Positions 1 to 64,000 of a stretch of 64,000 bases of DNA are shown one piece after another. The stretch spans positions 18,545-82,544 of the forward strand of contig JAFQOR010000010.1 of NCBI GenBank assembly GCA_017403125.1, in the 5' to 3' direction. The stretch's first letter is position 1; each line of letters begins with the position of its first letter. The DNA is from Alistipes sp. Lineage in GTDB: Bacteria; Bacteroidota; Bacteroidia; Bacteroidales; Rikenellaceae. The notes under the pieces were generated by a model. The model had not been told where the DNA came from and ran no database searches. It saw nothing but the letters and a program-made list of their open reading frames with translations. Position numbers and translations under genes: made by a program.

Positions 1-13
1 CTTCACATGTGTG

Positions 14-35
14 CGGGTATTATTTTTAATACCCG
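14..35. repeat. Dispersed 22-bp palindrome, copy 1
   Basis: Perfect 9-bp arms CGGGTATTA and TAATACCCG (seen here in the opposite orientation) surround a 4-base A/T loop. The same element recurs at 30230-30251, 42918-42939 and 44852-44873, always in intergenic DNA. Confidence 0.85.
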
Positions 36-219
36 TGTCACAATAAGATAACGGTGCCGAAGAGTGTGGGCTTGTGTGCAGCACAGTCGTTGCCGGGCGT
101 CCAAAGAAAAGACCACAAAAATCATATTCCGCACAGCTAATCACGTGCTAACATCCCGTACCAACCGTGATGCCTAATCTCCTAAAAATTACCTACCTCA
201 TAGGCGATAAAATGTTTTT

Positions 220-251
220 TTGTTATAAATGCTAAAAAAATATTATTTTTG
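220..251 (+). promoter_or_regulatory. Candidate promoter for the lipoprotein gene at 327
   Basis: TTG at 220-222 and TATTTTTG at 244-251 match the Bacteroidetes -33/-7 pattern, with a slightly long 21-bp spacer. In the inverted copy near 30 kb the T run is one base shorter, which breaks the TAnnTTTG match. Transcription would start near 257, leaving about 70 bases of leader. Confidence 0.4.
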
Positions 252-326
252 TTTGCGAACTCCGATTTTTTTTTTCTAACTTGCGTATGACATAAATTTT
301 ATCATCCATAAAAACATAGTAGGTTT

Positions 327-956
327 ATGAGAAAATTAACTATTTTAGCTATGTGTATCGTAGCGATGGCATGTAGCAAAACGGAGGACAGAATTGATTT
401 GGTGGATATAGATAATCTCAATACCGAGAACATTGGCAATTTTGTTAGTGCCAAAGAGTTAGACAAGGAGGCGATTGCCGAACTTATCACAACAAAAGCT
501 CTGGTTATTGATAAGATATTCAGATATCTCGAAAGAGATAATAAGTGGGACGACTACACATATGTGCCTGGAAATACAACTATACATGGCATAACATTCG
601 ATGGTAATGAATCCACAATCATTCATGCGTGTGCGAATATACCCTACGAAGTATGCGAAGGTCCCCAAGAGGAGAAAAGTGTGGCTCGTTACGATGCCGA
701 GACATGCACGCTCTATTTCCAGAGCCACTACTACGACTATGAGTATAGCGCAACGGTCATCTACTACGATGGCGAAAAGATTTTATTCCACGGTGTACTT
801 CCCATAAGCGACGCCATAAGTACAAACTATCCCGATGCCAACCTGCATCGCTATGTTTGCCGATTCAGCGAAGAGTCGGCGCAAGAGTGGATAGATAAGG
901 TTCTTGCCGAGTTAGAAGAGGAGCACCAGTATTGCCGTGGCGAAAAAGCAGAGTAG
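327..956 (+). CDS. Small surface-type lipoprotein, paralogue of 29309-29932
   Basis: This 209-aa protein begins with a lipoprotein signal peptide; the lipobox VAMAC places the lipidated cysteine at residue 16, followed by SKTED. Acidic residues right after the cysteine are the kind that mark surface export in Bacteroidetes, so an outer-membrane location is likely. I recognise no catalytic domain. The C-terminal half has alternating Tyr/Asp-rich strands (YYDYEYSATVIYYDGE) and a G-x-LP turn that are shared with the inverted paralogue near 29.3-29.9 kb. The AT-rich upstream region is duplicated with the gene. A 12-bp bidirectional hairpin follows. Function unknown; an adhesin, inhibitor or binding protein are all possible. 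Confidence 0.8.
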   Translation: MRKLTILAMCIVAMACSKTEDRIDLVDIDNLNTENIGNFVSAKELDKEAIAELITTKALVIDKIFRYLERDNKWDDYTYVPGNTTIHGITFDGNESTIIHACANIPYEVCEGPQEEKSVARYDAETCTLYFQSHYYDYEYSATVIYYDGEKILFHGVLPISDAISTNYPDANLHRYVCRFSEESAQEWIDKVLAELEEEHQYCRGEKAE

Positions 957-987
957 GGCAATACACATCCTACAAAACAAACAATAC

Positions 988-1019
988 AACCCCAAAAGTA
1001 TCCTACGACTTTTGGGGTT
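988..1019. terminator. Bidirectional terminator hairpin
   Basis: A perfect 12-bp stem (988-999 with 1008-1019, arm AACCCCAAAAGT) with an 8-base loop lies between the convergent lipoprotein and udk genes. The T-rich right arm end and position support termination from both sides. Confidence 0.7.
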
Positions 1020-1075
1020 GTTCTCTATTTGCTGATACAATATTGAGCAAAGTATCTTTTGGTGCTATGCACTTA

Positions 1076-1699
1076 CTACGCCTTATCCTCGATAAGCAAA
1101 CGTATATTCTTGATAAGCATATCCACAGCCACCGAGTTGAAGCCGCCCTCGGGGATGATGACATCGGCATACTTCTTCGACGGCTCGACAAACTCCTCGT
1201 GCATGGGCTTCACCGTAGTGGTATATTGCTCGATGACCGACTGCATGGTGCGTCCGCGCTCGCAGACGTCACGCAAGATGCGACGTGCAAGGCGCAGGTC
1301 GGCATCGGTATCTACAAAGACCTTGATATCCATCAAATCACGAAGCTCCTTGTGCTCAAAAATCAGGATGCCATCAACGATGATGACGCGCGAGGGCTTG
1401 ACTACTACCGTATCGTTCGTACGGTTATGCTCGACGAACGAATATACAGGGTGCTTGATAGGTACATTGCTCTTCAATGCGCGAATATGCTCCACAAGCA
1501 TATCGGTGTCAAAAGCCGCAGGGTGGTCATAGTTTAGCTTGGTGCGCTCCTCGTAGGTAAGCTCGGGGTGCGCCTTGTAGTAGAAGTCGTGGCATAGCGT
1601 CGCCACGTCGTCGTTACAGAAGGCATCCTGCAAACGCTTTACGAGGGTCGATTTTCCGGAACCCGTGCCTCCGGCAACTCCAATAACAGTAACTTTCAT
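1076..1699 (-). CDS. udk: Uridine kinase
   Basis: Phosphorylates uridine and cytidine to the monophosphates in pyrimidine salvage, in the cytoplasm. The 207-aa protein starts at the ATG before KVTVIGVAGGTGSGKST, so the Walker A P-loop lies at residues 7-18. Further kinase features are the CHDFYY segment, the acidic VDGILIFEH Walker B-like strand and the RRILRDVCERGR lid region with conserved arginines. The longer reading frame adds 13 residues upstream without a plausible role. The gene lies 51 bases downstream of gyrB on the same strand and may be co-transcribed with it; it ends towards the bidirectional hairpin at 988-1019. Confidence 0.93.
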   Translation of the reverse strand: MKVTVIGVAGGTGSGKSTLVKRLQDAFCNDDVATLCHDFYYKAHPELTYEERTKLNYDHPAAFDTDMLVEHIRALKSNVPIKHPVYSFVEHNRTNDTVVVKPSRVIIVDGILIFEHKELRDLMDIKVFVDTDADLRLARRILRDVCERGRTMQSVIEQYTTTVKPMHEEFVEPSKKYADVIIPEGGFNSVAVDMLIKNIRLLIEDKA

Positions 1700-1750
1700 G
1701 GCTTGAAATATTATTATAAGGGGTTGCGCCCAAAGCACAACCCCATACTT

Positions 1751-3718
<1,968 letters not shown>

Positions 3719-3747
3719 TCAAATTTATATTTACAATATAAAACGCA

Positions 3748-3778
3748 CAAAGTTACGAAATACAATTCAAAATTCAAA
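3748..3778 (-). promoter_or_regulatory. gyrB promoter
   Basis: Read on the minus strand: TTTG (3778-3775), a 19-bp spacer, then TAACTTTG (3755-3748). This is an exact match to the Bacteroidetes TTTG/TAnnTTTG pattern. The start of transcription would be near 3742, giving a leader of about 30 bases. Confidence 0.7.
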
Positions 3779-3913
3779 ATTAAAAACAGGTTATTTTACC
3801 AATAATTTCTACTCACTCTTCCACCCCAAGAAATGGCCATTTCACTTCATCTGTGAACTATGCTCTTTCGTCGCCCGCATTATACCATTCGGACAAAAAA
3901 AAGATTGATACTG

Positions 3914-3944
3914 TTGCACTTTTAATCGAAAATATTTAATTTTG
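3914..3944 (+). promoter_or_regulatory. Promoter of the HAD/malQ operon
   Basis: TTG at 3914-3916, a 20-bp spacer and TAATTTTG at 3937-3944. The expected start of transcription coincides with the ATG at 3951, so the mRNA is probably leaderless or nearly so. Confidence 0.65.
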
Positions 3945-3950
3945 TACGAT

Positions 3951-4562
3951 ATGAAAAGAGTCAGTAATATTGTCTTCGACTTGGGTGGTGTGGTATTCGC
4001 ACGCGACCCACGAAAGTTCGAACCCGAATTTATAAAATTTTTCTCGTATATCCTACTCCCCAAAATACCAAAATTCTGGGAGGATTACGACCGTGGCATT
4101 GTTAGCTATGACGAGGTAATAACATCCCTCGCCGAATACAACTCGTGCGACAAAGAGCTTGCCGAAAGCAACCTCCGCCGATCGATACTCACGCAAGAGC
4201 CTATTACGGCTACCGCACAGCTGATAGCAGAGCTAAAACAGGCTAAATATAAACTTTATGTGCTGTCAAATATGTCGTTGGAGTTCATAGAGTTTTTGCG
4301 CAAACAGGATGTGTATTGCAATTTCGACGGCGAGGTGGTTTCATGCGAAGAGCACGTCGTGAAGCCCGAGCCCGAAATCTATCGTCGCCTAATAGAGCGC
4401 TACGGCCTAAATGCCGAGGAGACACTCTTTATCGACGACCGCAAAGAGAATGTCGAGGCGGCCATTGCCATGGGGTGGCAGGGGTTTCACTTCGACCACC
4501 GCAACCCGGCAAAGAGTTGCGAAGAGTTAGGCAAACTACTGCTGCAAGCTACACAGGAGTAA
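3951..4562 (+). CDS. HAD-family hydrolase (IA-type phosphatase)
   Basis: A 203-aa haloacid dehalogenase-like phosphatase of the YihX/epoxide-hydrolase-N type; the sugar-phosphate substrate cannot be read from sequence. Motif I is FDLGGVVF, where the second catalytic aspartate is replaced by Gly/Val as in the YihX-like branch; motif II is the serine in LYVLSNMS; motif III is the lysine in HVVKPEPEIY; motif IV is LFIDDRKEN. I use the ATG at 3951 rather than the upstream TTG, because a -7 box ends only seven bases before it. malQ follows after 25 bases on the same strand, so a role in dephosphorylating a sugar phosphate during glucan metabolism is reasonable inference. Confidence 0.85.
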   Translation: MKRVSNIVFDLGGVVFARDPRKFEPEFIKFFSYILLPKIPKFWEDYDRGIVSYDEVITSLAEYNSCDKELAESNLRRSILTQEPITATAQLIAELKQAKYKLYVLSNMSLEFIEFLRKQDVYCNFDGEVVSCEEHVVKPEPEIYRRLIERYGLNAEETLFIDDRKENVEAAIAMGWQGFHFDHRNPAKSCEELGKLLLQATQE

Positions 4563-4587
4563 CAACCAAATAACACATACTTATATT

Positions 4588-7041
4588 ATGACACTAAATT
4601 TGAGATTGGAGTATCAGACAGCATATGGCGAAGAGTTATATGTGGTTCTTGGCTCGGAGAAGAGCAAGCGTCATCCGATGCAGTACATCGGCAATGGCAC
4701 TTGGGAGGCGAGGGTAAAACTTGCTGCTTCGAGCGACATAGCCTATCGATACGAACTAAGCTCGGGCGACACCGTTATTCGTCGCGAGTGGGGCGGCGAA
4801 CACCGCCTTATGCTCGATGGCAAGAGCGAGAATATCATCGTACTCGATCATTGGCACGACATGCCTTTCGACCGTTCGTTCCGCTCGTCGATGTTCACCG
4901 ACGGCGTATTTGCACGCGCCAAGAGAAAGAAGGCACAGCCCGCAGCCGAGGGCTACATCGTTATTCGTGCCGAGATTCCCGTAGTACGCACCACCCAACA
5001 TGTAGTCTTGGTTGGCGATGGCAAGGCACTGGGCAACTGGGATGTAGCCAAGGGTGTTGTAATGAGTGATGCCGAAGCTACGTTGTGGAGCGCACGTATT
5101 AAGTATCCCAAGGAGGGCTTCGCCTATAAGTTCGTAATCGTAGATAGCCAGAGTGGCTCGGTTGTGGCTTGGCAGTCGGGCGACAACTACTATTACAACT
5201 GCGCCGTAGGCAAGGATAAGGCCATTGTTATCGATGGCTTACGCCCCCGCTTCGACATGGCTGCATGGCGCGGTGCCGGCGTTGCCATCCCCGTATTCTC
5301 GCTGCGCTCGGAATCGAGCTTTGGCGTAGGCGAGTTCAACGATATTCGCCTAATGGTAGATTGGGCAGCGGCTACGGGTCAGTCAATTATACAGATTCTG
5401 CCCATCAACGACACAACGATGACGGGAACATGGCAGGACTCATACCCCTACAACGCCAACTCGACATTCGCACTACACCCTCAATTCTTACACCTGCCCG
5501 ATGTAGGCACATTGAAGGATAAGAGCGAAATGGAGCGTTTCGAGGCGCTCGGCAAGGAGCTTAACGCTCTGCCTATGATTGACTACGAGAAGGTAAACAA
5601 TGCCAAGGCAGAGTATCTTCATGCAATATATGCACAGGAGGGCAAAAAGACGTTGGCCTCAAAGGAGTTCAAGACATTCATGGCTGCCAACGAGGAGTGG
5701 TTGCGTCCTTATGCCGTATTCTGCGCACTTCGCGACAAGAAGCACACACCCAACTTCGAGGAGTGGGGCAGCATGGCAAAGTATAGCAAGGCAAAGGCCG
5801 CAAAATATGAGAAGGAGAATGCAGCAGAGGTCGCATATCACTACTTTGTACAGTTCCACCTCTCGCGTCAGTTGCGCGCCGTTCGCGACTATGCACACTC
5901 GAAGGGTGTAGTTCTCAAAGGCGATATACCTATTGGCATATCACGCACAAGTGTCGATGCGTGGGTATATCCCGAGCTCTTTAATATGGACTCATCTGCC
6001 GGTGCTCCACCCGATGACTTCTCGGTTATGGGACAGAATTGGGGTTTCCCCACCTACAACTGGGCAAAGATGTCGGAGGATGGCTACGCATGGTGGAAGG
6101 CTCGCTTCGTGAAGATGGCAGAGTACTTCGACGCATACCGCATCGACCACATTTTGGGCTTCTTCCGCATTTGGGAGATTCCGCTCAACGCAGTAAACGC
6201 ATTGCTCGGCCGCTTCAACCCCGCTTTACCATACAGCTACGACGAGATAGCATCCTATGGCTTCCGCTTCGAAAGCTGGCACGTAGGCGACATATCGCAG
6301 ACCGACAACATGCTCTTCGTCGAGGATAAAATCCAGAAGGGCAAGTTCCATCCGCGCATCTCGGCACACTCTACCGACTGCTATCGATGGCTTGCCGACG
6401 ACCAAAAGGAGGCATACAACCGTCTCTACGACGACTTCTTCTATCGCCGTCACAACGAGTTCTGGAAGCACGAAGCATTGCGCAAGCTACCCCCGCTTAT
6501 CGAATCCACAGGCATGTTGGTTTGCGGCGAGGACCTCGGCATGATTCCCGACTGCGTACCTTCGGTAATGTCGGGCGAGCAGATACTATCGCTCGAAATC
6601 CAGCGCATGCCCAAGGATCCCAAGGTGGAGTTTGGCTCGACCTACGACTACCCATATCTGTCGATTTGCACAACCGGCACCCACGATATGAACCCGTTGC
6701 GCGCATGGTGGGAGGAGGATAGAGGCGTAACACAACGCTTCTATAACCAGATACTTGGTGCATGGGGCGAAGCTCCCTACTTCTGCGAGCCATGGATTTG
6801 TGAGCAGGTGGTGTCTATGCATCTCAAATCACCTGCTATGCTCACCATTCTGCCGTGGCAGGATTGGGTTGCTATGGATGGATCGTTGCGTCGCGAGAAT
6901 CCCAACGACGAGCGTATCAACGTCCCCGCCAACTCGCGCCACTATTGGAGATACCGCATGCACATGACTCTCGAGGAGCTTCTCGAAGCCGAGAATCTCA
7001 ACAACATGATTCGACACAAGATTGCCGAGTCGGGAAGATAA
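4588..7041 (+). CDS. malQ: 4-alpha-glucanotransferase with starch-binding domains (GH77)
   Basis: Transfers alpha-1,4-glucan segments during maltodextrin or glycogen metabolism. At 817 aa it is longer than E. coli MalQ because two CBM20-like beta-sandwich domains occupy roughly residues 1-110 and 125-225 (the second contains VVLVGDGKALGNWDVAKGV). This is the arrangement of plant DPE2 and Bacteroidetes MalQ. The GH77 barrel follows: the nucleophile aspartate is in YRIDHILGFFR, the acid/base glutamate in CGEDLGMIPDCVP, and the transition-state aspartate in TGTHDMNPLRAWW. No signal peptide, so cytoplasmic. It probably forms an operon with the upstream HAD phosphatase; a weak hairpin follows. Confidence 0.94.
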   Translation: MTLNLRLEYQTAYGEELYVVLGSEKSKRHPMQYIGNGTWEARVKLAASSDIAYRYELSSGDTVIRREWGGEHRLMLDGKSENIIVLDHWHDMPFDRSFRSSMFTDGVFARAKRKKAQPAAEGYIVIRAEIPVVRTTQHVVLVGDGKALGNWDVAKGVVMSDAEATLWSARIKYPKEGFAYKFVIVDSQSGSVVAWQSGDNYYYNCAVGKDKAIVIDGLRPRFDMAAWRGAGVAIPVFSLRSESSFGVGEFNDIRLMVDWAAATGQSIIQILPINDTTMTGTWQDSYPYNANSTFALHPQFLHLPDVGTLKDKSEMERFEALGKELNALPMIDYEKVNNAKAEYLHAIYAQEGKKTLASKEFKTFMAANEEWLRPYAVFCALRDKKHTPNFEEWGSMAKYSKAKAAKYEKENAAEVAYHYFVQFHLSRQLRAVRDYAHSKGVVLKGDIPIGISRTSVDAWVYPELFNMDSSAGAPPDDFSVMGQNWGFPTYNWAKMSEDGYAWWKARFVKMAEYFDAYRIDHILGFFRIWEIPLNAVNALLGRFNPALPYSYDEIASYGFRFESWHVGDISQTDNMLFVEDKIQKGKFHPRISAHSTDCYRWLADDQKEAYNRLYDDFFYRRHNEFWKHEALRKLPPLIESTGMLVCGEDLGMIPDCVPSVMSGEQILSLEIQRMPKDPKVEFGSTYDYPYLSICTTGTHDMNPLRAWWEEDRGVTQRFYNQILGAWGEAPYFCEPWICEQVVSMHLKSPAMLTILPWQDWVAMDGSLRRENPNDERINVPANSRHYWRYRMHMTLEELLEAENLNNMIRHKIAESGR

Positions 7042-7065
7042 ATTAGGGTTTATCGCATAACGCCG

Positions 7066-7101
7066 CAGAGGGTTGTAGCCACATAGGGTTGCAGCCCTCT
7101 G
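7066..7101 (+). terminator. Possible malQ terminator
   Basis: A 10-bp stem with one wobble pair (CAGAGGGTTG with CAGCCCTCTG) begins 25 bases after the malQ stop. The loop is long (16 bases) and no strong T run follows, so the call is weak. Confidence 0.4.
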
Positions 7102-7184
7102 TCAATTTCCAAAGCCGACCGACAGAGCGCTTATCGCACAAACTCAATCGTATTAAAAAGTAGATTATTTTTGCAAAACAGCGC

Positions 7185-7213
7185 TTGCGTTTCCACAAAA
7201 TATTGTATATTTG
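7185..7213 (+). promoter_or_regulatory. Orphan Bacteroidetes-type promoter
   Basis: TTG at 7185-7187 and TATATTTG at 7206-7213 with an 18-bp spacer. No ORF follows; any transcript starting near 7220 would meet the hairpin at 7279-7309 after about 60-90 bases. Confidence 0.4.
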
Positions 7214-7278
7214 CAAGGCTAAATATTGTAAAAGCGGGGATAGAGGGTTAAAAACTCTGTATTTTTGCCATAAAACAG

Positions 7279-7309
7279 CGAAAGGCGCAGGCATAAGCTG
7301 CACCTTTCG
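7279..7309. terminator. Terminator hairpin next to tRNA-Arg
   Basis: A 12-bp stem with one mismatch (CGAAAGGCGCAG with CTGCACCTTTCG) lies just 3' of the minus-strand tRNA-Arg, and is the likely end of its transcript. It would also stop transcription from the orphan promoter on the plus strand. Confidence 0.6.
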
Positions 7310-7313
7310 AGTG

Positions 7314-7385
7314 TGACTCCGAAAGGATTCGAACCTTCATCGTAAGAACCGGAATCTTAAATTCTATCCATTGAACTACGGAGCC
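7314..7385 (-). tRNA. tRNA-Arg (anticodon CCG)
   Basis: Read on the minus strand this folds into a full cloverleaf: acceptor GGCTCCG with CGGAGTC (one G-U pair), D-stem GTTC/GAAT, anticodon stem TAAGA/TCTTA with loop TTCCGGT (anticodon CCG), and T-arm GAAGG-TTCGAAT-CCTTT. Discriminator base A; the CCA end is not encoded. It reads the rare arginine codon CGG. Confidence 0.93.
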
Positions 7386-7391
7386 GTTGCG

Positions 7392-7399
7392 CAAAGGTA
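7392..7399 (-). promoter_or_regulatory. -7 box of tRNA-Arg promoter
   Basis: TACCTTTG on the minus strand ends seven bases before the mature tRNA 5' end. No clear -33 TTG is present, so only half of the promoter is supported. Confidence 0.4.
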
Positions 7400-7475
7400 A
7401 AACTTTTTTTTTAATTTCGTCACCCCGACAGTTGAAAGAGCCAAATTAAACACAACCGCAAACTAATATTTGACG

Positions 7476-8111
7476 ATGACTAACAAATACGCAAATTGGG
7501 AGCGTTTGGCAAGTGTTATAGAGTGGGCGAATATGACCACAAACTACTTTGCGCTACATATAGGTCTCACGCGTGGCGAGAACCTCTACCACATCAAACG
7601 TGGCAACTACGGCATCTCGCACGACCTCGCCGACCGCATCGTCGCAGCATTTCCCGAGATTGATCGCACATGGCTGCTTACGGGCGTAGGGTGCATGCTC
7701 AAATCCGAGATTCAGGATAATGTCCTCATCCCTTACTACCCGATGGAGGCCGAGAGCTACCTGCCGAATTTCAGCCAGTACGACAACAAGGGGCATGCAC
7801 ACCTCCCCTTTGCGTGCAATTGCGACATAGCCATTCGTTCGTTGTCGCGCGCCATGGCAGAGCCGCAGTGCGCTGCCACCGAGCTCTTCTTGAAGCGCGT
7901 CGAGGTAGAGGATATGGTACAGGGCAACGAGTATGTAGTCATAACGAATAAGGATGTATTATGGCGTAAGATACGCACCGTCGCCAACGACGACACACAG
8001 TGGCGACTCGTAGCCCGCAACCGCGAGGAGTACGACGATATAAACATCCGCAAGGATGACATCAAGGAGGCGTGGCGAGTTATCGCCAAGATGGCAATTA
8101 TGGCAAGCTAA
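7476..8111 (+). CDS. XRE-family repressor-like protein with S24/LexA-like C-terminal domain
   Basis: A 211-aa protein. Residues about 5-65 form a helix-turn-helix of the phage-repressor type, ending in the TWLLTGVGCML segment often seen after such domains. The C-terminal part (YVVITNKDVLWRKIRTV and following strands) resembles the beta-rich LexA/CI peptidase fold, but I cannot place a Ser-Lys catalytic pair, so autocleavage is uncertain. The ATG at 7476 is preferred to a TTG two codons upstream. It sits 18 bases before lgt and heads the operon, so it is a domesticated regulator rather than part of a visible prophage. Its operator and signal are unknown. Confidence 0.7.
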   Translation: MTNKYANWERLASVIEWANMTTNYFALHIGLTRGENLYHIKRGNYGISHDLADRIVAAFPEIDRTWLLTGVGCMLKSEIQDNVLIPYYPMEAESYLPNFSQYDNKGHAHLPFACNCDIAIRSLSRAMAEPQCAATELFLKRVEVEDMVQGNEYVVITNKDVLWRKIRTVANDDTQWRLVARNREEYDDINIRKDDIKEAWRVIAKMAIMAS

Positions 8112-8129
8112 AAGAGAGAGAGAACGATT

Positions 8130-9068
8130 ATGGATATTTTAAGTGTTGTATGGCAGTGGGACCCCGTCTTTATCGAGATAGGAGGCATCGAAATCAGGTG
8201 GTATGGTTTGATGTGGGCAATAGGCATTTTGCTCGCCGAACGAATCGTATGGCATGTGTGTAAGCATGAGGGGCTACCACGTCGCACTGTCGATTCGGCA
8301 TTCTTGTGGGTTGTGCTCGGCACATTTATCGGCGCGCGTGTCGGACACTGCCTATTCTACGAGCCCGAGGTCTATCTTCCCGAGCCATGGCGCATACTCA
8401 CCGACATTCGTGATGGCGGCATGGCAAGCCACGGCGCCACCATTGGTATCATAGTCGGCATCATAGGATTCACGCGACGCAACCACCTGCCCTTTATTTG
8501 GGGTTTGGACCGCATCGCAATTGTCGCCCCGTTAAGTGGCGCTATAATACGCTTTGGCAACCTCTTCAATTCGGAGATTGTAGGCAAGGCTACCGACTCG
8601 GCACTTGGATTTCAATTTGTGCGTCACGATAATCCGGCAGCTTTCAACGCCTACAATGGCGATGTACCTGCATCGATACTCGCCGAGATACCTGCACGCC
8701 ACCCGGCACAACTTTACGAAGCACTATGTTACCTGCTTACTTTTGCGGTGATACTATGGCTCTACTACCGCAAAGATTTAGGTCGTCGTCGCCCGGGTTT
8801 ACTCTTTGGCGTAGCCATGATTGGCATCTTCCTCACGCGATTCTTCATAGAGTTCATCAAGGAGCGTCAGGTCGATTTCGAATCGGCAATGTCACTCGAT
8901 ATGGGTCAATGGCTAAGTTTGCCGTTCATCGTTTTGGGCGTATATATGATTTATCGCGCTATGCGCCGCCCAGCGATTGGCGACATCGATGCCGTTGCAG
9001 CATATGCCAACAAGATGTACGAAGCGGAGGATAAGAAAAAGCAAAAGAGGAATGGTAGGCGAGGTTAG
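8130..9068 (+). CDS. lgt: Prolipoprotein diacylglyceryl transferase
   Basis: Adds diacylglycerol from phosphatidylglycerol to the lipobox cysteine, the first step of lipoprotein maturation in the inner membrane. The 312-aa protein has about seven hydrophobic segments. Family signatures are GARVGHCLFYEPE, GGMASHGATIG, the RFGNLFNSEIVG loop with the essential arginine and asparagine, RHPAQLYEA and the terminal TRFFIEFIKERQ. A purine-rich AGAGAGAGAA ribosome-binding-like stretch precedes the ATG. The 3' end overlaps the next gene by 17 bases, implying translational coupling. The window is unusually rich in Lgt substrates. Confidence 0.96.
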   Translation: MDILSVVWQWDPVFIEIGGIEIRWYGLMWAIGILLAERIVWHVCKHEGLPRRTVDSAFLWVVLGTFIGARVGHCLFYEPEVYLPEPWRILTDIRDGGMASHGATIGIIVGIIGFTRRNHLPFIWGLDRIAIVAPLSGAIIRFGNLFNSEIVGKATDSALGFQFVRHDNPAAFNAYNGDVPASILAEIPARHPAQLYEALCYLLTFAVILWLYYRKDLGRRRPGLLFGVAMIGIFLTRFFIEFIKERQVDFESAMSLDMGQWLSLPFIVLGVYMIYRAMRRPAIGDIDAVAAYANKMYEAEDKKKQKRNGRRG

Positions 9069-9975
9069 TAAAATCATATATAACACCCTTATTGCTCACC
9101 GCGCAGTAACTCTTCCGGGCGTGGGCACACTCACTATTGTGCAACGTTCGGCATCAATGCGCAGCAAGAGAGAGGTTGTTGCACCACACTTTGCTATCGA
9201 GTTTTCGTCGCGAGAGTTTGGCGTATCGTTGGTCGATGCCATAAGTTGGGTAACAGACTTCTCAACAAAAGATGCGGAGGAGATCTATACTCGATGGTTA
9301 GACAAGGTAAGAGATGGTAACAAGCTATCTATTTGCGACATAGGCACACTCAACAACAAGACTTTTGTCGCAGAAAAGAGCCTTCTTGCGCAACTAAACT
9401 CCGATAGCAATAGGGTGATAAAACTCCCCAAACGAGGCAGGCGATGGCTCTACATTGCAACCATTATTCTCCTTGCAATCGTAGCCACGGGCGTAGTATT
9501 CCTCCTTGCGGTGCCCAGCAACGAAGTGGGGATGGATAGGGTAGTAGAGGAGGAGAGCTCTAAACCGATGCAAACCCCAGAATCGGTCGATAATACCTTA
9601 AACGTAGAGGATAATTCCATAACCCCCGAAACCACAATCATTGCAGAAGCCGAGAGCGTTGTTGAGACAAATATAAACAGCGAGGATACGGCGACCGAGG
9701 AGACGCCGATTGTTTCCGGGGTATGGAGCGATAATCCCGATATCAGACATTGGGTCGTTGCTGGCAGCTACTCCACCGAGGCAAATGCTAATCGAGCATT
9801 AGACAAGATTTGCAAGCAGCATCCAGACATCCATTGCGAACAATTTAAGTTAGGTAAAATGTTCGCCATAGCTGTGTATGGTAGCACCAAAATAGACGAG
9901 TGCGAAGAGTTTATGCGAGCAGAGAAAAATAGACTTGGCGCACTGTGGATACACACTCCAAAAAGATTTAAGTAG
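9052..9975 (+). CDS. HU-like / SPOR-domain membrane protein
   Basis: A 307-aa protein with three parts. Residues 1-125 resemble the CCDC81-type HU fold found in Bacteroidetes (LPGVGTLTIVQRSA), here probably used as a cytoplasmic protein or DNA interaction module. A single transmembrane helix lies at about 132-154 after a basic KRGRRW stretch. An acidic, disordered linker leads to a C-terminal SPOR domain (about 228-305; HWVVAGSYSTEANANRALDKI), which typically binds denuded septal peptidoglycan. The start at 9052 lies inside lgt; the longer frame upstream is read-through of lgt sequence. The arrangement suggests a septum-associated protein linking cell wall to cytoplasm. Confidence 0.8.
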   Translation: MVGEVSKIIYNTLIAHRAVTLPGVGTLTIVQRSASMRSKREVVAPHFAIEFSSREFGVSLVDAISWVTDFSTKDAEEIYTRWLDKVRDGNKLSICDIGTLNNKTFVAEKSLLAQLNSDSNRVIKLPKRGRRWLYIATIILLAIVATGVVFLLAVPSNEVGMDRVVEEESSKPMQTPESVDNTLNVEDNSITPETTIIAEAESVVETNINSEDTATEETPIVSGVWSDNPDIRHWVVAGSYSTEANANRALDKICKQHPDIHCEQFKLGKMFAIAVYGSTKIDECEEFMRAEKNRLGALWIHTPKRFK

Positions 9976-9986
9976 CAACACCTAAT

Positions 9987-10466
9987 ATGCTATCATCAAG
10001 ATTGATATCAGTCATCGATAAACTATATGTTTATCCGTTTCGCAACATCCTTTCGCGCGAAATGTTCGGCTATGGCGTGTGTGGTGTAACAAACATGATA
10101 CTCGATGCAGTGTGGTACTTTATCATTTACCACTACGTTGTTGCCGAGCGCTATGTAGATATCGATTTTGTGGTGATTTCGCCGCATATAATGTCGCTTA
10201 TCATTGTCTTTCCCATTACGTTCTTCACAGGCTTCTGGCTAAATCGCTACGTGGCATTCCGTGCCACATCCGAGCGTAGTGGACGACAACTTTTGCGCTA
10301 TGCGCTATCGGTTATTGGGGCTATCGTTTTGAACTATGTTTTCATGAAGTTCTTTGTTGAGCATATAGGCATCTGGCCCACGCCATCTAAAATTATAACA
10401 ACTGCAGTATCAACCATATATAGTTTCATTGCTGCAAAATACTTCACATTCCGCAAGTCAATTTGA
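9987..10466 (+). CDS. GtrA-family membrane protein
   Basis: A 159-aa protein with four hydrophobic segments and the GtrA signature features: FGYGVCGVTNM at the first helix, a TGFWLNRYVAFR turn between helices two and three, and the terminal AAKYFTFRKS. Members are thought to move lipid-linked sugars, or to assist glycosyltransferases, in making surface polysaccharides. It follows the HU-SPOR gene by 11 bases and ends the lgt operon. No partner glycosyltransferase is present nearby. Confidence 0.88.
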   Translation: MLSSRLISVIDKLYVYPFRNILSREMFGYGVCGVTNMILDAVWYFIIYHYVVAERYVDIDFVVISPHIMSLIIVFPITFFTGFWLNRYVAFRATSERSGRQLLRYALSVIGAIVLNYVFMKFFVEHIGIWPTPSKIITTAVSTIYSFIAAKYFTFRKSI

Positions 10467-10530
10467 CAAAAAAATCACTCATTTAATTCGCCAAGCTGAT
10501 TAACAAGTTAATACAAACTGTTGTTTGGTT

Positions 10531-10566
10531 ATGAATGAAAACGAATTACTTGAGGAGATAAATTAA
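10531..10566 (+). CDS. Possible 11-residue peptide ORF
   Basis: ATG to TAA encodes MNENELLEEIN. It is very short and could be chance, but it lies at the start of a 700-base AT-rich gap holding three better small ORFs on the same strand. Confidence 0.15.
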   Translation: MNENELLEEIN

Positions 10567-10630
10567 GTCGCGTAGCAAACTTTGTGCATAATGATTTCAT
10601 GATGCAAAAAAGCAATAATAACTTTACATC

Positions 10631-10732
10631 ATGATGGTTATTGATATCATATTCGTAGTTGTATGTATAGGTGTTTTATTTGCGCTTATCTATACACTGC
10701 ACCAAATTGCTGAATGGTTTAATCGCCACTGA
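10631..10732 (+). CDS. Putative 33-residue single-helix membrane peptide
   Basis: Encodes 33 residues: a short start, about 17 hydrophobic residues (IIFVVVCIGVLFALIY), then a polar tail HQIAEWFNRH. The composition is that of a one-helix membrane peptide. A near-consensus -7 box (TAACTTTA, 10619-10626) ends four bases before the ATG, suggesting a leaderless mRNA. It resembles the 28-residue ORF at 11014 in length and layout. No known family recognised. Confidence 0.4.
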   Translation: MMVIDIIFVVVCIGVLFALIYTLHQIAEWFNRH

Positions 10733-10834
10733 TTAAAATTGTTATAAAATATTCATTGTTTTTGCGGCACCTGTTAAGATGCTTTTATCGATTGATTGCA
10801 GATATAAAAAATTGCAGATGGCGATTATAGGCGT

Positions 10835-10975
10835 ATGAGACAAGAGTACAATGAGTACTATAATAAATTTATGGAATTAGTCGATGATTATACTTATGAT
10901 TCCAAGCGCTCTCATGACCCCGATAATTTGACATCGTCTAATCTTTTGGAGTCTCTCGTTAAATTGGTCAAATAA
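10835..10975 (+). CDS. Putative 46-residue soluble small protein
   Basis: Encodes 46 residues, starting MRQEYNEYYNKFMELVDD and ending ESLVKLVK; charged and Tyr-rich with likely helices at both ends. It lies between two short membrane-peptide ORFs. No ribosome-binding site or exact -7 box is visible. Function unknown. Confidence 0.35.
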   Translation: MRQEYNEYYNKFMELVDDYTYDSKRSHDPDNLTSSNLLESLVKLVK

Positions 10976-10978
10976 AAT

Positions 10979-11009
10979 TTGGAATATTTGATATTATTAT
11001 CTATATTTG
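10979..11009 (+). promoter_or_regulatory. Promoter of the 28-residue ORF
   Basis: TTG at 10979-10981, a 20-bp spacer and TATATTTG at 11002-11009 form an exact Bacteroidetes promoter. The ATG of the small ORF follows four bases after the -7 box, so the message should be leaderless. Confidence 0.6.
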
Positions 11010-11013
11010 TATT

Positions 11014-11100
11014 ATGTTAATAGAAATTGCGTTACTTATTGTTCTATGGGCATTGGTGAGAATGTTACTTGCTATCGCCGATTATTATAATCGTAAATAG
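11014..11100 (+). CDS. Putative 28-residue membrane peptide, leaderless
   Basis: Encodes 28 residues with a hydrophobic core (IALLIVLWALVRMLLAIA) and a polar end DYYNRK. A consensus promoter lies directly in front. The hydrophobic helix, followed by a short aromatic/basic tail, mirrors the ORF at 10631. It could be a small regulatory membrane peptide or a type I toxin-like peptide; nothing in the sequence decides this. Confidence 0.45.
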   Translation: MLIEIALLIVLWALVRMLLAIADYYNRK

Positions 11101-11194
11101 TGATTGATGTACAATTTAACATAATATAAATATTACGACAAATAGATGTTTTCGATATTAGGCGGGGACAATTCAACATATGCGCACAAATACG

Positions 11195-11932
11195 TTAGAA
11201 ATTAAGAAGTCTGTATTTTTTGCGCGTTGCGTCAATAGATATAATCTCCTCGAAATGCCACCACTCCCTGCGATATGGCACCAAGCCCGCCTCGCACATC
11301 ACCTCCAACAGCAAGATGCGATTGTGTGCAGCTTCGAAAGTAATAACACCAGAGAGAGCCAAAGAATTTACATATTCACGATAAACGTCAATCGTGCGCG
11401 TGGTTATATCGTCGGTATCAGGCGTACCCTTTACGGCAGCTGCATCCGAAAAATCATCAAACCCTGCCCCCATATCCAATGGCGTTCCATCAGCATGTGC
11501 TATGGTTAAGTCCACAGCCACACCATAGTTATGACGTCCGCCTCGACTTCCATCAGCCACAAAGTTCTGAAACGGTGTGCCTTCAACAATAGATCGCATA
11601 TAACGCTGTACGCTGATGGGTCGCGCAGCATCATATATAAGCAAGGTATATTCCGGATAGCGCGATTTCAACAGTCGCTGTGCCTCGACAACACGCTCAG
11701 CAAACGACTCTTCGAGATAGGCTCGCTCCAAATCCAAATACATGTCTTCGCCAACAAAGTTATCTGTTGTTGAATACTTCAACTCAACCAAAATTTCATC
11801 GTCCAACATCTCGATATCAACCAAGCCATACTCTTTCATTAAGGCATCAAAATCAGTTTGATTTTCGATAGTTTGAGAATAACAGCATAGAGATAGAATC
11901 ATGCTGAATATTAGCAGTATAAGACTCTTCAT
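11195..11932 (-). CDS. D-Ala-D-Ala dipeptidase (VanX/DdpX-type, M15D)
   Basis: Zinc peptidase that cleaves D-alanyl-D-alanine, used for cell-wall recycling or, in VanX, glycopeptide resistance. About 245 aa with a signal peptide ending near CCYSQ. The metal site is complete: RHNYGVAVDLT gives the His and Asp ligands and EWWHFE gives the catalytic Glu and last His; the arginine of DAARPISVQ is also conserved. I prefer the ATG at 11932; another at 11953 directly abuts the upstream stop. It is last in a three-gene operon. No vanH or vanA genes are nearby, so wall recycling is more likely than resistance. Confidence 0.88.
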   Translation of the reverse strand: MKSLILLIFSMILSLCCYSQTIENQTDFDALMKEYGLVDIEMLDDEILVELKYSTTDNFVGEDMYLDLERAYLEESFAERVVEAQRLLKSRYPEYTLLIYDAARPISVQRYMRSIVEGTPFQNFVADGSRGGRHNYGVAVDLTIAHADGTPLDMGAGFDDFSDAAAVKGTPDTDDITTRTIDVYREYVNSLALSGVITFEAAHNRILLLEVMCEAGLVPYRREWWHFEEIISIDATRKKYRLLNF

Positions 11933-11953
11933 TTGTAAAACATATTTAGGCAT

Positions 11954-12397
11954 TTAACGTCTTGGTACGGGAAACGACAGAGTGCGAGCATCACGATAGC
12001 CAATCGGGCTGTTGTTCCACGGCATGTAGTTATATGCCGAGCCATTGCTTATAGTAATAGATGCCTTTCCCGACGAGCCAAAATTTAGCCTTAGAGAGTT
12101 GTAATCCGTAAATTTTGGCACAACTACCCTAACCGCCGGCATCGTTGCACTCTCCTGCCACAACAACCTATCGAGATGTGAGGGTGGAATGACGAATGTG
12201 ATCCCATAAGGACGCCACGCACGAATGTTGAAATCGACATCCGGAAGATAGTGATGCGGAGCAATGTCGGCATAACGGCGTAACACCTCCATAGCGGGAT
12301 CATCGGTGTTTATCTGCACCTCTACCCCACCTTCTGGCTCTTGTGCGCTCGCACAAAATGCAACGACCGAGAGGATAAACAAGGTGATATAACGCAT
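11954..12397 (-). CDS. Secreted protein of unknown function
   Basis: A 147-aa protein with a clear signal peptide (cleavage near CASAQ). The mature part has no domain I recognise; it contains a beta-rich stretch, many aromatic residues and ends FPVPRR. It is six bases after the DUF2007-like gene and touches the dipeptidase gene, so it may share a periplasmic role in wall turnover. Confidence 0.6.
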   Translation of the reverse strand: MRYITLFILSVVAFCASAQEPEGGVEVQINTDDPAMEVLRRYADIAPHHYLPDVDFNIRAWRPYGITFVIPPSHLDRLLWQESATMPAVRVVVPKFTDYNSLRLNFGSSGKASITISNGSAYNYMPWNNSPIGYRDARTLSFPVPRR

Positions 12398-12403
12398 AAC
12401 AAG

Positions 12404-12619
12404 CTACTCAATATCAAGCAATTTTCGAGCTTTATCGACATCCTCTGCCATAACCATAAGTCTTACGGGGAAAGCTACGGCACAATATATCGCCGACATA
12501 TATTCGCCATGAAGATCGCAGTAGATACCGGCATCGTCCAATACGGACTTGGCTATTTCGGCCATGGCAGTGTTGTCATAAACCTGCAACACGACCAACG
12601 AATTTGAAGTTGAATCCAT
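12404..12619 (-). CDS. DUF2007-like small protein
   Basis: A 71-aa cytoplasmic protein starting at MDSTSNSLVVLQVYDN. The pattern of an N-terminal strand, a helix AEIAKSVLDDAGIYCDL, two more strands and a final helix AEDVDKARKLL is the ferredoxin-like layout of the DUF2007 'putative signal-transducing' family. The longer frame adds 16 unlikely residues. First gene of the dipeptidase operon. Biochemical role unknown. Confidence 0.7.
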   Translation of the reverse strand: MDSTSNSLVVLQVYDNTAMAEIAKSVLDDAGIYCDLHGEYMSAIYCAVAFPVRLMVMAEDVDKARKLLDIE

Positions 12620-12702
12620 AACTTTGAGTATTTTGGTAAAATTACGTCTTTTTAGTTGAAAATGCAATCATCGTACTACTTTTTTTCAAAAAAAATTATT
12701 GT

Positions 12703-12710
12703 TATATTTG
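12703..12710 (+). promoter_or_regulatory. dnaE -7 box
   Basis: TATATTTG lies 32 bases before the dnaE start; no clear TTG is found at the -33 distance, so only the -7 half is supported. Confidence 0.45.
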
Positions 12711-12742
12711 TACGCTGAAAAGGTATATGGTAGAGTAATAGT

Positions 12743-15700
12743 ATGCACCCATTTGTACACCTACATGTTCACAGTCAATATTCGCTGTTAGATGGTCAGG
12801 CAAGCATCCAGAAACTTGTCGATAAGGCCATAGCTGACGGCATGCCCGGCATTGCTCTTACCGACCACGGCAACATGTTTGGTGTCAAGGAGTTCTTCAA
12901 CTATGTGGGCAAGAAAAACTCGGAGCGCAAGAATAAGTTAAAGAGCCAAAAAGCACTTGTCGAGCGTCTCGAAAATGGTACAGCTACCGAGGAGGAGATG
13001 GGCGACGATGCGGATGCCGCCTTGGCAAATGCGCGTGCTGCGTTGGATGCACTCCCCAAGACCGAGTTTAAGGGCATTATCGGATGCGAAGTATATGTAG
13101 CACGCAGACGCCTCTATAACAAGGAGGGCAAGGAGGATCAGAGTGGCTACCACCTCATACTTCTTGCTAAAAACATGACGGGATACAAGAACCTGATTAA
13201 GATTGTTTCGAAGGGCTATACCGAGGGATTCTATATGCGTCCACGTACCGACCGTGTGGAGTTGGAGAAGTATTCCGAGGGTCTGATATGCTGTTCGGCA
13301 TGTCTTGGTGGCGAGATTCCACGCCTTATTCGTGCCGACAAGTTCGACGAGGCCGAGGAGGCTATAAAGTGGCACCAACGAATCTTTGGCGACGACTACT
13401 ACCTCGAGCTTCAATTGCACAAGGCAACTACCGAGAGAGCAAACCACGAAGCATACACCGAGCAGCTCAAAGTAAACGAGCACCTACTGCGATATGCCGA
13501 GAAGTTGGGCGTGAAACTCGTTTGTACTAACGACGTTCACTTCGTTGACGAGGAGCATGCCGAGGCACACGACCGACTGATATGCCTTGGCACAGGCAGG
13601 GATCTTGACGACCCGAAGCGCATGCTCTACTCGAAGCAGGAGTGGATGAAGACCACGGCAGAGATGAACGAGTTGTTCAGCTTTGTTCCCGAGGCACTGA
13701 CAAATACCATTGAGGTGTGCAATAAGGTAGAGAGCTACTCTATCGACCATGCCCCTATCATGCCTACGTTTGCCATTCCCGAGGAGTTTGGCACCGAGGA
13801 GAGCTACCGCCAGAAGTATTCGGAGCGCGACATATTCGACGAGTTTACGCGCGACGAGAATGGTAATGTGGTGATGTCGGAGGAGGATGCGGCAAAGAAG
13901 ATTGAGAAGCTCGGTGGGTACGACAAACTATACCGCATCAAACTCGAAGCCGACTACCTCGCCAAGCTCGCTATGGATGGCGCCAAGAAGCGCTATGGCG
14001 AGAATATCGACGAGGAGACCACTACCCGACTGCGCTTCGAGCTACATATCATGAAGACTATGGGTTTCCCCGGCTACTTCCTTATCGTGCAGGACTTCAT
14101 CCGCGCAGCACGCGAGGAGTTGGATGTGTCGGTGGGCCCGGGACGTGGCTCCGCCGCAGGCTCGGCAGTAGCCTACTGTCTGGGAATAACACAGATAGAC
14201 CCAATAAAATATGATCTTCTGTTCGAGCGTTTCCTCAATCCCGACCGCATTTCGTTGCCCGATATCGATATAGACTTCGACGATGATGGTCGTGGACGAG
14301 TACTGAATTGGGTTACGCAGAAGTATGGCAAAGAGAAGGTAGCACACATCATCACCTATGGCACCATGGCTACGAAGATGGCGTTGAAGGATGTTGCACG
14401 TGTGCAGAAGCTGCCTTTGTCACAAGCCAACCAGTTGTGCAAGTGGGTGCCGGACCGTATTCAGGACCCCAACGACAAGGATAAGCAGCTGAAAATAAAC
14501 CTCAAAAACGCCATCATGGCTGTTCCGGAGTTGAAGGCTGCCGAGGAGTCCGACGACCCCATAATGCGCGATACAATAAAGTATGCGAAGATGTTGGAGG
14601 GCAATGTGCGAGGCACGGGTGTTCACGCTTGCGGCACAATCATATGTCGCGACGACATCACCGATTGGGTTCCGGTGAGCACCGCCGACGACAAGGAGAC
14701 GGGCGAGAAGATGCTGGTTACTCAATACGAAGGCTCGGTAATCGAAGATACGGGACTTATAAAGATGGATTTCCTTGGTCTGAAAACCCTATCAATTATC
14801 AAGGATGCCGTCGAGACAGTGAAGCTATCGCATGGCATAGAGATAGACATTGACAACATACCTATCGACGACGAGAAGACCTACAAACTTTATTGCGATG
14901 GCCGCACAATCGGCACATTCCAATTCGAGTCGCCGGGCATGCAGAAGTATTTGAGAGAGTTGCAGCCCTCGACCTTCGAGGACCTTATAGCCATGAATGC
15001 CCTCTATCGTCCGGGCCCCATGGACTACATACCCGACTTTATCGACCGCAAGCATGGTCGCAAGCCTATCGAGTACGACATTCCCGTCATGGAACGCTAC
15101 TTGAAGGATACCTACGGCATTACCGTATATCAGGAGCAGGTCATGCTTTTGTCGCGTCTGCTCGGCAACTTCACACGAGGCGAATCGGACACCCTGCGCA
15201 AGGCGATGGGTAAGAAGATTAAATCGAAGCTGGATGAGTTGAAGCCCAAGTTCATTGCCGGCGGCAAGTCGAACGGTCACGACGAGAAGGTGTTGGAGAA
15301 GATTTGGGGCGATTGGGAGAAGTTTGCGTCATACGCCTTCAACAAGTCGCACGCCACTTGCTATTCGTGGGTTGCATACCAGACGGCCTACATCAAGGCA
15401 CACTACCCCTCGGAGTACATGGCAACCGTATTGAGTCGCAACCTTAACGACATCAAGCAGGTTACTGCATACATGAACGAGTGTAAGAGCCTTGGCATTG
15501 CGGTACTTGGGCCCGACATCAACGAGTCAATGATAAAGTTCTCGACCAACAAGGATGGCAACATACGCTTCGGTCTTGCTGCTATCAAGGGTGTTGGTGA
15601 GGCAGCTGCCGAGTCGATTGTTCGCGAACGCCGAGAGAACGGAGCCTTTACCTCGATATATGACTTTATGTCGAGAGTAAACTACTCGGTCGTAAATCGC

Positions 15701-16579
15701 AAGTGCTTGGAGAATATCGGATATGCCGGAGGTTTCGACTCGCTTATCGATTTCAATCGTTCACGTCTGTTCGCAACGGATCAGAACGAGATAAACTTCA
15801 TTGAGCTCCTTGCTCGCTATGGTCAGCGCATACAACAAGAGCGTAGCAATGCGCAGCAGAGCCTTTTTGGCATGGATAGTAGCAGCACCGAGGATATACA
15901 GAAGCCGCGAGTGCCCGACGCAGAGGATTGGAGTAACATAGCTGTTCTGAACAAGGAGCGCGAGATGACAGGTCTCTACCTATCGTCGCACCCGCTCGAT
16001 AAGTTCCAATTCATATTGAACAAGCTGTGTCAGGTTAAGTTAGGTGACCTCACGAATCTCACACCCTACAACGGACGCGAGATTGCCGTTGCCGGCATCG
16101 TAACAGCTGTTACGCCACTCTCGACCAAAGATGGTCGCCGCTACGCGCGTTTCGTCTTGGAGGACTACAACACCAATCACGAGTTTACGCTATTTAGCAA
16201 GGACTACGAACGCTTCGGCATGCTCATTGCCGAAAACAACTTCTTGTTCATCAAGGGTCGCGTGCAGCCACGCCCCTACCGTGAACCTATGGAGTTGGAG
16301 TTGAAGATTGTGTCGATACAACACTTGGCAGAGATAGCCGAGAACATATCGTCGATACGCATCGAATTAAGCATCAACGATGTATGTTCAACGATGACCG
16401 ACATGCTTGTGGAGAGGGCTACCGCCTCGCCCGGCACAACACTGTTGCAGTTTATGATACATGACTTCAACGATGATGTAAAGGTTAAGCTAACCTCAAA
16501 GAGGTTTCGTGTTGCGCCAACCACCGATTTGATGAATTTTTTGGAGAGTAACGAACTAAACTATTATATAAACATTTAA
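12743..16579 (+). CDS. dnaE: DNA polymerase III alpha subunit
   Basis: Replicative polymerase of the C family, 1278 aa. The N-terminal PHP domain is marked by HLHVHSQYSLLDG and TDHGNMFG. It carries a charged insertion of about 45 residues (roughly 60-108) before KGIIGCEVYV. The palm has PGRGSAAGS, the catalytic aspartates in PDIDIDFDDDGR (near residue 507), and the third in IKMDFLGLKT (near 674). Helix-hairpin-helix, OB-fold (REIAVAGIVTAV) and tail regions follow. The insertion and extended tail are why it exceeds the E. coli length. trxA follows after 21 bases. Confidence 0.96.
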   Translation: MHPFVHLHVHSQYSLLDGQASIQKLVDKAIADGMPGIALTDHGNMFGVKEFFNYVGKKNSERKNKLKSQKALVERLENGTATEEEMGDDADAALANARAALDALPKTEFKGIIGCEVYVARRRLYNKEGKEDQSGYHLILLAKNMTGYKNLIKIVSKGYTEGFYMRPRTDRVELEKYSEGLICCSACLGGEIPRLIRADKFDEAEEAIKWHQRIFGDDYYLELQLHKATTERANHEAYTEQLKVNEHLLRYAEKLGVKLVCTNDVHFVDEEHAEAHDRLICLGTGRDLDDPKRMLYSKQEWMKTTAEMNELFSFVPEALTNTIEVCNKVESYSIDHAPIMPTFAIPEEFGTEESYRQKYSERDIFDEFTRDENGNVVMSEEDAAKKIEKLGGYDKLYRIKLEADYLAKLAMDGAKKRYGENIDEETTTRLRFELHIMKTMGFPGYFLIVQDFIRAAREELDVSVGPGRGSAAGSAVAYCLGITQIDPIKYDLLFERFLNPDRISLPDIDIDFDDDGRGRVLNWVTQKYGKEKVAHIITYGTMATKMALKDVARVQKLPLSQANQLCKWVPDRIQDPNDKDKQLKINLKNAIMAVPELKAAEESDDPIMRDTIKYAKMLEGNVRGTGVHACGTIICRDDITDWVPVSTADDKETGEKMLVTQYEGSVIEDTGLIKMDFLGLKTLSIIKDAVETVKLSHGIEIDIDNIPIDDEKTYKLYCDGRTIGTFQFESPGMQKYLRELQPSTFEDLIAMNALYRPGPMDYIPDFIDRKHGRKPIEYDIPVMERYLKDTYGITVYQEQVMLLSRLLGNFTRGESDTLRKAMGKKIKSKLDELKPKFIAGGKSNGHDEKVLEKIWGDWEKFASYAFNKSHATCYSWVAYQTAYIKAHYPSEYMATVLSRNLNDIKQVTAYMNECKSLGIAVLGPDINESMIKFSTNKDGNIRFGLAAIKGVGEAAAESIVRERRENGAFTSIYDFMSRVNYSVVNRKCLENIGYAGGFDSLIDFNRSRLFATDQNEINFIELLARYGQRIQQERSNAQQSLFGMDSSSTEDIQKPRVPDAEDWSNIAVLNKEREMTGLYLSSHPLDKFQFILNKLCQVKLGDLTNLTPYNGREIAVAGIVTAVTPLSTKDGRRYARFVLEDYNTNHEFTLFSKDYERFGMLIAENNFLFIKGRVQPRPYREPMELELKIVSIQHLAEIAENISSIRIELSINDVCSTMTDMLVERATASPGTTLLQFMIHDFNDDVKVKLTSKRFRVAPTTDLMNFLESNELNYYINI

Positions 16580-16600
16580 CCTAATAAAACACTTATTATT

Positions 16601-16915
16601 ATGGCATTGAAAATCACAAATGAAAACTATGCAGAGGTAATGGGCAAGGGTTTGCCCGTTGTTATCGATTTTTGGGCTACATGGTGCGGTCCCTGCCGCA
16701 TGATTGCCCCTATTATTGAGGAGCTCGCCGAGGAGTATGACGGCAAGGTTCTTATCGGCAAGTGCGACGTTGAGGAGGGTGACGAGGTTGCTCCCCAGTA
16801 TATGGTTCGCAACGTACCCACCATCATCTTCATCAAGGATGGCAAGCAGGTAGATAAGCTTGTAGGTGCAGCTTCAAAGGATCAGATTAAGGCAAAAGTT
16901 GAGGCCTTGCTCTAA
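16601..16915 (+). CDS. trxA: Thioredoxin
   Basis: A 104-aa cytoplasmic thiol-disulfide reductant. The active site WCGPC places the cysteines at 29 and 32; the cis-proline loop NVPT and the buried aspartate (D23, VIDFWA) are present. It lies 21 bases after dnaE and may be read from the dnaE transcript. A GC-rich hairpin follows. Confidence 0.95.
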   Translation: MALKITNENYAEVMGKGLPVVIDFWATWCGPCRMIAPIIEELAEEYDGKVLIGKCDVEEGDEVAPQYMVRNVPTIIFIKDGKQVDKLVGAASKDQIKAKVEALL

Positions 16916-16946
16916 TTCCTCATTTCACGCGTAAAGTTTCAAAGAG

Positions 16947-16974
16947 CGCCCACTCGGTATCTGCCGGGTGGGCG
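16947..16974 (+). terminator. trxA terminator hairpin
   Basis: An 11-bp stem with one G-U pair (CGCCCACTCGG with CCGGGTGGGCG) begins 31 bases after the trxA stop. No long T run follows. Confidence 0.55.
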
Positions 16975-17023
16975 TCTCATATTGTTACATATTGTCACTC
17001 GCCTTGCTCCTCTCCAAATACAA

Positions 17024-17056
17024 ACAACCCCGACGGCACTCTACCATCGGGGTTGT
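17024..17056 (-). terminator. Terminator of the nuclease/TonB operon
   Basis: A perfect 10-bp stem (ACAACCCCGA with TCGGGGTTGT) lies 27 bases past the stop of the minus-strand DUF5689 gene, followed on that strand by TTTG and more T-rich sequence. Confidence 0.65.
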
Positions 17057-17082
17057 AAAAATGCATCTTCAGCGACAGCCTA

Positions 17083-18408
17083 CTACATACCCGTCTCGCC
17101 CTCCTCGTCAATCCATGGTACGGTCTTCATATCGTCGGTCGTGAGAAGCGCAACCTCCTCATCCGAAAGCAACGCCGACTCACCATCCATAAACTCTATG
17201 TCATCCAACGAGTTGATGGTAAGCTGATACGAAGCATAGTCATCGGCATTACCCGCATAGCTCGACTTCTGGGCATAGATACCATAGATGGCCGTGATTG
17301 TTGCCTCAGCCTTATCCTTGCAGACATTCGTACGTGCAAAGCGCGCGTAGCCGCTCGAACGGAGTGCATAGACACCATCTGCCGAGCATACCGTAGCGTT
17401 AGGATTATAGGTGAAGAGCACCGAGCCATAGAGGCTACGACCCGTAATCTCCTCCTTGAATGCCCAATGATACCAACCCTTCGACACCGTAGGACGCGGG
17501 TCGGTATAGAGCCAGCTGGGATAGATATTATCAAACGAACCACTCTTCATTGCAGGATTGGTGTAGGTTGCAATATTACCCTCCTCGTCGAACGTAATAT
17601 CGCCATTAGCATCATACACCGGAGCAGGGACACCGGCATAGCGACACTGCAAACCTTCGAAGCGCATCAAACGACCGAACATGAGCTCGCGACGAAGCAT
17701 CGTAAACTTCTCGCCTGTGCTGCTTGTGAACTCCACACTCTCACTCGGCGAAAATACCTCATCATAGTTCTCGGGAGTAACGGTGATGATATCTACCGAC
17801 GGAGCATAGCGCAACCACTGATCGAACTCGCCAACTACAAGTTCGTCACCACGACCGGCAAACACGTGGCGATCGATGACCTCCTGCAACTCGATATTCG
17901 AGTTAGCATAGTACTTATGTTCACCAGCTTTGTTATACGACTCCGAGGGAGCACCACCCAACGATAGCATCATGCGGTAGTTACCCAAATAGAGTCCCGT
18001 AAGACGCACATAAACCCATGAGCCATACTTATAGCGAAGGCCCACGTTGTTGTTCAGTTTCAGCTCGATACCCGTAGTTTCGTCCTGGATATAGAGCGAC
18101 TTGTAGATGTTACCGGCATCGTCATTCGACGTTACCTTACCCTTGATATATACATCGCGGCCCTCGAATATATCCTCTCCGATGAGCATATACTTCGTAT
18201 TTGACCAGCCGCTATTTACGCCCGTATTGCTGATAGGACCAAAGGCATGCTTCAACTCGGCGATAGATATATGCTCCGCCTCGGGGAACATCTCCTCGAA
18301 GGTCTGATCATCCATCACCTCACGCGGAGCTACCAACTCATGCTCCTCATAACAACCAATCGTTAGAAGAGCTACGGCGATAAGTGAAAATATTCTTGTA
18401 AGTTTCAT
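17083..18408 (-). CDS. DUF5689-type OB-fold lipoprotein
   Basis: A 441-aa lipoprotein; lipobox LTIGC puts the lipidated cysteine at residue 19, followed by YEEHE. Residues about 45-200 match the DUF5689 pattern: ISIAELKHAF, VYIKGKVTSNDDAGNIYKS, LYIQDETTGIELKL, with OB-fold-like strands. The C-terminal half has no clear family. In Bacteroidetes, DUF5689 proteins often sit beside TonB receptors and secreted nucleases, as here. It follows the receptor by 19 bases, and is the last gene of the locus. I infer a SusD-like accessory role, binding nucleic acid or oligonucleotides at the surface; this is unproven. Confidence 0.75.
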   Translation of the reverse strand: MKLTRIFSLIAVALLTIGCYEEHELVAPREVMDDQTFEEMFPEAEHISIAELKHAFGPISNTGVNSGWSNTKYMLIGEDIFEGRDVYIKGKVTSNDDAGNIYKSLYIQDETTGIELKLNNNVGLRYKYGSWVYVRLTGLYLGNYRMMLSLGGAPSESYNKAGEHKYYANSNIELQEVIDRHVFAGRGDELVVGEFDQWLRYAPSVDIITVTPENYDEVFSPSESVEFTSSTGEKFTMLRRELMFGRLMRFEGLQCRYAGVPAPVYDANGDITFDEEGNIATYTNPAMKSGSFDNIYPSWLYTDPRPTVSKGWYHWAFKEEITGRSLYGSVLFTYNPNATVCSADGVYALRSSGYARFARTNVCKDKAEATITAIYGIYAQKSSYAGNADDYASYQLTINSLDDIEFMDGESALLSDEEVALLTTDDMKTVPWIDEEGETGM

Positions 18409-18427
18409 ATTTTTATTCGTCTATCTG

Positions 18428-21370
18428 TTAGAAACGGAAGTAAATATTCAGGTAGTAATTCAAGCCATTCATGTAGAAATACTTTGAATCGAAACGAGAA
18501 TAGGTCGTAGGCTTCTGAATAATCGAAAATCCCTCCTCGGCATTGGGGAAGATAATGGGATCCGAAATCTTATTCAGACGCATCTGCTCGTAACCACCCG
18601 TACGTATCGTCTGGTTGTTGAGTATGTTATTCACTTGGAGACTGAAACCGAGTGTATATTTATACTTGATATACCAGTTCTTGCCAATGCTTGCACTCAA
18701 CGTAAAGGCATGACCCAACTCCTCCTGCTGACGAATCTCATCAATGATACCTACAACATAGGCCTTCTGACGACCCGACTCCAAGTTCTGGAAGTCGTAG
18801 ATACGCATAAGCTCCTGTGCAAGGTATTGTGTACGATACATCGGATTCATAGAGAGATATAGGCGATCGTAGTAGTTGAAATCAACCGATGCAAACCAGT
18901 TCTTCGGACCACGGAAGTTAAGACCTACGTTGATGGCCGTTTGAGGTGTGCTCTCTACCTTCAAGTTCTTATACTTAACTACACTATTTACGATATCCGT
19001 AGCCGAGTTATCAATCATCTGCGTAAACTGCGGATTCGACGTATAGATGTAGTCACCATAGCTTACTGCACCATTCAGTGACAAGCCCCAAGCGATAGGA
19101 ATATTCAAGCCAAGCTCAACACCCATATATCGCTTATCGATACCCGACATTGCAAAGTTGGTAAACGAGCTCTGTGTATCGTCGTAGAACGAGATAACCT
19201 TCGACTGATCCATCATCTTGGTATAGTATGCCGAGATACGTGCACGCATCCACGAGGTGCACAAGTTATAGGTCAAATCAACACCATAAATCTTCTCGGG
19301 TTTCAAACCGGGAGTAATCTGGTTACGCGTACGCGCCGAGACAAAGGCATTATTGAACGTAGGAGCGTTCTGCATAATCGTACCATTGAGTTCCAGCGAG
19401 TGAGCACCCGAGAACTGATAAACCAAGTTAGCCTTAACCTTATATGTTAGATGGTTAATCTTCTCCGAGTCGCCCAACGAGGTCTTACCACGATTGTTGC
19501 CGGCATTCTCGTTGAGGAACAAACCCTTCTCCCAGAGGCCCTCACGCCACATATTCGAGAAGCCTACCTCGGCACCGATATTTGCAGTGAAGCCACCTGC
19601 CGAAATCTCGTAAACGCCCCACAACTGACCTTGACGCACGTGCGCATAGTAGTCGTAGCCATACTTATCTCCCTCACGAACAGCTTGTGGGTGTCCATGG
19701 GCATTGTAGTAAGCCATGTTGTTCTGGTACGAAATCTGGTCGTTACCAAAGTCGCGCTCTGCAAACTTGTCGATATCCAACCAATAGTCGCCACCCAGCA
19801 AGTCCTTAACCTCGCTATAATACTCCGTGCGGTTGATACGAGTTCGAAGACCCACTGTAAGCTTCGAGCCACCACGGAACACATGATTGAGCTGTGCTGC
19901 AAAGTTATAGTCAATCTGGTCGGTATGACGCTCCTCGATCATTGCCGCAGAGCGGTGTCCATCGCCATATATCTGATTAACTTCACCATTGTAGTTATCG
20001 CGAATCAACCCATCGAAGTCGATATAGCCATCCCAATTCTGGGTGTACTCCATATACTTCATGAAGTCGGTTTCGAGTTCGGTTTCAGAGAACACGGGCG
20101 ACTTATCGTTCATCTCTGCAAACTTATTAAGCAGCGTACGACGCTCCAAGCGGTCGCCATAGTATGATGGTAACTTACGGTAGTAGTCGGGACGGGGATC
20201 CTCGCCCTTATACCATGTTAGAGCCGAGTAACCATTAAAACCGAAGCGTACCGACGTAGCTACCGAGAGCGACGTGTTATCCGAAATCTGCCAGTTGTAG
20301 TTAAGCATCGCAATAGGCTCGTGCATACGTCTTACACGTGCATTGCGCTCCTTGCCATTCTGCAAACCCACATTAGGGTTGTAGTAGTTGTCACCCCACA
20401 GGTCGTAAGCCTCCTGTGTAGATGCCTGCTGGGCACCTCGTGTTGTGGGGGCACCAAGGATTGTTGCCGAGAGGCGATGACGCGAATTAAAAATCTTCTC
20501 GGCAGAGGCAAAGTAACCATAGGCATTGTAATAAACGCCATCTACATAACCTGCACCTCCCTGACGTGTCGAGAACGAGAAGCCATACGACCAGCCGTTA
20601 TCCAATGCACCCGACGCATAGCTCACCATCACACGATAGCGATAGAGCTGTGTCGAATTTACGACGCTGGCGCGGAAACCCTTACGCAACTGCGATGCAC
20701 GAGCATTGATATTCGTAGTACCGGCAACACCGCCCAAGCCATAGTCCGACATCTGCAAGCCCGAGGTATTCTCCTGATTACGTGTTGCGTCGTTCAAACC
20801 GCTCCACAACGACCAGGGGCCATAGCTCGTAAGGGCATCGTTGAAACGGATACCGTTAAGATATACATCCTGATACTGTGAATCGTAACCACGTACGTTA
20901 AAACGCATCTCCGAGAAGCGATACGATGCAATGTTGTTGAATACATCCTTCGATGCCGACAACGACGTAGGCATAGCCTGCGAATCACCGGCACTCTCGA
21001 CATCGGTGTCGAGCTCGGCGAATGCCGAGTCGTCGATAGTCATCATCGTCGAAGGAACCATAACCACCTGCTGCATGTCGTGCACCATCTCCTTGACACG
21101 CACCATAAGTGTAAGATTCTCGAAGTCCATAGCCTCGAACGTCACCTCATACTGTCCCGCTTCAAGACCTTCGATACAAAACTCTCCATTGTCGTTGGTC
21201 GTTGTTTGAATTTCAACGCCTGCGACCGAGATTGACACTCCGCCGATTGGCTCGCGACCATCACGCGACACCACCGTACCGCGCATACCACCGATGCTGA
21301 CTTGCGCATCTTGGGCATACGATGCAAAGGCGAGGAGTGTACAAACAAACGTTAGTAAAAATCTCTTCAT
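18428..21370 (-). CDS. TonB-dependent outer-membrane receptor
   Basis: A 980-aa beta-barrel receptor. After a signal peptide ending near SYAQ comes a carboxypeptidase-regulatory-like domain (about 28-105, GTVVSRDGREPIGGVSISV), then the plug (SASKDVFNNIASYRFSEMRFNVRGYDSQYQDVY) and a long Tyr/Asn-rich barrel ending in aromatic ILNNQ/NIYFRF strands, with a final Phe. There is no SusD homologue beside it. Neighbours on the same strand, with 17-19 base gaps, are a secreted endonuclease/exonuclease/phosphatase protein and a DUF5689 lipoprotein. The likely cargo is therefore nucleic-acid breakdown product or released phosphate compound, an inference from context only. Confidence 0.9.
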   Translation of the reverse strand: MKRFLLTFVCTLLAFASYAQDAQVSIGGMRGTVVSRDGREPIGGVSISVAGVEIQTTTNDNGEFCIEGLEAGQYEVTFEAMDFENLTLMVRVKEMVHDMQQVVMVPSTMMTIDDSAFAELDTDVESAGDSQAMPTSLSASKDVFNNIASYRFSEMRFNVRGYDSQYQDVYLNGIRFNDALTSYGPWSLWSGLNDATRNQENTSGLQMSDYGLGGVAGTTNINARASQLRKGFRASVVNSTQLYRYRVMVSYASGALDNGWSYGFSFSTRQGGAGYVDGVYYNAYGYFASAEKIFNSRHRLSATILGAPTTRGAQQASTQEAYDLWGDNYYNPNVGLQNGKERNARVRRMHEPIAMLNYNWQISDNTSLSVATSVRFGFNGYSALTWYKGEDPRPDYYRKLPSYYGDRLERRTLLNKFAEMNDKSPVFSETELETDFMKYMEYTQNWDGYIDFDGLIRDNYNGEVNQIYGDGHRSAAMIEERHTDQIDYNFAAQLNHVFRGGSKLTVGLRTRINRTEYYSEVKDLLGGDYWLDIDKFAERDFGNDQISYQNNMAYYNAHGHPQAVREGDKYGYDYYAHVRQGQLWGVYEISAGGFTANIGAEVGFSNMWREGLWEKGLFLNENAGNNRGKTSLGDSEKINHLTYKVKANLVYQFSGAHSLELNGTIMQNAPTFNNAFVSARTRNQITPGLKPEKIYGVDLTYNLCTSWMRARISAYYTKMMDQSKVISFYDDTQSSFTNFAMSGIDKRYMGVELGLNIPIAWGLSLNGAVSYGDYIYTSNPQFTQMIDNSATDIVNSVVKYKNLKVESTPQTAINVGLNFRGPKNWFASVDFNYYDRLYLSMNPMYRTQYLAQELMRIYDFQNLESGRQKAYVVGIIDEIRQQEELGHAFTLSASIGKNWYIKYKYTLGFSLQVNNILNNQTIRTGGYEQMRLNKISDPIIFPNAEEGFSIIQKPTTYSRFDSKYFYMNGLNYYLNIYFRF

Positions 21371-21387
21371 AAGGTATCTATTAAGTT

Positions 21388-22425
21388 CTATTTACTTATG
21401 TATATATATACGGGGAAGTGGTCACTGAAACCATTCTGGAAGTTGTTGGTCACGAACGTACGCAACGGATAACCCTTATACTGTCCCTCCTGTTGGAACA
21501 TGTAGGGGCGATGAAAGATGTTACCCCAGAACTTATTACCGCTACCCTTGACCAAATGGAGCTTACCCTCCTCGTCATTTATCAGGTTCTCCGTAACGCA
21601 AATGTTGTCGAAGAGGTTCCACATATCCTGATATGCCAACGTTCCGTGTCCTGCGCGAAGCATCTGGTTGAAGGGGTTGAAGAAGTCGCCCTTCTCCAAA
21701 TCCTTTGTCTTACCCTTTGCGCCCATCGTCTCCACAATGCTGCTATCGGTAGCATCGTCGTTGAAGTCGCCCATCACGATAACCTTCGTTGCGGGATTCT
21801 CTGCCAACAGCGAGTCCTTGATAGCGCGAATCTGCGAAGCACAGGCATCGCGCTTGAACTGCGAAGCCTCCTTACCGCCCAGACGCGATGGCCAGTGCGA
21901 CACAAGGAAGTAGAATGGCTCATCCTCGATTGTTCCCCACATCACCACGAAGTCACGTGTGCGGAAGTCGGGCAACTCTGCTACTTCGAGCTTGATATTC
22001 TCCGAGCCCTGCAACTTGAACACGTCGGCACGATAGAGAAAGGCTACATCAACGCCACGAGCATCGGGCGAATCGTAGTGACAGATGCGGTAGTTGGCAC
22101 CTGCAAGCTTGGGCTGTGACACCAAATCCTCCAATACCGAGCGATTTTCAATCTCCGATACACCGATAACAATCGGATAGTCGCGCTGAATAGCAGCAAT
22201 ATCGAAGAGCACACGCTCGATGTTCGAGAGTTTCTTCTGGTACTTAATCTCGTTCCACTGCTTCACACCGTCGGGCGTAAACTCCTCGTCGTGGGTCTCC
22301 GGATCGTCATAGATATCGAAGAGGTTTTCGAGATTCCAGAATGCTACCATGTATGGCTTATCCTGTGCAGAGGCAGAAGCCACCATCAGGAGCATAATAG
22401 GTAGAATCAACAGTAATCGTTTCAT
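21388..22425 (-). CDS. Secreted endonuclease/exonuclease/phosphatase-family protein
   Basis: A 345-aa protein with a signal peptide (SASAQ end), so periplasmic or secreted. It belongs to the DNase I-like metallohydrolase fold: NLENLFD (metal Asn), VSEIENRSVLEDL (metal Glu), GVDVAFLYR, VSHWPSR, GDFNDDATDSS (catalytic Asp/Asn) and the final SDHFPVY (Asp-His). The family includes nucleases and phosphodiesterases. Its place between a NucA-type endonuclease and a TonB receptor suggests it trims oligonucleotides or removes phosphate in the periplasm. Confidence 0.88.
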   Translation of the reverse strand: MKRLLLILPIMLLMVASASAQDKPYMVAFWNLENLFDIYDDPETHDEEFTPDGVKQWNEIKYQKKLSNIERVLFDIAAIQRDYPIVIGVSEIENRSVLEDLVSQPKLAGANYRICHYDSPDARGVDVAFLYRADVFKLQGSENIKLEVAELPDFRTRDFVVMWGTIEDEPFYFLVSHWPSRLGGKEASQFKRDACASQIRAIKDSLLAENPATKVIVMGDFNDDATDSSIVETMGAKGKTKDLEKGDFFNPFNQMLRAGHGTLAYQDMWNLFDNICVTENLINDEEGKLHLVKGSGNKFWGNIFHRPYMFQQEGQYKGYPLRTFVTNNFQNGFSDHFPVYIYISK

Positions 22426-22476
22426 AGTTTTATAATTTGTTTTGAATTTTGTTTTTCATTCTTTGCAGGTTATCAA

Positions 22477-23700
22477 CTAATTTATTCCCCATAGAGATGG
22501 AGTGTAGTTGCCCTTTACCTCCTCCTCAATCGAGTCGTCAATCATCGGGAAGAACTCGAAGCCGACAAACTCCTCCAACTCGCTAACGCTTATGCAGTGC
22601 GACTGCGTAAGCGAGGTATTCTCGCCCGTATTGGCATGCTCGAACCAAAAGGCAATAGCGCGCAACTCCGAAGCATCCTTGACCTCGTCTATCGTCATGC
22701 CCGTATTACCCTTGCTCGTGCGCAACAGCGCCTTATAGTAGTGTGTAGGTGTAGGACATACGTTATTTGACCTATCGGTTGTCTCGGAATCTATCGACGA
22801 GTGGTGCGCACCACCAAAATATGCACCTGTAACCACATAGAGCGTATCTGCACAAGTGTTGTTACGCACCTTTGCCTCTGCCGTAGCCCACAACTTCTGG
22901 TTGAAGTTTGCCTGCTGCGGAGTCATATTTGTCGAGTAGAACGTCTGGTCCATCATCTGCTGCGAGCACTTTCTATCAGCCGCCGGAATCTGATGACCGC
23001 GGTCATACCAACCTCTGTACGAGCCAATACCCAAGTTTGCTTGCGACGAGGTGCTTACCGTGGGGTCATATCCAAAGCTGCTATTATCTCTATCTCCGCT
23101 ACCCGACGTATGCGTACGATGCAGCGGATAGGCTACCCACAACGATGCTCTGTTCGACGGGTCGAAACAGAAGGTATAGTTTCGGGCGTTGAAGTTTATG
23201 CCCAGCTGCCCATAGTGCGTATTATAGACGTAGTTGCCATCGATGCGACAAACGGGGAGCTCTGCCCATGCGCGCTCAAAAGCTATGGTCTTGTCGTAAC
23301 TCTGCTGTGTGAAGCTACCCCTAAAACTCTTGCCATCGCCGAACTTTACCTCGACATCGGCACTGCGCTCAACGCCCGAGGTATTTTTCGAGAAGTAGAT
23401 GTAGATGACCTTATCGGTTGTCGCCATCGTATCCGAGACAGACTGCTCTTTGTTCGAGAAGTATGCCCAATCGCCCTCCGATTTGACCGTTGCCGTGTAC
23501 GTTGTACCCTGTTGTGCTTTAAGCACCACAGCGCAATTCGTAGTTGAGCCCTTAATGTCAGTCACAGGTATCGAAGCACTATTCTCCACTACCTCCACCT
23601 TTATTTCGTCACATCCCGACACAACAAATGCTGCGCACGACGCAACAACGGTCACAAACGCACGCATAGCACCACTAACTACCCTATCAATGTTATTCAT
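22477..23700 (-). CDS. Surface DNA/RNA non-specific endonuclease (NucA type), lipoprotein
   Basis: A 407-aa lipoprotein; VVSGC gives the likely lipidated cysteine near residue 30. Residues about 35-140 form a BACON-like immunoglobulin-type domain (GDWAYFSNKEQSVS). The nuclease domain has the signature YDRGHQIPAADRK, where His is the general base, followed by FYSTNMTPQQANFNQKLW with the metal-binding Asn. It would cut single- and double-stranded DNA and RNA outside the cell. The gene follows the large OB-fold lipoprotein; a hairpin in the 89-base gap may lower its expression relative to that first gene. Confidence 0.9.
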   Translation of the reverse strand: MNNIDRVVSGAMRAFVTVVASCAAFVVSGCDEIKVEVVENSASIPVTDIKGSTTNCAVVLKAQQGTTYTATVKSEGDWAYFSNKEQSVSDTMATTDKVIYIYFSKNTSGVERSADVEVKFGDGKSFRGSFTQQSYDKTIAFERAWAELPVCRIDGNYVYNTHYGQLGINFNARNYTFCFDPSNRASLWVAYPLHRTHTSGSGDRDNSSFGYDPTVSTSSQANLGIGSYRGWYDRGHQIPAADRKCSQQMMDQTFYSTNMTPQQANFNQKLWATAEAKVRNNTCADTLYVVTGAYFGGAHHSSIDSETTDRSNNVCPTPTHYYKALLRTSKGNTGMTIDEVKDASELRAIAFWFEHANTGENTSLTQSHCISVSELEEFVGFEFFPMIDDSIEEEVKGNYTPSLWGIN

Positions 23701-23744
23701 TCAACTTAAAAAAAATAGATATTTAGAACAAATCCCTTTCGCCA

Positions 23745-23768
23745 TTCCGGGTAGTTGCCTACCCGGAA
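23745..23768 (-). terminator. Intra-operon hairpin
   Basis: A perfect 10-bp stem TTCCGGGTAG/CTACCCGGAA with a TTGC loop lies just after the 1084-aa lipoprotein gene. There is no strong T run in the direction of transcription. It could be a partial terminator or a 3'-end stabiliser between the binding-protein and nuclease genes. Confidence 0.6.
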
Positions 23769-23789
23769 CATTTGCGAAAGAGAGATAAT

Positions 23790-26700
23790 TTATTCGAGGC
23801 TTACACCTGCCAAAATTACTCGTGTAGCACCACTTACCGTACTCATCGTGATTGTAGATGTTGCAGTAAGACCTGTGAGATTTACGCTATAAAAATCGGT
23901 TGTCTCATCAAGTGTAATGGTGTAAGGAGCGTTGTTAGCCGCACCGGCATTAGACGTAAGTTCAATTGTGGTTACCTCGTTTCCATCTACCGAGATGGCG
24001 ATTTTACCCGACTTGCCATTCCATGCAACACCATAGAACGACAAGGTCTTATCGCCTGTCACATTTACGGGTGCCGATGTAAGTGTTCCAATAACAGAAC
24101 TTGTTCCAAACTTAATCACCTCGCAGTTTTCGCCGTTGATGGTTGCGCTCTGCAAATAGACCTTTTGGGTTTCATCAACTGTGCTGGTGAAAATAGACTG
24201 TGATGCAAACTTGCCATCGGGATCTATCTCGGGAGCCTCACCCGCAATGTGCGATACATAGATAGCATTCTTGCCTTGGGGAGTTCCATTATGCGATGTG
24301 CGTACCGTACGGAGAGTAACCGTATCGCCAACCTTCAAGCCCGACTCTGCCCAGTACTTCTCAACACCCTCGGGGCTGCACAAACCATATATATACACCT
24401 CGGCTGTATCATCCTTGAGATAGAAGTTACCATAGGTGGTATTGGCTACAGAGGTGATAACACCCGTAAGCTCATATACGGTATCATCCTCGGCCGCCGC
24501 CAAGAACTCGGCAATAGTTACCTTCTTCACATCACCCGGAGTAGGCTCGGGCTCGGGCTCCGGATCGGGAGTGGGATTCTCACTCGCAGTGAAGCGCTCA
24601 CCTGTCAAGCCGGCATAGTCCGACGCCTGGGCAAAGATAATCTGCATATTGCCATTGTTGATTGACGAGATACCCTTGATAGTACCCGAACCCTGCGCAA
24701 CAGTCTCGGCACCATAAGTTGCATACTTCGACGAGAACACAATGAAGTTGTTACCATTTGCATCCTCCATATTGATGCTTGTGTGACTATCGCTTGTTGA
24801 CCAAGTCTTTGCAAGGTCGGCAGCAACAACCTGAACACCCTCCAAAGCGATATACTGACCCTCATACTTATTTGCAAGGAAGTCGGCCATGCTTACGGTC
24901 TTGGCAGCAATGGTGTTACCCGTCGAAAGAACAGTAACCTTATCGTTTGCCACGCCACTAACCTGAACAGCACCGCTATATTCGCCAAGAGTACAACCCG
25001 TGAGGTCAATCTCCACCTTCGAGCCATAAGCGAAGCTATGGTCAGCATTGAAGCGCAACTGCAAACCACCTGTCTCATCCTGAACATACATACCCTTCTT
25101 CGAAGTAAGGTTGTTCAAATCCATGTTCGAAATGACATAACCCTCGATTACGGCGCTGATAGATGCACCCTGACCCAATGCCAATACCTCGGCAATGGTA
25201 GCCTTCTCGCCGGGAGTAGGCTCGGGTGTAGGCTCCACCACGATAGGCTCGTCGGTAAGTTTTACACCACATACAACAAGACGAGGCGCATTCGACTCAT
25301 AAGTGGTAAGCTCGAAGTTGGGATCTGACGAGAACTCGATAGTAGAATTTTCAGTAAGACCCGTAAGCTTTACAGAGTAGTGATCGCTATCGGCAAACTT
25401 CAACGAAGCGAAAGGGATAGTACCTGCAACGGTTGTATTTGCAGCCACAGGCTGTGACTGTGTAGCACCACCATCGATGCGATAGTAGAGCGAAATGTTG
25501 CTACTGCCGTTCCATGCAGCAGCATAGAAGTTGAGATACTTGTCGCCCGACACACCAATAGCAGCCGATGTGAAGCGACCTGTCTGCTTACCCTTACCGA
25601 GTTTAACGCCTGTTACCGCGCTACCATCGATAGTTGTTCCATTGAGTGTATATGCAGCATTGGTGCTATCATCGGCAGAACATACGAAGGGAGCATCTGA
25701 TGCATAAGGACCCTCTGCCGGCTCTGGCGTAGGCTCCTCGCCGCCGCCCTCACCGGGAACGTGCGAAATGTAGGTTGCATTTGTCATCTGGGGTGAGCCG
25801 TTGTACGATGAGCGAGGACCATAGATAGTGATGGTATCGCCCTTCTTCAAACCGGCAGCAGCCCACTGTGTCTTGGCCACACCATCGGGAGTAAGCAGAC
25901 CATATACATATACGGTACCTGTTGCATCCGTAATATCGAAGTTGCCATAAACCTCATTAGCTACACGCGTAATCTCACCCGTAAGTTTGTAGAGTGTTGC
26001 ATCTTCTGCAGCCTCCAAAAATTCAGCAACGGTTACCTCCTCCATATCGGGCAATACGGCCTCTGTGGGAAGCGTAATCTGCTGGCCACCATTACCTGTT
26101 GCAAGTTTCGCATCGTCGATACGATATACGCTGGCAACGCTTGCCGTAAACTTGACATACAACGTGCTGGGAACCTCGGTCAAAGTGAAGTCTGCGGTAG
26201 CCACGTTCCACTTACCATCTGTCGTACCTGCAAAGTTATATTCAAGTTCGACCCATGCCTGACCATTCTTCGAAACATATACCTTGAACTCGTCAGTTGA
26301 GAACTTGCTATCGCCATCCTGTGCGTACTTCACACCTCCGAATGAGAGTGTAAGGTTGTTCTGATTTGATTCAAGAGCGATACCGTTAATCTGGAAAAAT
26401 GCAGAGCGACCAAAGAAGATGTTGTTGAGACCCGAACCTGCATAGTCAGAGTAGGTGCCATTCGACGGTGTGGTTGGACGTACCGACGCACCCGAACCCG
26501 AGTATGTTACGTTTGCAGCAGCGTCACCGGTAGCATTTGCAAACTGGGGGAACTCATCGATGAAGGGATACGAAGTACCCTCACTACCATAAGTCTTTGT
26601 AGCCTCCTCGCCATCGAAGTTGTCGTAATACAAATCCTTTGCCTCTACGGCAGGCTTCTCGTCAGCCGACTGCGACACGGTGATACGCTTTGTATCCCAA

Positions 26701-27044
26701 CCCGGACCCCACTCCGGATGCACAGAGCTAACCTTGATTGTTGCCTGACGCAACACGCCGGTATCGTTCATAGGAACCGAAACCGAAATCACGCCATTTC
26801 CGTTACCCGACTGTGGAGTAACCGTAATCCAATCAGCATCGCCGGCATCAACTACCCAACCGGCATTAGCCGTAACCTCGACACTCTTGGTCCCCTCCGC
26901 ATTCGAGAAGGTCAAAGACTTTGTCGAGAGCTCAACCGTAGGATTCGAAACCTCCGGCTCATCTGTTTCGCACGCTACAAAGCCAACTGCGAGAGCAGCC
27001 ACCATTGCATAGGCGAACATCGACTTAAAAAGTTTTTTTGCCAT
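23790..27044 (-). CDS. Large multidomain surface lipoprotein with BACON and repeated OB-like modules
   Basis: A 1084-aa lipoprotein; GFVAC gives the lipidated cysteine at 25, followed by ETDEPE, an acidic surface-export type signal. A BACON domain occupies about 35-127 (GDADWITVTPQSG). A beta-sandwich region follows (about 135-320). Then come two DUF5689/OB-like modules of near-identical pattern (VTVAEFLEAAEDATLYKLTGEITRV and VTIAEFLAAAEDDTVYELTGVITSV), with a third related module between them, separated by PTPEP-type linkers and further beta-sandwich modules. No catalytic site seen. As first gene of the nuclease/TonB locus, it is the likely surface binder of the polymer. Promoter TATATTTG lies at 27107-27114. 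Confidence 0.8.
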   Translation of the reverse strand: MAKKLFKSMFAYAMVAALAVGFVACETDEPEVSNPTVELSTKSLTFSNAEGTKSVEVTANAGWVVDAGDADWITVTPQSGNGNGVISVSVPMNDTGVLRQATIKVSSVHPEWGPGWDTKRITVSQSADEKPAVEAKDLYYDNFDGEEATKTYGSEGTSYPFIDEFPQFANATGDAAANVTYSGSGASVRPTTPSNGTYSDYAGSGLNNIFFGRSAFFQINGIALESNQNNLTLSFGGVKYAQDGDSKFSTDEFKVYVSKNGQAWVELEYNFAGTTDGKWNVATADFTLTEVPSTLYVKFTASVASVYRIDDAKLATGNGGQQITLPTEAVLPDMEEVTVAEFLEAAEDATLYKLTGEITRVANEVYGNFDITDATGTVYVYGLLTPDGVAKTQWAAAGLKKGDTITIYGPRSSYNGSPQMTNATYISHVPGEGGGEEPTPEPAEGPYASDAPFVCSADDSTNAAYTLNGTTIDGSAVTGVKLGKGKQTGRFTSAAIGVSGDKYLNFYAAAWNGSSNISLYYRIDGGATQSQPVAANTTVAGTIPFASLKFADSDHYSVKLTGLTENSTIEFSSDPNFELTTYESNAPRLVVCGVKLTDEPIVVEPTPEPTPGEKATIAEVLALGQGASISAVIEGYVISNMDLNNLTSKKGMYVQDETGGLQLRFNADHSFAYGSKVEIDLTGCTLGEYSGAVQVSGVANDKVTVLSTGNTIAAKTVSMADFLANKYEGQYIALEGVQVVAADLAKTWSTSDSHTSINMEDANGNNFIVFSSKYATYGAETVAQGSGTIKGISSINNGNMQIIFAQASDYAGLTGERFTASENPTPDPEPEPEPTPGDVKKVTIAEFLAAAEDDTVYELTGVITSVANTTYGNFYLKDDTAEVYIYGLCSPEGVEKYWAESGLKVGDTVTLRTVRTSHNGTPQGKNAIYVSHIAGEAPEIDPDGKFASQSIFTSTVDETQKVYLQSATINGENCEVIKFGTSSVIGTLTSAPVNVTGDKTLSFYGVAWNGKSGKIAISVDGNEVTTIELTSNAGAANNAPYTITLDETTDFYSVNLTGLTATSTITMSTVSGATRVILAGVSLE

Positions 27045-27106
27045 AATGTGTTTTTTAAGTTAATAAAACTATAATTGTGTTGTGCTATATTCACAATTTC
27101 ACGTGA

Positions 27107-27114
27107 CAAATATA
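27107..27114 (-). promoter_or_regulatory. -7 box of the nuclease/TonB operon
   Basis: TATATTTG on the minus strand, with a poor -33 match. The leader before the lipoprotein start would be about 55 bases. Confidence 0.5.
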
Positions 27115-27238
27115 CAACGAAATTTATAAACGCCGAAATAATTGTACCACGAATAACCGAAATTTCATATTTATGTATTTTTTTGCAACTATCACTACGT
27201 GATTAGTCCCTAATTGCGTTTTGCATTTGCAGCGAGTA

Positions 27239-27269
27239 TTGCACTTTTCGAGTAAAAATCGTATATTTG
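27239..27269 (+). promoter_or_regulatory. ruvB promoter
   Basis: TTG at 27239-27241, 20-bp spacer, TATATTTG at 27262-27269. Transcription would start about 19 bases before the ATG. Confidence 0.7.
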
Positions 27270-27293
27270 CATTTTAGAAACATTCTTCTTATT

Positions 27294-28310
27294 ATGGGAG
27301 TTGATAGAAACATGCGAAACATCGAGAGCGACAAGGAGTTCGAGAACCGTATTCGACCGCAACAGTTGCAATACTTTTCGGGTCAGGACAAGATTGTTGC
27401 CAACCTCAAAATATTCATCAAGGCGGCCCTGATGCGTGGCGACTCGCTCGACCACGTTCTTCTGCACGGCCCTCCGGGACTTGGCAAGACAACTCTTGCC
27501 AACATCATCGCCAACGAGATGGGGGCACAACTAAAAGTGACCTCGGGACCCGTTCTCGACAAGCCCGGCGACTTGGCGGGATTGCTCACCAACCTCAATC
27601 CGGGCGACATCCTCTTTATCGACGAGATACACCGTTTAAGCCCCATCGTCGAGGAGTATCTCTACTCGGCTATGGAGGACTACAAGATAGATATTGTCCT
27701 GGACAAGGGTCCCGCAGCACGCTCGATACAGATTGAATTGGCGCCATTTACGCTTGTGGGAGCTACCACACGCAGCGGTCTTCTCACATCGCCCTTGCGC
27801 GCACGTTTCGGCATAACCTGCCACTTGGAGTACTACGACGCAAAGGTGCTCTCGGGCATCGTCAAGCGCTCGGCATCCATCCTCGACATCTCTATCGACG
27901 ACGATGCTTCGCTCGAAATTGCGTTGCGCTCACGTGGCACACCACGTATTGCCAATGCACTACTGCGTCGCGTACGCGACTTTGCGATGGTCGAGGGCGA
28001 GGGTCATATCGACATAGACATCACGCGCATAGCACTCTCGGCACTCAACATCGATGCTCGTGGTTTGGATCAGATGGACAACAAGATTCTGGCAACTATC
28101 ATCGAGAAGTTTAACGGAGGCCCCGTGGGTCTTAACACCGTAGCAACAGCCGTAAGTGAGGAGGCGGGCACCATCGAGGAGGTCTATGAGCCATTCTTGA
28201 TTAAGGAGGGTTTTTTGAAACGCACGCCACGTGGCAGAGAGGCTACCGAGCTTGCCTACAAGCACCTCGGCTACGCCTATGGCAACAACGATGAGCAGTC
28301 TTTATTCTAA
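27294..28310 (+). CDS. ruvB: Holliday junction branch-migration helicase RuvB
   Basis: AAA+ motor of the RuvABC resolvasome, 338 aa from the ATG at 27294 (the longer frame overlaps the promoter). Visible motifs: [14 protein letters not shown], Walker [10 protein letters not shown], Walker B FIDEIHRL, sensor 1 GATTRSG, the arginine finger region TSPLRARFG and the C-terminal winged helix with [17 protein letters not shown]. The terminal tract is normal. An acyltransferase gene follows 12 bases later. ruvA and ruvC are not in the window. Confidence 0.96.
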
Positions 28311-28322
28311 AAAAAGACACTC

Positions 28323-29210
28323 ATGATAGAGTTTGTATCAAAAAACAGGACCTATCTAATGGGCATAGCCATGATATTGGTCGTTATATACCATGCATTT
28401 AGCTGCGTATATAATCCTATCGGGGTTCTCAACATTGGGTATGTAGGCGTTGATATATTTCTATTTTTGTCAGGCTTCGGATTAGCCTCTTCGTTTGAGA
28501 AGAACAAAATATCACACTTCTACAAAAACCGCTTTACACGTATTTACCCAATATATTTCATAGGGGTATTGACCACATATCTCATTATGTGCCACAAAGT
28601 TTGGGGCATCGACGATTTGTTATATAATCTATCGTCGTTAGGCTTCTACACCGAAGGCGGCACCCAGCGTTATGATTGGTACTTGGAGAGTCTGTTTACG
28701 CTCTATCTACTCTTCCCCGCATTTTACTACTTCTCAAAACTGAAATACGTAGCCCTATCATTGCTATTTGTCGCCACGGCTGTTGTGCTTTATGCGTTTG
28801 ATGTGCCTTGGTGGTACGATTGCCTAATAGCAAGATTGCCCATATTCCTCTACGGCATAATGTTTGCCAAGTGCCATAAATCGGCAAAACACATTGGTTT
28901 ATTGGGACTTATACTCTATATTCCCTGTCGTCTATATGTGTCGCATTTTTTAGCATCATCGCTACTCGTTATCGCCATCATATACCTATCATGGCACTAT
29001 ATGGGGCGACTAAAATCATCTGTAAGAAATGCAATAGATATTGTTGGCAAACACACATTGGAGATATACATAGCCAATCTCTATATATGTTGGGGCGTTC
29101 AGATATATACCCTGAACATGACCGAAAAAATTGCGTTATACATCATTGTTCAAGCTGTTGGCGCATACCTGATAATAAAATTAAATAAATATATAACGAG
29201 ATGGCTATAA
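28323..29210 (+). CDS. Acyltransferase 3 family membrane protein
   Basis: A 295-aa integral membrane protein with about nine or ten hydrophobic segments. The family hallmarks are the histidine in VVIYHAF near the N-terminus, the DIFLFLSGFGLASSF motif and the FTRIYPIYFIG loop. Such enzymes O-acetylate or otherwise acylate surface polysaccharides or peptidoglycan. It is only 12 bases after ruvB, but the functional link is probably accidental. Codon use is more AT-rich than in ruvB. A strong terminator hairpin follows. Confidence 0.85.
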   Translation: MIEFVSKNRTYLMGIAMILVVIYHAFSCVYNPIGVLNIGYVGVDIFLFLSGFGLASSFEKNKISHFYKNRFTRIYPIYFIGVLTTYLIMCHKVWGIDDLLYNLSSLGFYTEGGTQRYDWYLESLFTLYLLFPAFYYFSKLKYVALSLLFVATAVVLYAFDVPWWYDCLIARLPIFLYGIMFAKCHKSAKHIGLLGLILYIPCRLYVSHFLASSLLVIAIIYLSWHYMGRLKSSVRNAIDIVGKHTLEIYIANLYICWGVQIYTLNMTEKIALYIIVQAVGAYLIIKLNKYITRWL

Positions 29211-29214
29211 GATA

Positions 29215-29243
29215 AATAAAGGAGTGCAGTGCACTCCTTTATT
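29215..29243. terminator. Bidirectional terminator
   Basis: A perfect 13-bp stem (AATAAAGGAGTGC with GCACTCCTTTATT), three-base loop, between convergent acyltransferase and lipoprotein genes. Confidence 0.8.
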
Positions 29244-29308
29244 CAACTTGGATTATCTGTTTCGCGATACTATTTTGCTTATGAGAATCTAACCGCCAAT
29301 CACCCAAC

Positions 29309-29932
29309 TCATTCGTCTTTGTGGCAATCCTTATGCTCTTCGGCAATCTTTTGTCGAAGTTTTTCCACCCACTCATCCACGGGCTCGTCGCTAAATACGC
29401 CTACGTATCTACAAAGATGCTTCTCCGGATAATTATCGCTCCACGCATCACTATGAGGTAACACGCCCTCAAACACAACTATCTCACCATCGAAATATAC
29501 AACCGTCGCACCATACTCATGGTCGTAACAGCTACTATCGAAATATATAGTGGTTGTCTCTTTGTCGAAGCGGACATCCTCTACACGCTCATGCAACTCT
29601 CCACATAGCCCCGTAGTAATATTATAAGGCTCACAATAACTAATCCAACTATTGCCATCAAGTCTAAATCCATGATAGATGGCTCCATAACCACCGCTAC
29701 TCCAAAGTCGCCTATCACTCCACTCATTTTGACTGTACATGTATATATAGGTCTCTTCAATCAATAATAGTTTCGTTGTCAATGACTCCGCCACAGCCTC
29801 TCTATCGAAATCATTTCTAACCTTAGCTATATTTTCTGTATTAACACCCTCTAATGTAATAAACGTCAGTTCGTCCGTTTTGCTACATGCCATCGCTACG
29901 ATGCACATAGTTAAAATAGTTAATTTTTTCAT
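29309..29932 (-). CDS. Small surface-type lipoprotein, paralogue of 327-956
   Basis: A 207-aa lipoprotein starting at MKKLTILTMCIVAMAC; the lipidated cysteine is at 16, followed by SKTDE. The longer reading frame adds 32 residues that come from the duplicated AT-rich upstream region. It shares with the copy at 327-956 the signal peptide, a VNTENI motif, the Tyr/Asp-rich strand pattern (CYDHEYGATVVYFDGE), the VLP-SDA turn and the C-terminal charged helix. Identity is high in the signal peptide and moderate elsewhere, so the duplication is not recent, or the mature domain is under diversifying change. No catalytic motif seen. Confidence 0.8.
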   Translation of the reverse strand: MKKLTILTMCIVAMACSKTDELTFITLEGVNTENIAKVRNDFDREAVAESLTTKLLLIEETYIYMYSQNEWSDRRLWSSGGYGAIYHGFRLDGNSWISYCEPYNITTGLCGELHERVEDVRFDKETTTIYFDSSCYDHEYGATVVYFDGEIVVFEGVLPHSDAWSDNYPEKHLCRYVGVFSDEPVDEWVEKLRQKIAEEHKDCHKDE

Positions 29933-30229
29933 AAGCCTAGATGTTTTATGGGGTTGATAAAATCCATCACGAGCGCAATGTAAAAAAAAATTAGATTTTG
30001 CAAACAAAATAATACTTTTTTTTCGCATTTGTGATAAAAAAAAACATCGTGCTGCCTATAAATCGGGTAATTTTTAGGAGATTAGGCATCGCGATTGGTA
30101 TGGGATGTTAGCACGTGATTGGCTGTGCGGAATATGATTTTTGTGGTCTTTTCTTTGGACGCCCGGCAACGACTGTGCTGCACACAAGCCCCCAATCTTC
30201 CGCACTATTACTATTATCATTTTGTGACA

Positions 30230-30251
30230 CGGGTATTAAAAATAATACCCA
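30230..30251. repeat. Dispersed 22-bp palindrome, copy 2
   Basis: Same stem as at 14-35 but the last base is A instead of G, leaving eight of nine pairs. Lies at the outer end of cassette copy B. Confidence 0.8.
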
Positions 30252-30289
30252 CACACATGTGAAGAGCACCAAAAGTTTTTTATCCAACC

Positions 30290-30304
30290 TTTTTTTGGGG
30301 GGGG
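30290..30304. repeat. T7-G8 homopolymer junction
   Basis: Seven T followed directly by eight G. A tract of this kind is prone to slippage; it lies in intergenic DNA between the end of cassette copy B and a short ORF-like stretch. Confidence 0.7.
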
Positions 30305-30423
30305 TACTTCAATGACGGAACGGTTTGGTTGATTGCAGAGCATTGCAAAGGCACGGCAGAGCAGCTTGATTGGTGGCACAAAAGCCTCCTTGATGATGCG
30401 TCGCTTGGGGCGGGCTTACGCCC
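30305..30423 (+). other. Possible gene fragment in intergenic DNA
   Basis: The frame running through FNDGTVWLIAEHCKG and TAEQLDWWHK has protein-like composition but no start codon upstream and runs into the CTACCCTTT element. It may be a remnant of a lost gene. Nothing else is seen between the inverted cassette and the adh terminator. Confidence 0.25.
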
Positions 30424-30472
30424 TTTTACTACTCTTTACTACCCTTTCGCTACCCTTTTCGCCCTTCCTATG
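30424..30472 (-). repeat. CTACCCTTT 3'-end element, downstream of the alcohol dehydrogenase
   Basis: Imperfect 11-bp-period units (CTACTCTTT, CTACCCTTTCG, CTACCCTTTTCG). Relative to the adh transcript it reads AAAGGGTAG and lies just beyond the terminator hairpin. Related elements lie at 36378-36422, 42712-42756, 51820-51850, 54325-54357 and 63637-63735. Confidence 0.55.
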
Positions 30473-30480
30473 AAACAGCA

Positions 30481-30512
30481 GCGCAGCGCGACTATCGGAA
30501 GTCGCACTGCGC
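30481..30512 (-). terminator. Terminator of the alcohol dehydrogenase gene
   Basis: A 13-bp stem with one mismatch (GCGCAGCGCGACT with AGTCGCACTGCGC), six-base loop, 27 bases past the stop. Confidence 0.6.
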
Positions 30513-30538
30513 AATAGACACTTGGCGGCATCTGCCCC

Positions 30539-31708
30539 TTACAGACACATCTCGTAGATTCGCTCAACATCCTCGGGCGTGAGCGTCTTGAAGCCGCGAA
30601 TATCGCCATAGCGACACGCCTTGCGCGCCATCTCCTTGAAGTCTTCGCGCTTGATACCCACCTCCGTAAAGGTGCTCTGCAAGCCCAGGGTCTTGAAGAA
30701 GAAGTCCGACAGACGTTGAATACTCTGCTTGGCGATAGTCATAGGCTCCTGATTTGCATCGATGCCAAAGACGTTTACGCCAAACGATACATATTTTTCG
30801 ACATTTGTCTCGTCCAGACAGTACTCCATCCATCGCGGTGTAAGTATCGCCAAACCAAGACCATGCGTTATATCATACACGGCCGAGAGCTCGTGCTCCA
30901 TAGGGTGGCAACTCCACGCCTTCTTCTTGCCGCCATTTATGAAGCCGTTGATAGCCCACGACGAGGTCCACATAAGGTTGGCACGCGCCTCGTAGTTCTC
31001 GGGCTCGGCAATAGCGATTGGAGCGTAGCGCACAACAGTTTTGAGCATGCCCTCCATAAAGCAGTCGAGCATGTAGAGGTCCTTGTTCATATTGAAATAT
31101 ACCTCCATGATATGCGACATGATATCCGCCGCACCACACGCCGTTTGGTAGGCACTGACGCTATACGTGAGCGTAGGGTCGAGGAACGACACCTTGGGCA
31201 ACAAGGGCTGTGCCAAGCGTCCCAACTTATCCTGCGTAGCTAAATTACTGATTACGCCACCCGAGTCCATCTCCGAGCCTGTTGCCGAGAGCGTGAGTAT
31301 TGTCACCAATGGCAATGCGCGCTCGATGGGCTTGGCATTGGCACCGAAGAACTCCCACGGGTCATGCTCGACACATGCACCCGCCGCCATAAACTTCGTG
31401 GCATCAATGGTAGAGCCGCCACCAACAGCGAGCAAAACGTCAATATTGTGCTCCTTGCACATCTTGACACCCTCTCTTACCGACTCAATGCGCGGATTTG
31501 GCTCGATGCCCGACAACTCGAACACCTCCATGCCTGCTTTATGTAACACCTCTATAACATTATCATACAGACCTATACGCTTGATTGAGCCACCGCCATA
31601 GGTCAGCAATACCCTATTGCCATACTTTTTTAGCTCCTCGCCCAAATGCGACAACTGATTCTCGCCAAAATATACCTTGACAGGTATATCATATATAAAA
31701 CTGTTCAT
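30539..31708 (-). CDS. Iron-containing alcohol dehydrogenase (YqhD/BDH type)
   Basis: A 389-aa cytoplasmic oxidoreductase reducing aldehydes to alcohols with NAD(P)H. The nucleotide-binding motif GGGSTIDATK, metal-binding residues in GAADIMSHIMEVYF (Asp and His) and SCHPMEHELSAVYDITHG (two His) are all present. The tyrosine/asparagine-rich N-terminus FIYDIPVKVYFGENQL is typical of the BDH/YqhD branch, which usually prefers NADPH. It follows the TIR-like membrane-protein gene by 46 bases on the same strand, but a terminator-free gap and housekeeping-type sequence suggest it need not share that locus's function. Confidence 0.92.
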   Translation of the reverse strand: MNSFIYDIPVKVYFGENQLSHLGEELKKYGNRVLLTYGGGSIKRIGLYDNVIEVLHKAGMEVFELSGIEPNPRIESVREGVKMCKEHNIDVLLAVGGGSTIDATKFMAAGACVEHDPWEFFGANAKPIERALPLVTILTLSATGSEMDSGGVISNLATQDKLGRLAQPLLPKVSFLDPTLTYSVSAYQTACGAADIMSHIMEVYFNMNKDLYMLDCFMEGMLKTVVRYAPIAIAEPENYEARANLMWTSSWAINGFINGGKKKAWSCHPMEHELSAVYDITHGLGLAILTPRWMEYCLDETNVEKYVSFGVNVFGIDANQEPMTIAKQSIQRLSDFFFKTLGLQSTFTEVGIKREDFKEMARKACRYGDIRGFKTLTPEDVERIYEMCL

Positions 31709-31754
31709 GGAATAATATTTTAATTTAAGCTAATTTACACCTTCATATCGCCCG

Positions 31755-33179
31755 CTACCACGACGACAACTCCGAGAAGTCGAGATAGCACTTATCGCCG
31801 CGTACCATAACCCTGTTGTCGCGAATCTTTGCATCCACATCTACATCAAGCCTACGGAGCAACTCCACCGTACCCTCCGGAACGACATACTCCATATCGC
31901 CGCCTCTGCTATCGAGTTTGGCGTGCTTGCTATACGCTATGAAGTAGAGAAACATAGGTTTCGAGCAGTATATCTCGCCGCCATCTGCCTCGCGTCGATA
32001 GACGCTCATAGGCATAGCGCCGACATTATCCATATAGTGACGACTTGCCAAAATGATATACGGCTCGTCGGAGTGCGAAATCTTCATAAAGTGTGCACAC
32101 TTTTCGGGCGATAGGTTCTCGCTACCGAGTATCTTCTCGTAGGCATTGCGCGTACCACTCGAAATAGATGTAGAGAAGACCCTTATCGAGTCGTTATGCT
32201 CCATAAACTCGCGTAACTCATCGACCGAAATTCTCTGCTCTTCGAGATTTTCACGACTGAAATGACGCCTTACGAGAGCATCATCCTTGGCATAGACAAC
32301 CAATGTATCGAGTCCCAAAGGCACCGACACGATACAGTCGTCGCCACTGCGCAGACCTATATCATACATATTCGCCGAGTCCGCCGAGATTGCCACCGTG
32401 AAATAACGTTTGTCATTGCCCTGTGCCTCCTCCACCAAGATAGGCCATGCCACACCGCTGGGCAGGGGTAGATAGTCGGCATTGGGCAGAGCCTTGACAT
32501 CCACGCCATACTCGTGCGCTATATACCTCTCGGCAGAGCCACCTCCGATGATTAACAGCTCTCGCTCGTGTCCTACACGTGCATCATTTGCGGGTCGCGA
32601 CAGCAACAGATACAACATCATGCCACATGCTGCCAACAACACCAATAGCACCATAGTCACCCACCTCACGCGACGCAACGTGGCGACCAGCGCACCTCGC
32701 TTCGACGAGGCTTGCGCGGCGCATATATCGTAAATCGTACGACGCAACACGCCCTTGACTTTGAGCACCAGGTCAAAGTCATTGACATAGTTTATGTAGT
32801 ACTCCTTGGTGAGCCCCTTAAATAGTCCATCGACATAGGCCTCCTCGGGGCTCTTGACCTCACCACGACGAAAGAAGACATAGATGTAGGGGTATCCACG
32901 CTCTTGGCGACACTTCATGGCATGCACATACTCCTGCTCGGTCTTCTCGCCAATGCAACCATCGAGCACAAAGAGCACTATATCAGCATCGTTGGATATA
33001 AAGTCGTCGAAATCGTCTTGAAGAATGGTCGATAGATTGTCATAAGAGGAGATATTGACACATATATCTTGCTTCATGCGAGCATACTCGGTAGTCATAT
33101 CATTTGCCAACGCCTTGATACTTTTGCGCTGCTCGTCAAGATTCTTTGCTCCGGCTACAAATATCGATATCCTCTTCAT
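31755..33179 (-). CDS. Membrane protein: cytoplasmic TIR-like domain plus extracytoplasmic binding-protein-like domain
   Basis: A 474-aa protein of unusual layout. Residues 1-150 look like a Rossmann-type TIR/DUF4062-like domain: strand ISIFVAG, a conserved-looking DADIVLFVLDG strand, a glutamate-rich helix start EKTEQEYVHAM and strand YPYIYVFFRR. A basic stretch and one transmembrane helix follow (about 173-193). Residues 207-435 resemble a periplasmic solute-binding domain of the phosphate/PstS type (LLIIGGGSAERYIA; a phosphate-loop-like SSGTRNAYEKIL at 340-351). No signal peptide, so the N-terminus is inside. Last gene of the sigma/RyR run. I infer sensing outside coupled to an enzyme or interaction domain inside. 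TIR assignment is tentative. Confidence 0.6.
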   Translation of the reverse strand: MKRISIFVAGAKNLDEQRKSIKALANDMTTEYARMKQDICVNISSYDNLSTILQDDFDDFISNDADIVLFVLDGCIGEKTEQEYVHAMKCRQERGYPYIYVFFRRGEVKSPEEAYVDGLFKGLTKEYYINYVNDFDLVLKVKGVLRRTIYDICAAQASSKRGALVATLRRVRWVTMVLLVLLAACGMMLYLLLSRPANDARVGHERELLIIGGGSAERYIAHEYGVDVKALPNADYLPLPSGVAWPILVEEAQGNDKRYFTVAISADSANMYDIGLRSGDDCIVSVPLGLDTLVVYAKDDALVRRHFSRENLEEQRISVDELREFMEHNDSIRVFSTSISSGTRNAYEKILGSENLSPEKCAHFMKISHSDEPYIILASRHYMDNVGAMPMSVYRREADGGEIYCSKPMFLYFIAYSKHAKLDSRGGDMEYVVPEGTVELLRRLDVDVDAKIRDNRVMVRGDKCYLDFSELSSW

Positions 33180-33286
33180 CTTCGAAACAATTAGCCGTTA
33201 AACGGCACATAACACTTCATCTGCAAATATCGCAAAAATTATCTATATATGCAATACCCACAGTACATATAGTGCTATTTGAGAGC

Positions 33287-33655
33287 CTATTGCCTCCTCG
33301 ATGCCTTCTCGGTAGCCTCTGCTGCCCAATCCAAATACATCGCAGCCTTCTCTTGCGACTTGACAGCATATCCTACATAGAGCTCATACTTCTCCATCGC
33401 ATCCTCCGCATATTTTGCATAGCTCTCTGCGCGGTCGATATTCCCATTTTTCGTATAGTATGCCACATCGCGCTGATACTCCTCGGCACGTTTCAGATAG
33501 TATTCCGCCTCGCGCATATAGCTATCTGCCTGTGTCTTATGATACTCTGCCTCGCGATAGTAGTCGCGCGCCTTGCGCATGTAGTAGTCGTCCTGCGCAT
33601 GTGCCACCGACCCAAGCGCCATGACGGTGATAAATAGCAACAAAAATCTCTTCAT
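33287..33655 (-). CDS. Secreted helical-repeat protein
   Basis: A 122-aa protein with a signal peptide (AHAQ end). The mature part is almost wholly alpha-helical, built from recurring units of the form YYxREAEYxxxxADSYMREAEYYLKRAEEY, rich in Tyr, Glu, Ala and Lys with a spacing of about 14 and 7 residues. It would form a long coiled or tetratricopeptide-like hairpin in the periplasm. Start chosen at MKRFLLLF, three codons inside the longest frame. It lies between the RyR gene and the TIR-like/binding-protein gene; it may bind the latter's outer domain. Function unknown. Confidence 0.7.
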   Translation of the reverse strand: MKRFLLLFITVMALGSVAHAQDDYYMRKARDYYREAEYHKTQADSYMREAEYYLKRAEEYQRDVAYYTKNGNIDRAESYAKYAEDAMEKYELYVGYAVKSQEKAAMYLDWAAEATEKASRRQ

Positions 33656-33700
33656 AGTACACATCTATTTAGGTTGTACGAAAAATCACATACCCCTCGC

Positions 33701-33997
33701 CTACTCCTTGCTAATTTTGTAGCCGAGGCTACGTATGAGTCCCAACGTAGCCATGGCTGTTTTGCGGTCGTAGAGGCGCTCCTCCTCCGGGAGCTCGCTA
33801 TATGGCACAAGACATGGATGCTGTTTCAGAGCATCGTTGCGTTCGGGACCATAGCTCCATCCCGCATCGAAACGTGCCTGTGCCCACTCGTCGTGCACCC
33901 TCTCGGCCATAACCTCCACCAAAGCCTTCAACTCCTCCGGCAGCTCGGCACCACCATCGTCGAGGTGCATAGGTCTATACTCCATGCTCTGTTTCAT
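33701..33997 (-). CDS. RyR-domain protein
   Basis: A 98-aa soluble protein that is little more than one ryanodine-receptor (RyR) repeat: the sequence from VHDEWAQARFDAGWSYGPER through HPCLVPYSELPEEERLYDR to LIRSLGYKI matches the family pattern. Bacterial RyR domains are usually found in signalling or conflict-related contexts, with unknown ligand. Start set at the ATG at 33997; a GTG lies two codons upstream. A second RyR copy forms the C-terminus of the adjacent upstream protein. Confidence 0.85.
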   Translation of the reverse strand: MKQSMEYRPMHLDDGGAELPEELKALVEVMAERVHDEWAQARFDAGWSYGPERNDALKQHPCLVPYSELPEEERLYDRKTAMATLGLIRSLGYKISKE

Positions 33998-34151
33998 ATC
34001 CACGAAAATCTAATCTTATACGGTTTTACCACGCCTACATATACAACGGTAAGAATCCCAACTCTATTGTGCTGTTTACGGGTATCGTCACCCAAATTTC
34101 TTCATATCGTAGTTAGGGTTAGTTTGTTATAAGCGTTATATAAACTCTATT

Positions 34152-35153
34152 TTACCTCTTTGTTTTGACTATTTCGTATCCGAGTTTATACATCAACTTA
34201 ATGGTCTGCATTGCCATCTCGCGATCATACTGCTTCTCGCTATCCTCAAGCTCGGCATAGGGCACCAAGTCGGGTGTCTGCTTCAACGTATCGTTGCGCT
34301 CCGGTCCGTATGTCCACCCCTCGGCACGGCGGCTCTCCGCCCATATCTCGTGTGCATTCTCGGCTATCGCCTCACGCAACTCGCAAATATCTGCCGAGAG
34401 CTCCACATCCGTAATATCTATCGGCTTGGGGTCATACTCCTTGTTATCGCGCGTGTTTGCCGCGACTATATAGTTCTCCGACACAGCCCACGCCTTTTGG
34501 AACTGCTGCAACGGATGCTTCACCGAATCGGCGATGTCGTTGGGGTCATAAAGCGTAACACTCTCCTCATCTATCGCAAGCACCACGACTACATGGTCGG
34601 GACGCTGACACTCCGTAGCCATAGCATCATATCCGGCAAGAAGATACTGATTGAGCGCAACAATAACATCGTCGCCCGCAGCCAAAGCTCGCTCGATATC
34701 GGCAACCGACGACTGATAGCGTCGTGTGACATAGAGTCCGTATCTCTCCAAATGACGCCCTACGTTATGCAGCGCCGTACCTTCGCACTTCTGCCAATTG
34801 TTATCTACCGCAGCTTCGAGTATAGCCTCCTCGTCGAAGCCGATACCACGCCTACGCATAACATACTTTTCGCACTCCACACAACACAAATTGCTGTTGT
34901 CGCACTTTGCCGCCAGAGCGTCGATGGGCAATATTCTCACGCGACGCGACGTGGCCGACATAGCGCCAAGCATATTGAGATTAACCTCATCATCCACCTT
35001 GCGGGCAACCTGCATAATCTCACGCAGCTCCTCGTCGTGACCAAGAGCCTCGAAGATGGCATCATACTCAGCCAATGTTGCCTCACCATCGAAATAGGCA
35101 GCCAGCACCTCGTCTGACACGCTAACCTTTTTACTACTCTTCTTCATCGTCAT
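34152..35153 (-). CDS. Anti-sigma-like / C39-like / RyR fusion protein
   Basis: A 333-aa protein with three parts. Residues about 12-55 (SDEVLAAYFDGEATLAEYDAI, then a helix) resemble the N-terminal domain of anti-sigma factors. Residues about 80-235 look like a C39/papain-like fold: a cysteine cluster NLCCVEC (Cys90 is 13 residues before RRRG, as in C39), GTALHNVGRHLERYGL, PDHVVVV (His187) and LYDPND (Asp203). Residues 245-331 are a RyR domain (AEGWTYGPERNDTLKQ). No membrane segment. The 5' end overlaps the sigma-factor gene by 20 bases. I infer a soluble sensor that holds the sigma factor; protease activity is unproven. Confidence 0.7.
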   Translation of the reverse strand: MTMKKSSKKVSVSDEVLAAYFDGEATLAEYDAIFEALGHDEELREIMQVARKVDDEVNLNMLGAMSATSRRVRILPIDALAAKCDNSNLCCVECEKYVMRRRGIGFDEEAILEAAVDNNWQKCEGTALHNVGRHLERYGLYVTRRYQSSVADIERALAAGDDVIVALNQYLLAGYDAMATECQRPDHVVVVLAIDEESVTLYDPNDIADSVKHPLQQFQKAWAVSENYIVAANTRDNKEYDPKPIDITDVELSADICELREAIAENAHEIWAESRRAEGWTYGPERNDTLKQTPDLVPYAELEDSEKQYDREMAMQTIKLMYKLGYEIVKTKR

Positions 35154-35706
35154 CTACTTTTTTAGCCTCTTTAAGTACTATGTCGGTAAGTTCCGTAATA
35201 GCACGTTTCTTAATATTATACAAATTACCAACCGTCACACCCAACTCTTTTGCGACATCCGCAGGGTCGGCATCCTGCAACACCAAACGCCTTAACGCAT
35301 AGACCGACCTCTTGTTTGGCATAAGACTAAACGCCCGCTCTAAATCCATTGCAGCATCGTTGCGACTCTCCTCGTCACAAATCTCGTCAGCTGTCGGTTT
35401 CCTATATTGAGGCTCGGAAGACCTATTTTCTATCATCCGACCACGTTTTGCTATAAAAAATCTGATCGCAACAATCTTCAACCACTGAAACAGAGAGCTT
35501 CTACCCTCATATTGTCGCAGACGTCGCGCATCATCCTCCAAGAGGTAGATATACAATTCGCTCACAAACTCATCATAATCCACCTCGTAGGAGAATACAT
35601 TGTTGATAATACTCTTGAAGAGCGGACGACAATCCTCAAAGAAGAATTTTTGCGTCACCTCCCCATCACGAGCAATCAATCTCTCTACAATCTCTTTTGC
35701 TTCCAT
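35134..35706 (-). CDS. ECF-type RNA polymerase sigma factor
   Basis: A 190-aa sigma-70 family protein. Region 2 contains VDYDEFVSELYIYLLEDD and the -10-recognition segment SLFQWLKIVAIRFFIAKRG; region 4 contains RRLVLQDADPADVAKELGVTVGNLYNIKKRAITEL, a helix-turn-helix. It starts the run of five same-strand genes and overlaps the anti-sigma-like fusion by 20 bases, the typical layout of an ECF sigma/anti-sigma pair. A -7 box for the housekeeping sigma lies at 35802-35809; auto-regulation is possible. The stimulus is unknown. Confidence 0.88.
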   Translation of the reverse strand: MEAKEIVERLIARDGEVTQKFFFEDCRPLFKSIINNVFSYEVDYDEFVSELYIYLLEDDARRLRQYEGRSSLFQWLKIVAIRFFIAKRGRMIENRSSEPQYRKPTADEICDEESRNDAAMDLERAFSLMPNKRSVYALRRLVLQDADPADVAKELGVTVGNLYNIKKRAITELTDIVLKEAKKVDDDEEE

Positions 35707-35801
35707 TAACTATATTGGGTTATAATTTCACTATCCACATAGCACCACCTACGCACAACGCGCAGCTACACGCCATGACGGCATAAACAGACTTCTATAC
35801 G

Positions 35802-35809
35802 CAAATGTA
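35802..35809 (-). promoter_or_regulatory. -7 box of the sigma/RyR operon
   Basis: TACATTTG on the minus strand; a -33 TTG is not clear. The leader would be about 90 bases. Confidence 0.4.
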
Positions 35810-35956
35810 CAAAAAAGTTCTTATATATCAGCTTACATCTCCATATATTTCGCACAGCCCCTAAAAAAGTGAAAAATTATTTTAGATACAAATGTTTATC
35901 ATACAGAGATTTAGAAACTGCACCCAATAAAAGATTCAAAAAAAGAGCATGAAAAT

Positions 35957-35987
35957 TTTGCTAATAAGAAAATAATACCTACATTTG
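35957..35987 (+). promoter_or_regulatory. tRNA-Leu promoter
   Basis: TTTG at 35957-35960, 19-bp spacer, TACATTTG at 35980-35987. An exact Bacteroidetes promoter about 18 bases before the mature tRNA. Confidence 0.7.
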
Positions 35988-36011
35988 CACACCAAATCAG
36001 AGAAATCTGAT

Positions 36012-36095
36012 GCCCAGATGGCGGAATCGGTAGACGCGCTGGTCTCAAACACCAGTAGGTTCACCCCTGTGCCGGTTCGACCCCGGCTCTGGGTA
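36012..36095 (+). tRNA. tRNA-Leu (anticodon CAA)
   Basis: An 84-base class II tRNA: acceptor GCCCAGA with TCTGGGT, anticodon stem CTGGT/ACCAG with loop CTCAAAC (anticodon CAA), a long variable arm, and T-arm GCCGG-TTCGACC-CCGGC. Discriminator A; CCA not encoded. Reads UUG. Confidence 0.93.
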
Positions 36096-36100
36096 CGAGG

Positions 36101-36130
36101 AGAGAAGTTCGAGAGAACTTCTCTTTTTTT
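36101..36130 (+). terminator. Rho-independent terminator of tRNA-Leu
   Basis: A perfect 10-bp stem AGAGAAGTTC/GAACTTCTCT with loop GAGA and a following run of T. Confidence 0.9.
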
Positions 36131-36144
36131 TGCTTGGCTCTATG

Positions 36145-36256
36145 GATGTTGGCGAGGGACTATGTCCCTACGCTGATGAGATTAGATTACATTGCGTGCA
36201 AGCTCGCTCGATGCTAATCTCCTCAGCGCTCGCCTACGGCATGCTCGCCAACTATC
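36145..36256. repeat. Imperfect 112-bp palindromic element
   Basis: Outer arms GATGTTGGCGAG and CTCGCCAACTATC and inner arms GCTGATGAGATTAG and CTAATCTCCTCAGC pair with few mismatches, with looser pairing between. It resembles a MITE-like palindrome or a large RNA hairpin. It fills part of the gene-free stretch between the tRNA-Leu terminator and the panD terminator; nothing else but the CTACCCTTT element is seen there. Confidence 0.5.
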
Positions 36257-36377
36257 ACTCCCCCGCATTGCCGCAGTACTCACCTTTTGGAGCGGTTGCG
36301 CGGATGGAATAAGAGTTTAGGAATGTTAAAGCGTTCAAGAATTTCGTGAGTCGAGAACGCCCCACTTTTTACAACCC

Positions 36378-36422
36378 CTTCTCAACTCTTTTGCTACTTT
36401 TTCTCTACCCTTTCTCGCAGTA
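36378..36422 (-). repeat. CTACCCTTT 3'-end element, downstream of panD
   Basis: Units CTCAACTCTTTTG, CTACTTTTTCT and CTACCCTTTCT lie just beyond the panCD terminator; on the panD strand it reads AGAAAGGGTAG. Confidence 0.5.
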
Positions 36423-36443
36423 TCCACGCGCGCCGACGCCCAC

Positions 36444-36479
36444 AAAAAAATCCCGACAGACCATCACGATCTATCGGGA
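36444..36479 (-). terminator. panCD terminator
   Basis: A 12-bp stem with two weak pairs (arms at 36451-36462 and 36468-36479) followed on the minus strand by seven T. Confidence 0.8.
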
Positions 36480-36505
36480 ATACTACACAGCGCGCCTCGC
36501 TCGCG

Positions 36506-36856
36506 TTACAGCAATCTGTTGGTGCGCTCGTCGGGGAATATAACCTTTGGCTGGAAGCTCTTTGCCTCCTCGAAATCCATAAAGCCATATCCCATGATTA
36601 TCACAATGTCACCAACAGCCGTACGGCGTGCTGCCGCACCATTTAGGCAGATGCAACCACTACCTCGCTCGCCCTTGATAACATATGTCTCGATGCGTTC
36701 GCCATTGTTGTTATTCACAATCTGCACCTTCTCGCCCTCGATAAGTCCTGCTGCATCCATCAAATCCTCGTCGATGGTGATACTGCCAACGTAGTTTAGA
36801 TTAGCCTCGGTGACACGCACACGATGAATCTTCGATTTAAGTCTCTCGATATACAT
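36506..36856 (-). CDS. panD: Aspartate 1-decarboxylase
   Basis: Makes beta-alanine from L-aspartate for pantothenate synthesis. The 116-aa proenzyme self-cleaves between Gly24 and Ser25 (NYVGSITID), generating the pyruvoyl cofactor; the start at [15 protein letters not shown] puts the cleavage site at the standard position. Catalytic-site residues in the [13 protein letters not shown] loop and the Tyr of IMGYGFMD are conserved. The longer frame adds 20 residues out of register with the family. It follows panC by 19 bases and is ended by the hairpin at 36444-36479. Confidence 0.95.
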
Positions 36857-36875
36857 AGGTTTGGGTAGCTTCGTT

Positions 36876-37712
36876 TTACTTAATTCGGATATTGTCGATA
36901 AGTCGAATATCGCCAACTTGCACTGCTATACAGCCCTGTATGCGCTCCGACTCATCCCAACTCTCAACACGCTGCATGGTCAAGGCATCGACAGCCTCGA
37001 AATATATAGTCTTCAACAACGGATTCGAGTCTATGGTAGCCACAACCCACTGCGTAAGCTCGGCGGGGGTCATCGACTGCATATTCTCTGCCGACTGCGA
37101 TATTGTAGCATATATGTGCGGAGCCGCCTTGCGGTGCTCGGGTGTGAGAAGTTCGTTGCGCGACGATAGCGCCAAGCCATCCTCGCCACGAACTATCGGA
37201 CACTCAACGATATTGACATCGATATTGAGCTGACGCACCATAGCCTTAATCACTGCAATCTGCTGAAAATCCTTCTCGCCGAAGTAGGCGTTGTAGGGCT
37301 TAACAAGCTCGAAGAGGCGACTCACGACCTGTGCCACGCCATTGAAGTGACCGGGACGTGTAGCGCCCTCCATAACCTTATCGACCATGCCGAAGTCGAA
37401 GATGCGCGTATCGGGCTCGGGATATATGTCCTCCACCGAGGGCATGAACACCACATCGGCACCCGCAGCTTCCAACACAGCACAATCGGCCTCGGGGGTA
37501 CGAGGATAGTTGCGAAGGTCATTCTTATCGTTAAACTGCGTAGGATTTACAAAAACACTTACGACAACCAAGTCGTTCTCGCGACGTGCACGCTCAACCA
37601 GCGAACGGTGTCCGGCGTGCAGAGCGCCCATCGTGGGCACAAAGCCGATACCCTCCTTCGGGCATCCAGCCAAAGCTGCTTCAAGTTCAGCTACTCTATT
37701 TACTACTTTCAT
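36876..37712 (-). CDS. panC: Pantothenate synthetase
   Basis: ATP-dependent ligase joining pantoate and beta-alanine. 278 aa from [14 protein letters not shown]; the longer frame adds eight residues that overlap the promoter. Nucleotidyltransferase motifs are [12 protein letters not shown] (HIGH-like), [17 protein letters not shown], and the KMSKS-like stretch ALSSRNELL. Together with panD it gives the last two steps towards pantothenate; panB and panE are not in the window. Confidence 0.95.
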
Positions 37713-37733
37713 ACACTTATAGGAATGATGCGG

Positions 37734-37763
37734 CAAAGTTACAAACTAAAATGGAGATAACAA
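37734..37763 (-). promoter_or_regulatory. panCD promoter
   Basis: TTG (37763-37761), 19-bp spacer, TAACTTTG (37741-37734) on the minus strand. The transcript would start about 15-20 bases before the panC ATG. Between here and 38141 lies AT-rich DNA with no convincing gene. Confidence 0.7.
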
Positions 37764-38141
37764 GTAAAGAGCATGAAAAATCGCTATCGCAGTCCAAAAT
37801 TTCATATAATTGTTCCCTTTGTCCTGCCAATCCTTGCGCCAAGTGTGGCTTTTGGGAGATTTACAACAGGCTGGTGGCAAAGTTCCAGTCCCCTAAATTT
37901 CGTAAAATCTTTAACCCAAAAACTAATTTTGCCACGCCTAAAAACAAAACCACCACACGAACAACAGCAACCATCCCCGCCCAATCGCCTCTCTCCGAAA
38001 AAAAATATTTATCTTTATATTTTAGCCATATCACCCCACATCCAATTATCCAGACAACCTCCACTGCCATTTCGAGTAGTGCAGTTTGAACAAATTCCTA
38101 CTATTTAACATTTTACCCCAATAATAAATTACGCACAAAAT

Positions 38142-38172
38142 TTGCACAATTGCAATTATTTGCTTATTTTTG
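38142..38172 (+). promoter_or_regulatory. Promoter of the lipoprotein gene at 38215
   Basis: TTG at 38142-38144, 20-bp spacer, TATTTTTG at 38165-38172. Confidence 0.6.
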
Positions 38173-38214
38173 TACATGGGCATTTGAATATCACCAAATT
38201 CTAAATCATGCACA

Positions 38215-38775
38215 ATGAAAAACATATACACATTTTTTGCAATCGCCTGCATAGGTTTGTGGGGATGCAACAAAGAGACTAACGGGTTGAAGGAGCCGAA
38301 AATGGCAGAGATAGCAACTATGATAAGCACACAAAATGGAACTTATGACGATGCCGAATTTCTGAACACGTTATGCAAGAATGCAATACTCCCGGCCCAA
38401 CACTACATATATGTGGATGGCGATTGGGAGTTGATGAGCCCTATGCCCGACGGAGCATCGTATGCTACATGTGTCGCTTTCGACAATGGTGTTGCACATC
38501 TATACACAGCCTCAAATGCAGAGCCCTCGTTTGGCATGGTCTATCTCACCTATGAGTATGAGTACGATGTCAAACAAAATACAATTACGTGGTACTACAA
38601 CGATATATATCAAGGTGAATCTAAGATACAATACTTTGATAACTACACATTAGTTATCGACGGAGCCTACCCCGTAGGATATGGCAGCACAAATAGTCGT
38701 TATATACTAAATTTCGATGCTGCCAAACGCGAAGAGTTGTTAAACAGCGGCATAGAGGAGTGGACAGGCGTTTAG
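38215..38775 (+). CDS. Small lipoprotein of the YDDAEF family
   Basis: A 186-aa lipoprotein; lipobox GLWGC puts the lipidated cysteine at 18, followed by NKETN. The mature protein shares with 51893-52471 the pattern YDDAEF-LC-AIL near the N-terminus, a Tyr/Asp-rich central strand, WYYNDIYQGESKIQYF, VIDGAYPVG and a final RRELL-type helix. It also recalls, more distantly, the cassette lipoproteins at 327 and 29309. No enzymatic motif. It stands alone between panCD and the HsdR-N gene, with its own promoter and a terminator hairpin. Confidence 0.8.
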   Translation: MKNIYTFFAIACIGLWGCNKETNGLKEPKMAEIATMISTQNGTYDDAEFLNTLCKNAILPAQHYIYVDGDWELMSPMPDGASYATCVAFDNGVAHLYTASNAEPSFGMVYLTYEYEYDVKQNTITWYYNDIYQGESKIQYFDNYTLVIDGAYPVGYGSTNSRYILNFDAAKREELLNSGIEEWTGV

Positions 38776-38815
38776 GACGCTCACAGGCAGCAACCCCGCC
38801 TAAAATAAAAGCAAT

Positions 38816-38846
38816 CGAGGGCAGCCATATATGTTGGCTGCCCTCG
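38816..38846. terminator. Bidirectional terminator
   Basis: A perfect 12-bp stem (CGAGGGCAGCCA with TGGCTGCCCTCG), seven-base loop, between the convergent lipoprotein and HsdR-N genes. Confidence 0.8.
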
Positions 38847-38852
38847 GTAGTA

Positions 38853-39305
38853 CTATACCATCCCCACATGCGGGAACTCCGACATAGGATGATACCTACC
38901 CTCGGAGAGTTGATAGCAGTAGGTTTGCAGACCGTTTGTAAGTACCACATATCGGCAACCAAGCACCGAGTTGTAGCGCACCGCCTGGCGCAATACCATG
39001 TCGTCAATCTTTATCGTCGGCTCCTTGCACTCGACAACAACCAACGGACGTGCATCATCTCCCAGGGCAACAATATCGGCACGCTGCATCTGTCCATTCA
39101 TATTCACGGGATACTCCTCGACAATCTGCTGGGGCATAAAACCGCAGCACCCTACCATATACTCCACAACATGCCTACGCACCCACTCTTCGGGCGTAAG
39201 TACCAACCATCGACCACGAACTGCATCGAAAACCTCGGTGCGTCCGTTTGCCGCATGGCGGGCTTTAAGCCTAATAGGCGGAAAATTTAGCTTTGGTAGC
39301 GACAT
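38853..39305 (-). CDS. Orphan HsdR N-terminal-domain protein
   Basis: A 150-aa protein with the type I restriction HsdR N-terminal (PD-(D/E)xK nuclease-like) fold: RADIVALGDDARPLVVVECKE holds the Asp and the ExK catalytic pair, and a downstream QAVRYNSVLGCRYVVLTNG segment is typical. No helicase domain and no hsdM or hsdS nearby. Such stand-alone proteins are widespread in Bacteroidetes and are not proven restriction enzymes. Start at MSLPKLNFPP; the longer frame runs into the shared promoter palindrome. Confidence 0.85.
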   Translation of the reverse strand: MSLPKLNFPPIRLKARHAANGRTEVFDAVRGRWLVLTPEEWVRRHVVEYMVGCCGFMPQQIVEEYPVNMNGQMQRADIVALGDDARPLVVVECKEPTIKIDDMVLRQAVRYNSVLGCRYVVLTNGLQTYCYQLSEGRYHPMSEFPHVGMV

Positions 39306-39332
39306 TTGGTGTTGTCTTGTATAATAAATGTG

Positions 39333-39352
39333 TATATTTGTGCACAAATATA
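39333..39352. promoter_or_regulatory. Palindromic divergent promoter
   Basis: The 20-bp perfect palindrome TATATTTGTGCACAAATATA consists of two -7 boxes (TATATTTG) facing away from each other with four bases between. The plus-strand box serves the C_GCAxxG_C_C gene (a TTG lies 18 bp upstream), the minus-strand box the HsdR-N gene. The two start sites overlap, so RNA polymerase could use only one at a time. Confidence 0.6.
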
Positions 39353-39361
39353 ACACAAATA

Positions 39362-39856
39362 ATGGAAACTAACACCACAATCGATATCGAGGCTCGCGTA
39401 GAGCGTGCACGCAACTACTTTCTCGCAGGATACAACTGCGCACAAGCCGTAGTCATGACCTTCGACGACATCATTGGTTACGACATAGAGACACTCGCAC
39501 GCATTGCCGCCCCCTTTGGCGGGGGCATGGGCCGCATGCGCGAGGTGTGCGGCACGGTTAGCGGCATGAGCCTTGTGGCAGGTGCCATATGCCCCTCCAC
39601 CGACCCCAAAGATATGTTGCGCCGCAAGGAGAACTATGCCCTTGTGCAGCAATTTGCCGAGGCATTTCGCCGAGAGAATGGCGACATAGTATGTCGCAGG
39701 CTACTCGGCTTGGACGACACGACGGTAGCAAACGAGAGCGCCATGCCCTCGTCGCGCACTGCCGAATACTACCGCAAACGCCCTTGCGTTGAGTACGTAG
39801 CAACGGCAACGCGCATCGTAGCAGAGCACATCGCTCATAACGTAAACAAAGAGTAG
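39362..39856 (+). CDS. C_GCAxxG_C_C family protein
   Basis: A 164-aa protein of the redox-related C_GCAxxG_C_C family: GYNCAQAV, the PFGGGMGRMREVCGTVSG glycine-cysteine segment and the later CRRLLG and CVEYV cysteines match the name-giving pattern. The family may bind metal or act in redox reactions, but no function is established. Start chosen at METNTTIDIE; the longer frame runs through the promoter. The Ca2+ ATPase gene follows after 23 bases and may be in the same operon. Confidence 0.85.
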   Translation: METNTTIDIEARVERARNYFLAGYNCAQAVVMTFDDIIGYDIETLARIAAPFGGGMGRMREVCGTVSGMSLVAGAICPSTDPKDMLRRKENYALVQQFAEAFRRENGDIVCRRLLGLDDTTVANESAMPSSRTAEYYRKRPCVEYVATATRIVAEHIAHNVNKE

Positions 39857-39879
39857 GAACACACATTATATCCGTGGAT

Positions 39880-42642
39880 ATGCAAAAGGAAAATAAGCCG
39901 TCAATTGAGTCAGCACTCCTATCGTCATCCGACGAGGTCATCAGCGGCAAGGGTAAAAACATTATCCCGCCACCGGAGCGCGAGCCCCTATGGAAGGCAT
40001 ATTTAGCAAAGTTCAAAGACCCGATAATCATTGTATTGTTGGTGGTCTTTATCTTCTCGGTAGCCGTTGCTCTCTACGATATATTTGTTGTAGGCAAGGG
40101 CCTGGAATTGTTGCTCGAACCTACGGGCGTGCTCGTAGCGTTGCTTCTTGCAACGGGCGTAGGCTTCATCTTCGAGGTTAAGGCCGGCAAAGAGTTCGAC
40201 ATATTAAATAAGGTAAAGGACTCGCGCCCCGTTAAGGTCTTGCGCCGCAAAGATAGCAACAGTCGCCCTGCAATCGAGAGTATCGAGAAGCAGGATGTTG
40301 TGGTTGGCGATATAGTGCGCTTGGAGGGTGGCGACGAGATTCCGGCGGACGGATACCTTATTGAGGCTACGCACCTGCGCGTCGATGAGTCGAACTTTAC
40401 GGGCGAGACCTACGCTAACAAGTATGCCGACGAGGCACAATTCGATGCTGATGCTACATACCCTTCGAACTTCATGTTGCGCGGCGCAACCATCATCGAG
40501 GGTAATGCCCTGATGCGCGTATCGGCTGTCGGCAGCGACACCGAGGAGGGGCGTGGCGTAGCACGCGCCAGCGAGGGCAGCGACGTCGAAACGCCACTTA
40601 ACCGACAGCTTGCCAAGCTCGGACATTGGATCTCGATTGCGAGTTTCATCATGGCGGCATGCATTGTCGTAGGGCGTGTTGTGGGCTTCCTCTTCTTCGA
40701 CGACGTACCCATGGCAGACCGCAGTTTTATCGATATTGCCGAGTTTGCGCTGGGCTCGATAATGATTGCCGTTACACTTATCGTGGTTGCCGTGCCCGAG
40801 GGTCTTCCCATGAGCATCACCGTGAGCCTTGCATTGAGCATGCGACGGATGCTCAAAGAGAAGAGCTTGGTGCGTAAGCTCCACGCATGCGAAACCATGG
40901 GCGCAACAACAGTAATCTGCACCGACAAGACGGGCACGCTGACCAAAAACCGTATGACCGTGATGGAGATGGAGTGTTGCGACGAGAGTATGATAGCCGA
41001 CATCGAGACCAACATCGCCGTAAACTCCACTGCCGACCTTGCGCTCGACGACGAGGGCAAACTAACCGCCATAGGAAATCCAACCGAGGGAGCGCTGCTT
41101 ATGTGGCTACATAGCCGCGAGCGCAGCCACGCAACGATTCGCGATAGCCACGCCATAGTTGCACAGGAGCCCTTCTCTACCGAGACCAAGTTTATGGCAA
41201 CCGAGGTTAAGGAGCTATCAACGGGTCGTCGCATGCGATACATCAAGGGTGCTCCGGAGATTATCATGGCAATGTGTCGAAGTATCGCCGGTGGCGTAAC
41301 GCGCGAGCATATCGAGGCAAAGCTGCGAGACTATCAGGGTCGTGCCATGCGAACTTTGGGCTTTGCCATGCAACATATCAACGATGACGGCACGATGCAG
41401 GAGCTGTGCTTCGTGGGTATTGCAGGCATCGCTGACCCCATACGTGACGATGTGCGCGAGGCGATAGAGACATGTATGAACTCGGCAGGCGTCAGGGTTA
41501 TCATCGTCACAGGCGACACTCCCGGCACAGCAACCGAGATTGGACGACAGATAGGACTTATCAGCAGCACAGAGGAGGGTCAGGTTATTACCGGACCGGA
41601 GTTCGCAGCCCTCGGTGACGAGGAGGCGCGCGAGTTGCTACGTGGTCCCCAATTAAAGATTATAGCGCGAGCACGCCCCGACGACAAGGCGCGCCTCGTA
41701 ATGCTCCTACAATCGAATGGTGAGGTAGTAGCTGTTACGGGCGATGGCACAAACGATGCTCCGGCTCTATCGAAGGCACAGGTGGGTTTATCGATGGGTG
41801 ATGGCACGTCGCGTGCAAAGGAGGCAAGCGACATAACAATCATCGACAACTCGTTTGCAAGCATCAACAAGGCTATAATGTGGGGGCGTTCGCTCTATCT
41901 GAACATCCGTCGCTTCATCATCTTCCAGATGACAATCAACCTATGCGCCTGTCTTATAGTGCTTCTCGGAGCATTTATCGGCCTTGAATCGCCACTCACC
42001 GTAACACAGATGTTGTGGGTAAATCTCATCATGGACACGTTTGCCGCCATGGCACTCTCGTCACTTCCGGCAGACAGGGGCGTACTCAAAGATAAGCCCC
42101 GCAACCCGAATAGTCACATTATCAATCGCCAGATGTTGTACCGAATCATCGGTGGTGGCTTGATATTCTTTGTGCTTATGGTTGGCATATGGCAGTTGCT
42201 ATGGCATACCAACATCGAGTCGGTATCGGACCTGCTCAATGGCGAGACAATACGCATCTTCTTCGCCGAGATGTTCAGCTCATCTACCGCAAAGGCGCAT
42301 TTGAGTGGCTACGAGATGGGCGTATTCTTCTCGATGTTTGTGATGTTGCAGTTGTGGAACTTGTTTAATGCCAAGTATTTCTGCACCGACCGCAGCCTTA
42401 TTCAAGACATCATAGACCTATTCCGTGCACCTCACCGTGTGCGCGAATCATATAGCAAGTTTTTCATCCTGATTTTTGCCGTTATACTCCTCGGACAGAT
42501 GGCAATCGTAAACTTTGCCAGCGACCTATTTAGCGTATCGCCGCTCCCCATGAGCGATTGGTTGTGGCTGCTACTCATAACCTCGCCTGTGGTAATAATA
42601 CCCGATATTATTCGCTTCGCCACCAACATGCGCAAGCAATAG
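39880..42642 (+). CDS. Calcium-translocating P-type ATPase (PMCA type)
   Basis: A 920-aa P-type ATPase exporting cations, probably Ca2+. Motifs: ion-site helix VPEGLPMSITVSLA (PEGLP), phosphorylation site DKTGTLT, nucleotide-binding KGAPE, TGD, the hinge GDGTNDAPALSKAQVG, and the C-terminal transmembrane helices with NLIMDTFAAMALS. The PEGLP and NxxxD signatures point to the P2B (plasma-membrane Ca2+) branch. I prefer the ATG at 39880; a GTG lies two codons upstream. No calmodulin-type regulatory tail. A 12-bp terminator hairpin follows. Confidence 0.93.
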   Translation: MQKENKPSIESALLSSSDEVISGKGKNIIPPPEREPLWKAYLAKFKDPIIIVLLVVFIFSVAVALYDIFVVGKGLELLLEPTGVLVALLLATGVGFIFEVKAGKEFDILNKVKDSRPVKVLRRKDSNSRPAIESIEKQDVVVGDIVRLEGGDEIPADGYLIEATHLRVDESNFTGETYANKYADEAQFDADATYPSNFMLRGATIIEGNALMRVSAVGSDTEEGRGVARASEGSDVETPLNRQLAKLGHWISIASFIMAACIVVGRVVGFLFFDDVPMADRSFIDIAEFALGSIMIAVTLIVVAVPEGLPMSITVSLALSMRRMLKEKSLVRKLHACETMGATTVICTDKTGTLTKNRMTVMEMECCDESMIADIETNIAVNSTADLALDDEGKLTAIGNPTEGALLMWLHSRERSHATIRDSHAIVAQEPFSTETKFMATEVKELSTGRRMRYIKGAPEIIMAMCRSIAGGVTREHIEAKLRDYQGRAMRTLGFAMQHINDDGTMQELCFVGIAGIADPIRDDVREAIETCMNSAGVRVIIVTGDTPGTATEIGRQIGLISSTEEGQVITGPEFAALGDEEARELLRGPQLKIIARARPDDKARLVMLLQSNGEVVAVTGDGTNDAPALSKAQVGLSMGDGTSRAKEASDITIIDNSFASINKAIMWGRSLYLNIRRFIIFQMTINLCACLIVLLGAFIGLESPLTVTQMLWVNLIMDTFAAMALSSLPADRGVLKDKPRNPNSHIINRQMLYRIIGGGLIFFVLMVGIWQLLWHTNIESVSDLLNGETIRIFFAEMFSSSTAKAHLSGYEMGVFFSMFVMLQLWNLFNAKYFCTDRSLIQDIIDLFRAPHRVRESYSKFFILIFAVILLGQMAIVNFASDLFSVSPLPMSDWLWLLLITSPVVIIPDIIRFATNMRKQ

Positions 42643-42664
42643 GTGCGAACGCCGCAACTTGATA

Positions 42665-42703
42665 GGGGTTTATGGAGGCTCTTTCATGCCATCCATAAAC
42701 CCC
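42665..42703 (+). terminator. Terminator of the Ca2+ ATPase gene
   Basis: A perfect 12-bp stem (GGGGTTTATGGA with TCCATAAACCCC), 15-base loop. Confidence 0.7.
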
Positions 42704-42711
42704 TTATTCCG

Positions 42712-42756
42712 CAAAAAGAGTAGCCAAAAGGCAGCGAAAGAGTAGAGAAAGGGAGT
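42712..42756 (+). repeat. CTACCCTTT 3'-end element, downstream of the Ca2+ ATPase
   Basis: Reads AAGAGTAGCCAAAAGGCAGC and then GAAAGAGTAGAGAAAGGG, the reverse complement of the elements near 30.4 and 36.4 kb; it is in the same orientation relative to its gene and lies directly after the terminator hairpin. Confidence 0.5.
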
Positions 42757-42805
42757 GAGTTTGCGTGTAAGTTCGGAGCGCACCAATCAAAGGGGTATTG
42801 CTCCG

Positions 42806-42985
42806 CCCCATCACCACACACACATCCGCCCCACCCACGACACGGGTAGAAAAAAGTAAACCCACAACAAAAGAGGAAACTTCACCACACCCCACACACA
42901 GCGACCCCACAACCACACGGGTATTAAAAATAATACCCGCGTACAAAAAAACGCAGACACGCCCCATCACACACACAGCCATGCG
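42806..42985. repeat. CA-rich intergenic repeat modules, left copy
   Basis: Module A (GCCCCATCACCACAC to CGGGTAGAAAAAAGTA, about 42808-42857) is followed by module B (AAACCCACAACAAAAGAGG to the 22-bp palindrome, about 42857-42945) and a partial A. Modules B and A recur at 44788-44948 on the far side of the S41 gene. Translations are low-complexity; I regard it as noncoding. The rest of the gap to 43216 holds nothing I recognise. Confidence 0.75.
42918..42939. repeat. Dispersed 22-bp palindrome, copy 3
   Basis: Perfect 9-bp arms with an AAAA loop, inside module B. Confidence 0.85.
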
Positions 42986-43216
42986 AAAACTCTCTCAACT
43001 GAAAAAGTTTAGGTATTTTTTCAGTTAACTTGATTTGAAGGTTTTGTGATGTTATATTGCTAATATGTGCAATAATCAACCTCATTATGGCGTTAAATTG
43101 GTGGTGTTCAAACTCCAATGTTATGAGAGCAACTATCAATATTTCAAATATCTTGTACTTGGGATGGCTACGGAGTTTTCATATCTGTAATAAATAAGAG
43201 AAACAAACTGTTTAAT

Positions 43217-44680
43217 ATGAGGTGGTTATTATCGTTTAGTCTACTATTTTTCATACAACCGATTCAAGCACAAACTGCCGTACAATCTCTTGATGTTGAG
43301 AGTATTAAGCAACGCTCTGTTGCCGTAAAAAATAGTGCTGCTGCCATCTGCGATCTTCGAACAATTCGTTGCGGGAGTTGGACCGACTTGCCCATTAGTA
43401 GTATTCATCCAACAATTGATTCGCTTCTGACCCCTACAATAAAAGAGGAACTACTTAAGCAGATAAACGCTCGTCATACCCAGTTGGGGAAGGATACTCT
43501 ACTCACTGCAGATTTGTTTTATGTACTGCGCCCCTATATTGATTGGTTGCACGAAGTCGATCCACACTGTCGCATCGGTGCTAGAATACCCATCGATGCT
43601 CGTATCTACAAGACAAAGCGAGAGTTTATGAAAACTCGTCGAGCGCTTGGCTTCAACCTGCTATGCGTTCAAGACTCGTTAGTTGTCAACACCTCGGTGA
43701 ACAGGCTATTTCGCAAAGGCGATATGATTGTTTCGATCAATGGTATCAAACCATCCGAATTGATTGAATATAACTACTACGACCGCTACACAACACCAGC
43801 CGTTTTGCTGCAAAACTACTATTTTCAGCATCTTCCAGAGGTGTATACTGTTCAACTTGTTCGTGGCAGTGAATTACTGACAATTACAACTGAAGGTATG
43901 CGCCACCAGAAGGCTGCCTCGTTGTTGGATATCGAGGAGTCGATGGATAAAAATATCCGTATATACGAATCATCGCAAACCGGCTATATCGCACTACCCA
44001 AGTTCTCCTATTTCTACAATCCGAGAATTATCAAAGTTCTGCAATCGCATATTGCCAAGTTTAAGGCAAAAAACTGTAAAAATGTAATCCTTGATTTGAG
44101 ATATAACTCGGGAGGTAGTGGATATATGTTCGACAAGCTATTATCATTGTTTATCAACCGCCCAACAATCCCCTACCTGAAATCGCAAAAGTTGAGGGTA
44201 TCTCCATATACCATAGAGGATTATGAATTTATCACAGAGGAGATGATAGGACAGACCATCACGCTGCCAGATAGTTGTACGATAAAGACGATTGACCTTG
44301 ATCCTGAATTGTATATAGGCGATGATATTCATGTATATATCCTAATGAGTAGAAATACATCCTCCATAGCAGCATCATTTTGTAATTTAATGCAATACAA
44401 TGGTTCTGCTACTCTGGTCGGAGAACCACTTTGCCACAACGCTCTTCGTTATGGCGAGACTGTAACAGGGGAGATATGGCTATCCTCGCTGTTGTATGAA
44501 GCTTCTATTGCTACCACAGAATATGATGAATACTCCCTCGCTGTAGATGGGGTGCTAATGCCAGATATACCTATTCCATATATTGCGAAGGATTACCTCT
44601 CGGGACAGGATGCGATGTTAGATAAGCTGTTAGAAATTATTAAACATTATTCCCAACAGCGTAACGGAGATTGGACCTGA
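43217..44680 (+). CDS. S41-family (C-terminal processing) peptidase, secreted
   Basis: A 487-aa protein with a signal peptide (IQAQ end). A PDZ-like region lies around 165-230 (RKGDMIVSINGIKPSEL). The S41 catalytic core follows: NVILDLRYNSGGSG substrate-binding strand and RNTSSIAASF, where the second Ser of TSS is the likely nucleophile; a clear catalytic Lys or Glu cannot be assigned. The last nine or so residues (SQQRNGDWT) are read out of frame through a fragment of a leucine-rich-repeat gene, so the original C-terminus was probably replaced by recombination. Codon use is less biased than in housekeeping neighbours, and repeats flank the gene. Likely transferred or rearranged. Confidence 0.8.
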   Translation: MRWLLSFSLLFFIQPIQAQTAVQSLDVESIKQRSVAVKNSAAAICDLRTIRCGSWTDLPISSIHPTIDSLLTPTIKEELLKQINARHTQLGKDTLLTADLFYVLRPYIDWLHEVDPHCRIGARIPIDARIYKTKREFMKTRRALGFNLLCVQDSLVVNTSVNRLFRKGDMIVSINGIKPSELIEYNYYDRYTTPAVLLQNYYFQHLPEVYTVQLVRGSELLTITTEGMRHQKAASLLDIEESMDKNIRIYESSQTGYIALPKFSYFYNPRIIKVLQSHIAKFKAKNCKNVILDLRYNSGGSGYMFDKLLSLFINRPTIPYLKSQKLRVSPYTIEDYEFITEEMIGQTITLPDSCTIKTIDLDPELYIGDDIHVYILMSRNTSSIAASFCNLMQYNGSATLVGEPLCHNALRYGETVTGEIWLSSLLYEASIATTEYDEYSLAVDGVLMPDIPIPYIAKDYLSGQDAMLDKLLEIIKHYSQQRNGDWT

Positions 44681-44861
44681 TGCTTTCTCCGGTTGCGAAA
44701 ACCTTAAAAGCATTACTATTCCTGAGAACGTAACAACGCTTGGAACGCGTGCTTTTTCTGGTTGCCATAACCTAAAAGAGGTGTATGGCAAACCCACAAC
44801 AAAAGAGGAAACTCCACCACACCACACACAACCACGTACCCAACAACCGCGCGGGTATTAA
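44649..44861 (+). pseudogene. Fragment of a BspA-type leucine-rich-repeat gene
   Basis: In the frame +1 to the end of the S41 gene, two LRR_5 repeats are readable: IPNSVTEIGPDAFSGCENL and SITIPENVTTLGTRAFSGCHNL, then KEVYGKPTTKEET running into module B and stopping inside the palindrome. There is no start and no full repeat array. BspA-like proteins are surface adhesins; this is a leftover end joined to the S41 gene. Confidence 0.8.
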
Positions 44862-44948
44862 AAATAATACCCGCGTAAAAAGACACAAACACGCCCCATC
44901 ACCACACCACAAAACGCTCCACAATCGCACGGGTAGAAAAAAGTAGTA
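44788..44948. repeat. CA-rich intergenic repeat modules, right copy
   Basis: Module B (about 44788-44877) then module A (about 44893-44947), matching the left copy at 42806-42985. The order suggests duplication of an A-B-A block with the S41/LRR segment between copies. Confidence 0.75.
44852..44873. repeat. Dispersed 22-bp palindrome, copy 4
   Basis: Perfect 9-bp arms with an AAAA loop, inside the right module B. Confidence 0.85.
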
Positions 44949-44977
44949 CCATCACTGCAAAGTGATGGTACTACTTT
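44940..44977 (-). terminator. Rho-independent terminator of the zinc-ribbon operon
   Basis: A perfect 17-bp stem with a four-base loop, followed on the minus strand by a run of T. It lies 34 bases past the stop of the last gene in the five-gene operon, and its outer part overlaps repeat module A. Confidence 0.9.
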
Positions 44978-45011
44978 CTTGTGCGTTACGTCGTCTAACT
45001 CCGCGTCACGA

Positions 45012-45752
45012 CTACTCCGATACAAGGATACGACCGCAGTACTCGCAAACGATAAGTTTCTTACCCTGACGAATATCTACCTGACGCTGGGGAGGAATAC
45101 GGTTGAAGCAACCGCCACAAGCATCACGTGTTACGGTAACAACAGCCAAGCCGTTGTGGACGTTGCTGCGAATACGGTTGTAGGCCGTGAGAAGACGCTC
45201 GTCGATAGGCTGCTTTGCCTTTTCGGCCTTTGCCACGAGGTCCGCAACCTGCTGTGCTGTCTCTGCCTCGATAGAATCCAACTCCTCTTTCTTCGCCTTA
45301 TAGTCGATGTTACGCTCGGCAACACGCTCGTTCGTTTCGTCGATAAGAGCCTTCTTTGCCTTCATCGTTGCAGCATACTCCTTCAAACGCTTCTCGGCAA
45401 GCTCAATCTCCAACTCCTGATACTCAATCTCCTTGGTTATAGCATCATACTCGCGGTTGTTGCGAACATTGTTCTGCTGCTCCTTGTAGTTGCCAATCAT
45501 AATCTTTGCCTGATCTACCTCGCGCTTGCGCTGACGTGTAAGCGAGTTGAGCTCCTCGATCTCGGCATTGATATTCTCGATACGGGTGTTAAGGCCGGCA
45601 AGCTCATCTTCAAGATCCTGAACCTCCAAGGGAAGCTCGCCCTTAATCTTGTTGATCTCATCAATCTCCGAATCAATCTTCTGCAACTGATAGAGAGCCA
45701 TAATCTTCTCCTGCATCGAGTAATCAACTTCGTTTGTCTTCTTCTGTGCCAT
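45012..45752 (-). CDS. Coiled-coil protein with C4 zinc ribbon (CT398/HP0958-like)
   Basis: A 246-aa cytoplasmic protein: a long antiparallel coiled coil (about 15-190, rich in Glu, Lys, Leu) followed by a C4-type zinc ribbon CGGCFNRIPPQ and CEYCGRIL. This is the CT398/DUF164 layout. Family members bind nucleic acid or act as chaperones, for instance for flagellar sigma factor mRNA in Helicobacter; here the role is open. Last gene of the dNK-rsmF-merR-nif3 operon. Confidence 0.9.
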   Translation of the reverse strand: MAQKKTNEVDYSMQEKIMALYQLQKIDSEIDEINKIKGELPLEVQDLEDELAGLNTRIENINAEIEELNSLTRQRKREVDQAKIMIGNYKEQQNNVRNNREYDAITKEIEYQELEIELAEKRLKEYAATMKAKKALIDETNERVAERNIDYKAKKEELDSIEAETAQQVADLVAKAEKAKQPIDERLLTAYNRIRSNVHNGLAVVTVTRDACGGCFNRIPPQRQVDIRQGKKLIVCEYCGRILVSE

Positions 45753-45776
45753 ATAAGTTGTCGAATTTTAGTTATT

Positions 45777-46568
45777 TCAGACCAAATAGTGTATCGGATT
45801 GCGAGAGCATGCGCTCTTGCGAACTGCAAAGGTATGTAAATTTTTTGATATAATATCAAATAAAATACGAATTGCGCAAAATTCGCTCTCAAAATGTCCT
45901 ATATCTGCCAAAATCATACGATTCTCCCCCCTCATAAAGTCGTTATAACGCAAGTCGGCAGTGATGTATAGGTCGGCATCAACTGCAAGAGCATCGTCGA
46001 TGAGCGATCCTCCGGCACCTGTACATATCGCCACACGGCGTACAAGCCTATCGTCAGACGGCAGGTCGCTATACCTTATCGCTCCCACCTCGAAGATACT
46101 CTTCACTCGCGATAGCAGAGCCATAGCACTCTCGGCACGCGGCAACACACCCACAACACCAAATCCAACACTACTATCTGCACCACGTGGCTGCAACACC
46201 GACATAGACTCCAACCCAATCATTGCACCCACCTGCCAACTCATACCATTAGGCGTACTATCGAGATTGGTATGACACGCATAGAGCGCAATACCACGAC
46301 GTATTGCACGTTCGACACAACGCTCGACATAGGTTTTTGAGTTAAAGCGTTTTAGCGGATGAAAGATTATGGGGTGATGCGTGATTATTATATCGCAACC
46401 CTCACGCTCCGCCTCGTCCATGACCTCCTCCGTGACGTCCACAGCAAGCAGCGCTGCATGAACCTCGTCGTCGGGACACCCAACAATCAATCCGGAGTTG
46501 TCGTACGACTCCTGCAACGATAGTGGAGCAAAACTTTCGATAATATCGGTCAATTCTCTGATTTTCAT
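45777..46568 (-). CDS. Nif3-like dinuclear metal centre protein (DUF34)
   Basis: A 263-aa member of the Nif3/YbgI family, with metal-binding residues in IIITHHPIIF, HTNLDSTPNG and the terminal GHFESE. It is the short form without the middle PII-like insertion. Often misnamed GTP cyclohydrolase 1 type 2; its true substrate is unsettled, perhaps repair of damaged metabolites. Sits 24 bases before the zinc-ribbon gene, a pairing frequent in Bacteroidetes. Confidence 0.9.
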   Translation of the reverse strand: MKIRELTDIIESFAPLSLQESYDNSGLIVGCPDDEVHAALLAVDVTEEVMDEAEREGCDIIITHHPIIFHPLKRFNSKTYVERCVERAIRRGIALYACHTNLDSTPNGMSWQVGAMIGLESMSVLQPRGADSSVGFGVVGVLPRAESAMALLSRVKSIFEVGAIRYSDLPSDDRLVRRVAICTGAGGSLIDDALAVDADLYITADLRYNDFMRGENRMILADIGHFESEFCAIRILFDIISKNLHTFAVRKSACSRNPIHYLV

Positions 46569-46580
46569 GCTCGAATGTTT

Positions 46581-47246
46581 TTAGAACAACGACTGCTCAT
46601 AGAACGGGAAGAGCTCCTTCATCTCATCAGCTTTCTGTCGTTTCGTACGACGTCGCGCTACTGCCGTCTGCGCCTCCTCCGTGCTCTCCTGCTCGACAGG
46701 TTTAGCCTCGTTTTTGCGAGGACGACCACGACGACGTGGTGCGGGCTGCTCCTCCGCCTTCTCCTCGTTAGCGCACACATCCTCACTCTCCTTTACATCG
46801 GGTTGGGGCTCGTCGGATTTCTCCACAACCATCACACTCTCCACCACCGCTGCCTTCGCCTCTGCCTCGACATCCGTAATAAGCTCCGATACAGCCTCGA
46901 TAGGAGCCTCATACTCTATGGGGCTGTTATCGCCCAACGAGTCGCGCACCTCGACAAGCATGGCTCTGATATTCTGCAAACGCTCCAATATCGACACCTC
47001 ATGCTTAACCTTGCCACCACGACGTTTCATCGTGCGGTTGGCACCTTCGAGGGTCATACCCTTCTCCTTGACAAGGTGGTAAATAAGTTTAAGATTCTCG
47101 ACATCAGAGGGGGTGAACATGCGGTTTCCCTTCTTATTTTTGTGAGGACGGATGCAGTCGAACTTCGACTCCCAATAACGGATAAGCGATGGATTAACAT
47201 CGAGCATCTCCGTAACCTCTCCCATCGAATAGAGTAATTTTGCCAT
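46581..47246 (-). CDS. MerR-family regulator with AT-hook-bearing tail
   Basis: A 221-aa protein. The N-terminal winged helix-turn-helix (LLYSMGEVTEMLDVNPSLIRYWESKF) is of the MerR type and lacks the usual cysteine sensor. The tail (about 100-221) is acidic and low-complexity, and contains RRRGRPRKN, a classical AT-hook, plus a second basic patch RRRTKRQK. Together these could bind a MerR-type site and the minor groove of AT-rich DNA. Placed in a housekeeping operon (gap four bases to rsmF), so possibly a nucleoid-associated or global regulator. Confidence 0.85.
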   Translation of the reverse strand: MAKLLYSMGEVTEMLDVNPSLIRYWESKFDCIRPHKNKKGNRMFTPSDVENLKLIYHLVKEKGMTLEGANRTMKRRGGKVKHEVSILERLQNIRAMLVEVRDSLGDNSPIEYEAPIEAVSELITDVEAEAKAAVVESVMVVEKSDEPQPDVKESEDVCANEEKAEEQPAPRRRGRPRKNEAKPVEQESTEEAQTAVARRRTKRQKADEMKELFPFYEQSLF

Positions 47247-47250
47247 CTTG

Positions 47251-48618
47251 TTATAGTGTTTTAATAATTCTCAAATCTTTTGGATACATATTGTTGCATC
47301 GTGCACCTATGCGTTTAACAAAACCTATGGGCATCCCCCTATATCGCACGACATTTATTCCATCTTCGAACTTCGACGCAGCAACCTCGCCACGACGCAG
47401 ATACTCCACAGCCTCCTCCTCGTTCAACTCGGCAGAGGCAACCGCATCATCATTTAAGCCCACATAGAGCGATAGCGCATGGTCCGGTTTAAGCCTACCC
47501 TTGAACACATGCCCAACGGCAACTCCCGAATAGACCACCGACAACGACTCCGACAGAGCCATAACATCCTCGAAGTTTTCGGCAGAGTAGGCATAAATCG
47601 TGTCGCCAACCATACGCAGAACTACATTCGCAGGCTCCTTAAACCACTTTATTGCGACTTTGTTATCTGCCGCGGCGAGTGGACCGAATACCTTTCGTCG
47701 CGCCCTTGGCGTAACACGCCTAACCTTCGCCTCACGTTTCATTGCCACAGCCGCAAAGAAGCCCTCGCCTTTTGCGCGATGCGGATAGAAGTGGAAGCAC
47801 TGAAAAGCTCCTATACGCGACGAAACAACACCCCACGACTCGTCCACCACGACATCCGCAACGGGTAAAATATCATCGCCATACTCCTTTACCAACCACT
47901 CAACAACGCCTTCGTCTTCTGCGGCATTGAAGGTGCAGGTGCTGTATATCAAACGACCTCCGGGTCGCAATGCCCGCCACGCCTCGGTAAGTATCTCTCG
48001 CTGACGCACCACACACTGCTCAACCGATGCCACACTCCACTCCGAGCGCGCCTCATCCATCTTACGAAACATTCCCTCGCCAGAGCATGGTGCATCTACG
48101 GCAACCACATCGAACCACTCCTCGAATGAGCCGATATGCGCAGGCTCGTTGCATGTCACAACCACATTACCCAATCCCCATCGCTGCACATTGTCGGCAA
48201 GGGCAAGTGTTCTACTGTGGTTTATGTCGTTCGCCACAACCAACCCACTGCGCCCAACTAATGTCGAGTATATCGTGGTCTTACCTCCCGGCGCAGCACA
48301 CATATCCAACACACGCCCACCCTCAATATCGATATCGGAGAGCAGATGTGCCACAAATTGCGATGACGCCTCCTGCACATAGTAGGCTCCGGCATGCAAC
48401 AAAGGGTCGAACGTAAACTGCGGACGCTCCGCAAGATAACGTCCCCAACGACACCACCCCACCTGCTCACCATCATATGTCGATGCCGGCTTAAAGGGAT
48501 TAAGACGGATGGATGTCGCAGGCTCGGTGTCGAGGGCCGCGAACAGCCTCTCCGCCTCGCTCTCGCCAAGCTCGCACCGCATCCTTGCAACAAACTCTAT
48601 GGGCAGGGGTGTTCTCAT
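47251..48618 (-). CDS. rRNA (cytosine-C5) methyltransferase, RsmF/NOL1 type
   Basis: A 455-aa RNA m5C methyltransferase. The N-terminal part is ferredoxin-like; the SAM site VLDMCAAPGGKTT is followed by motif IV VDAPCSGEGMFRK and motif VI STCTFNAAEDEG, giving both catalytic cysteines. A C-terminal PUA-like extension (GVAVGHVFKGRLKPDHAL) supports the RsmF group, which methylates 16S rRNA at C1407 in E. coli; the exact target here is inferred. One base separates it from the dNK gene. Confidence 0.9.
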   Translation of the reverse strand: MRTPLPIEFVARMRCELGESEAERLFAALDTEPATSIRLNPFKPASTYDGEQVGWCRWGRYLAERPQFTFDPLLHAGAYYVQEASSQFVAHLLSDIDIEGGRVLDMCAAPGGKTTIYSTLVGRSGLVVANDINHSRTLALADNVQRWGLGNVVVTCNEPAHIGSFEEWFDVVAVDAPCSGEGMFRKMDEARSEWSVASVEQCVVRQREILTEAWRALRPGGRLIYSTCTFNAAEDEGVVEWLVKEYGDDILPVADVVVDESWGVVSSRIGAFQCFHFYPHRAKGEGFFAAVAMKREAKVRRVTPRARRKVFGPLAAADNKVAIKWFKEPANVVLRMVGDTIYAYSAENFEDVMALSESLSVVYSGVAVGHVFKGRLKPDHALSLYVGLNDDAVASAELNEEEAVEYLRRGEVAASKFEDGINVVRYRGMPIGFVKRIGARCNNMYPKDLRIIKTL

Positions 48619-48619
48619 A

Positions 48620-49240
48620 CTACAATTCGCGTTTACGCATACACATCTCCTCCAACGAGTTGCATATACGGTCGATTATCGACGGGTCCTTAACGAAGTC
48701 ATCAACATCTTTGTTTACCACCAAGACACGACCATCGTATATGTTGTCAATCCAGTTGTTATACTTATCGTTCAGACGACACAGATACTCCTCATCGATA
48801 TTCTGCTCATAGTCTCTGCCGCGCATGCGTATCTGCGAGATAAGCGTCGGCACACTTGCTTTAAGGTATATCAGCACATCGGGCTTGGGAATGGTATCGC
48901 ACTGAATGGCAAAGATTTTCATGTAGGTGTCGAAATCTCGGCTCGACATCAACCCCATCTTGTGCAGGTTATCGGCAAAGATATGGGCATCCTCGTAAAT
49001 CGTACGGTCCTGAAATACGTGCTCAGAGTTATCGGCAAGCATATCAAGAGTCTGCTCTATGCGGCTTCCAAGAAACCACAACTGCAAGTGAAACGACCAC
49101 CTACTCATATCATCGTAGAAGTCGTTTATGTAGGGATTAGCCAACGCTTCGTAGTATGCCTTGGCGTTGTAACGTTTGGTAAGAATCTCCGTTAGCGTCG
49201 TCTTTCCGCTACCGATGTTTCCCGCAATTGCTATGTACAT
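48620..49240 (-). CDS. Deoxynucleoside kinase
   Basis: A 206-aa nucleoside kinase of the deoxyadenosine/deoxyguanosine kinase family: P-loop AIAGNIGSGKTT, catalytic ER-like QDRTIYEDAHIF, substrate loop YYEALANPYINDFY and the lid RMRGRDYEQ. It salvages deoxynucleosides to monophosphates. First gene of a tightly packed five-gene operon. It would complement import of nucleosides from the nuclease/TonB system at 17-27 kb, though it is not linked to it. Confidence 0.9.
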   Translation of the reverse strand: MYIAIAGNIGSGKTTLTEILTKRYNAKAYYEALANPYINDFYDDMSRWSFHLQLWFLGSRIEQTLDMLADNSEHVFQDRTIYEDAHIFADNLHKMGLMSSRDFDTYMKIFAIQCDTIPKPDVLIYLKASVPTLISQIRMRGRDYEQNIDEEYLCRLNDKYNNWIDNIYDGRVLVVNKDVDDFVKDPSIIDRICNSLEEMCMRKREL

Positions 49241-49315
49241 GGTTAGGTCAGTATTTTAGTTTTGTCTTATTTCATTATCAATCATTGGGCGGTATGGTAG
49301 CACTCATTAGTTGAA

Positions 49316-49363
49316 CGTATTTCCCCATTCACAACAATGAGCTTGATGCCATAGATTCTGCCT
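49316..49363. repeat. 48-bp direct repeat, unit 1
   Basis: Identical to 49445-49492, with 81 bases between them. On the minus strand both units translate to the same peptide (RQNLWHQAHCCEWGNT), but no real gene is supported. Both lie in the gap between trkA and the dNK gene, where I see nothing else. Confidence 0.85.
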
Positions 49364-49444
49364 CGCGCCACCAGTAAATTTTGGCATCAGAAGGTAGAAG
49401 ATATGGTAGCAAGTCGAAATTGGGGTGGATGGGGACATACTCCT

Positions 49445-49492
49445 CGTATTTCCCCATTCACAACAATGAGCTTGATGCCATAGATTCTGCCT
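49445..49492. repeat. 48-bp direct repeat, unit 2
   Basis: Perfect copy of 49316-49363. It ends 13 bases before the trkA stop codon, so it would be in the trkA 3' untranslated region. Confidence 0.85.
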
Positions 49493-49505
49493 TATCATGC
49501 CAAAA

Positions 49506-50846
49506 TTAGTTGAAGAATTCCGCTACTCGCATAACCGATTCAGGCATAGAGAAGACTACAACACGGTCATAGGCATTCACCTGCGTATCGTCCACGGCGA
49601 TAAACACCCTATCGCCACGCACAATACCGCCAATTACGGCATCGGCGGGCAGACCCAAGTCGCGTATTCGTGACTTTGTTGCCGGCGAGTTGGGTTTAAC
49701 GATAAATTCGAGCACCTCGGCCTGACTACCCGTGAGGCATTTAATTGCCTGAACATCGGTTGTCATCGTAAAGCGGAAGATGTTCGATGCGGTTATAAGT
49801 TTTTTGTTGATGATAGTATCCACACCTATACTCTCGGCAAGCGAGATGTAGTTTATGTTCTCCACCTCGGCAATAACTCGCTTCACACCCATACGTTTGG
49901 CAAGCATTGCGGCAAGGATATTTGTCTCGCTGCGTCCTGTAACGGCGACAAAGGCATCCATGCCCGCCAAATCCTCTTCCATCATAGCCTCCGTATCGCG
50001 ACCATCCTCGTTGATAATAAGCGTCTTGTCGAGCAACTCGGCAAGGTGATACGCTTTATCGGCATTGTAATCTACGAGCTTGACGTTGATATCGTTCTGC
50101 AACTCGTTGGCAATACGCACGCCAATGCGCGAGCCACCCAGAATCATGATATTGCGTATGGCAACCTCTCTGCGTCCCGACAGTTCAACAATCTTATGCG
50201 TCACACCATGGCGCGTGATGGCGTATATCATATCCTCCTCCTCGTACCTATCATCTACTGTTGGGATAAACGTACGTGAGCCGCGCACCACAGCCACCGT
50301 GCGATATTCGAGGTCTTCGTCGTAGTACTCGGCATCGATAATCTTTCGACCGAGCAGAGGAGAGGTTAGCTCGATGCGGAATGCCACCATCGAGAGCTTT
50401 CCGCCTGCAAAGTCCGCAAACTCTGTTGTAGAGGTGTGACCCAAGAGGTTGATAACCTCGCGCGCGGCAATCTGCTCGGGATAGAAGAGATAGTCGATAC
50501 CCATGTCGATAAATATCTCCTTGCTATTGGGTTCGAGATACTCGTTGCTATCGATACGAGCAATCGCCTTCTTGGCACCGAGCTGCTTTGCCATTACTGC
50601 CGAGAGGATGTTGTCATTCTCCACCGAGCGCACAGCAATAAAGAGGTCGCACTTTCTCACCCCCGCCTTGCGCAGTACCGAGAATTGTGTGGTATCGCCC
50701 TCTACCGTAATAACATCAACCAAACTACCCACCTCGATCAACGCCTTGGGATCGACATCCGCCACCGTAAGGTCATGACCGTTACCACTGAGCATCTTGG
50801 CAAGGTGCGTACCCATATCACCTGCACCGGCTATAACAATCTTCAT
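49506..50846 (-). CDS. trkA: Trk potassium uptake regulator TrkA
   Basis: A 446-aa cytoplasmic gating ring protein. Two RCK_N (Rossmann) domains begin with KIVIAGAGDMGTHLAKML and NIMILGGSRIGVRIANEL, each with a following TrkA_C domain. It binds NAD(H) or ATP and controls a TrkH/KtrB channel. trkH is not in the window; the gene is alone after a divergent promoter region. Confidence 0.94.
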   Translation of the reverse strand: MKIVIAGAGDMGTHLAKMLSGNGHDLTVADVDPKALIEVGSLVDVITVEGDTTQFSVLRKAGVRKCDLFIAVRSVENDNILSAVMAKQLGAKKAIARIDSNEYLEPNSKEIFIDMGIDYLFYPEQIAAREVINLLGHTSTTEFADFAGGKLSMVAFRIELTSPLLGRKIIDAEYYDEDLEYRTVAVVRGSRTFIPTVDDRYEEEDMIYAITRHGVTHKIVELSGRREVAIRNIMILGGSRIGVRIANELQNDINVKLVDYNADKAYHLAELLDKTLIINEDGRDTEAMMEEDLAGMDAFVAVTGRSETNILAAMLAKRMGVKRVIAEVENINYISLAESIGVDTIINKKLITASNIFRFTMTTDVQAIKCLTGSQAEVLEFIVKPNSPATKSRIRDLGLPADAVIGGIVRGDRVFIAVDDTQVNAYDRVVVFSMPESVMRVAEFFN

Positions 50847-50907
50847 AAATAATCAACTAAATATAAAACAATTATATACAGCCCTCATCTAACGAAGGAC
50901 TATAATA

Positions 50908-50939
50908 TTTGCAAATTACAATGCAAATATATAAATTTG
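50908..50939 (+). promoter_or_regulatory. Promoter of the 86-aa membrane protein gene
   Basis: TTTG at 50908-50911, 20-bp spacer, TAAATTTG at 50932-50939. It interleaves with the trkA promoter. Confidence 0.6.
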
Positions 50940-50954
50940 CATCGAAAAATACAA
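50924..50954 (-). promoter_or_regulatory. trkA promoter
   Basis: TTG (50954-50952), 20-bp spacer, TATATTTG (50931-50924) on the minus strand. The -7 boxes of the two divergent promoters are directly adjacent. Confidence 0.6.
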
Positions 50955-50993
50955 TAAAAACGCAGTTTTTAGCATTTAATACAGAAAAAAGAT

Positions 50994-51254
50994 ATGTCAC
51001 CACTGCTTACCACCATCATCGCAGCGATTATCGCCGTTGGATTTTTTGCACTCTCGATGTCATTAACCTACCTCTTCAAGGGGCATCACATGGACTCGGA
51101 GATATCGACAAACAAGAATATGCAGCGCATGGGCATCAAGTGCGCTGTGCAGGAGACACGCGAAGATATGGGATTGAACGAGTGCGACGGCGACCAGCTC
51201 TGTTCGGGCAACTGCGCCGGCTGCGATATTGAGCATAGCGAGAACAGAAAATAG
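50994..51254 (+). CDS. Small membrane protein with cysteine-rich tail
   Basis: An 86-aa protein: one N-terminal membrane helix (TTIIAAIIAVGFFALSMSL), then a cytoplasmic or periplasmic part with the motif MGIKCAVQE and CDGDQLCSGNCAGCDIE. Four closely spaced cysteines plus one suggest binding of a metal or iron-sulfur cluster. Similar short proteins occur in Bacteroidetes with no known function. It is divergent from trkA and nine bases before the next gene. Confidence 0.7.
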   Translation: MSPLLTTIIAAIIAVGFFALSMSLTYLFKGHHMDSEISTNKNMQRMGIKCAVQETREDMGLNECDGDQLCSGNCAGCDIEHSENRK

Positions 51255-51263
51255 CAACAAACA

Positions 51264-51707
51264 ATGCAGAAGGAGCAAAATAGAGAGTGGTTGTGCCGCA
51301 ACTGCAACTCGCTGGTTGATGGCAACCTAAACACATGTCCCCACTGTCGTGCCGACCGCCCGGAGCAGACGACAACCAACGAGCGATACGACGAAATTCC
51401 CGACGTTATAGAACGCGACAACTACACCAACGCCACCCCCATAGCCAAACCCAAGTATATCTTCCGCGAGGCTGTATTGGTCAATGCAGCCGACATATCG
51501 CTCATACTCGGTCTGTTTTGCACATTTGGCATGCTCATAGCACCCGTGTTTAGCGACTTTGGCATCGAGAATACCACAATGTGGGCAATATGTATCGCCA
51601 TAGTTATCTTCGCGATAACAATGGTAACGTGGGCTGTACTACGCACTCTGGCAGACATATCACGTCGCCTACGGCTACAAGACGAGGAGCGCAATACACG
51701 GGATTAA
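51264..51707 (+). CDS. Zinc-ribbon membrane protein
   Basis: A 147-aa protein: an N-terminal zinc ribbon (WLCRNCNS, then CPHCRADRPE), a polar linker, two transmembrane helices (about 72-95 and 103-125) and a basic C-terminal tail. Probably a membrane-anchored metal-binding protein. Co-transcribed with the preceding Cys-rich small protein. No functional assignment. Confidence 0.7.
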   Translation: MQKEQNREWLCRNCNSLVDGNLNTCPHCRADRPEQTTTNERYDEIPDVIERDNYTNATPIAKPKYIFREAVLVNAADISLILGLFCTFGMLIAPVFSDFGIENTTMWAICIAIVIFAITMVTWAVLRTLADISRRLRLQDEERNTRD

Positions 51708-51730
51708 AGCCGAAAAGCTGAAAGAGAGCC

Positions 51731-51852
51731 GAAAGCAGGCAATCAGAAAAAAAGATTGGTGAAGGGCAGAAATGAGGTCATAGTAGATTTAACCAACCTC
51801 AAATGCTCTTCACCTATCTTTATTACTATCCTTTCGCGACGCTTCAACAACT
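51731..51852. repeat. 122-bp repeat, copy 1 (3' of the C10 peptidase operon)
   Basis: About 95% identical to 54237-54358 in the same orientation. It contains an imperfect inverted repeat (GGTGAAGGGCAGAAATGAGGT with ACCTCAAATGCTCTTCACC) and ends with a CTATCCTTTCGCGACG stretch like the CTACCCTTT elements. It starts 41 bases past the stop of the minus-strand lipoprotein gene. Confidence 0.8.
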
Positions 51853-51892
51853 CTTGCGCCACTCTCCCTCCGCAGAGATTATACAGCGAATG

Positions 51893-52471
51893 TTATTCAC
51901 CGAGCAACTTTTCACGCTCGGCCTTGTCTAAAATCAAACTGTATCTGCAATACAGTTGCTCGAAGCCACAAGGGAAGTAACCATCGATAATAACCTTATT
52001 ATCCTTGAAATACTGCACCTTTGACTCGCCTAAATACTCGTCGCCATAACTCCATGCTATGGTATTATTCTCTGCATCATAGACATAATGGTAGTTCTCA
52101 TACACAATCGTAGCAGGATTTGTCGGATTGGCGGAATCCTCGCCATAACGTCTGATAACACCATCCTCGAACACAATCCAAGCGATGTCCCACACACCCA
52201 TTAGCAAATCATTCATATCACATGGTTGCCACTTATCGTCAATTAGTTTGTAGGGGAGCTCATCCTTCATATCAATCAATATCGCAACATCACACAGAGC
52301 ATCTATAAACTCTGCATCATCGTACATACCACCCTGCTCCTCGATTAGTTGATCGTACAATGCCATAACGGGATCAACAAATGGCACTTCTGTTGATTGT
52401 CTATTTTCCTCTTTTTCACACGACCACAAACCTACGCAGACAACCGCGATTATAAGATAAAACCTTTTCAT
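51893..52471 (-). CDS. Small lipoprotein of the YDDAEF family, next to the C10 peptidase
   Basis: A 192-aa lipoprotein; lipobox GLWSC puts the lipidated cysteine at 18, followed by EKEEN. Paralogue of 38215-38775, sharing YDDAEF, ALCDVAIL, WSYGDEYLGESKVQYF and VIDGYFPCG. It lies 25 bases after the C10 peptidase gene on the same strand, the place where Bacteroides C10 operons carry small inhibitor genes. An inhibitor or chaperone role is therefore a fair hypothesis, but it does not look like a staphostatin and a paralogue exists far from any peptidase. Confidence 0.75.
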   Translation of the reverse strand: MKRFYLIIAVVCVGLWSCEKEENRQSTEVPFVDPVMALYDQLIEEQGGMYDDAEFIDALCDVAILIDMKDELPYKLIDDKWQPCDMNDLLMGVWDIAWIVFEDGVIRRYGEDSANPTNPATIVYENYHYVYDAENNTIAWSYGDEYLGESKVQYFKDNKVIIDGYFPCGFEQLYCRYSLILDKAEREKLLGE

Positions 52472-52496
52472 GGTACATAAATATTAAATTGAACAA

Positions 52497-53831
52497 TTAC
52501 AATGCGTATATATTATACACTATATCATTATATAACATATATGAATATTCAAGTGTATTATCATACGACTGACTATCATACTCCTCTGCATCGTTTGTTA
52601 CATAATTACCCAAGTTGAACCAGCCGTTACATCTACCATCCCAACCCCAGTTAATATGCAGCATTTGAGTACGTGTCACCGACGTATTTGTTAGCGTATA
52701 ACCTTCAGGGACACCGGGGGTAGGCATTACAGGTGAGATTATTCCCATTCCATACGAATATGTTTCAACTATGTACTTATAATCGTAGTATCCATCCACT
52801 ACCCACATGTGTCCTGTTAGTGAGGACCCATTATATCCATATCCTCCCATTATAAGAGGTCTATTATCATCCAACTCATCGTATATTACTTCCTCATTAT
52901 CTTCTGATTCAATTAATATTCCAGTACTATAACCAAGCGATTGGAACGCCGGAATAACATTCTCTATTGAAGCCCCAGTTGACAACGGGCCATAATTACA
53001 ACCAACTCTTTCACCAACCTCACGACTTAAAGCAGAAAGTTGATAATGATATGGATTACAAGCATCGGTATCGCTATGCTCTTCAGTGTGCTGTAATAGC
53101 ACATCCCAATTGAGGGTAATGGTTGATCCTCCATATGGATATTCACTTGAATATGTCGTAGTAAACGATGCAGGATATTCATGATATGCCATAATTTGCA
53201 GCATAGCCATTATAACACATCCAGCAGGAGCTCCATTTGGGCAATAATTATCAAATATACCCCTTTGACCCCATTTAGTTGATAACAAAGGCTCCTTCTC
53301 TTGAACCTCTTCGCGAGTTACATAGTAGTGGTTTATTATTGGAGTTATGGGTCCGGTCGGCGGTGGCAACAACGATTCCAATTCTGCTATTGCACCACCC
53401 ATATACATATCAAATGATTCATTTCCGGTCGGTTCTCCATAGGTGTAATTGCCCGATTCTGTAATAGCAATCACGGGAGATACCGTTCTATCTGCCGCAA
53501 TGATAATGAAACCTTCGTCATTTTCATTGTTGAATATGTATATCATTGGTTCCTCTACCACCTCACCATTACGCGTTACTGAACGCATGATACACTGACC
53601 TTGATCAGCCATAATCTTGCGCCCACCATGTGAAGATCGAGTCATTTCGCCATCAAACTCCAATAATAACTCTTCTGCTAATTTCAAAGCATCACAATAC
53701 GAACGAACACGTCCTACACATTCAGCATCTTCCGCATCAAATGACACGTCAATCACCACATCGGAATTTTCTTTCTGACAAGCTACCAACACAACTGCTA
53801 TTGATAGCAAAAATAGATAAAACCTTTTCAT
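52497..53831 (-). CDS. C10 family cysteine peptidase (streptopain-like), lipoprotein
   Basis: A 444-aa secreted protease. Signal peptide with lipobox VLVAC (Cys18), then QKENSD. A propeptide region (about 30-165, with the typical GFIIIAADRTVSPVIA) precedes the catalytic domain: nucleophile PAGCVIMAMLQIMAYH, active-site GHMWVVDGY and the INWGWDGRCNGWF tryptophan/asparagine loop. All active-site residues of SpeB are present. It probably degrades proteins at the outer surface. A -7 box TATATTTG lies at 53898-53905. AT-rich relative to neighbours; starts at MKRFYLF. Confidence 0.92.
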   Translation of the reverse strand: MKRFYLFLLSIAVVLVACQKENSDVVIDVSFDAEDAECVGRVRSYCDALKLAEELLLEFDGEMTRSSHGGRKIMADQGQCIMRSVTRNGEVVEEPMIYIFNNENDEGFIIIAADRTVSPVIAITESGNYTYGEPTGNESFDMYMGGAIAELESLLPPPTGPITPIINHYYVTREEVQEKEPLLSTKWGQRGIFDNYCPNGAPAGCVIMAMLQIMAYHEYPASFTTTYSSEYPYGGSTITLNWDVLLQHTEEHSDTDACNPYHYQLSALSREVGERVGCNYGPLSTGASIENVIPAFQSLGYSTGILIESEDNEEVIYDELDDNRPLIMGGYGYNGSSLTGHMWVVDGYYDYKYIVETYSYGMGIISPVMPTPGVPEGYTLTNTSVTRTQMLHINWGWDGRCNGWFNLGNYVTNDAEEYDSQSYDNTLEYSYMLYNDIVYNIYAL

Positions 53832-54236
53832 AGCACACAAATTTTAGAATTATACCAAACTATATCTCCTACCCATCATGCACCTATCTCTCATTCGCAA
53901 ATATAATAATTTGTTTTCAAATATGCAAATTTTATACTTAAAATATTTCAAGCAATTATCTCCATATTAGGAAGATAGTCATTTTTATAGGTCATATACC
54001 TCCCATACCATTACAAAAAATCGTATCGGATAATAAATATGGTTAAAAAATAATTATGATTTTTTCGACAATATCGTCAGATTATGCACCATAGACAAGA
54101 TATTTTTAGGCATGAATGAGAAGATAGCGATGGGTGTATCTAAAAATTACGAGAATATACAGTTAAGTGTTGTAACACTCGCTACCCCCCCCCAACATCA
54201 TTCCGAGAGAATACAATGATTCCGATGTAGCGAATA
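53832..54236. other. AT-rich gap upstream of the C10 peptidase
   Basis: Contains a candidate -7 box for the peptidase operon (minus strand, 53898-53905, TATATTTG; nearest TTG gives a long 22-bp spacer) and a run of nine C at 54185-54193. No gene seen. Confidence 0.5.
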
Positions 54237-54358
54237 GAAAGCAGGCAAGCAGAAAAAAAAGATTGGTGAAGGGCAGAAATGAGGTCATAGCAGATGTAAC
54301 CGACCTCAAATGCTCTTCACCTATCTTTATTACCATCCTTTCGCGACGCTTCAACAGC
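54237..54358. repeat. 122-bp repeat, copy 2 (3' of the uvrA operon)
   Basis: Matches 51731-51852 with a one-base difference in the A run and few substitutions. It starts 42 bases past the stop of the DUF4251-like gene, the same spacing as copy 1 to its gene. This favours a 3'-end element over a transposon flank. Confidence 0.8.
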
Positions 54359-54399
54359 CCTTGTCATAAACAACATTAGGGCTATCACCCATAGCACAT

Positions 54400-54960
54400 C
54401 TAAATAGCAAAAATACTACCCGTGTATTGCACACTATTATAGAAGGGTGACGATATGGTAAGTGTGGCACCTCCGTAACGCGAGTAAATCTCGAAATTGA
54501 AGGTGTAGTCGCTTGCCGAAAACATCGTTGTTCGGAATGTTACGTTCCACCCGTCGTTTGTCTGCTCGGCTGTATAACCCTCGACACTTGGGAGAACATA
54601 GTTAAATACAACGGGATAGTACGGAGGGACGTAACCTTTGAGAAAGGGGATGCAGACATCCACAGCACGATCCCATATAGCGACCTCGTAGTGTGGATTT
54701 ACCAAATTGCGCATCATGCCTGCCGGCATCTGCTGCATTGTTTGTGGCACAAATCGAAAGTTGTGCGACATTACCAACGAATCGACATAGCGCTCATAGG
54801 CCGCAAGTCGTTCGGCTCGTCGTTGCTGTCGCGCCTCCTGCTGTGCTGTGCGCTGTGCGCTCTTCTTGGCATCGGCATCGGGCTGTGCCTCGCCACGAAG
54901 TGCGATACCCACGCCGACAAATAGCATCAATAAAGCGATGATGATTACTGAACGTTTCAT
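54400..54960 (-). CDS. DUF4251-like secreted protein
   Basis: A 186-aa protein with an N-terminal hydrophobic signal segment, a strongly basic/acidic helical stretch (about 25-60, rich in Gln, Arg, Ala), then a beta-rich domain with NFRFVPQTM, LPSVEGYTAEQ and a final GGATLTISSPF that fits DUF4251. Periplasmic; role unknown. Last gene of the uvrA operon, start chosen at MKRSVIII. Confidence 0.6.
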   Translation of the reverse strand: MKRSVIIIALLMLFVGVGIALRGEAQPDADAKKSAQRTAQQEARQQRRAERLAAYERYVDSLVMSHNFRFVPQTMQQMPAGMMRNLVNPHYEVAIWDRAVDVCIPFLKGYVPPYYPVVFNYVLPSVEGYTAEQTNDGWNVTFRTTMFSASDYTFNFEIYSRYGGATLTISSPFYNSVQYTGSIFAI

Positions 54961-55008
54961 AGGCTTAAACGGTTTATGCCTCGAAACGCCCAAAAATCAC
55001 GCCATAGT

Positions 55009-57825
55009 TTATAACACGCGCGCGAGGAACTGACCCGTGAAGCTCTCTTCCACCCTGGCTATATCGTCGGGCGTACCTTGGGCAACAATCCTTCCTCCCT
55101 CACTACCACCTTCGGGGCCCATATCGATAATCCAGTCGGCAACCTTCACCACATCGAGATTGTGCTCAATGACAATAGCCGTATTTCCACAATCTACCAG
55201 ACGGTTTATCACCTCCAAAAGCTGGCGAATATCCTCGAAATGCAGACCCGTTGTTGGCTCATCCAAGATGTAAAGCGTGCGTCCCGTATCGCGCTTTGCA
55301 AGTTCGGCAGCGAGTTTTATGCGCTGCGACTCACCTCCCGAAAGCGTGGTACATGGCTGCCCCAAGGTGAGGTATCCGAGTCCCACCTGCTGTATCGCAC
55401 GAAGCTTTTGATAGATGCTCGGGATATTCTCAAAGAACTCAACCGCCATGTTTATCGTCATATTGAGCACGTCGTTTATGCTCTTACCCTTATACTTCAC
55501 CTCCAACGTCTCGCGGTTGTAGCGGTTGCCACCACACGCACGACATTTGACATATACGTCGGGCAGAAAGTTCATCTCGATAGTCTGCTGACCCGCACCT
55601 CGGCACTCCTCACATCGTCCGCCCTTGACATTAAACGAGAATCGTCCCGCCTTATAGCCTCGAATCTGGGCATCGGGCGTCTGCTCAAAAAGCTTGCGTA
55701 TGTCGGCAAAGACATTGGAATATGTAGCCGGATTGCTGCGTGGCGTACGTCCTATGGGCGATTGATCTACGACAACGAGTTTATCGATATGCTCCAAGCC
55801 CTCGATTGATTCGTAGGGCAGTGGTTGGTCATAGGAGCGATAGAGATGTCGCGAAATTATGGGTCGCAACGTGCTGTTTATTAGCGATGACTTACCCGAG
55901 CCACTAACACCCGTGATACAGACAAAGCGCCCCAACGGTATCGACAAATCGACAGATTTAAGGTTATTACCCTCGGCACCGCGCAACGTAAGCCACTCGC
56001 CACTACCCTCTCTCAACTGCGCCGGGCGCTCGATACGGCGTCGCCCCGTCAGGTAGTCGGCAGTGATGGTATCGCCCTTGACAATCTCGTCGAAAGTTCC
56101 GGCAGCGACAATGCGACCACCACGACGTCCCGCCATAGGACCCACATCAACGATGTAGTCCGCCGAGCGCATCATATCCTCGTCGTGCTCCACAACGATA
56201 ATGGAGTTACCCACATCGCGCAAATTTTTGAGGCTTGTGATAAGCCTGCGATTGTCGCGCTGATGCAACCCTATGCTCGGCTCATCCAAGATATACAACA
56301 CATTCACGAGCTTCGAGCCTATCTGCGTTGCAAGCCTTATGCGCTGTGACTCGCCACCCGAAATGGTACGCGAAGCACGCGACAAAGAGAGGTAACCCAA
56401 TCCCACATCTACCAGGAAACCCAAACGTTCGCGTATCTCCTTGATAATGTCGCGGGCGATGATTCGCTCCTTATCATCTAACCACTCCTCGACGTGCGAC
56501 ATCCACTCTCTAAACTCCGTAATCGACATTGCCGACACCTCTGCTATGTTGCGACCGCCGATTCGGAATTGCAACGCCTCGGGCTTCAACCTGCATCCGC
56601 CACATGCCGGGCAGCTCTGCATAACCAGAAACTGCTCGCGCCACTTCTGCCCTCGCTTCGACTCTTCATCTACGTTTCGCATCATCCACTCCGAGAGTCC
56701 CGACCACTGAACGAGTTGATTTCGCCCCAACGACGAGAACTCGGCAAGGTTTATCATCAGTGGCTCGGCATCGCCATAGAGTATTGCATTCATACCCTCC
56801 TGCGAGATATTAGATATAGGCTCGTCGAGGGTGAAGTCGTAGCGCCGTCCAAGCATGTCGAGTATGGCAAACAACATGTTATTGTGATACTTGCCAAATG
56901 GTTCGATACCTCCATCGCGTATCGACATGCGGTCGTCGGGAACAATCTTATGAATATCGAATATAGCTCGCTCACCCAAGCCATTACACTCGGGGCAAGC
57001 GCCCTTGGGCGAGTTGAACGAGAAGGTATGCGGCGCCGGCTCCTCGAATGCAACGCCACTTGTCGGACACATCAGATGACGCGAAAAGTAGCGTATCTTC
57101 TCCGTTGCATAGTCGTAGAGCATCATCGTACCCTTACCCTGACGCATGCTCTCCTTCAACGAGGTCATCATACGTTCACGCCCCGACTCCTCGACAACCA
57201 GGCGGTCGATGACCATGTCGATAGTGTGAATCTTGTAGCGGTCGAGTTTCATGCCGGGCGCAAACTCCCTAATCTCGCCATCGACACGGGCATAGATATA
57301 ACCCTTGCGCGACATCGACTCGAAGAGTTCGCGATAGTGACCCTTGCGACCCTTAACCACGGGGGCAAGGAATGCCACCCTGCAACCCGAATACTCGCCA
57401 AGCATAAGGTCGCATATCTGCTCATCGGTATATCGCACCATGGGTTCGTTAGTCACGGGCGAGAAGGCTCGCGAGGCTCGCGCAAACAACAGGCGCAGAA
57501 AGTCGTTTATCTCTGTTACGGTACCAACCGTCGAACGCGGATTCTTGTTCGTTGTTTTCTGTTCAATAGCCACCACGGGGCTCAACCCCGAGATGAAATC
57601 GACATCGGGACGCTCCATGGTACCAACAAACTGTCGCGCATACGACGACAGCGTCTCCATATATCGGCGCTGACCCTCGGCATAGATTGTATCGAACGCC
57701 AACGACGATTTTCCCGACCCCGACATGCCGGTAATGACAACCAACGCATCGCGCGGAATAGTAACATCAACGTTTTTAAGGTTATGCACTCTGGCACCCG
57801 TAACAACAATCTCCCTCTTTGCCAT
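55009..57825 (-). CDS. uvrA: UvrABC excinuclease ATPase subunit UvrA
   Basis: Damage-sensing ABC ATPase of nucleotide excision repair, 938 aa. Walker A motifs GMSGSGKSS and [12 protein letters not shown] signatures [10 protein letters not shown] and [10 protein letters not shown], Walker [11 protein letters not shown] and [10 protein letters not shown], and zinc-finger cysteines (CPxSGVAFEE, [18 protein letters not shown]) are all readable. uvrC lies nearby on the other strand; uvrB is absent. Members of the same operon follow at 8-15 base gaps. Confidence 0.97.
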
Positions 57826-57834
57826 CGAATCACG

Positions 57835-58611
57835 CTATAACATTCTCGACAACATATCTTGCAGCGATATCAACCCCACAAGGTCGATAAACGACACAAC
57901 GATAATAAAGAGCGTAAACCACTTTACGAACTTTACGCCCCAACTTGCAGCCCAATGCGATGCCAATATCGCGCCGATGATGTTTCCGGCGCCATGAATA
58001 AGTCCCGCATCATAGACCACCTCGCCCTTTGCCATAAATACGCCGAGCGCGAATGGTGTCGAGAGGAATATAACACACCCTTTAAGAACATTTGCTGTGA
58101 CAATATCGAGATTCATGGTCCAAATGGTCACAGCAAGGATAAGGAATCCAAGACCTATGTAGATATATCCGCCATAGAAGCCCACGAAGAAGAATAACAG
58201 ATAGTGCCACCACTTAATCACCAACTCATGACCGGCATGCGTATTGGGCTTATTCCTATCCATAATCAGATATACGAGAATCACTGCAAGCACCACGCTT
58301 AAACATATCTTAAACGTCGTGTCGTCCACATCGAGCGCCACCATCGAGCCTGCAATATTACCCAAAATTGCAGGTATCGAGAGCAGAAAGCTACTCTTGA
58401 TGTCGAGCATACGCTTACGCATAAACGATACTGTGGCAGACAAGTTCTGCATAACGACGGCTATACGGTTCGTACCGTTGGCTACACCAACAGGCATACC
58501 CATAGCCATAAACAATGCCATGGTGATAACCGAGCCACCACCACCCAACGTATTGATTATGCCGACAAAAATACCCGAAACCGAAAGCAGTATTATCTCA
58601 TTTTCTGTCAT
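57835..58611 (-). CDS. TSUP (TauE/SafE) family membrane permease
   Basis: A 258-aa membrane protein with about eight hydrophobic segments and the family repeats [11 protein letters not shown] and [15 protein letters not shown]. Such proteins export or import sulfonates, sulfite or related anions; substrate unknown. Third gene from the end of the operon, nine bases before uvrA. Confidence 0.88.
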
Positions 58612-58626
58612 ATATCACACTTAAAT

Positions 58627-59379
58627 TTAGGTTAATATATATTCATCCGCATCTCTCCATGCAGCAAACTTTTCACGAAACTCCGCAAGGCGCACCATAT
58701 CCAGCTCCGCAACAGCCACATCCTCCCTATCCGCCATATCGACAACTGCTCGGCCATAGAAGTCGATGATTGCCGAATCTCCGACATAGTTTAGCGTAGG
58801 CTCTGCCCCAATGCGATTCACCCCCACGACATACGCCTGATTCTCGATGGCTCGTGCCCGAAGCAGTGTACGCCACACCTCGCGCCGCGACGAGGGCCAC
58901 AACGCCGAGTAGATAATGGCATCGTAGTCGCCACGCTGACGGCTCCACACCGGGAAACGCAGGTCGTAGCATATCTCCAACAGATAACGCACACCGCGCC
59001 ACTCCACAACTTTGCGCTCGTCACCCCTCACAAAATGCTCCGCCTCGCCACCTACCGAGAAGAGGTGTCGCTTGTCGTAATACTCCACTTCGCCTGCCGG
59101 CTTAACAAAGTACATGCGATTGCGAAAGCCATCCCCCTCTCGAATAATCACCGAGCCCACAATTGCCGCATCAATGGCATCAGCCCACTTCTGCATGCGA
59201 CGTAGCGTAGCACCATCATCCGCAAAGCCCTCGGGAGAGGTCACAAACCCCGTTTGAAACATCTCCGAAAGCACCACCACATCGGCATCGACACCAAGAA
59301 TTATAGACTCGACAGCATCCAGATTCTCCGCTATCGACGACCACACTATATCTCGCTGTATAATGGCTACTCGGTGCAT
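58627..59379 (-). CDS. Nitrilase-family amidohydrolase (omega-amidase/YafV-like)
   Basis: A 250-aa carbon-nitrogen hydrolase with the full Glu-Lys-Cys triad: LSEMFQTGF, YYDKRHLFS, and LEICYDLRFPVW. The short length and Met-Phe-Gln-Thr-Gly after the Glu match YafV/omega-amidase, which hydrolyses alpha-keto acid amides such as 2-oxoglutaramate. Between the methyltransferase and TSUP genes. Confidence 0.88.
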   Translation of the reverse strand: MHRVAIIQRDIVWSSIAENLDAVESIILGVDADVVVLSEMFQTGFVTSPEGFADDGATLRRMQKWADAIDAAIVGSVIIREGDGFRNRMYFVKPAGEVEYYDKRHLFSVGGEAEHFVRGDERKVVEWRGVRYLLEICYDLRFPVWSRQRGDYDAIIYSALWPSSRREVWRTLLRARAIENQAYVVGVNRIGAEPTLNYVGDSAIIDFYGRAVVDMADREDVAVAELDMVRLAEFREKFAAWRDADEYILT

Positions 59380-59388
59380 AAATCACAT

Positions 59389-60147
59389 CTATTTTGTTGC
59401 AACGTAGAAGAGGTCGAAACACCCCTTATCCACACTGCGCAAATCGTAATCCTCCATACCAATCTGCTCGGTAAGCTCCCGGTTTTGTTTATGCAGACGG
59501 CGACGGTTAAGTCTGTTCATTATGTCGTAGGGCAACTGCAATAACCATCGAGGCAGCCACCACTGCATACGCAACACATCGAAACGCATGATGCGACGCA
59601 CCGACTCTCGATTCTTCTCGTAGTAGCTCCACACCCGTTCGTTACCACCAACGCCCATACACTCCACATCGTCGAACGACGAAAGCAACATGCGCAACTC
59701 TTCGGCATCGTACTCCCTTACGTGCCACGGATTGCGCGTGAGCGACATCGGTCGATTCGGGGTACTGACAATAAATCGTCCGCCCTTGCGCAATACTCTA
59801 CGCACCTCGCCGACAAACACACTATCGTGCTTGATATGCTCGATAACCTGAAACGACACCACGCAGTCGAAACTTTCATCCTCAAAGGGCAACGGTGGCA
59901 CACGACACTCCCTAAACTCCACATTCGCAGGCAACTGCCCGAGCTCCTCGGAGCGATGTTTATCGAGAGTTACAAAACTCGTAGCGTGCGGAGCAATAAT
60001 GTCGATACCATAACCCGTACCCGTACCAATCTCCAACACCCTTCCGCCAACTCTTTTTGCCGCCTCGACATAGGCTAATCGCGAACGCTGAAACACAAAG
60101 TTGTCGGAGACCTCGCGCGAAACTCTCTCTGCCGTCTTTACCGCCAT
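59389..60147 (-). CDS. Class I SAM-dependent methyltransferase
   Basis: A 252-aa methyltransferase of the Methyltransf_11 type: SAM-binding VLEIGTGTGYGIDIIAP, acidic strand end TLDKHRSEEL, motif SFDCVVSFQVIEHI and the post-II strand RFIVSTPNRP. Substrate cannot be read; a quinone or sugar/lipid methyltransferase are possible. Eight bases from the CvfB-like gene. Confidence 0.85.
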   Translation of the reverse strand: MAVKTAERVSREVSDNFVFQRSRLAYVEAAKRVGGRVLEIGTGTGYGIDIIAPHATSFVTLDKHRSEELGQLPANVEFRECRVPPLPFEDESFDCVVSFQVIEHIKHDSVFVGEVRRVLRKGGRFIVSTPNRPMSLTRNPWHVREYDAEELRMLLSSFDDVECMGVGGNERVWSYYEKNRESVRRIMRFDVLRMQWWLPRWLLQLPYDIMNRLNRRRLHKQNRELTEQIGMEDYDLRSVDKGCFDLFYVATK

Positions 60148-60155
60148 CTCGTACG

Positions 60156-60995
60156 CTACCTATTTATGCGTTCGATACCATGCTCTGTTTGGCGAACCTT
60201 ACCCTGTTTGAGCAACATGCCCAAAGCACGCTTAAACACCTTCTTGCTCATCGACGTCAGACGTGCCACATCTTTCGGGTCGCTGTGGTCATTCACAGCC
60301 AACACTCCGCCATGCTCTTCGAGCATCTTTTCGAGCTTAGCTACCGATGTCTCCACCTCTGCCAAGCCCTGCTGTTGCAGGCTCACGTCGATTCGCAAAT
60401 CCTCGGTTATCTTTCGCACCCAGCCACGACACCTGTCGCCAACGGCTATCGGACGGAAGAGTTGGTTTTTGTATATCATACCCCAATGGCGATTATCCAA
60501 CACCACGCGATACCCGATAGGTGTTTCGAACGCCACCAACACATCCACCTCGTCGCCAACCTCCACGGTCAAGGGGTGCTCGTTGTAGATGAAGGGCTTG
60601 ATTTTGTTCGTCGCCACACATCTACCCGTACGCTCATCGATGTACATATAGACAACACTCTTTTGTCCGGCTATAACCGCACCTTGCTGATTTCTGTTCG
60701 GCAGAAAGAGATGCTTTCCCGACAATCCCCAATCCAAGAATGCGCCATGAATACTCTTATCCACGACCCTCAATGCAGCCACCTCGCCCGCCTTAATAAG
60801 CGGAGTCTCGGTAGATGCCACAAGTCTATCCTCGGAGTCGTGATAGACAAAGACCTCGACCTCGTCACCCACCTTCATATCGAGACGTGTGAATCGGTTG
60901 GGCAACAAAACCTCCACACCCTCGCCATCGGTCAGATACAATCCAAAATCGGAGATACGTGACACGGCAAGCCTCTGTATTTCGCCTGTTCTCAT
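60156..60995 (-). CDS. S1 RNA-binding protein, CvfB-like
   Basis: A 279-aa protein with several S1/OB-fold repeats: RISDFGLYLTDGEGVEVLLP, SIHGAFLDWGLSGKHLFLP and RVVLDNRHWGMIYKNQL, followed by a winged-helix end (TSMSKKVFKRALGMLLKQG). This matches CvfB/YitL, RNA-binding regulators of virulence genes in Gram-positives and common in Bacteroidetes. First gene of the uvrA operon. I use the ATG at 60995; a TTG lies two codons upstream. Confidence 0.88.
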   Translation of the reverse strand: MRTGEIQRLAVSRISDFGLYLTDGEGVEVLLPNRFTRLDMKVGDEVEVFVYHDSEDRLVASTETPLIKAGEVAALRVVDKSIHGAFLDWGLSGKHLFLPNRNQQGAVIAGQKSVVYMYIDERTGRCVATNKIKPFIYNEHPLTVEVGDEVDVLVAFETPIGYRVVLDNRHWGMIYKNQLFRPIAVGDRCRGWVRKITEDLRIDVSLQQQGLAEVETSVAKLEKMLEEHGGVLAVNDHSDPKDVARLTSMSKKVFKRALGMLLKQGKVRQTEHGIERINR

Positions 60996-61100
60996 ATTCA
61001 AACTCTAATTATAAGCGTGTAAAGATACAAAAAAAATGGGATATAGCGCAACTATGCCCCACTTTTAGGCAATTTTATGCTCCATTTTTCGAATTGTTTG

Positions 61101-61108
61101 TATCTTTG
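61101..61108 (+). promoter_or_regulatory. uvrC -7 box, leaderless start
   Basis: TATCTTTG ends five bases before the uvrC ATG; no good -33 TTG. The predicted transcription start is at or beside the start codon. Confidence 0.5.
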
Positions 61109-61113
61109 CCTTC

Positions 61114-62931
61114 ATGAATGAGAGCATAAGAGAGCATTTGAAGACACAAGTGGCAGCACTTCCACACCTTCCCGGCGTCTATCAGTTCGTCGATTGCAAC
61201 GGCACGGTAATCTACGTCGGCAAGGCAAAGTCACTCAAACGTCGAGTTTCGTCCTACTTCGTCGATAGCCGCGACCACTCGGCAAAGGTTATCGTCATGA
61301 CCCGCCAAGTCGTCGATATCCGCCATATTGTCGTAGATTCCGAGCAGGATGCGTTGCTTCTGGAAAATTCGCTTATCAAGAGTCTGCAACCGCGCTACAA
61401 CATCCTACTCAAAGACGACAAGACCTACCCATGGATTGTGATTCGTCGCGAACCATTTCCACGCATACAGTCCACACGGCAACTCCTCCGCGACGGCTCG
61501 GAGTACTATGGTCCCTATGGCTCGATTTCGACCCAGCGCTCGATATTGGAGTTCATTCGCGAGGTCATCCCCTTACGAACCTGCAAACTCAACCTTACCG
61601 AGGCATCAATCAGGGCCGGAAAGCACGGCGTATGCCTACAATACCATTTGGGCAATTGCAAGGCCCCTTGCATCGGTGGCGAGAGCGCCGAGGAGTATGC
61701 CCAAAGCATCGCCCTTGCGCAATCTATCCTTAAAGGCGACCTGCGCCCCATCCGCACGTGGCTCGAAACGGAGATGATGCGCGCCGCCGAGGAGCTACGA
61801 TTCGAGGAGGCAGATCGCTTCAAACGCCGTCTGCAATCACTTTCGGAGTACCAGTCGCGCTCGGTAATCGTAAGCTCAAAGATTGTGGATTGCGACGTCT
61901 TCTCCATACTCCCCGACGACGACGTAGCCTACTGCAACTACATCCGCATACGCCATGGCTCGATAGTGGCCATACAGACCATACGCCTTGCAACGGGCAT
62001 CGACAATAGCGCGGAGGAGTTGCTCTCGGTAGCCATACAACACATCGTCGATAACATCTCCGGAGAGCTTGCGCGCGAGGTCATTGTTCCGGTAATACCC
62101 ACGGCAGCACTTCTCTTCGACAGGGTCACGTTCACCATCCCGAAGCGTGGCGAGAAGGCCGATCTATTGGCATTTTCGTTAAAGAGCGCACGCCTATTCC
62201 GCGCCGAGATGATGAAGAACCTGGAGATTAAGAATCCCGAACGTCATACCGAGAGGCTCATGAATGCCATGCAGCGCGAACTACACCTACAACATCAGCC
62301 CCGACATATCGAGTGCTTCGACAACTCCAACCTACAAGGCACCAACCCCGTAGCGTCGTGCGTCGTATTCCGCAACGGCAAGCCTTCACGCAAGGAGTAT
62401 CGACACTTCAACATCAAGACCGTCGTTGGAGCCGACGACTTCGCGTCGATGCGAGAGATTGTACATCGCCGCTACTCGCGCCTACTCGCCGAGGGCAGCG
62501 AGCTCCCCGACCTCATTATCGTCGATGGCGGCAAAGGGCAGCTGTCGAGCGCCTATGGCGTACTCAAAGAGTTAGGCATTGCCGAGCGCGTGCCAATCGT
62601 GGGTCTTGCCAAACGCATCGAGGAGATATTCTATCCGAACGACCCACTACCATACTATTTGAGCCGCACGGGCGAGCCCCTGAAAGTCGTTTGTCACATA
62701 CGCGACGAGGCTCACCGCTTCGGCATTACGTTCCATCGCCAAAAGCGAAGTATCACATTCATAGACAGCGAATTAAAGCACATTAAAGGCATAGGTGACA
62801 AGAGTCTTACCGCACTTTTGCGCAAATTCAAGACCGTAAGTGCCGTGCGCGAAGCCTCGACCGAGGAGCTTGCGGCAGTTGTAGGCGAGAGTCGCGCCGC
62901 AGCCATACGACAATATTTCGACAATAAGTAG
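61114..62931 (+). CDS. uvrC: Excinuclease ABC subunit C
   Basis: Dual-incision nuclease of nucleotide excision repair, 605 aa. N-terminal GIY-YIG domain (LPGVYQFVDCNGTVIYVGKA; conserved Tyr, Arg, Glu), UVR motif around 200-235, RNase H-like C-terminal nuclease (IECFDNSNLQGTNPVASCVVF, LIIVDGGKGQLSSA and the catalytic HRF-x-I) and a final helix-hairpin-helix (IKGIGDKSLTALL). Opposite strand to uvrA; the 79 bases after its stop contain only small hairpins before hsp20. Confidence 0.97.
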   Translation: MNESIREHLKTQVAALPHLPGVYQFVDCNGTVIYVGKAKSLKRRVSSYFVDSRDHSAKVIVMTRQVVDIRHIVVDSEQDALLLENSLIKSLQPRYNILLKDDKTYPWIVIRREPFPRIQSTRQLLRDGSEYYGPYGSISTQRSILEFIREVIPLRTCKLNLTEASIRAGKHGVCLQYHLGNCKAPCIGGESAEEYAQSIALAQSILKGDLRPIRTWLETEMMRAAEELRFEEADRFKRRLQSLSEYQSRSVIVSSKIVDCDVFSILPDDDVAYCNYIRIRHGSIVAIQTIRLATGIDNSAEELLSVAIQHIVDNISGELAREVIVPVIPTAALLFDRVTFTIPKRGEKADLLAFSLKSARLFRAEMMKNLEIKNPERHTERLMNAMQRELHLQHQPRHIECFDNSNLQGTNPVASCVVFRNGKPSRKEYRHFNIKTVVGADDFASMREIVHRRYSRLLAEGSELPDLIIVDGGKGQLSSAYGVLKELGIAERVPIVGLAKRIEEIFYPNDPLPYYLSRTGEPLKVVCHIRDEAHRFGITFHRQKRSITFIDSELKHIKGIGDKSLTALLRKFKTVSAVREASTEELAAVVGESRAAAIRQYFDNK

Positions 62932-63010
62932 TGGCCGACACGAAACCAAAAAGATTTCTGCCGACCACTATACCGCGATATTGCTCATATCGCAACACGG
63001 AGAGATAAAC

Positions 63011-63463
63011 CTACTCTATCTCGATGCGTTTCATCTCCGCACCCTTCTCTGCGCCTTCGCGCTTTGGCAACTTGATGCATAAGACGCCATGCTTCATCTT
63101 TGCCGCAATCTTGTCGCGGTCCACCGAATCGGGCAGCGTGAATATCTGACGAAACGAGGTGTAGGTAAACTCGCGACGCAAGTAGTGACGATTCTCGTCG
63201 CCACACTCCTTGCACTCCTTGTCCCTCTCTTTTTCGTCGTCACGTTCCAAACTAACTATCAGCTGATTATCCGACATCAGCTCAATCTTCAAATCATCTT
63301 TCGACATACCGGGTGCTGCCACCTCGATTTTGAACTTCTTGTCGGTCTCGATGACGTTGATTTGAGGCGTGGTCACGCGCTTCATAAAGTTGTCGGGCCA
63401 CTGGTCCGAGAAGAGGTCGCCAAAGATTGACGGCATACGATTTTGCTTTTTTACGGGCAACAT
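63011..63463 (-). CDS. Small heat-shock protein Hsp20
   Basis: A 150-aa alpha-crystallin chaperone. The core domain runs from QINVIETDKKFKIEVAAPG to the KMKHGVLCIKLPK strand with the family GVL motif; the short N-terminus contains FGDLFSDQW. The insertion KERDKECKECGDENRH carries two cysteines that could be redox-sensitive. Convergent with uvrC; no clear promoter found upstream. Confidence 0.93.
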   Translation of the reverse strand: MLPVKKQNRMPSIFGDLFSDQWPDNFMKRVTTPQINVIETDKKFKIEVAAPGMSKDDLKIELMSDNQLIVSLERDDEKERDKECKECGDENRHYLRREFTYTSFRQIFTLPDSVDRDKIAAKMKHGVLCIKLPKREGAEKGAEMKRIEIE

Positions 63464-63636
63464 ACCAATTTATAATTTATTAAGTTAAACTCACCCGATA
63501 TAGTTGCAAAATGCAAGCCAGAAATATCGCAAACCGCTCGAAAAAGTTTTACGCCATAAAGCGATCTGCCATGGCGGCAGCTCCCCTTCTCGGCACTGCG
63601 CTTGTATAGTACGACATGGTCGCTTGATGGTGTGCC

Positions 63637-63735
63637 TCACCCTTTCACTACCCTTTTACTACCCTTCCGCTACCCTTTTACTACCCTTCCGCCACCCTTT
63701 TACTACTCTTCCGCTACTCTTTGACTACCTTTTCA
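63637..63735. repeat. Tandem 11-bp repeat (CTACCCTTYYR), about nine units
   Basis: Units such as CTACCCTTTTA and CTACCCTTCCG alternate to give a 22-bp higher-order period. The 11-bp period is close to one helical turn of DNA. It lies between hsp20 and the rpsP promoter and is the longest of the CTACCCTTT elements. Confidence 0.85.
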
Positions 63736-63768
63736 CTCCCACATTTCCACGAATTTTACAAAAAACAT

Positions 63769-63799
63769 TTTGCAGTTCGAAAAAATGTACGTATATTTG
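63769..63799 (+). promoter_or_regulatory. rpsP promoter
   Basis: TTTG at 63769-63772, 19-bp spacer, TATATTTG at 63792-63799, an exact consensus match. Leader of about 55-60 bases before the ATG. Confidence 0.75.
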
Positions 63800-63861
63800 C
63801 GCGCTAAAAAACCCAAATGGGTTGAGCGTAATTATTATTAACCAATAAATTTTATAGCAAA

Positions 63862-64000
63862 ATGGCTGTTAAAATTCGTTTGGCACGTCACGGTAAGAAG
63901 GGTTATGCTTTCTACCACATCGTTGCCGCAGATAGCAGAGCGCCACGTGATGGTAAGTTCATCGAGAAGTTGGGTACCTACAACCCCAACACGAATCCTG
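63862..64000 (+). CDS. rpsP: 30S ribosomal protein bS16, 5' part
   Basis: The first 46 codons are present before the window ends: [20 protein letters not shown] and [20 protein letters not shown] are the bS16 signature. The gene continues beyond the right edge. bS16 is a primary 16S rRNA-binding assembly protein. Confidence 0.95.

Follow-up and report, generated by a model that had tools for sequence, protein, structure and literature searches.

The window, a stretch of 64,000 nucleotides from the gut bacterium Alistipes sp., carries five genes on the minus strand between positions 31755 and 35706. They encode, in order, a sigma factor, a fusion protein, a stand-alone RyR protein, a small helical protein and a TIR-like membrane protein. 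Strand and coordinates are as given by the first-pass annotation, and the codon-usage scores of all five genes are positive. The surrounding genes are ordinary ones; an Fe-ADH gene lies directly downstream of this locus and of three other RyR cassettes (L100, L091 and L094). A PADLOC scan of the window's proteins gave no match.

The sigma factor and its fusion partner

The sigma gene (35134..35706, minus strand, 190 aa) encodes a sigma-70 family (ECF-like) RNA polymerase sigma factor, in agreement with the earlier assignment. Its match to NCBIfam TIGR02937 (E 1.6e-11, 44.1 bits) passes the cut-off of 42.9. The box TACATTTG (35802..35809, minus strand), located 5' of this gene, fits by eye TAnnTTTG, the vegetative -7 motif of Bacteroidota. 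Given this vegetative-promoter fit at the start of the sigma operon, autoregulation is not evident. Inspection by eye for a shared promoter motif gave no more than a vegetative-type box.

As annotated, the sigma gene overlaps the next one, with which it shares 20 bases (35134-35153). The second gene (34152..35153, minus strand) encodes a protein of 333 aa that had been described as an anti-sigma-like/C39-like/RyR fusion; the last two parts of this description hold, and the first is barely detectable. The RyR domain (residues 240-329, 34167..34436) matches PF02026 with an E-value of 3.8e-32, over the curated cut-off. The C39-like cysteine peptidase region (about residues 85-225, 34479..34901) falls below the Pfam cut-off in the window protein (E 2.2e-4, 22.2 of 24 bits). 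The same profile, PF13529, was seen in seven of the nine family members scanned (best E 4.6e-6), and one relative exceeds the cut-off with 28.3 bits. The C39 triad is kept across the family: Cys in 23 of 23 sequences, His in 22 (one gap) and Asp in 20 (two gaps, one Asn). The N-terminus (about residues 1-70, 34944..35153) is a putative anti-sigma module, given its position beside the sigma factor and the weak matches of profile A4 (residues 11-71) to RseA and MucA (E 0.79 and 0.81). A zf-HC2 match was found in one of nine family members (E 0.013). Such an overlap between a sigma gene and the gene directly behind it, whose product starts with a short helical stretch, is reminiscent of the ECF sigma/anti-sigma pairs; the partner in the window departs from them in being soluble and in carrying both a C39-like peptidase region and a RyR domain.

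Single-sequence structure prediction of the fusion gave a mean pLDDT of 34.4, too low for use. Relatives of the fusion were not found in viral contigs, and seven plasmid records matched parts of it, each the C39 part or the RyR part alone. The RyR domains of the fusions gave no support for a single origin, since their common node in the tree also takes in 36 stand-alone domains.

The conserved triad would also suit a fusion that is mainly an effector, i.e., a RyR-gated cysteine peptidase cutting cell proteins, with the sigma factor only setting its expression. One Thoeris type uses a caspase-like effector, which is a precedent for such a role, and other peptidase genes (M48 and PrsW) recur in the same islands. 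The close association of the two genes argues against this explanation, which we consider unlikely. Of 21 fusion loci, 19 have a sigma gene as the fusion's neighbour, and in eight of the nine loci where the C39 protein lacks RyR a sigma gene likewise adjoins it. The spacing between sigma and fusion genes ranges from -22 to +30 bases in all 14 loci measured, and their divergence is correlated (r 0.885, 23 pairs), a value to which shared ancestry contributes in part. We favour a fusion that would control the sigma factor.

RyR pockets and the TIR-like protein

The third gene (33701..34003, minus strand, 100 aa) encodes a stand-alone RyR protein, as first annotated (PF02026, E 1.7e-28, curated cut-off passed). 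A 2026 preprint (PMC13232231) describes phage RyR-domain proteins that bind or cleave cyclic ADP-ribose signals. There, the RyDEP-type ADPR glycosidase/sponge has His75, Trp78, His100 and Asp117 as key residues and 2'cADPR/3'cADPR as signals; of eight further phage homologues six bound signals, and none of those tested degraded them. The stand-alone protein of the window has equivalents of all four pocket residues, at exact spacing. The set is incomplete in the window fusion, where Thr replaces His100. This phosphate-contacting His is lost in 18 of the 21 fusions and kept in three, and the Asp117 position is Asn in four. The lack of a His100 equivalent suggests that the fusion is a reader, or has an altered ligand, rather than being an efficient hydrolase. 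The RyR parts matched PHROGs families of unknown function. Unlike the phage proteins (PMC13232231), the window RyR is host-encoded and its gene belongs to a putative operon that includes the presumed signal maker, and the domain also exists in fusion and channel forms. In the literature consulted, we found no report of ligand binding by host-encoded bacterial RyR domains.

Next in order is the gene of the small helical protein (33287..33664, minus strand), which we regard as accessory. It had been annotated as a secreted helical-repeat protein; a signal-peptide-like start is visible by eye, and no family was found in Pfam, NCBIfam, PADLOC or PHROGs.

The last gene (31755..33179, minus strand) encodes a membrane protein of 474 aa with a TIR-like N-terminal domain (about residues 1-148, 32736..33179). 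Of the TIR/DUF4062-like character first ascribed to it, the likeness to DUF4062 was recovered, through intermediate sequences only, and TIR matched in none of the family databases scanned. The protein had no TIR-related match in Pfam, NCBIfam or PADLOC at E-values up to 1, and no direct match to PF13271 (DUF4062). The latter profile was found in four of six scanned relatives, all below the cut-off (E 8.7e-5 to 0.02). Direct profile comparisons were weak, both with DUF4062 (E 0.0028, HH probability 10.9%) and with TIR (E 0.031, HH probability 1.6%). There was no TIR among the PDB profile matches of the domain, and we discarded a direct profile link to TIR or to PDB TIR structures as weak or absent. 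Glu83 is invariant (9/9 rows of alignment A5) and, by alignment, is the putative equivalent of the catalytic Glu of DUF4062 NADases. Compared with these NADases (Swarozyc, PMC13174449), the window domain is distantly related and has a conserved Glu; it differs in being part of a membrane protein beside RyR genes, its similarity is indirect and its activity putative. The part after the hydrophobic segment (31758..32567) had been called an outer solute-binding domain, which no tool confirmed: apart from the hydrophobic segment, an SGTR motif is all that can be made out, and the C-terminal part has no family or structure match. From its sequence and alignment A1, it is perhaps an extracytoplasmic binding domain.

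In another reading, RyR would read a different adenine nucleotide or metabolite, the locus would respond to stress or nutrients, and the TIR-like protein would be a scaffold or sensor without enzyme activity. According to PMC13232231, R12 domains of animal RyR bind adenine-containing ligands; the C-terminal end of the TIR-like protein adds a further domain without assigned role, and the locus lies among ordinary genes. We nonetheless think this improbable, because genuine TIR genes repeatedly replace or accompany the TIR-like gene in related loci, and because the RyDEP-type pocket was found in 50 stand-alone domains. An ADP-ribose-derived signal remains the reading we favour.

Recurrence of RyR loci in Bacteroidia

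We surveyed 58 RyR-bearing loci from Bacteroidia. This count merges L151 with L152 and L160 with L161. It leaves out L078, L108 and L109 (RyR matches short or interrupted, and no RyR gene from the gene caller), L106 and L116-L120 (retrieved because of the fusion or TIR-like families), and two weak RyR places (G112:C180 and G387:C29). Channel-like RCK-RyR proteins are encoded in 39 loci, TIR or TIR-like proteins in 23, either of these in 48, and the fusion in 21. The fusion loci include a sigma gene (19), a stand-alone RyR (14), a channel (11) and a TIR or TIR-like gene (9); the fetched stretch has no TIR or TIR-like gene in 12 of the 21. In L101, L102, L163 and L165 the fusion adjoins another fixed gene, and channel, TIR and stand-alone RyR are all absent. 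Directly after the fusion we found a TIR gene in L100, L161 and L168, and a TIR-like gene in L154. Outside the genus, L123 and L121 encode TIR and TrkA_N-RyR as two-gene neighbours. The independent sets comprised 16 further genomes of the same genus and three RyR-fusion loci of other families; a sigma gene adjoins the fusion in all three of the latter. PADLOC, applied to ten proteins of related loci, matched only a TIR and a DUF4062-NACHT-TPR protein.

Among the TIR matches listed, 13 of the 75 TIR genes are within 5 kb of a RyR gene, against 0.47 expected from random placement with a TIR list that excludes weak matches. Defence islands could account for part of this clustering. All three full-length relatives of the TIR-like protein adjoin a RyR gene. 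In the genus, six of the 13 strong TIR-like places and all 12 weaker ones are outside RyR loci. TIR-like and sigma genes are distributed separately and meet repeatedly at RyR loci, so that the unrelated distributions named beforehand as a refutation of joint function are seen in part.

The five genes, which had been thought to work as one set, are not a fixed set: relatives of the helical gene were recognised in only two other loci (L100 and L189), some loci carry the sigma/C39 pair and no RyR, and TIR-like/RyR pairs occur without the sigma pair. The signalling circuit first suggested for the locus fares better, since RyR-TIR clustering, the sigma/fusion pair and the TIR-like gene beside RyR all recur. 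The core of the cassette is RyR with a TIR or TIR-like gene, and a channel in relatives, and the window locus is one variant of this recurring RyR-centred cassette. We found no description of it in the literature; the systematic TIR discovery of Yirmiya 2025 may list RyR effectors.

Clustering by chance, with independent regulatory and defence genes gathered in a mobile hot spot near Fe-ADH, would fit the position of that gene just downstream of four RyR cassettes and the patchy occurrence of the helical and TIR-like genes. It would explain poorly that one RyR domain is common to fusion, channel and stand-alone genes, that the association is present in several families and also away from Fe-ADH, and that every full-length TIR-like relative is beside RyR. 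We judge it very unlikely, and retain a functional cassette. An empty site was found in L144, where the sequences on either side of the channel-TIR-like-RyR block of L091 are present and the block is absent.

A possible signalling circuit

TIR proteins make immune signals in bacteria, plants and animals, and cyclic ADP-ribose has a long-standing link to animal ryanodine receptors. In the reading that we propose, and to which we give roughly an even chance, the locus is a cassette that would signal by nucleotides much as Thoeris does, with transcription as its output. The membrane TIR-like protein would sense a putative envelope or intracellular trigger and act on NAD+ via its invariant Glu, yielding an ADP-ribose-derived signal. 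The residues of the fusion RyR domain suggest that it might bind this signal. Binding would activate or uncover the C39-like peptidase region, so that the protein is cut or the N-terminal anti-sigma module otherwise released, and the sigma factor, once free, would transcribe a response. The stand-alone RyR, with its four pocket residues complete, could hydrolyse or soak up the signal and so reset the circuit, as the phage RyDEP precedent suggests.

The locus resembles Thoeris in having a TIR-like gene beside genes with a domain type that binds cyclic ADP-ribose, and presumably an NAD-derived second messenger. It differs in the reader, here RyR (by precedent) and in Thoeris SLOG or Macro, in the outputs, here a sigma/anti-sigma pair plus an RCK channel in relatives, and in its DUF4062-like TIR-like domain. 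A defence role is putative. If bacterial RyR reads TIR products, the locus would be a compact system for testing the cADPR-RyR link. The outputs known for TIR signalling would be extended by transcription and, in relatives, probably by ion flux, and the carriage of RyR-domain proteins by phages would be explained.

More tentatively, and with somewhat less than an even chance in our view, RyR domains might be general receptors of TIR-made ADP-ribose signals in Bacteroidia, driving both a CASTOR-like channel and, through a peptidase-anti-sigma fusion, the release of a sigma factor, each of the two outputs gated by RyR. In that case bacterial transcription and ion flux would be under the control of TIR signalling, and a bacterial cADPR-to-RyR link would stand alongside the one proposed for animals.

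The channel is likely a second, membrane output in relatives, to judge from its sequence. It is an RCK protein with two helices, and its C-terminus consists of the same RyR domain. The gene is absent from the fetched surroundings of the window and had no match in its genome. These proteins differ from the CASTOR/POLLUX RCK channels (PMC6697748) in being bacterial and RyR-tipped, and resemble them in a D-x-G-N-like filter motif, present in 16 of 22 RCK-RyR proteins. Their best PDB profile matches were CASTOR and DMI1 (E 0.03-0.04).

The five-gene locus and the distribution of RyR

The five same-strand genes of the first-pass annotation were recovered on the minus strand (31755-35706), in the order sigma factor, fusion, stand-alone RyR, helical and TIR-like, every one with a positive codon-usage coding score. 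The sigma gene product matches TIGR02937 above its cut-off. The two annotated RyR domains were also confirmed, in the fusion (anti-sigma-like N-terminus, C39-like peptidase region and RyR domain; Pfam RyR E 3.8e-32) and in a 100-aa stand-alone protein (E 1.7e-28), and are the only RyR matches in this genome (1.84 Mb, 31 contigs, 88% complete). A tRNA-Leu gene lies at 36012-36096 of the window, between the sigma gene and panD.

RyR is present in 35 of 150 relatives and in 5 of 395 genomes of the class (own genome included in both), and in 44 of 180 genomes of the genus. We fetched the neighbourhoods of RyR loci and called genes there with a codon-usage script. Among 58 RyR-bearing loci, a channel-like RCK-RyR protein is encoded at 39 and TIR or TIR-like genes occur at 23, so that 48 have one and/or the other. 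Fusions are present at 21, and three loci (L083, L084, L098) lack all of these. Partners at the 21 fusion loci are sigma factors (19), stand-alone RyR (14), channel-like proteins (11) and TIR or TIR-like genes (9). In an independent sample of 16 genomes of the same genus, islands were fuller, e.g., channel, sigma, fusion, TIR-like, M48, 85-aa, zinc-ribbon and RyR genes in L154, or channel, sigma, fusion, TIR, M48 and TIR, onward to RyR, in L168. The M48 peptidase, 85-aa protein and zinc-ribbon protein form a repeated trio downstream of sigma/fusion (L154:7087-8756, L159, L161, L166, L168, L184, L188). PrsW-like membrane protease genes occur near RyR in L074, L079, L084, L085, L168 and L152. 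A DUF4062-NACHT-TPR protein (L075:8125-11535) and one resembling it by eye (L150:4215-7631) are each encoded between RyR and a channel-like gene. RyR proteins sharing 53-55% identity with those of the window are encoded on MT836850.1 and MT837259.1 (L170), scaffolds from human faeces that are unannotated and filed as phage.

The sigma/C39 pair with and without RyR

Sigma and fusion genes adjoin each other at fusion loci; spacings measured at 14 loci, three of them without an RyR-bearing fusion, range from -22 to +30 bases. The divergence of sigma factors correlates with that of fusions (r 0.885, 23 pairs, 0 of 2000 permutations as high), to which shared ancestry contributes. Beyond the family, 16 of 364 genomes of the order encode the putative sigma-binding and C39 part, counting the window's own. 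We fetched eight new strong places (L183-L190). Three of them have RyR in the fusion: L183 with channel and TIR, L184 with M48 and TIR, and L185 with a channel-like RyR protein. L186-L190 lack RyR, and at L190 a TIR gene adjoins. RyR is also missing at L106, L116 and L117, where the genes for a sigma factor and a C39 anti-sigma-like protein neighbour Hsp70 or dynamin-like genes. Since sigma/C39 loci occur both with and without RyR, the pair is a more widespread regulatory cassette, with RyR added mostly where other RyR genes occur.

The C39 triad is kept in the fusion family (Cys 23/23, His 22/23, Asp 20/23), and the fusion profile (A4) matches 3erv, the structure of a C39-like peptidase (E 0.004). 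Apart from this, A4 has just weak listed matches, of residues 11-71 to the anti-sigma proteins RseA and MucA (E about 0.8). Sigma/RyR-fusion pairs without partners were seen in L101, L102, L163 and L165, close to the same conserved gene, which looks ffh-like. Three of these four fusions have Asn at Asp117 (RyDEP numbering), and the pairs are maybe decaying or repurposed.

RyR pockets and channel-like proteins

In the phage protein RyDEP, His75 and Asp117 are reportedly catalytic, with Trp78 bracing the adenine and His100 on the phosphates (preprint PMC13232231). Stand-alone RyR domains keep these residues (His75, Trp78 and Asp117 50/50, His100 47/50), as do channel-like proteins (His75 38/39, the others 39/39). 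Fusions keep His75 and Trp78 (21/21 each), His100 in 3/21 (16 Thr, 2 Asn) and Asp117 in 17/21 (4 Asn), so that their pocket seems altered. According to the same preprint, six of eight further phage homologues bound cADPR signals, and those assayed for degradation left them intact, a precedent for binding without cleavage.

Two-helix RCK proteins with a C-terminal RyR were observed in L104:4458-7115, L082:3863-5980 and other relatives. Near the start, 16 of 22 channel-like proteins carry D[PAS]G[NSY], compared with 0 of 78 other large proteins; the filter of plant CASTOR reads AD(265)S(A)GNHA (excerpt of PMC6697748). The best PDB matches of their profile are CASTOR and DMI1 (E 0.033-0.041), and Pfam weakly matches a Slo-like RCK domain. 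The two-helix RCK-RyR proteins, most of them with this CASTOR-like motif, are likely RyR-gated bacterial channels. We found no channel-like match in the window genome, an empty result of a kind that proves little.

TIR and TIR-like genes beside RyR

Of the 75 TIR genes listed for RyR-positive genomes, 13 have RyR no more than 5 kb away, compared with 0.47 expected under random placement; among the TIR matches listed, 11 of 42 RyR loci have one within that distance. Outside the genus, a TIR gene is immediately followed by a TrkA_N-RyR gene in L123:2977-8024 (TrkA_N E 6.3e-11, RyR E 3.8e-11) and L121:6474-9678 (E 4.1e-15 and 2.2e-10), possibly a minimal two-gene system.

TIR_2 gave no match in the window genome. 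Full-length relatives of its TIR-like protein number three among 150 genomes, from Alistipes metagenome-assembled genomes of water buffalo and yak gut; all are directly beside RyR, two with a channel in front. These genomes are assigned to the genus of the window's source, which is thus probably Alistipes as well. Strong TIR-like places within the genus number 13, of which seven belong to RyR loci and six do not; none of 12 weaker ones is on an RyR locus. The fusion locus closest to the window's (L100, 58% identity) shares its Fe-ADH flank and helical gene, lacks the TIR-like gene and has a genuine TIR between fusion and RyR. At L091 and L094, channel, TIR-like and RyR genes form one block between two genes. 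Among six Fe-ADH sites fetched, homologues of both flanks were seen at L144 alone, where 216 bases take the block's place and a tRNA-Lys lies beyond.

The TIR-like domain is linked to DUF4062 via large proteins (PF13271 in 4 of 6 scanned, below its cut-off), and the direct profile comparison is weak. Matches of its profile include no TIR structure. Its Glu83 is invariant in 9/9 alignment rows. A putative NADase activity of TIR-like proteins, a presumed ADP-ribose-derived ligand of RyR domains, and a putative peptidase activity and sigma release by the fusion together make the one reading that would explain the joint presence of sigma, C39-RyR, stand-alone RyR and TIR or TIR-like genes. We found no description of such a locus in the portions of the literature searched, a scope outside which the most relevant TIR-system preprint lies. 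In a fetched stretch without RyR, L118:5610-7115 encodes a single protein that unites TIR and TIR-like domains and includes a hydrophobic stretch.
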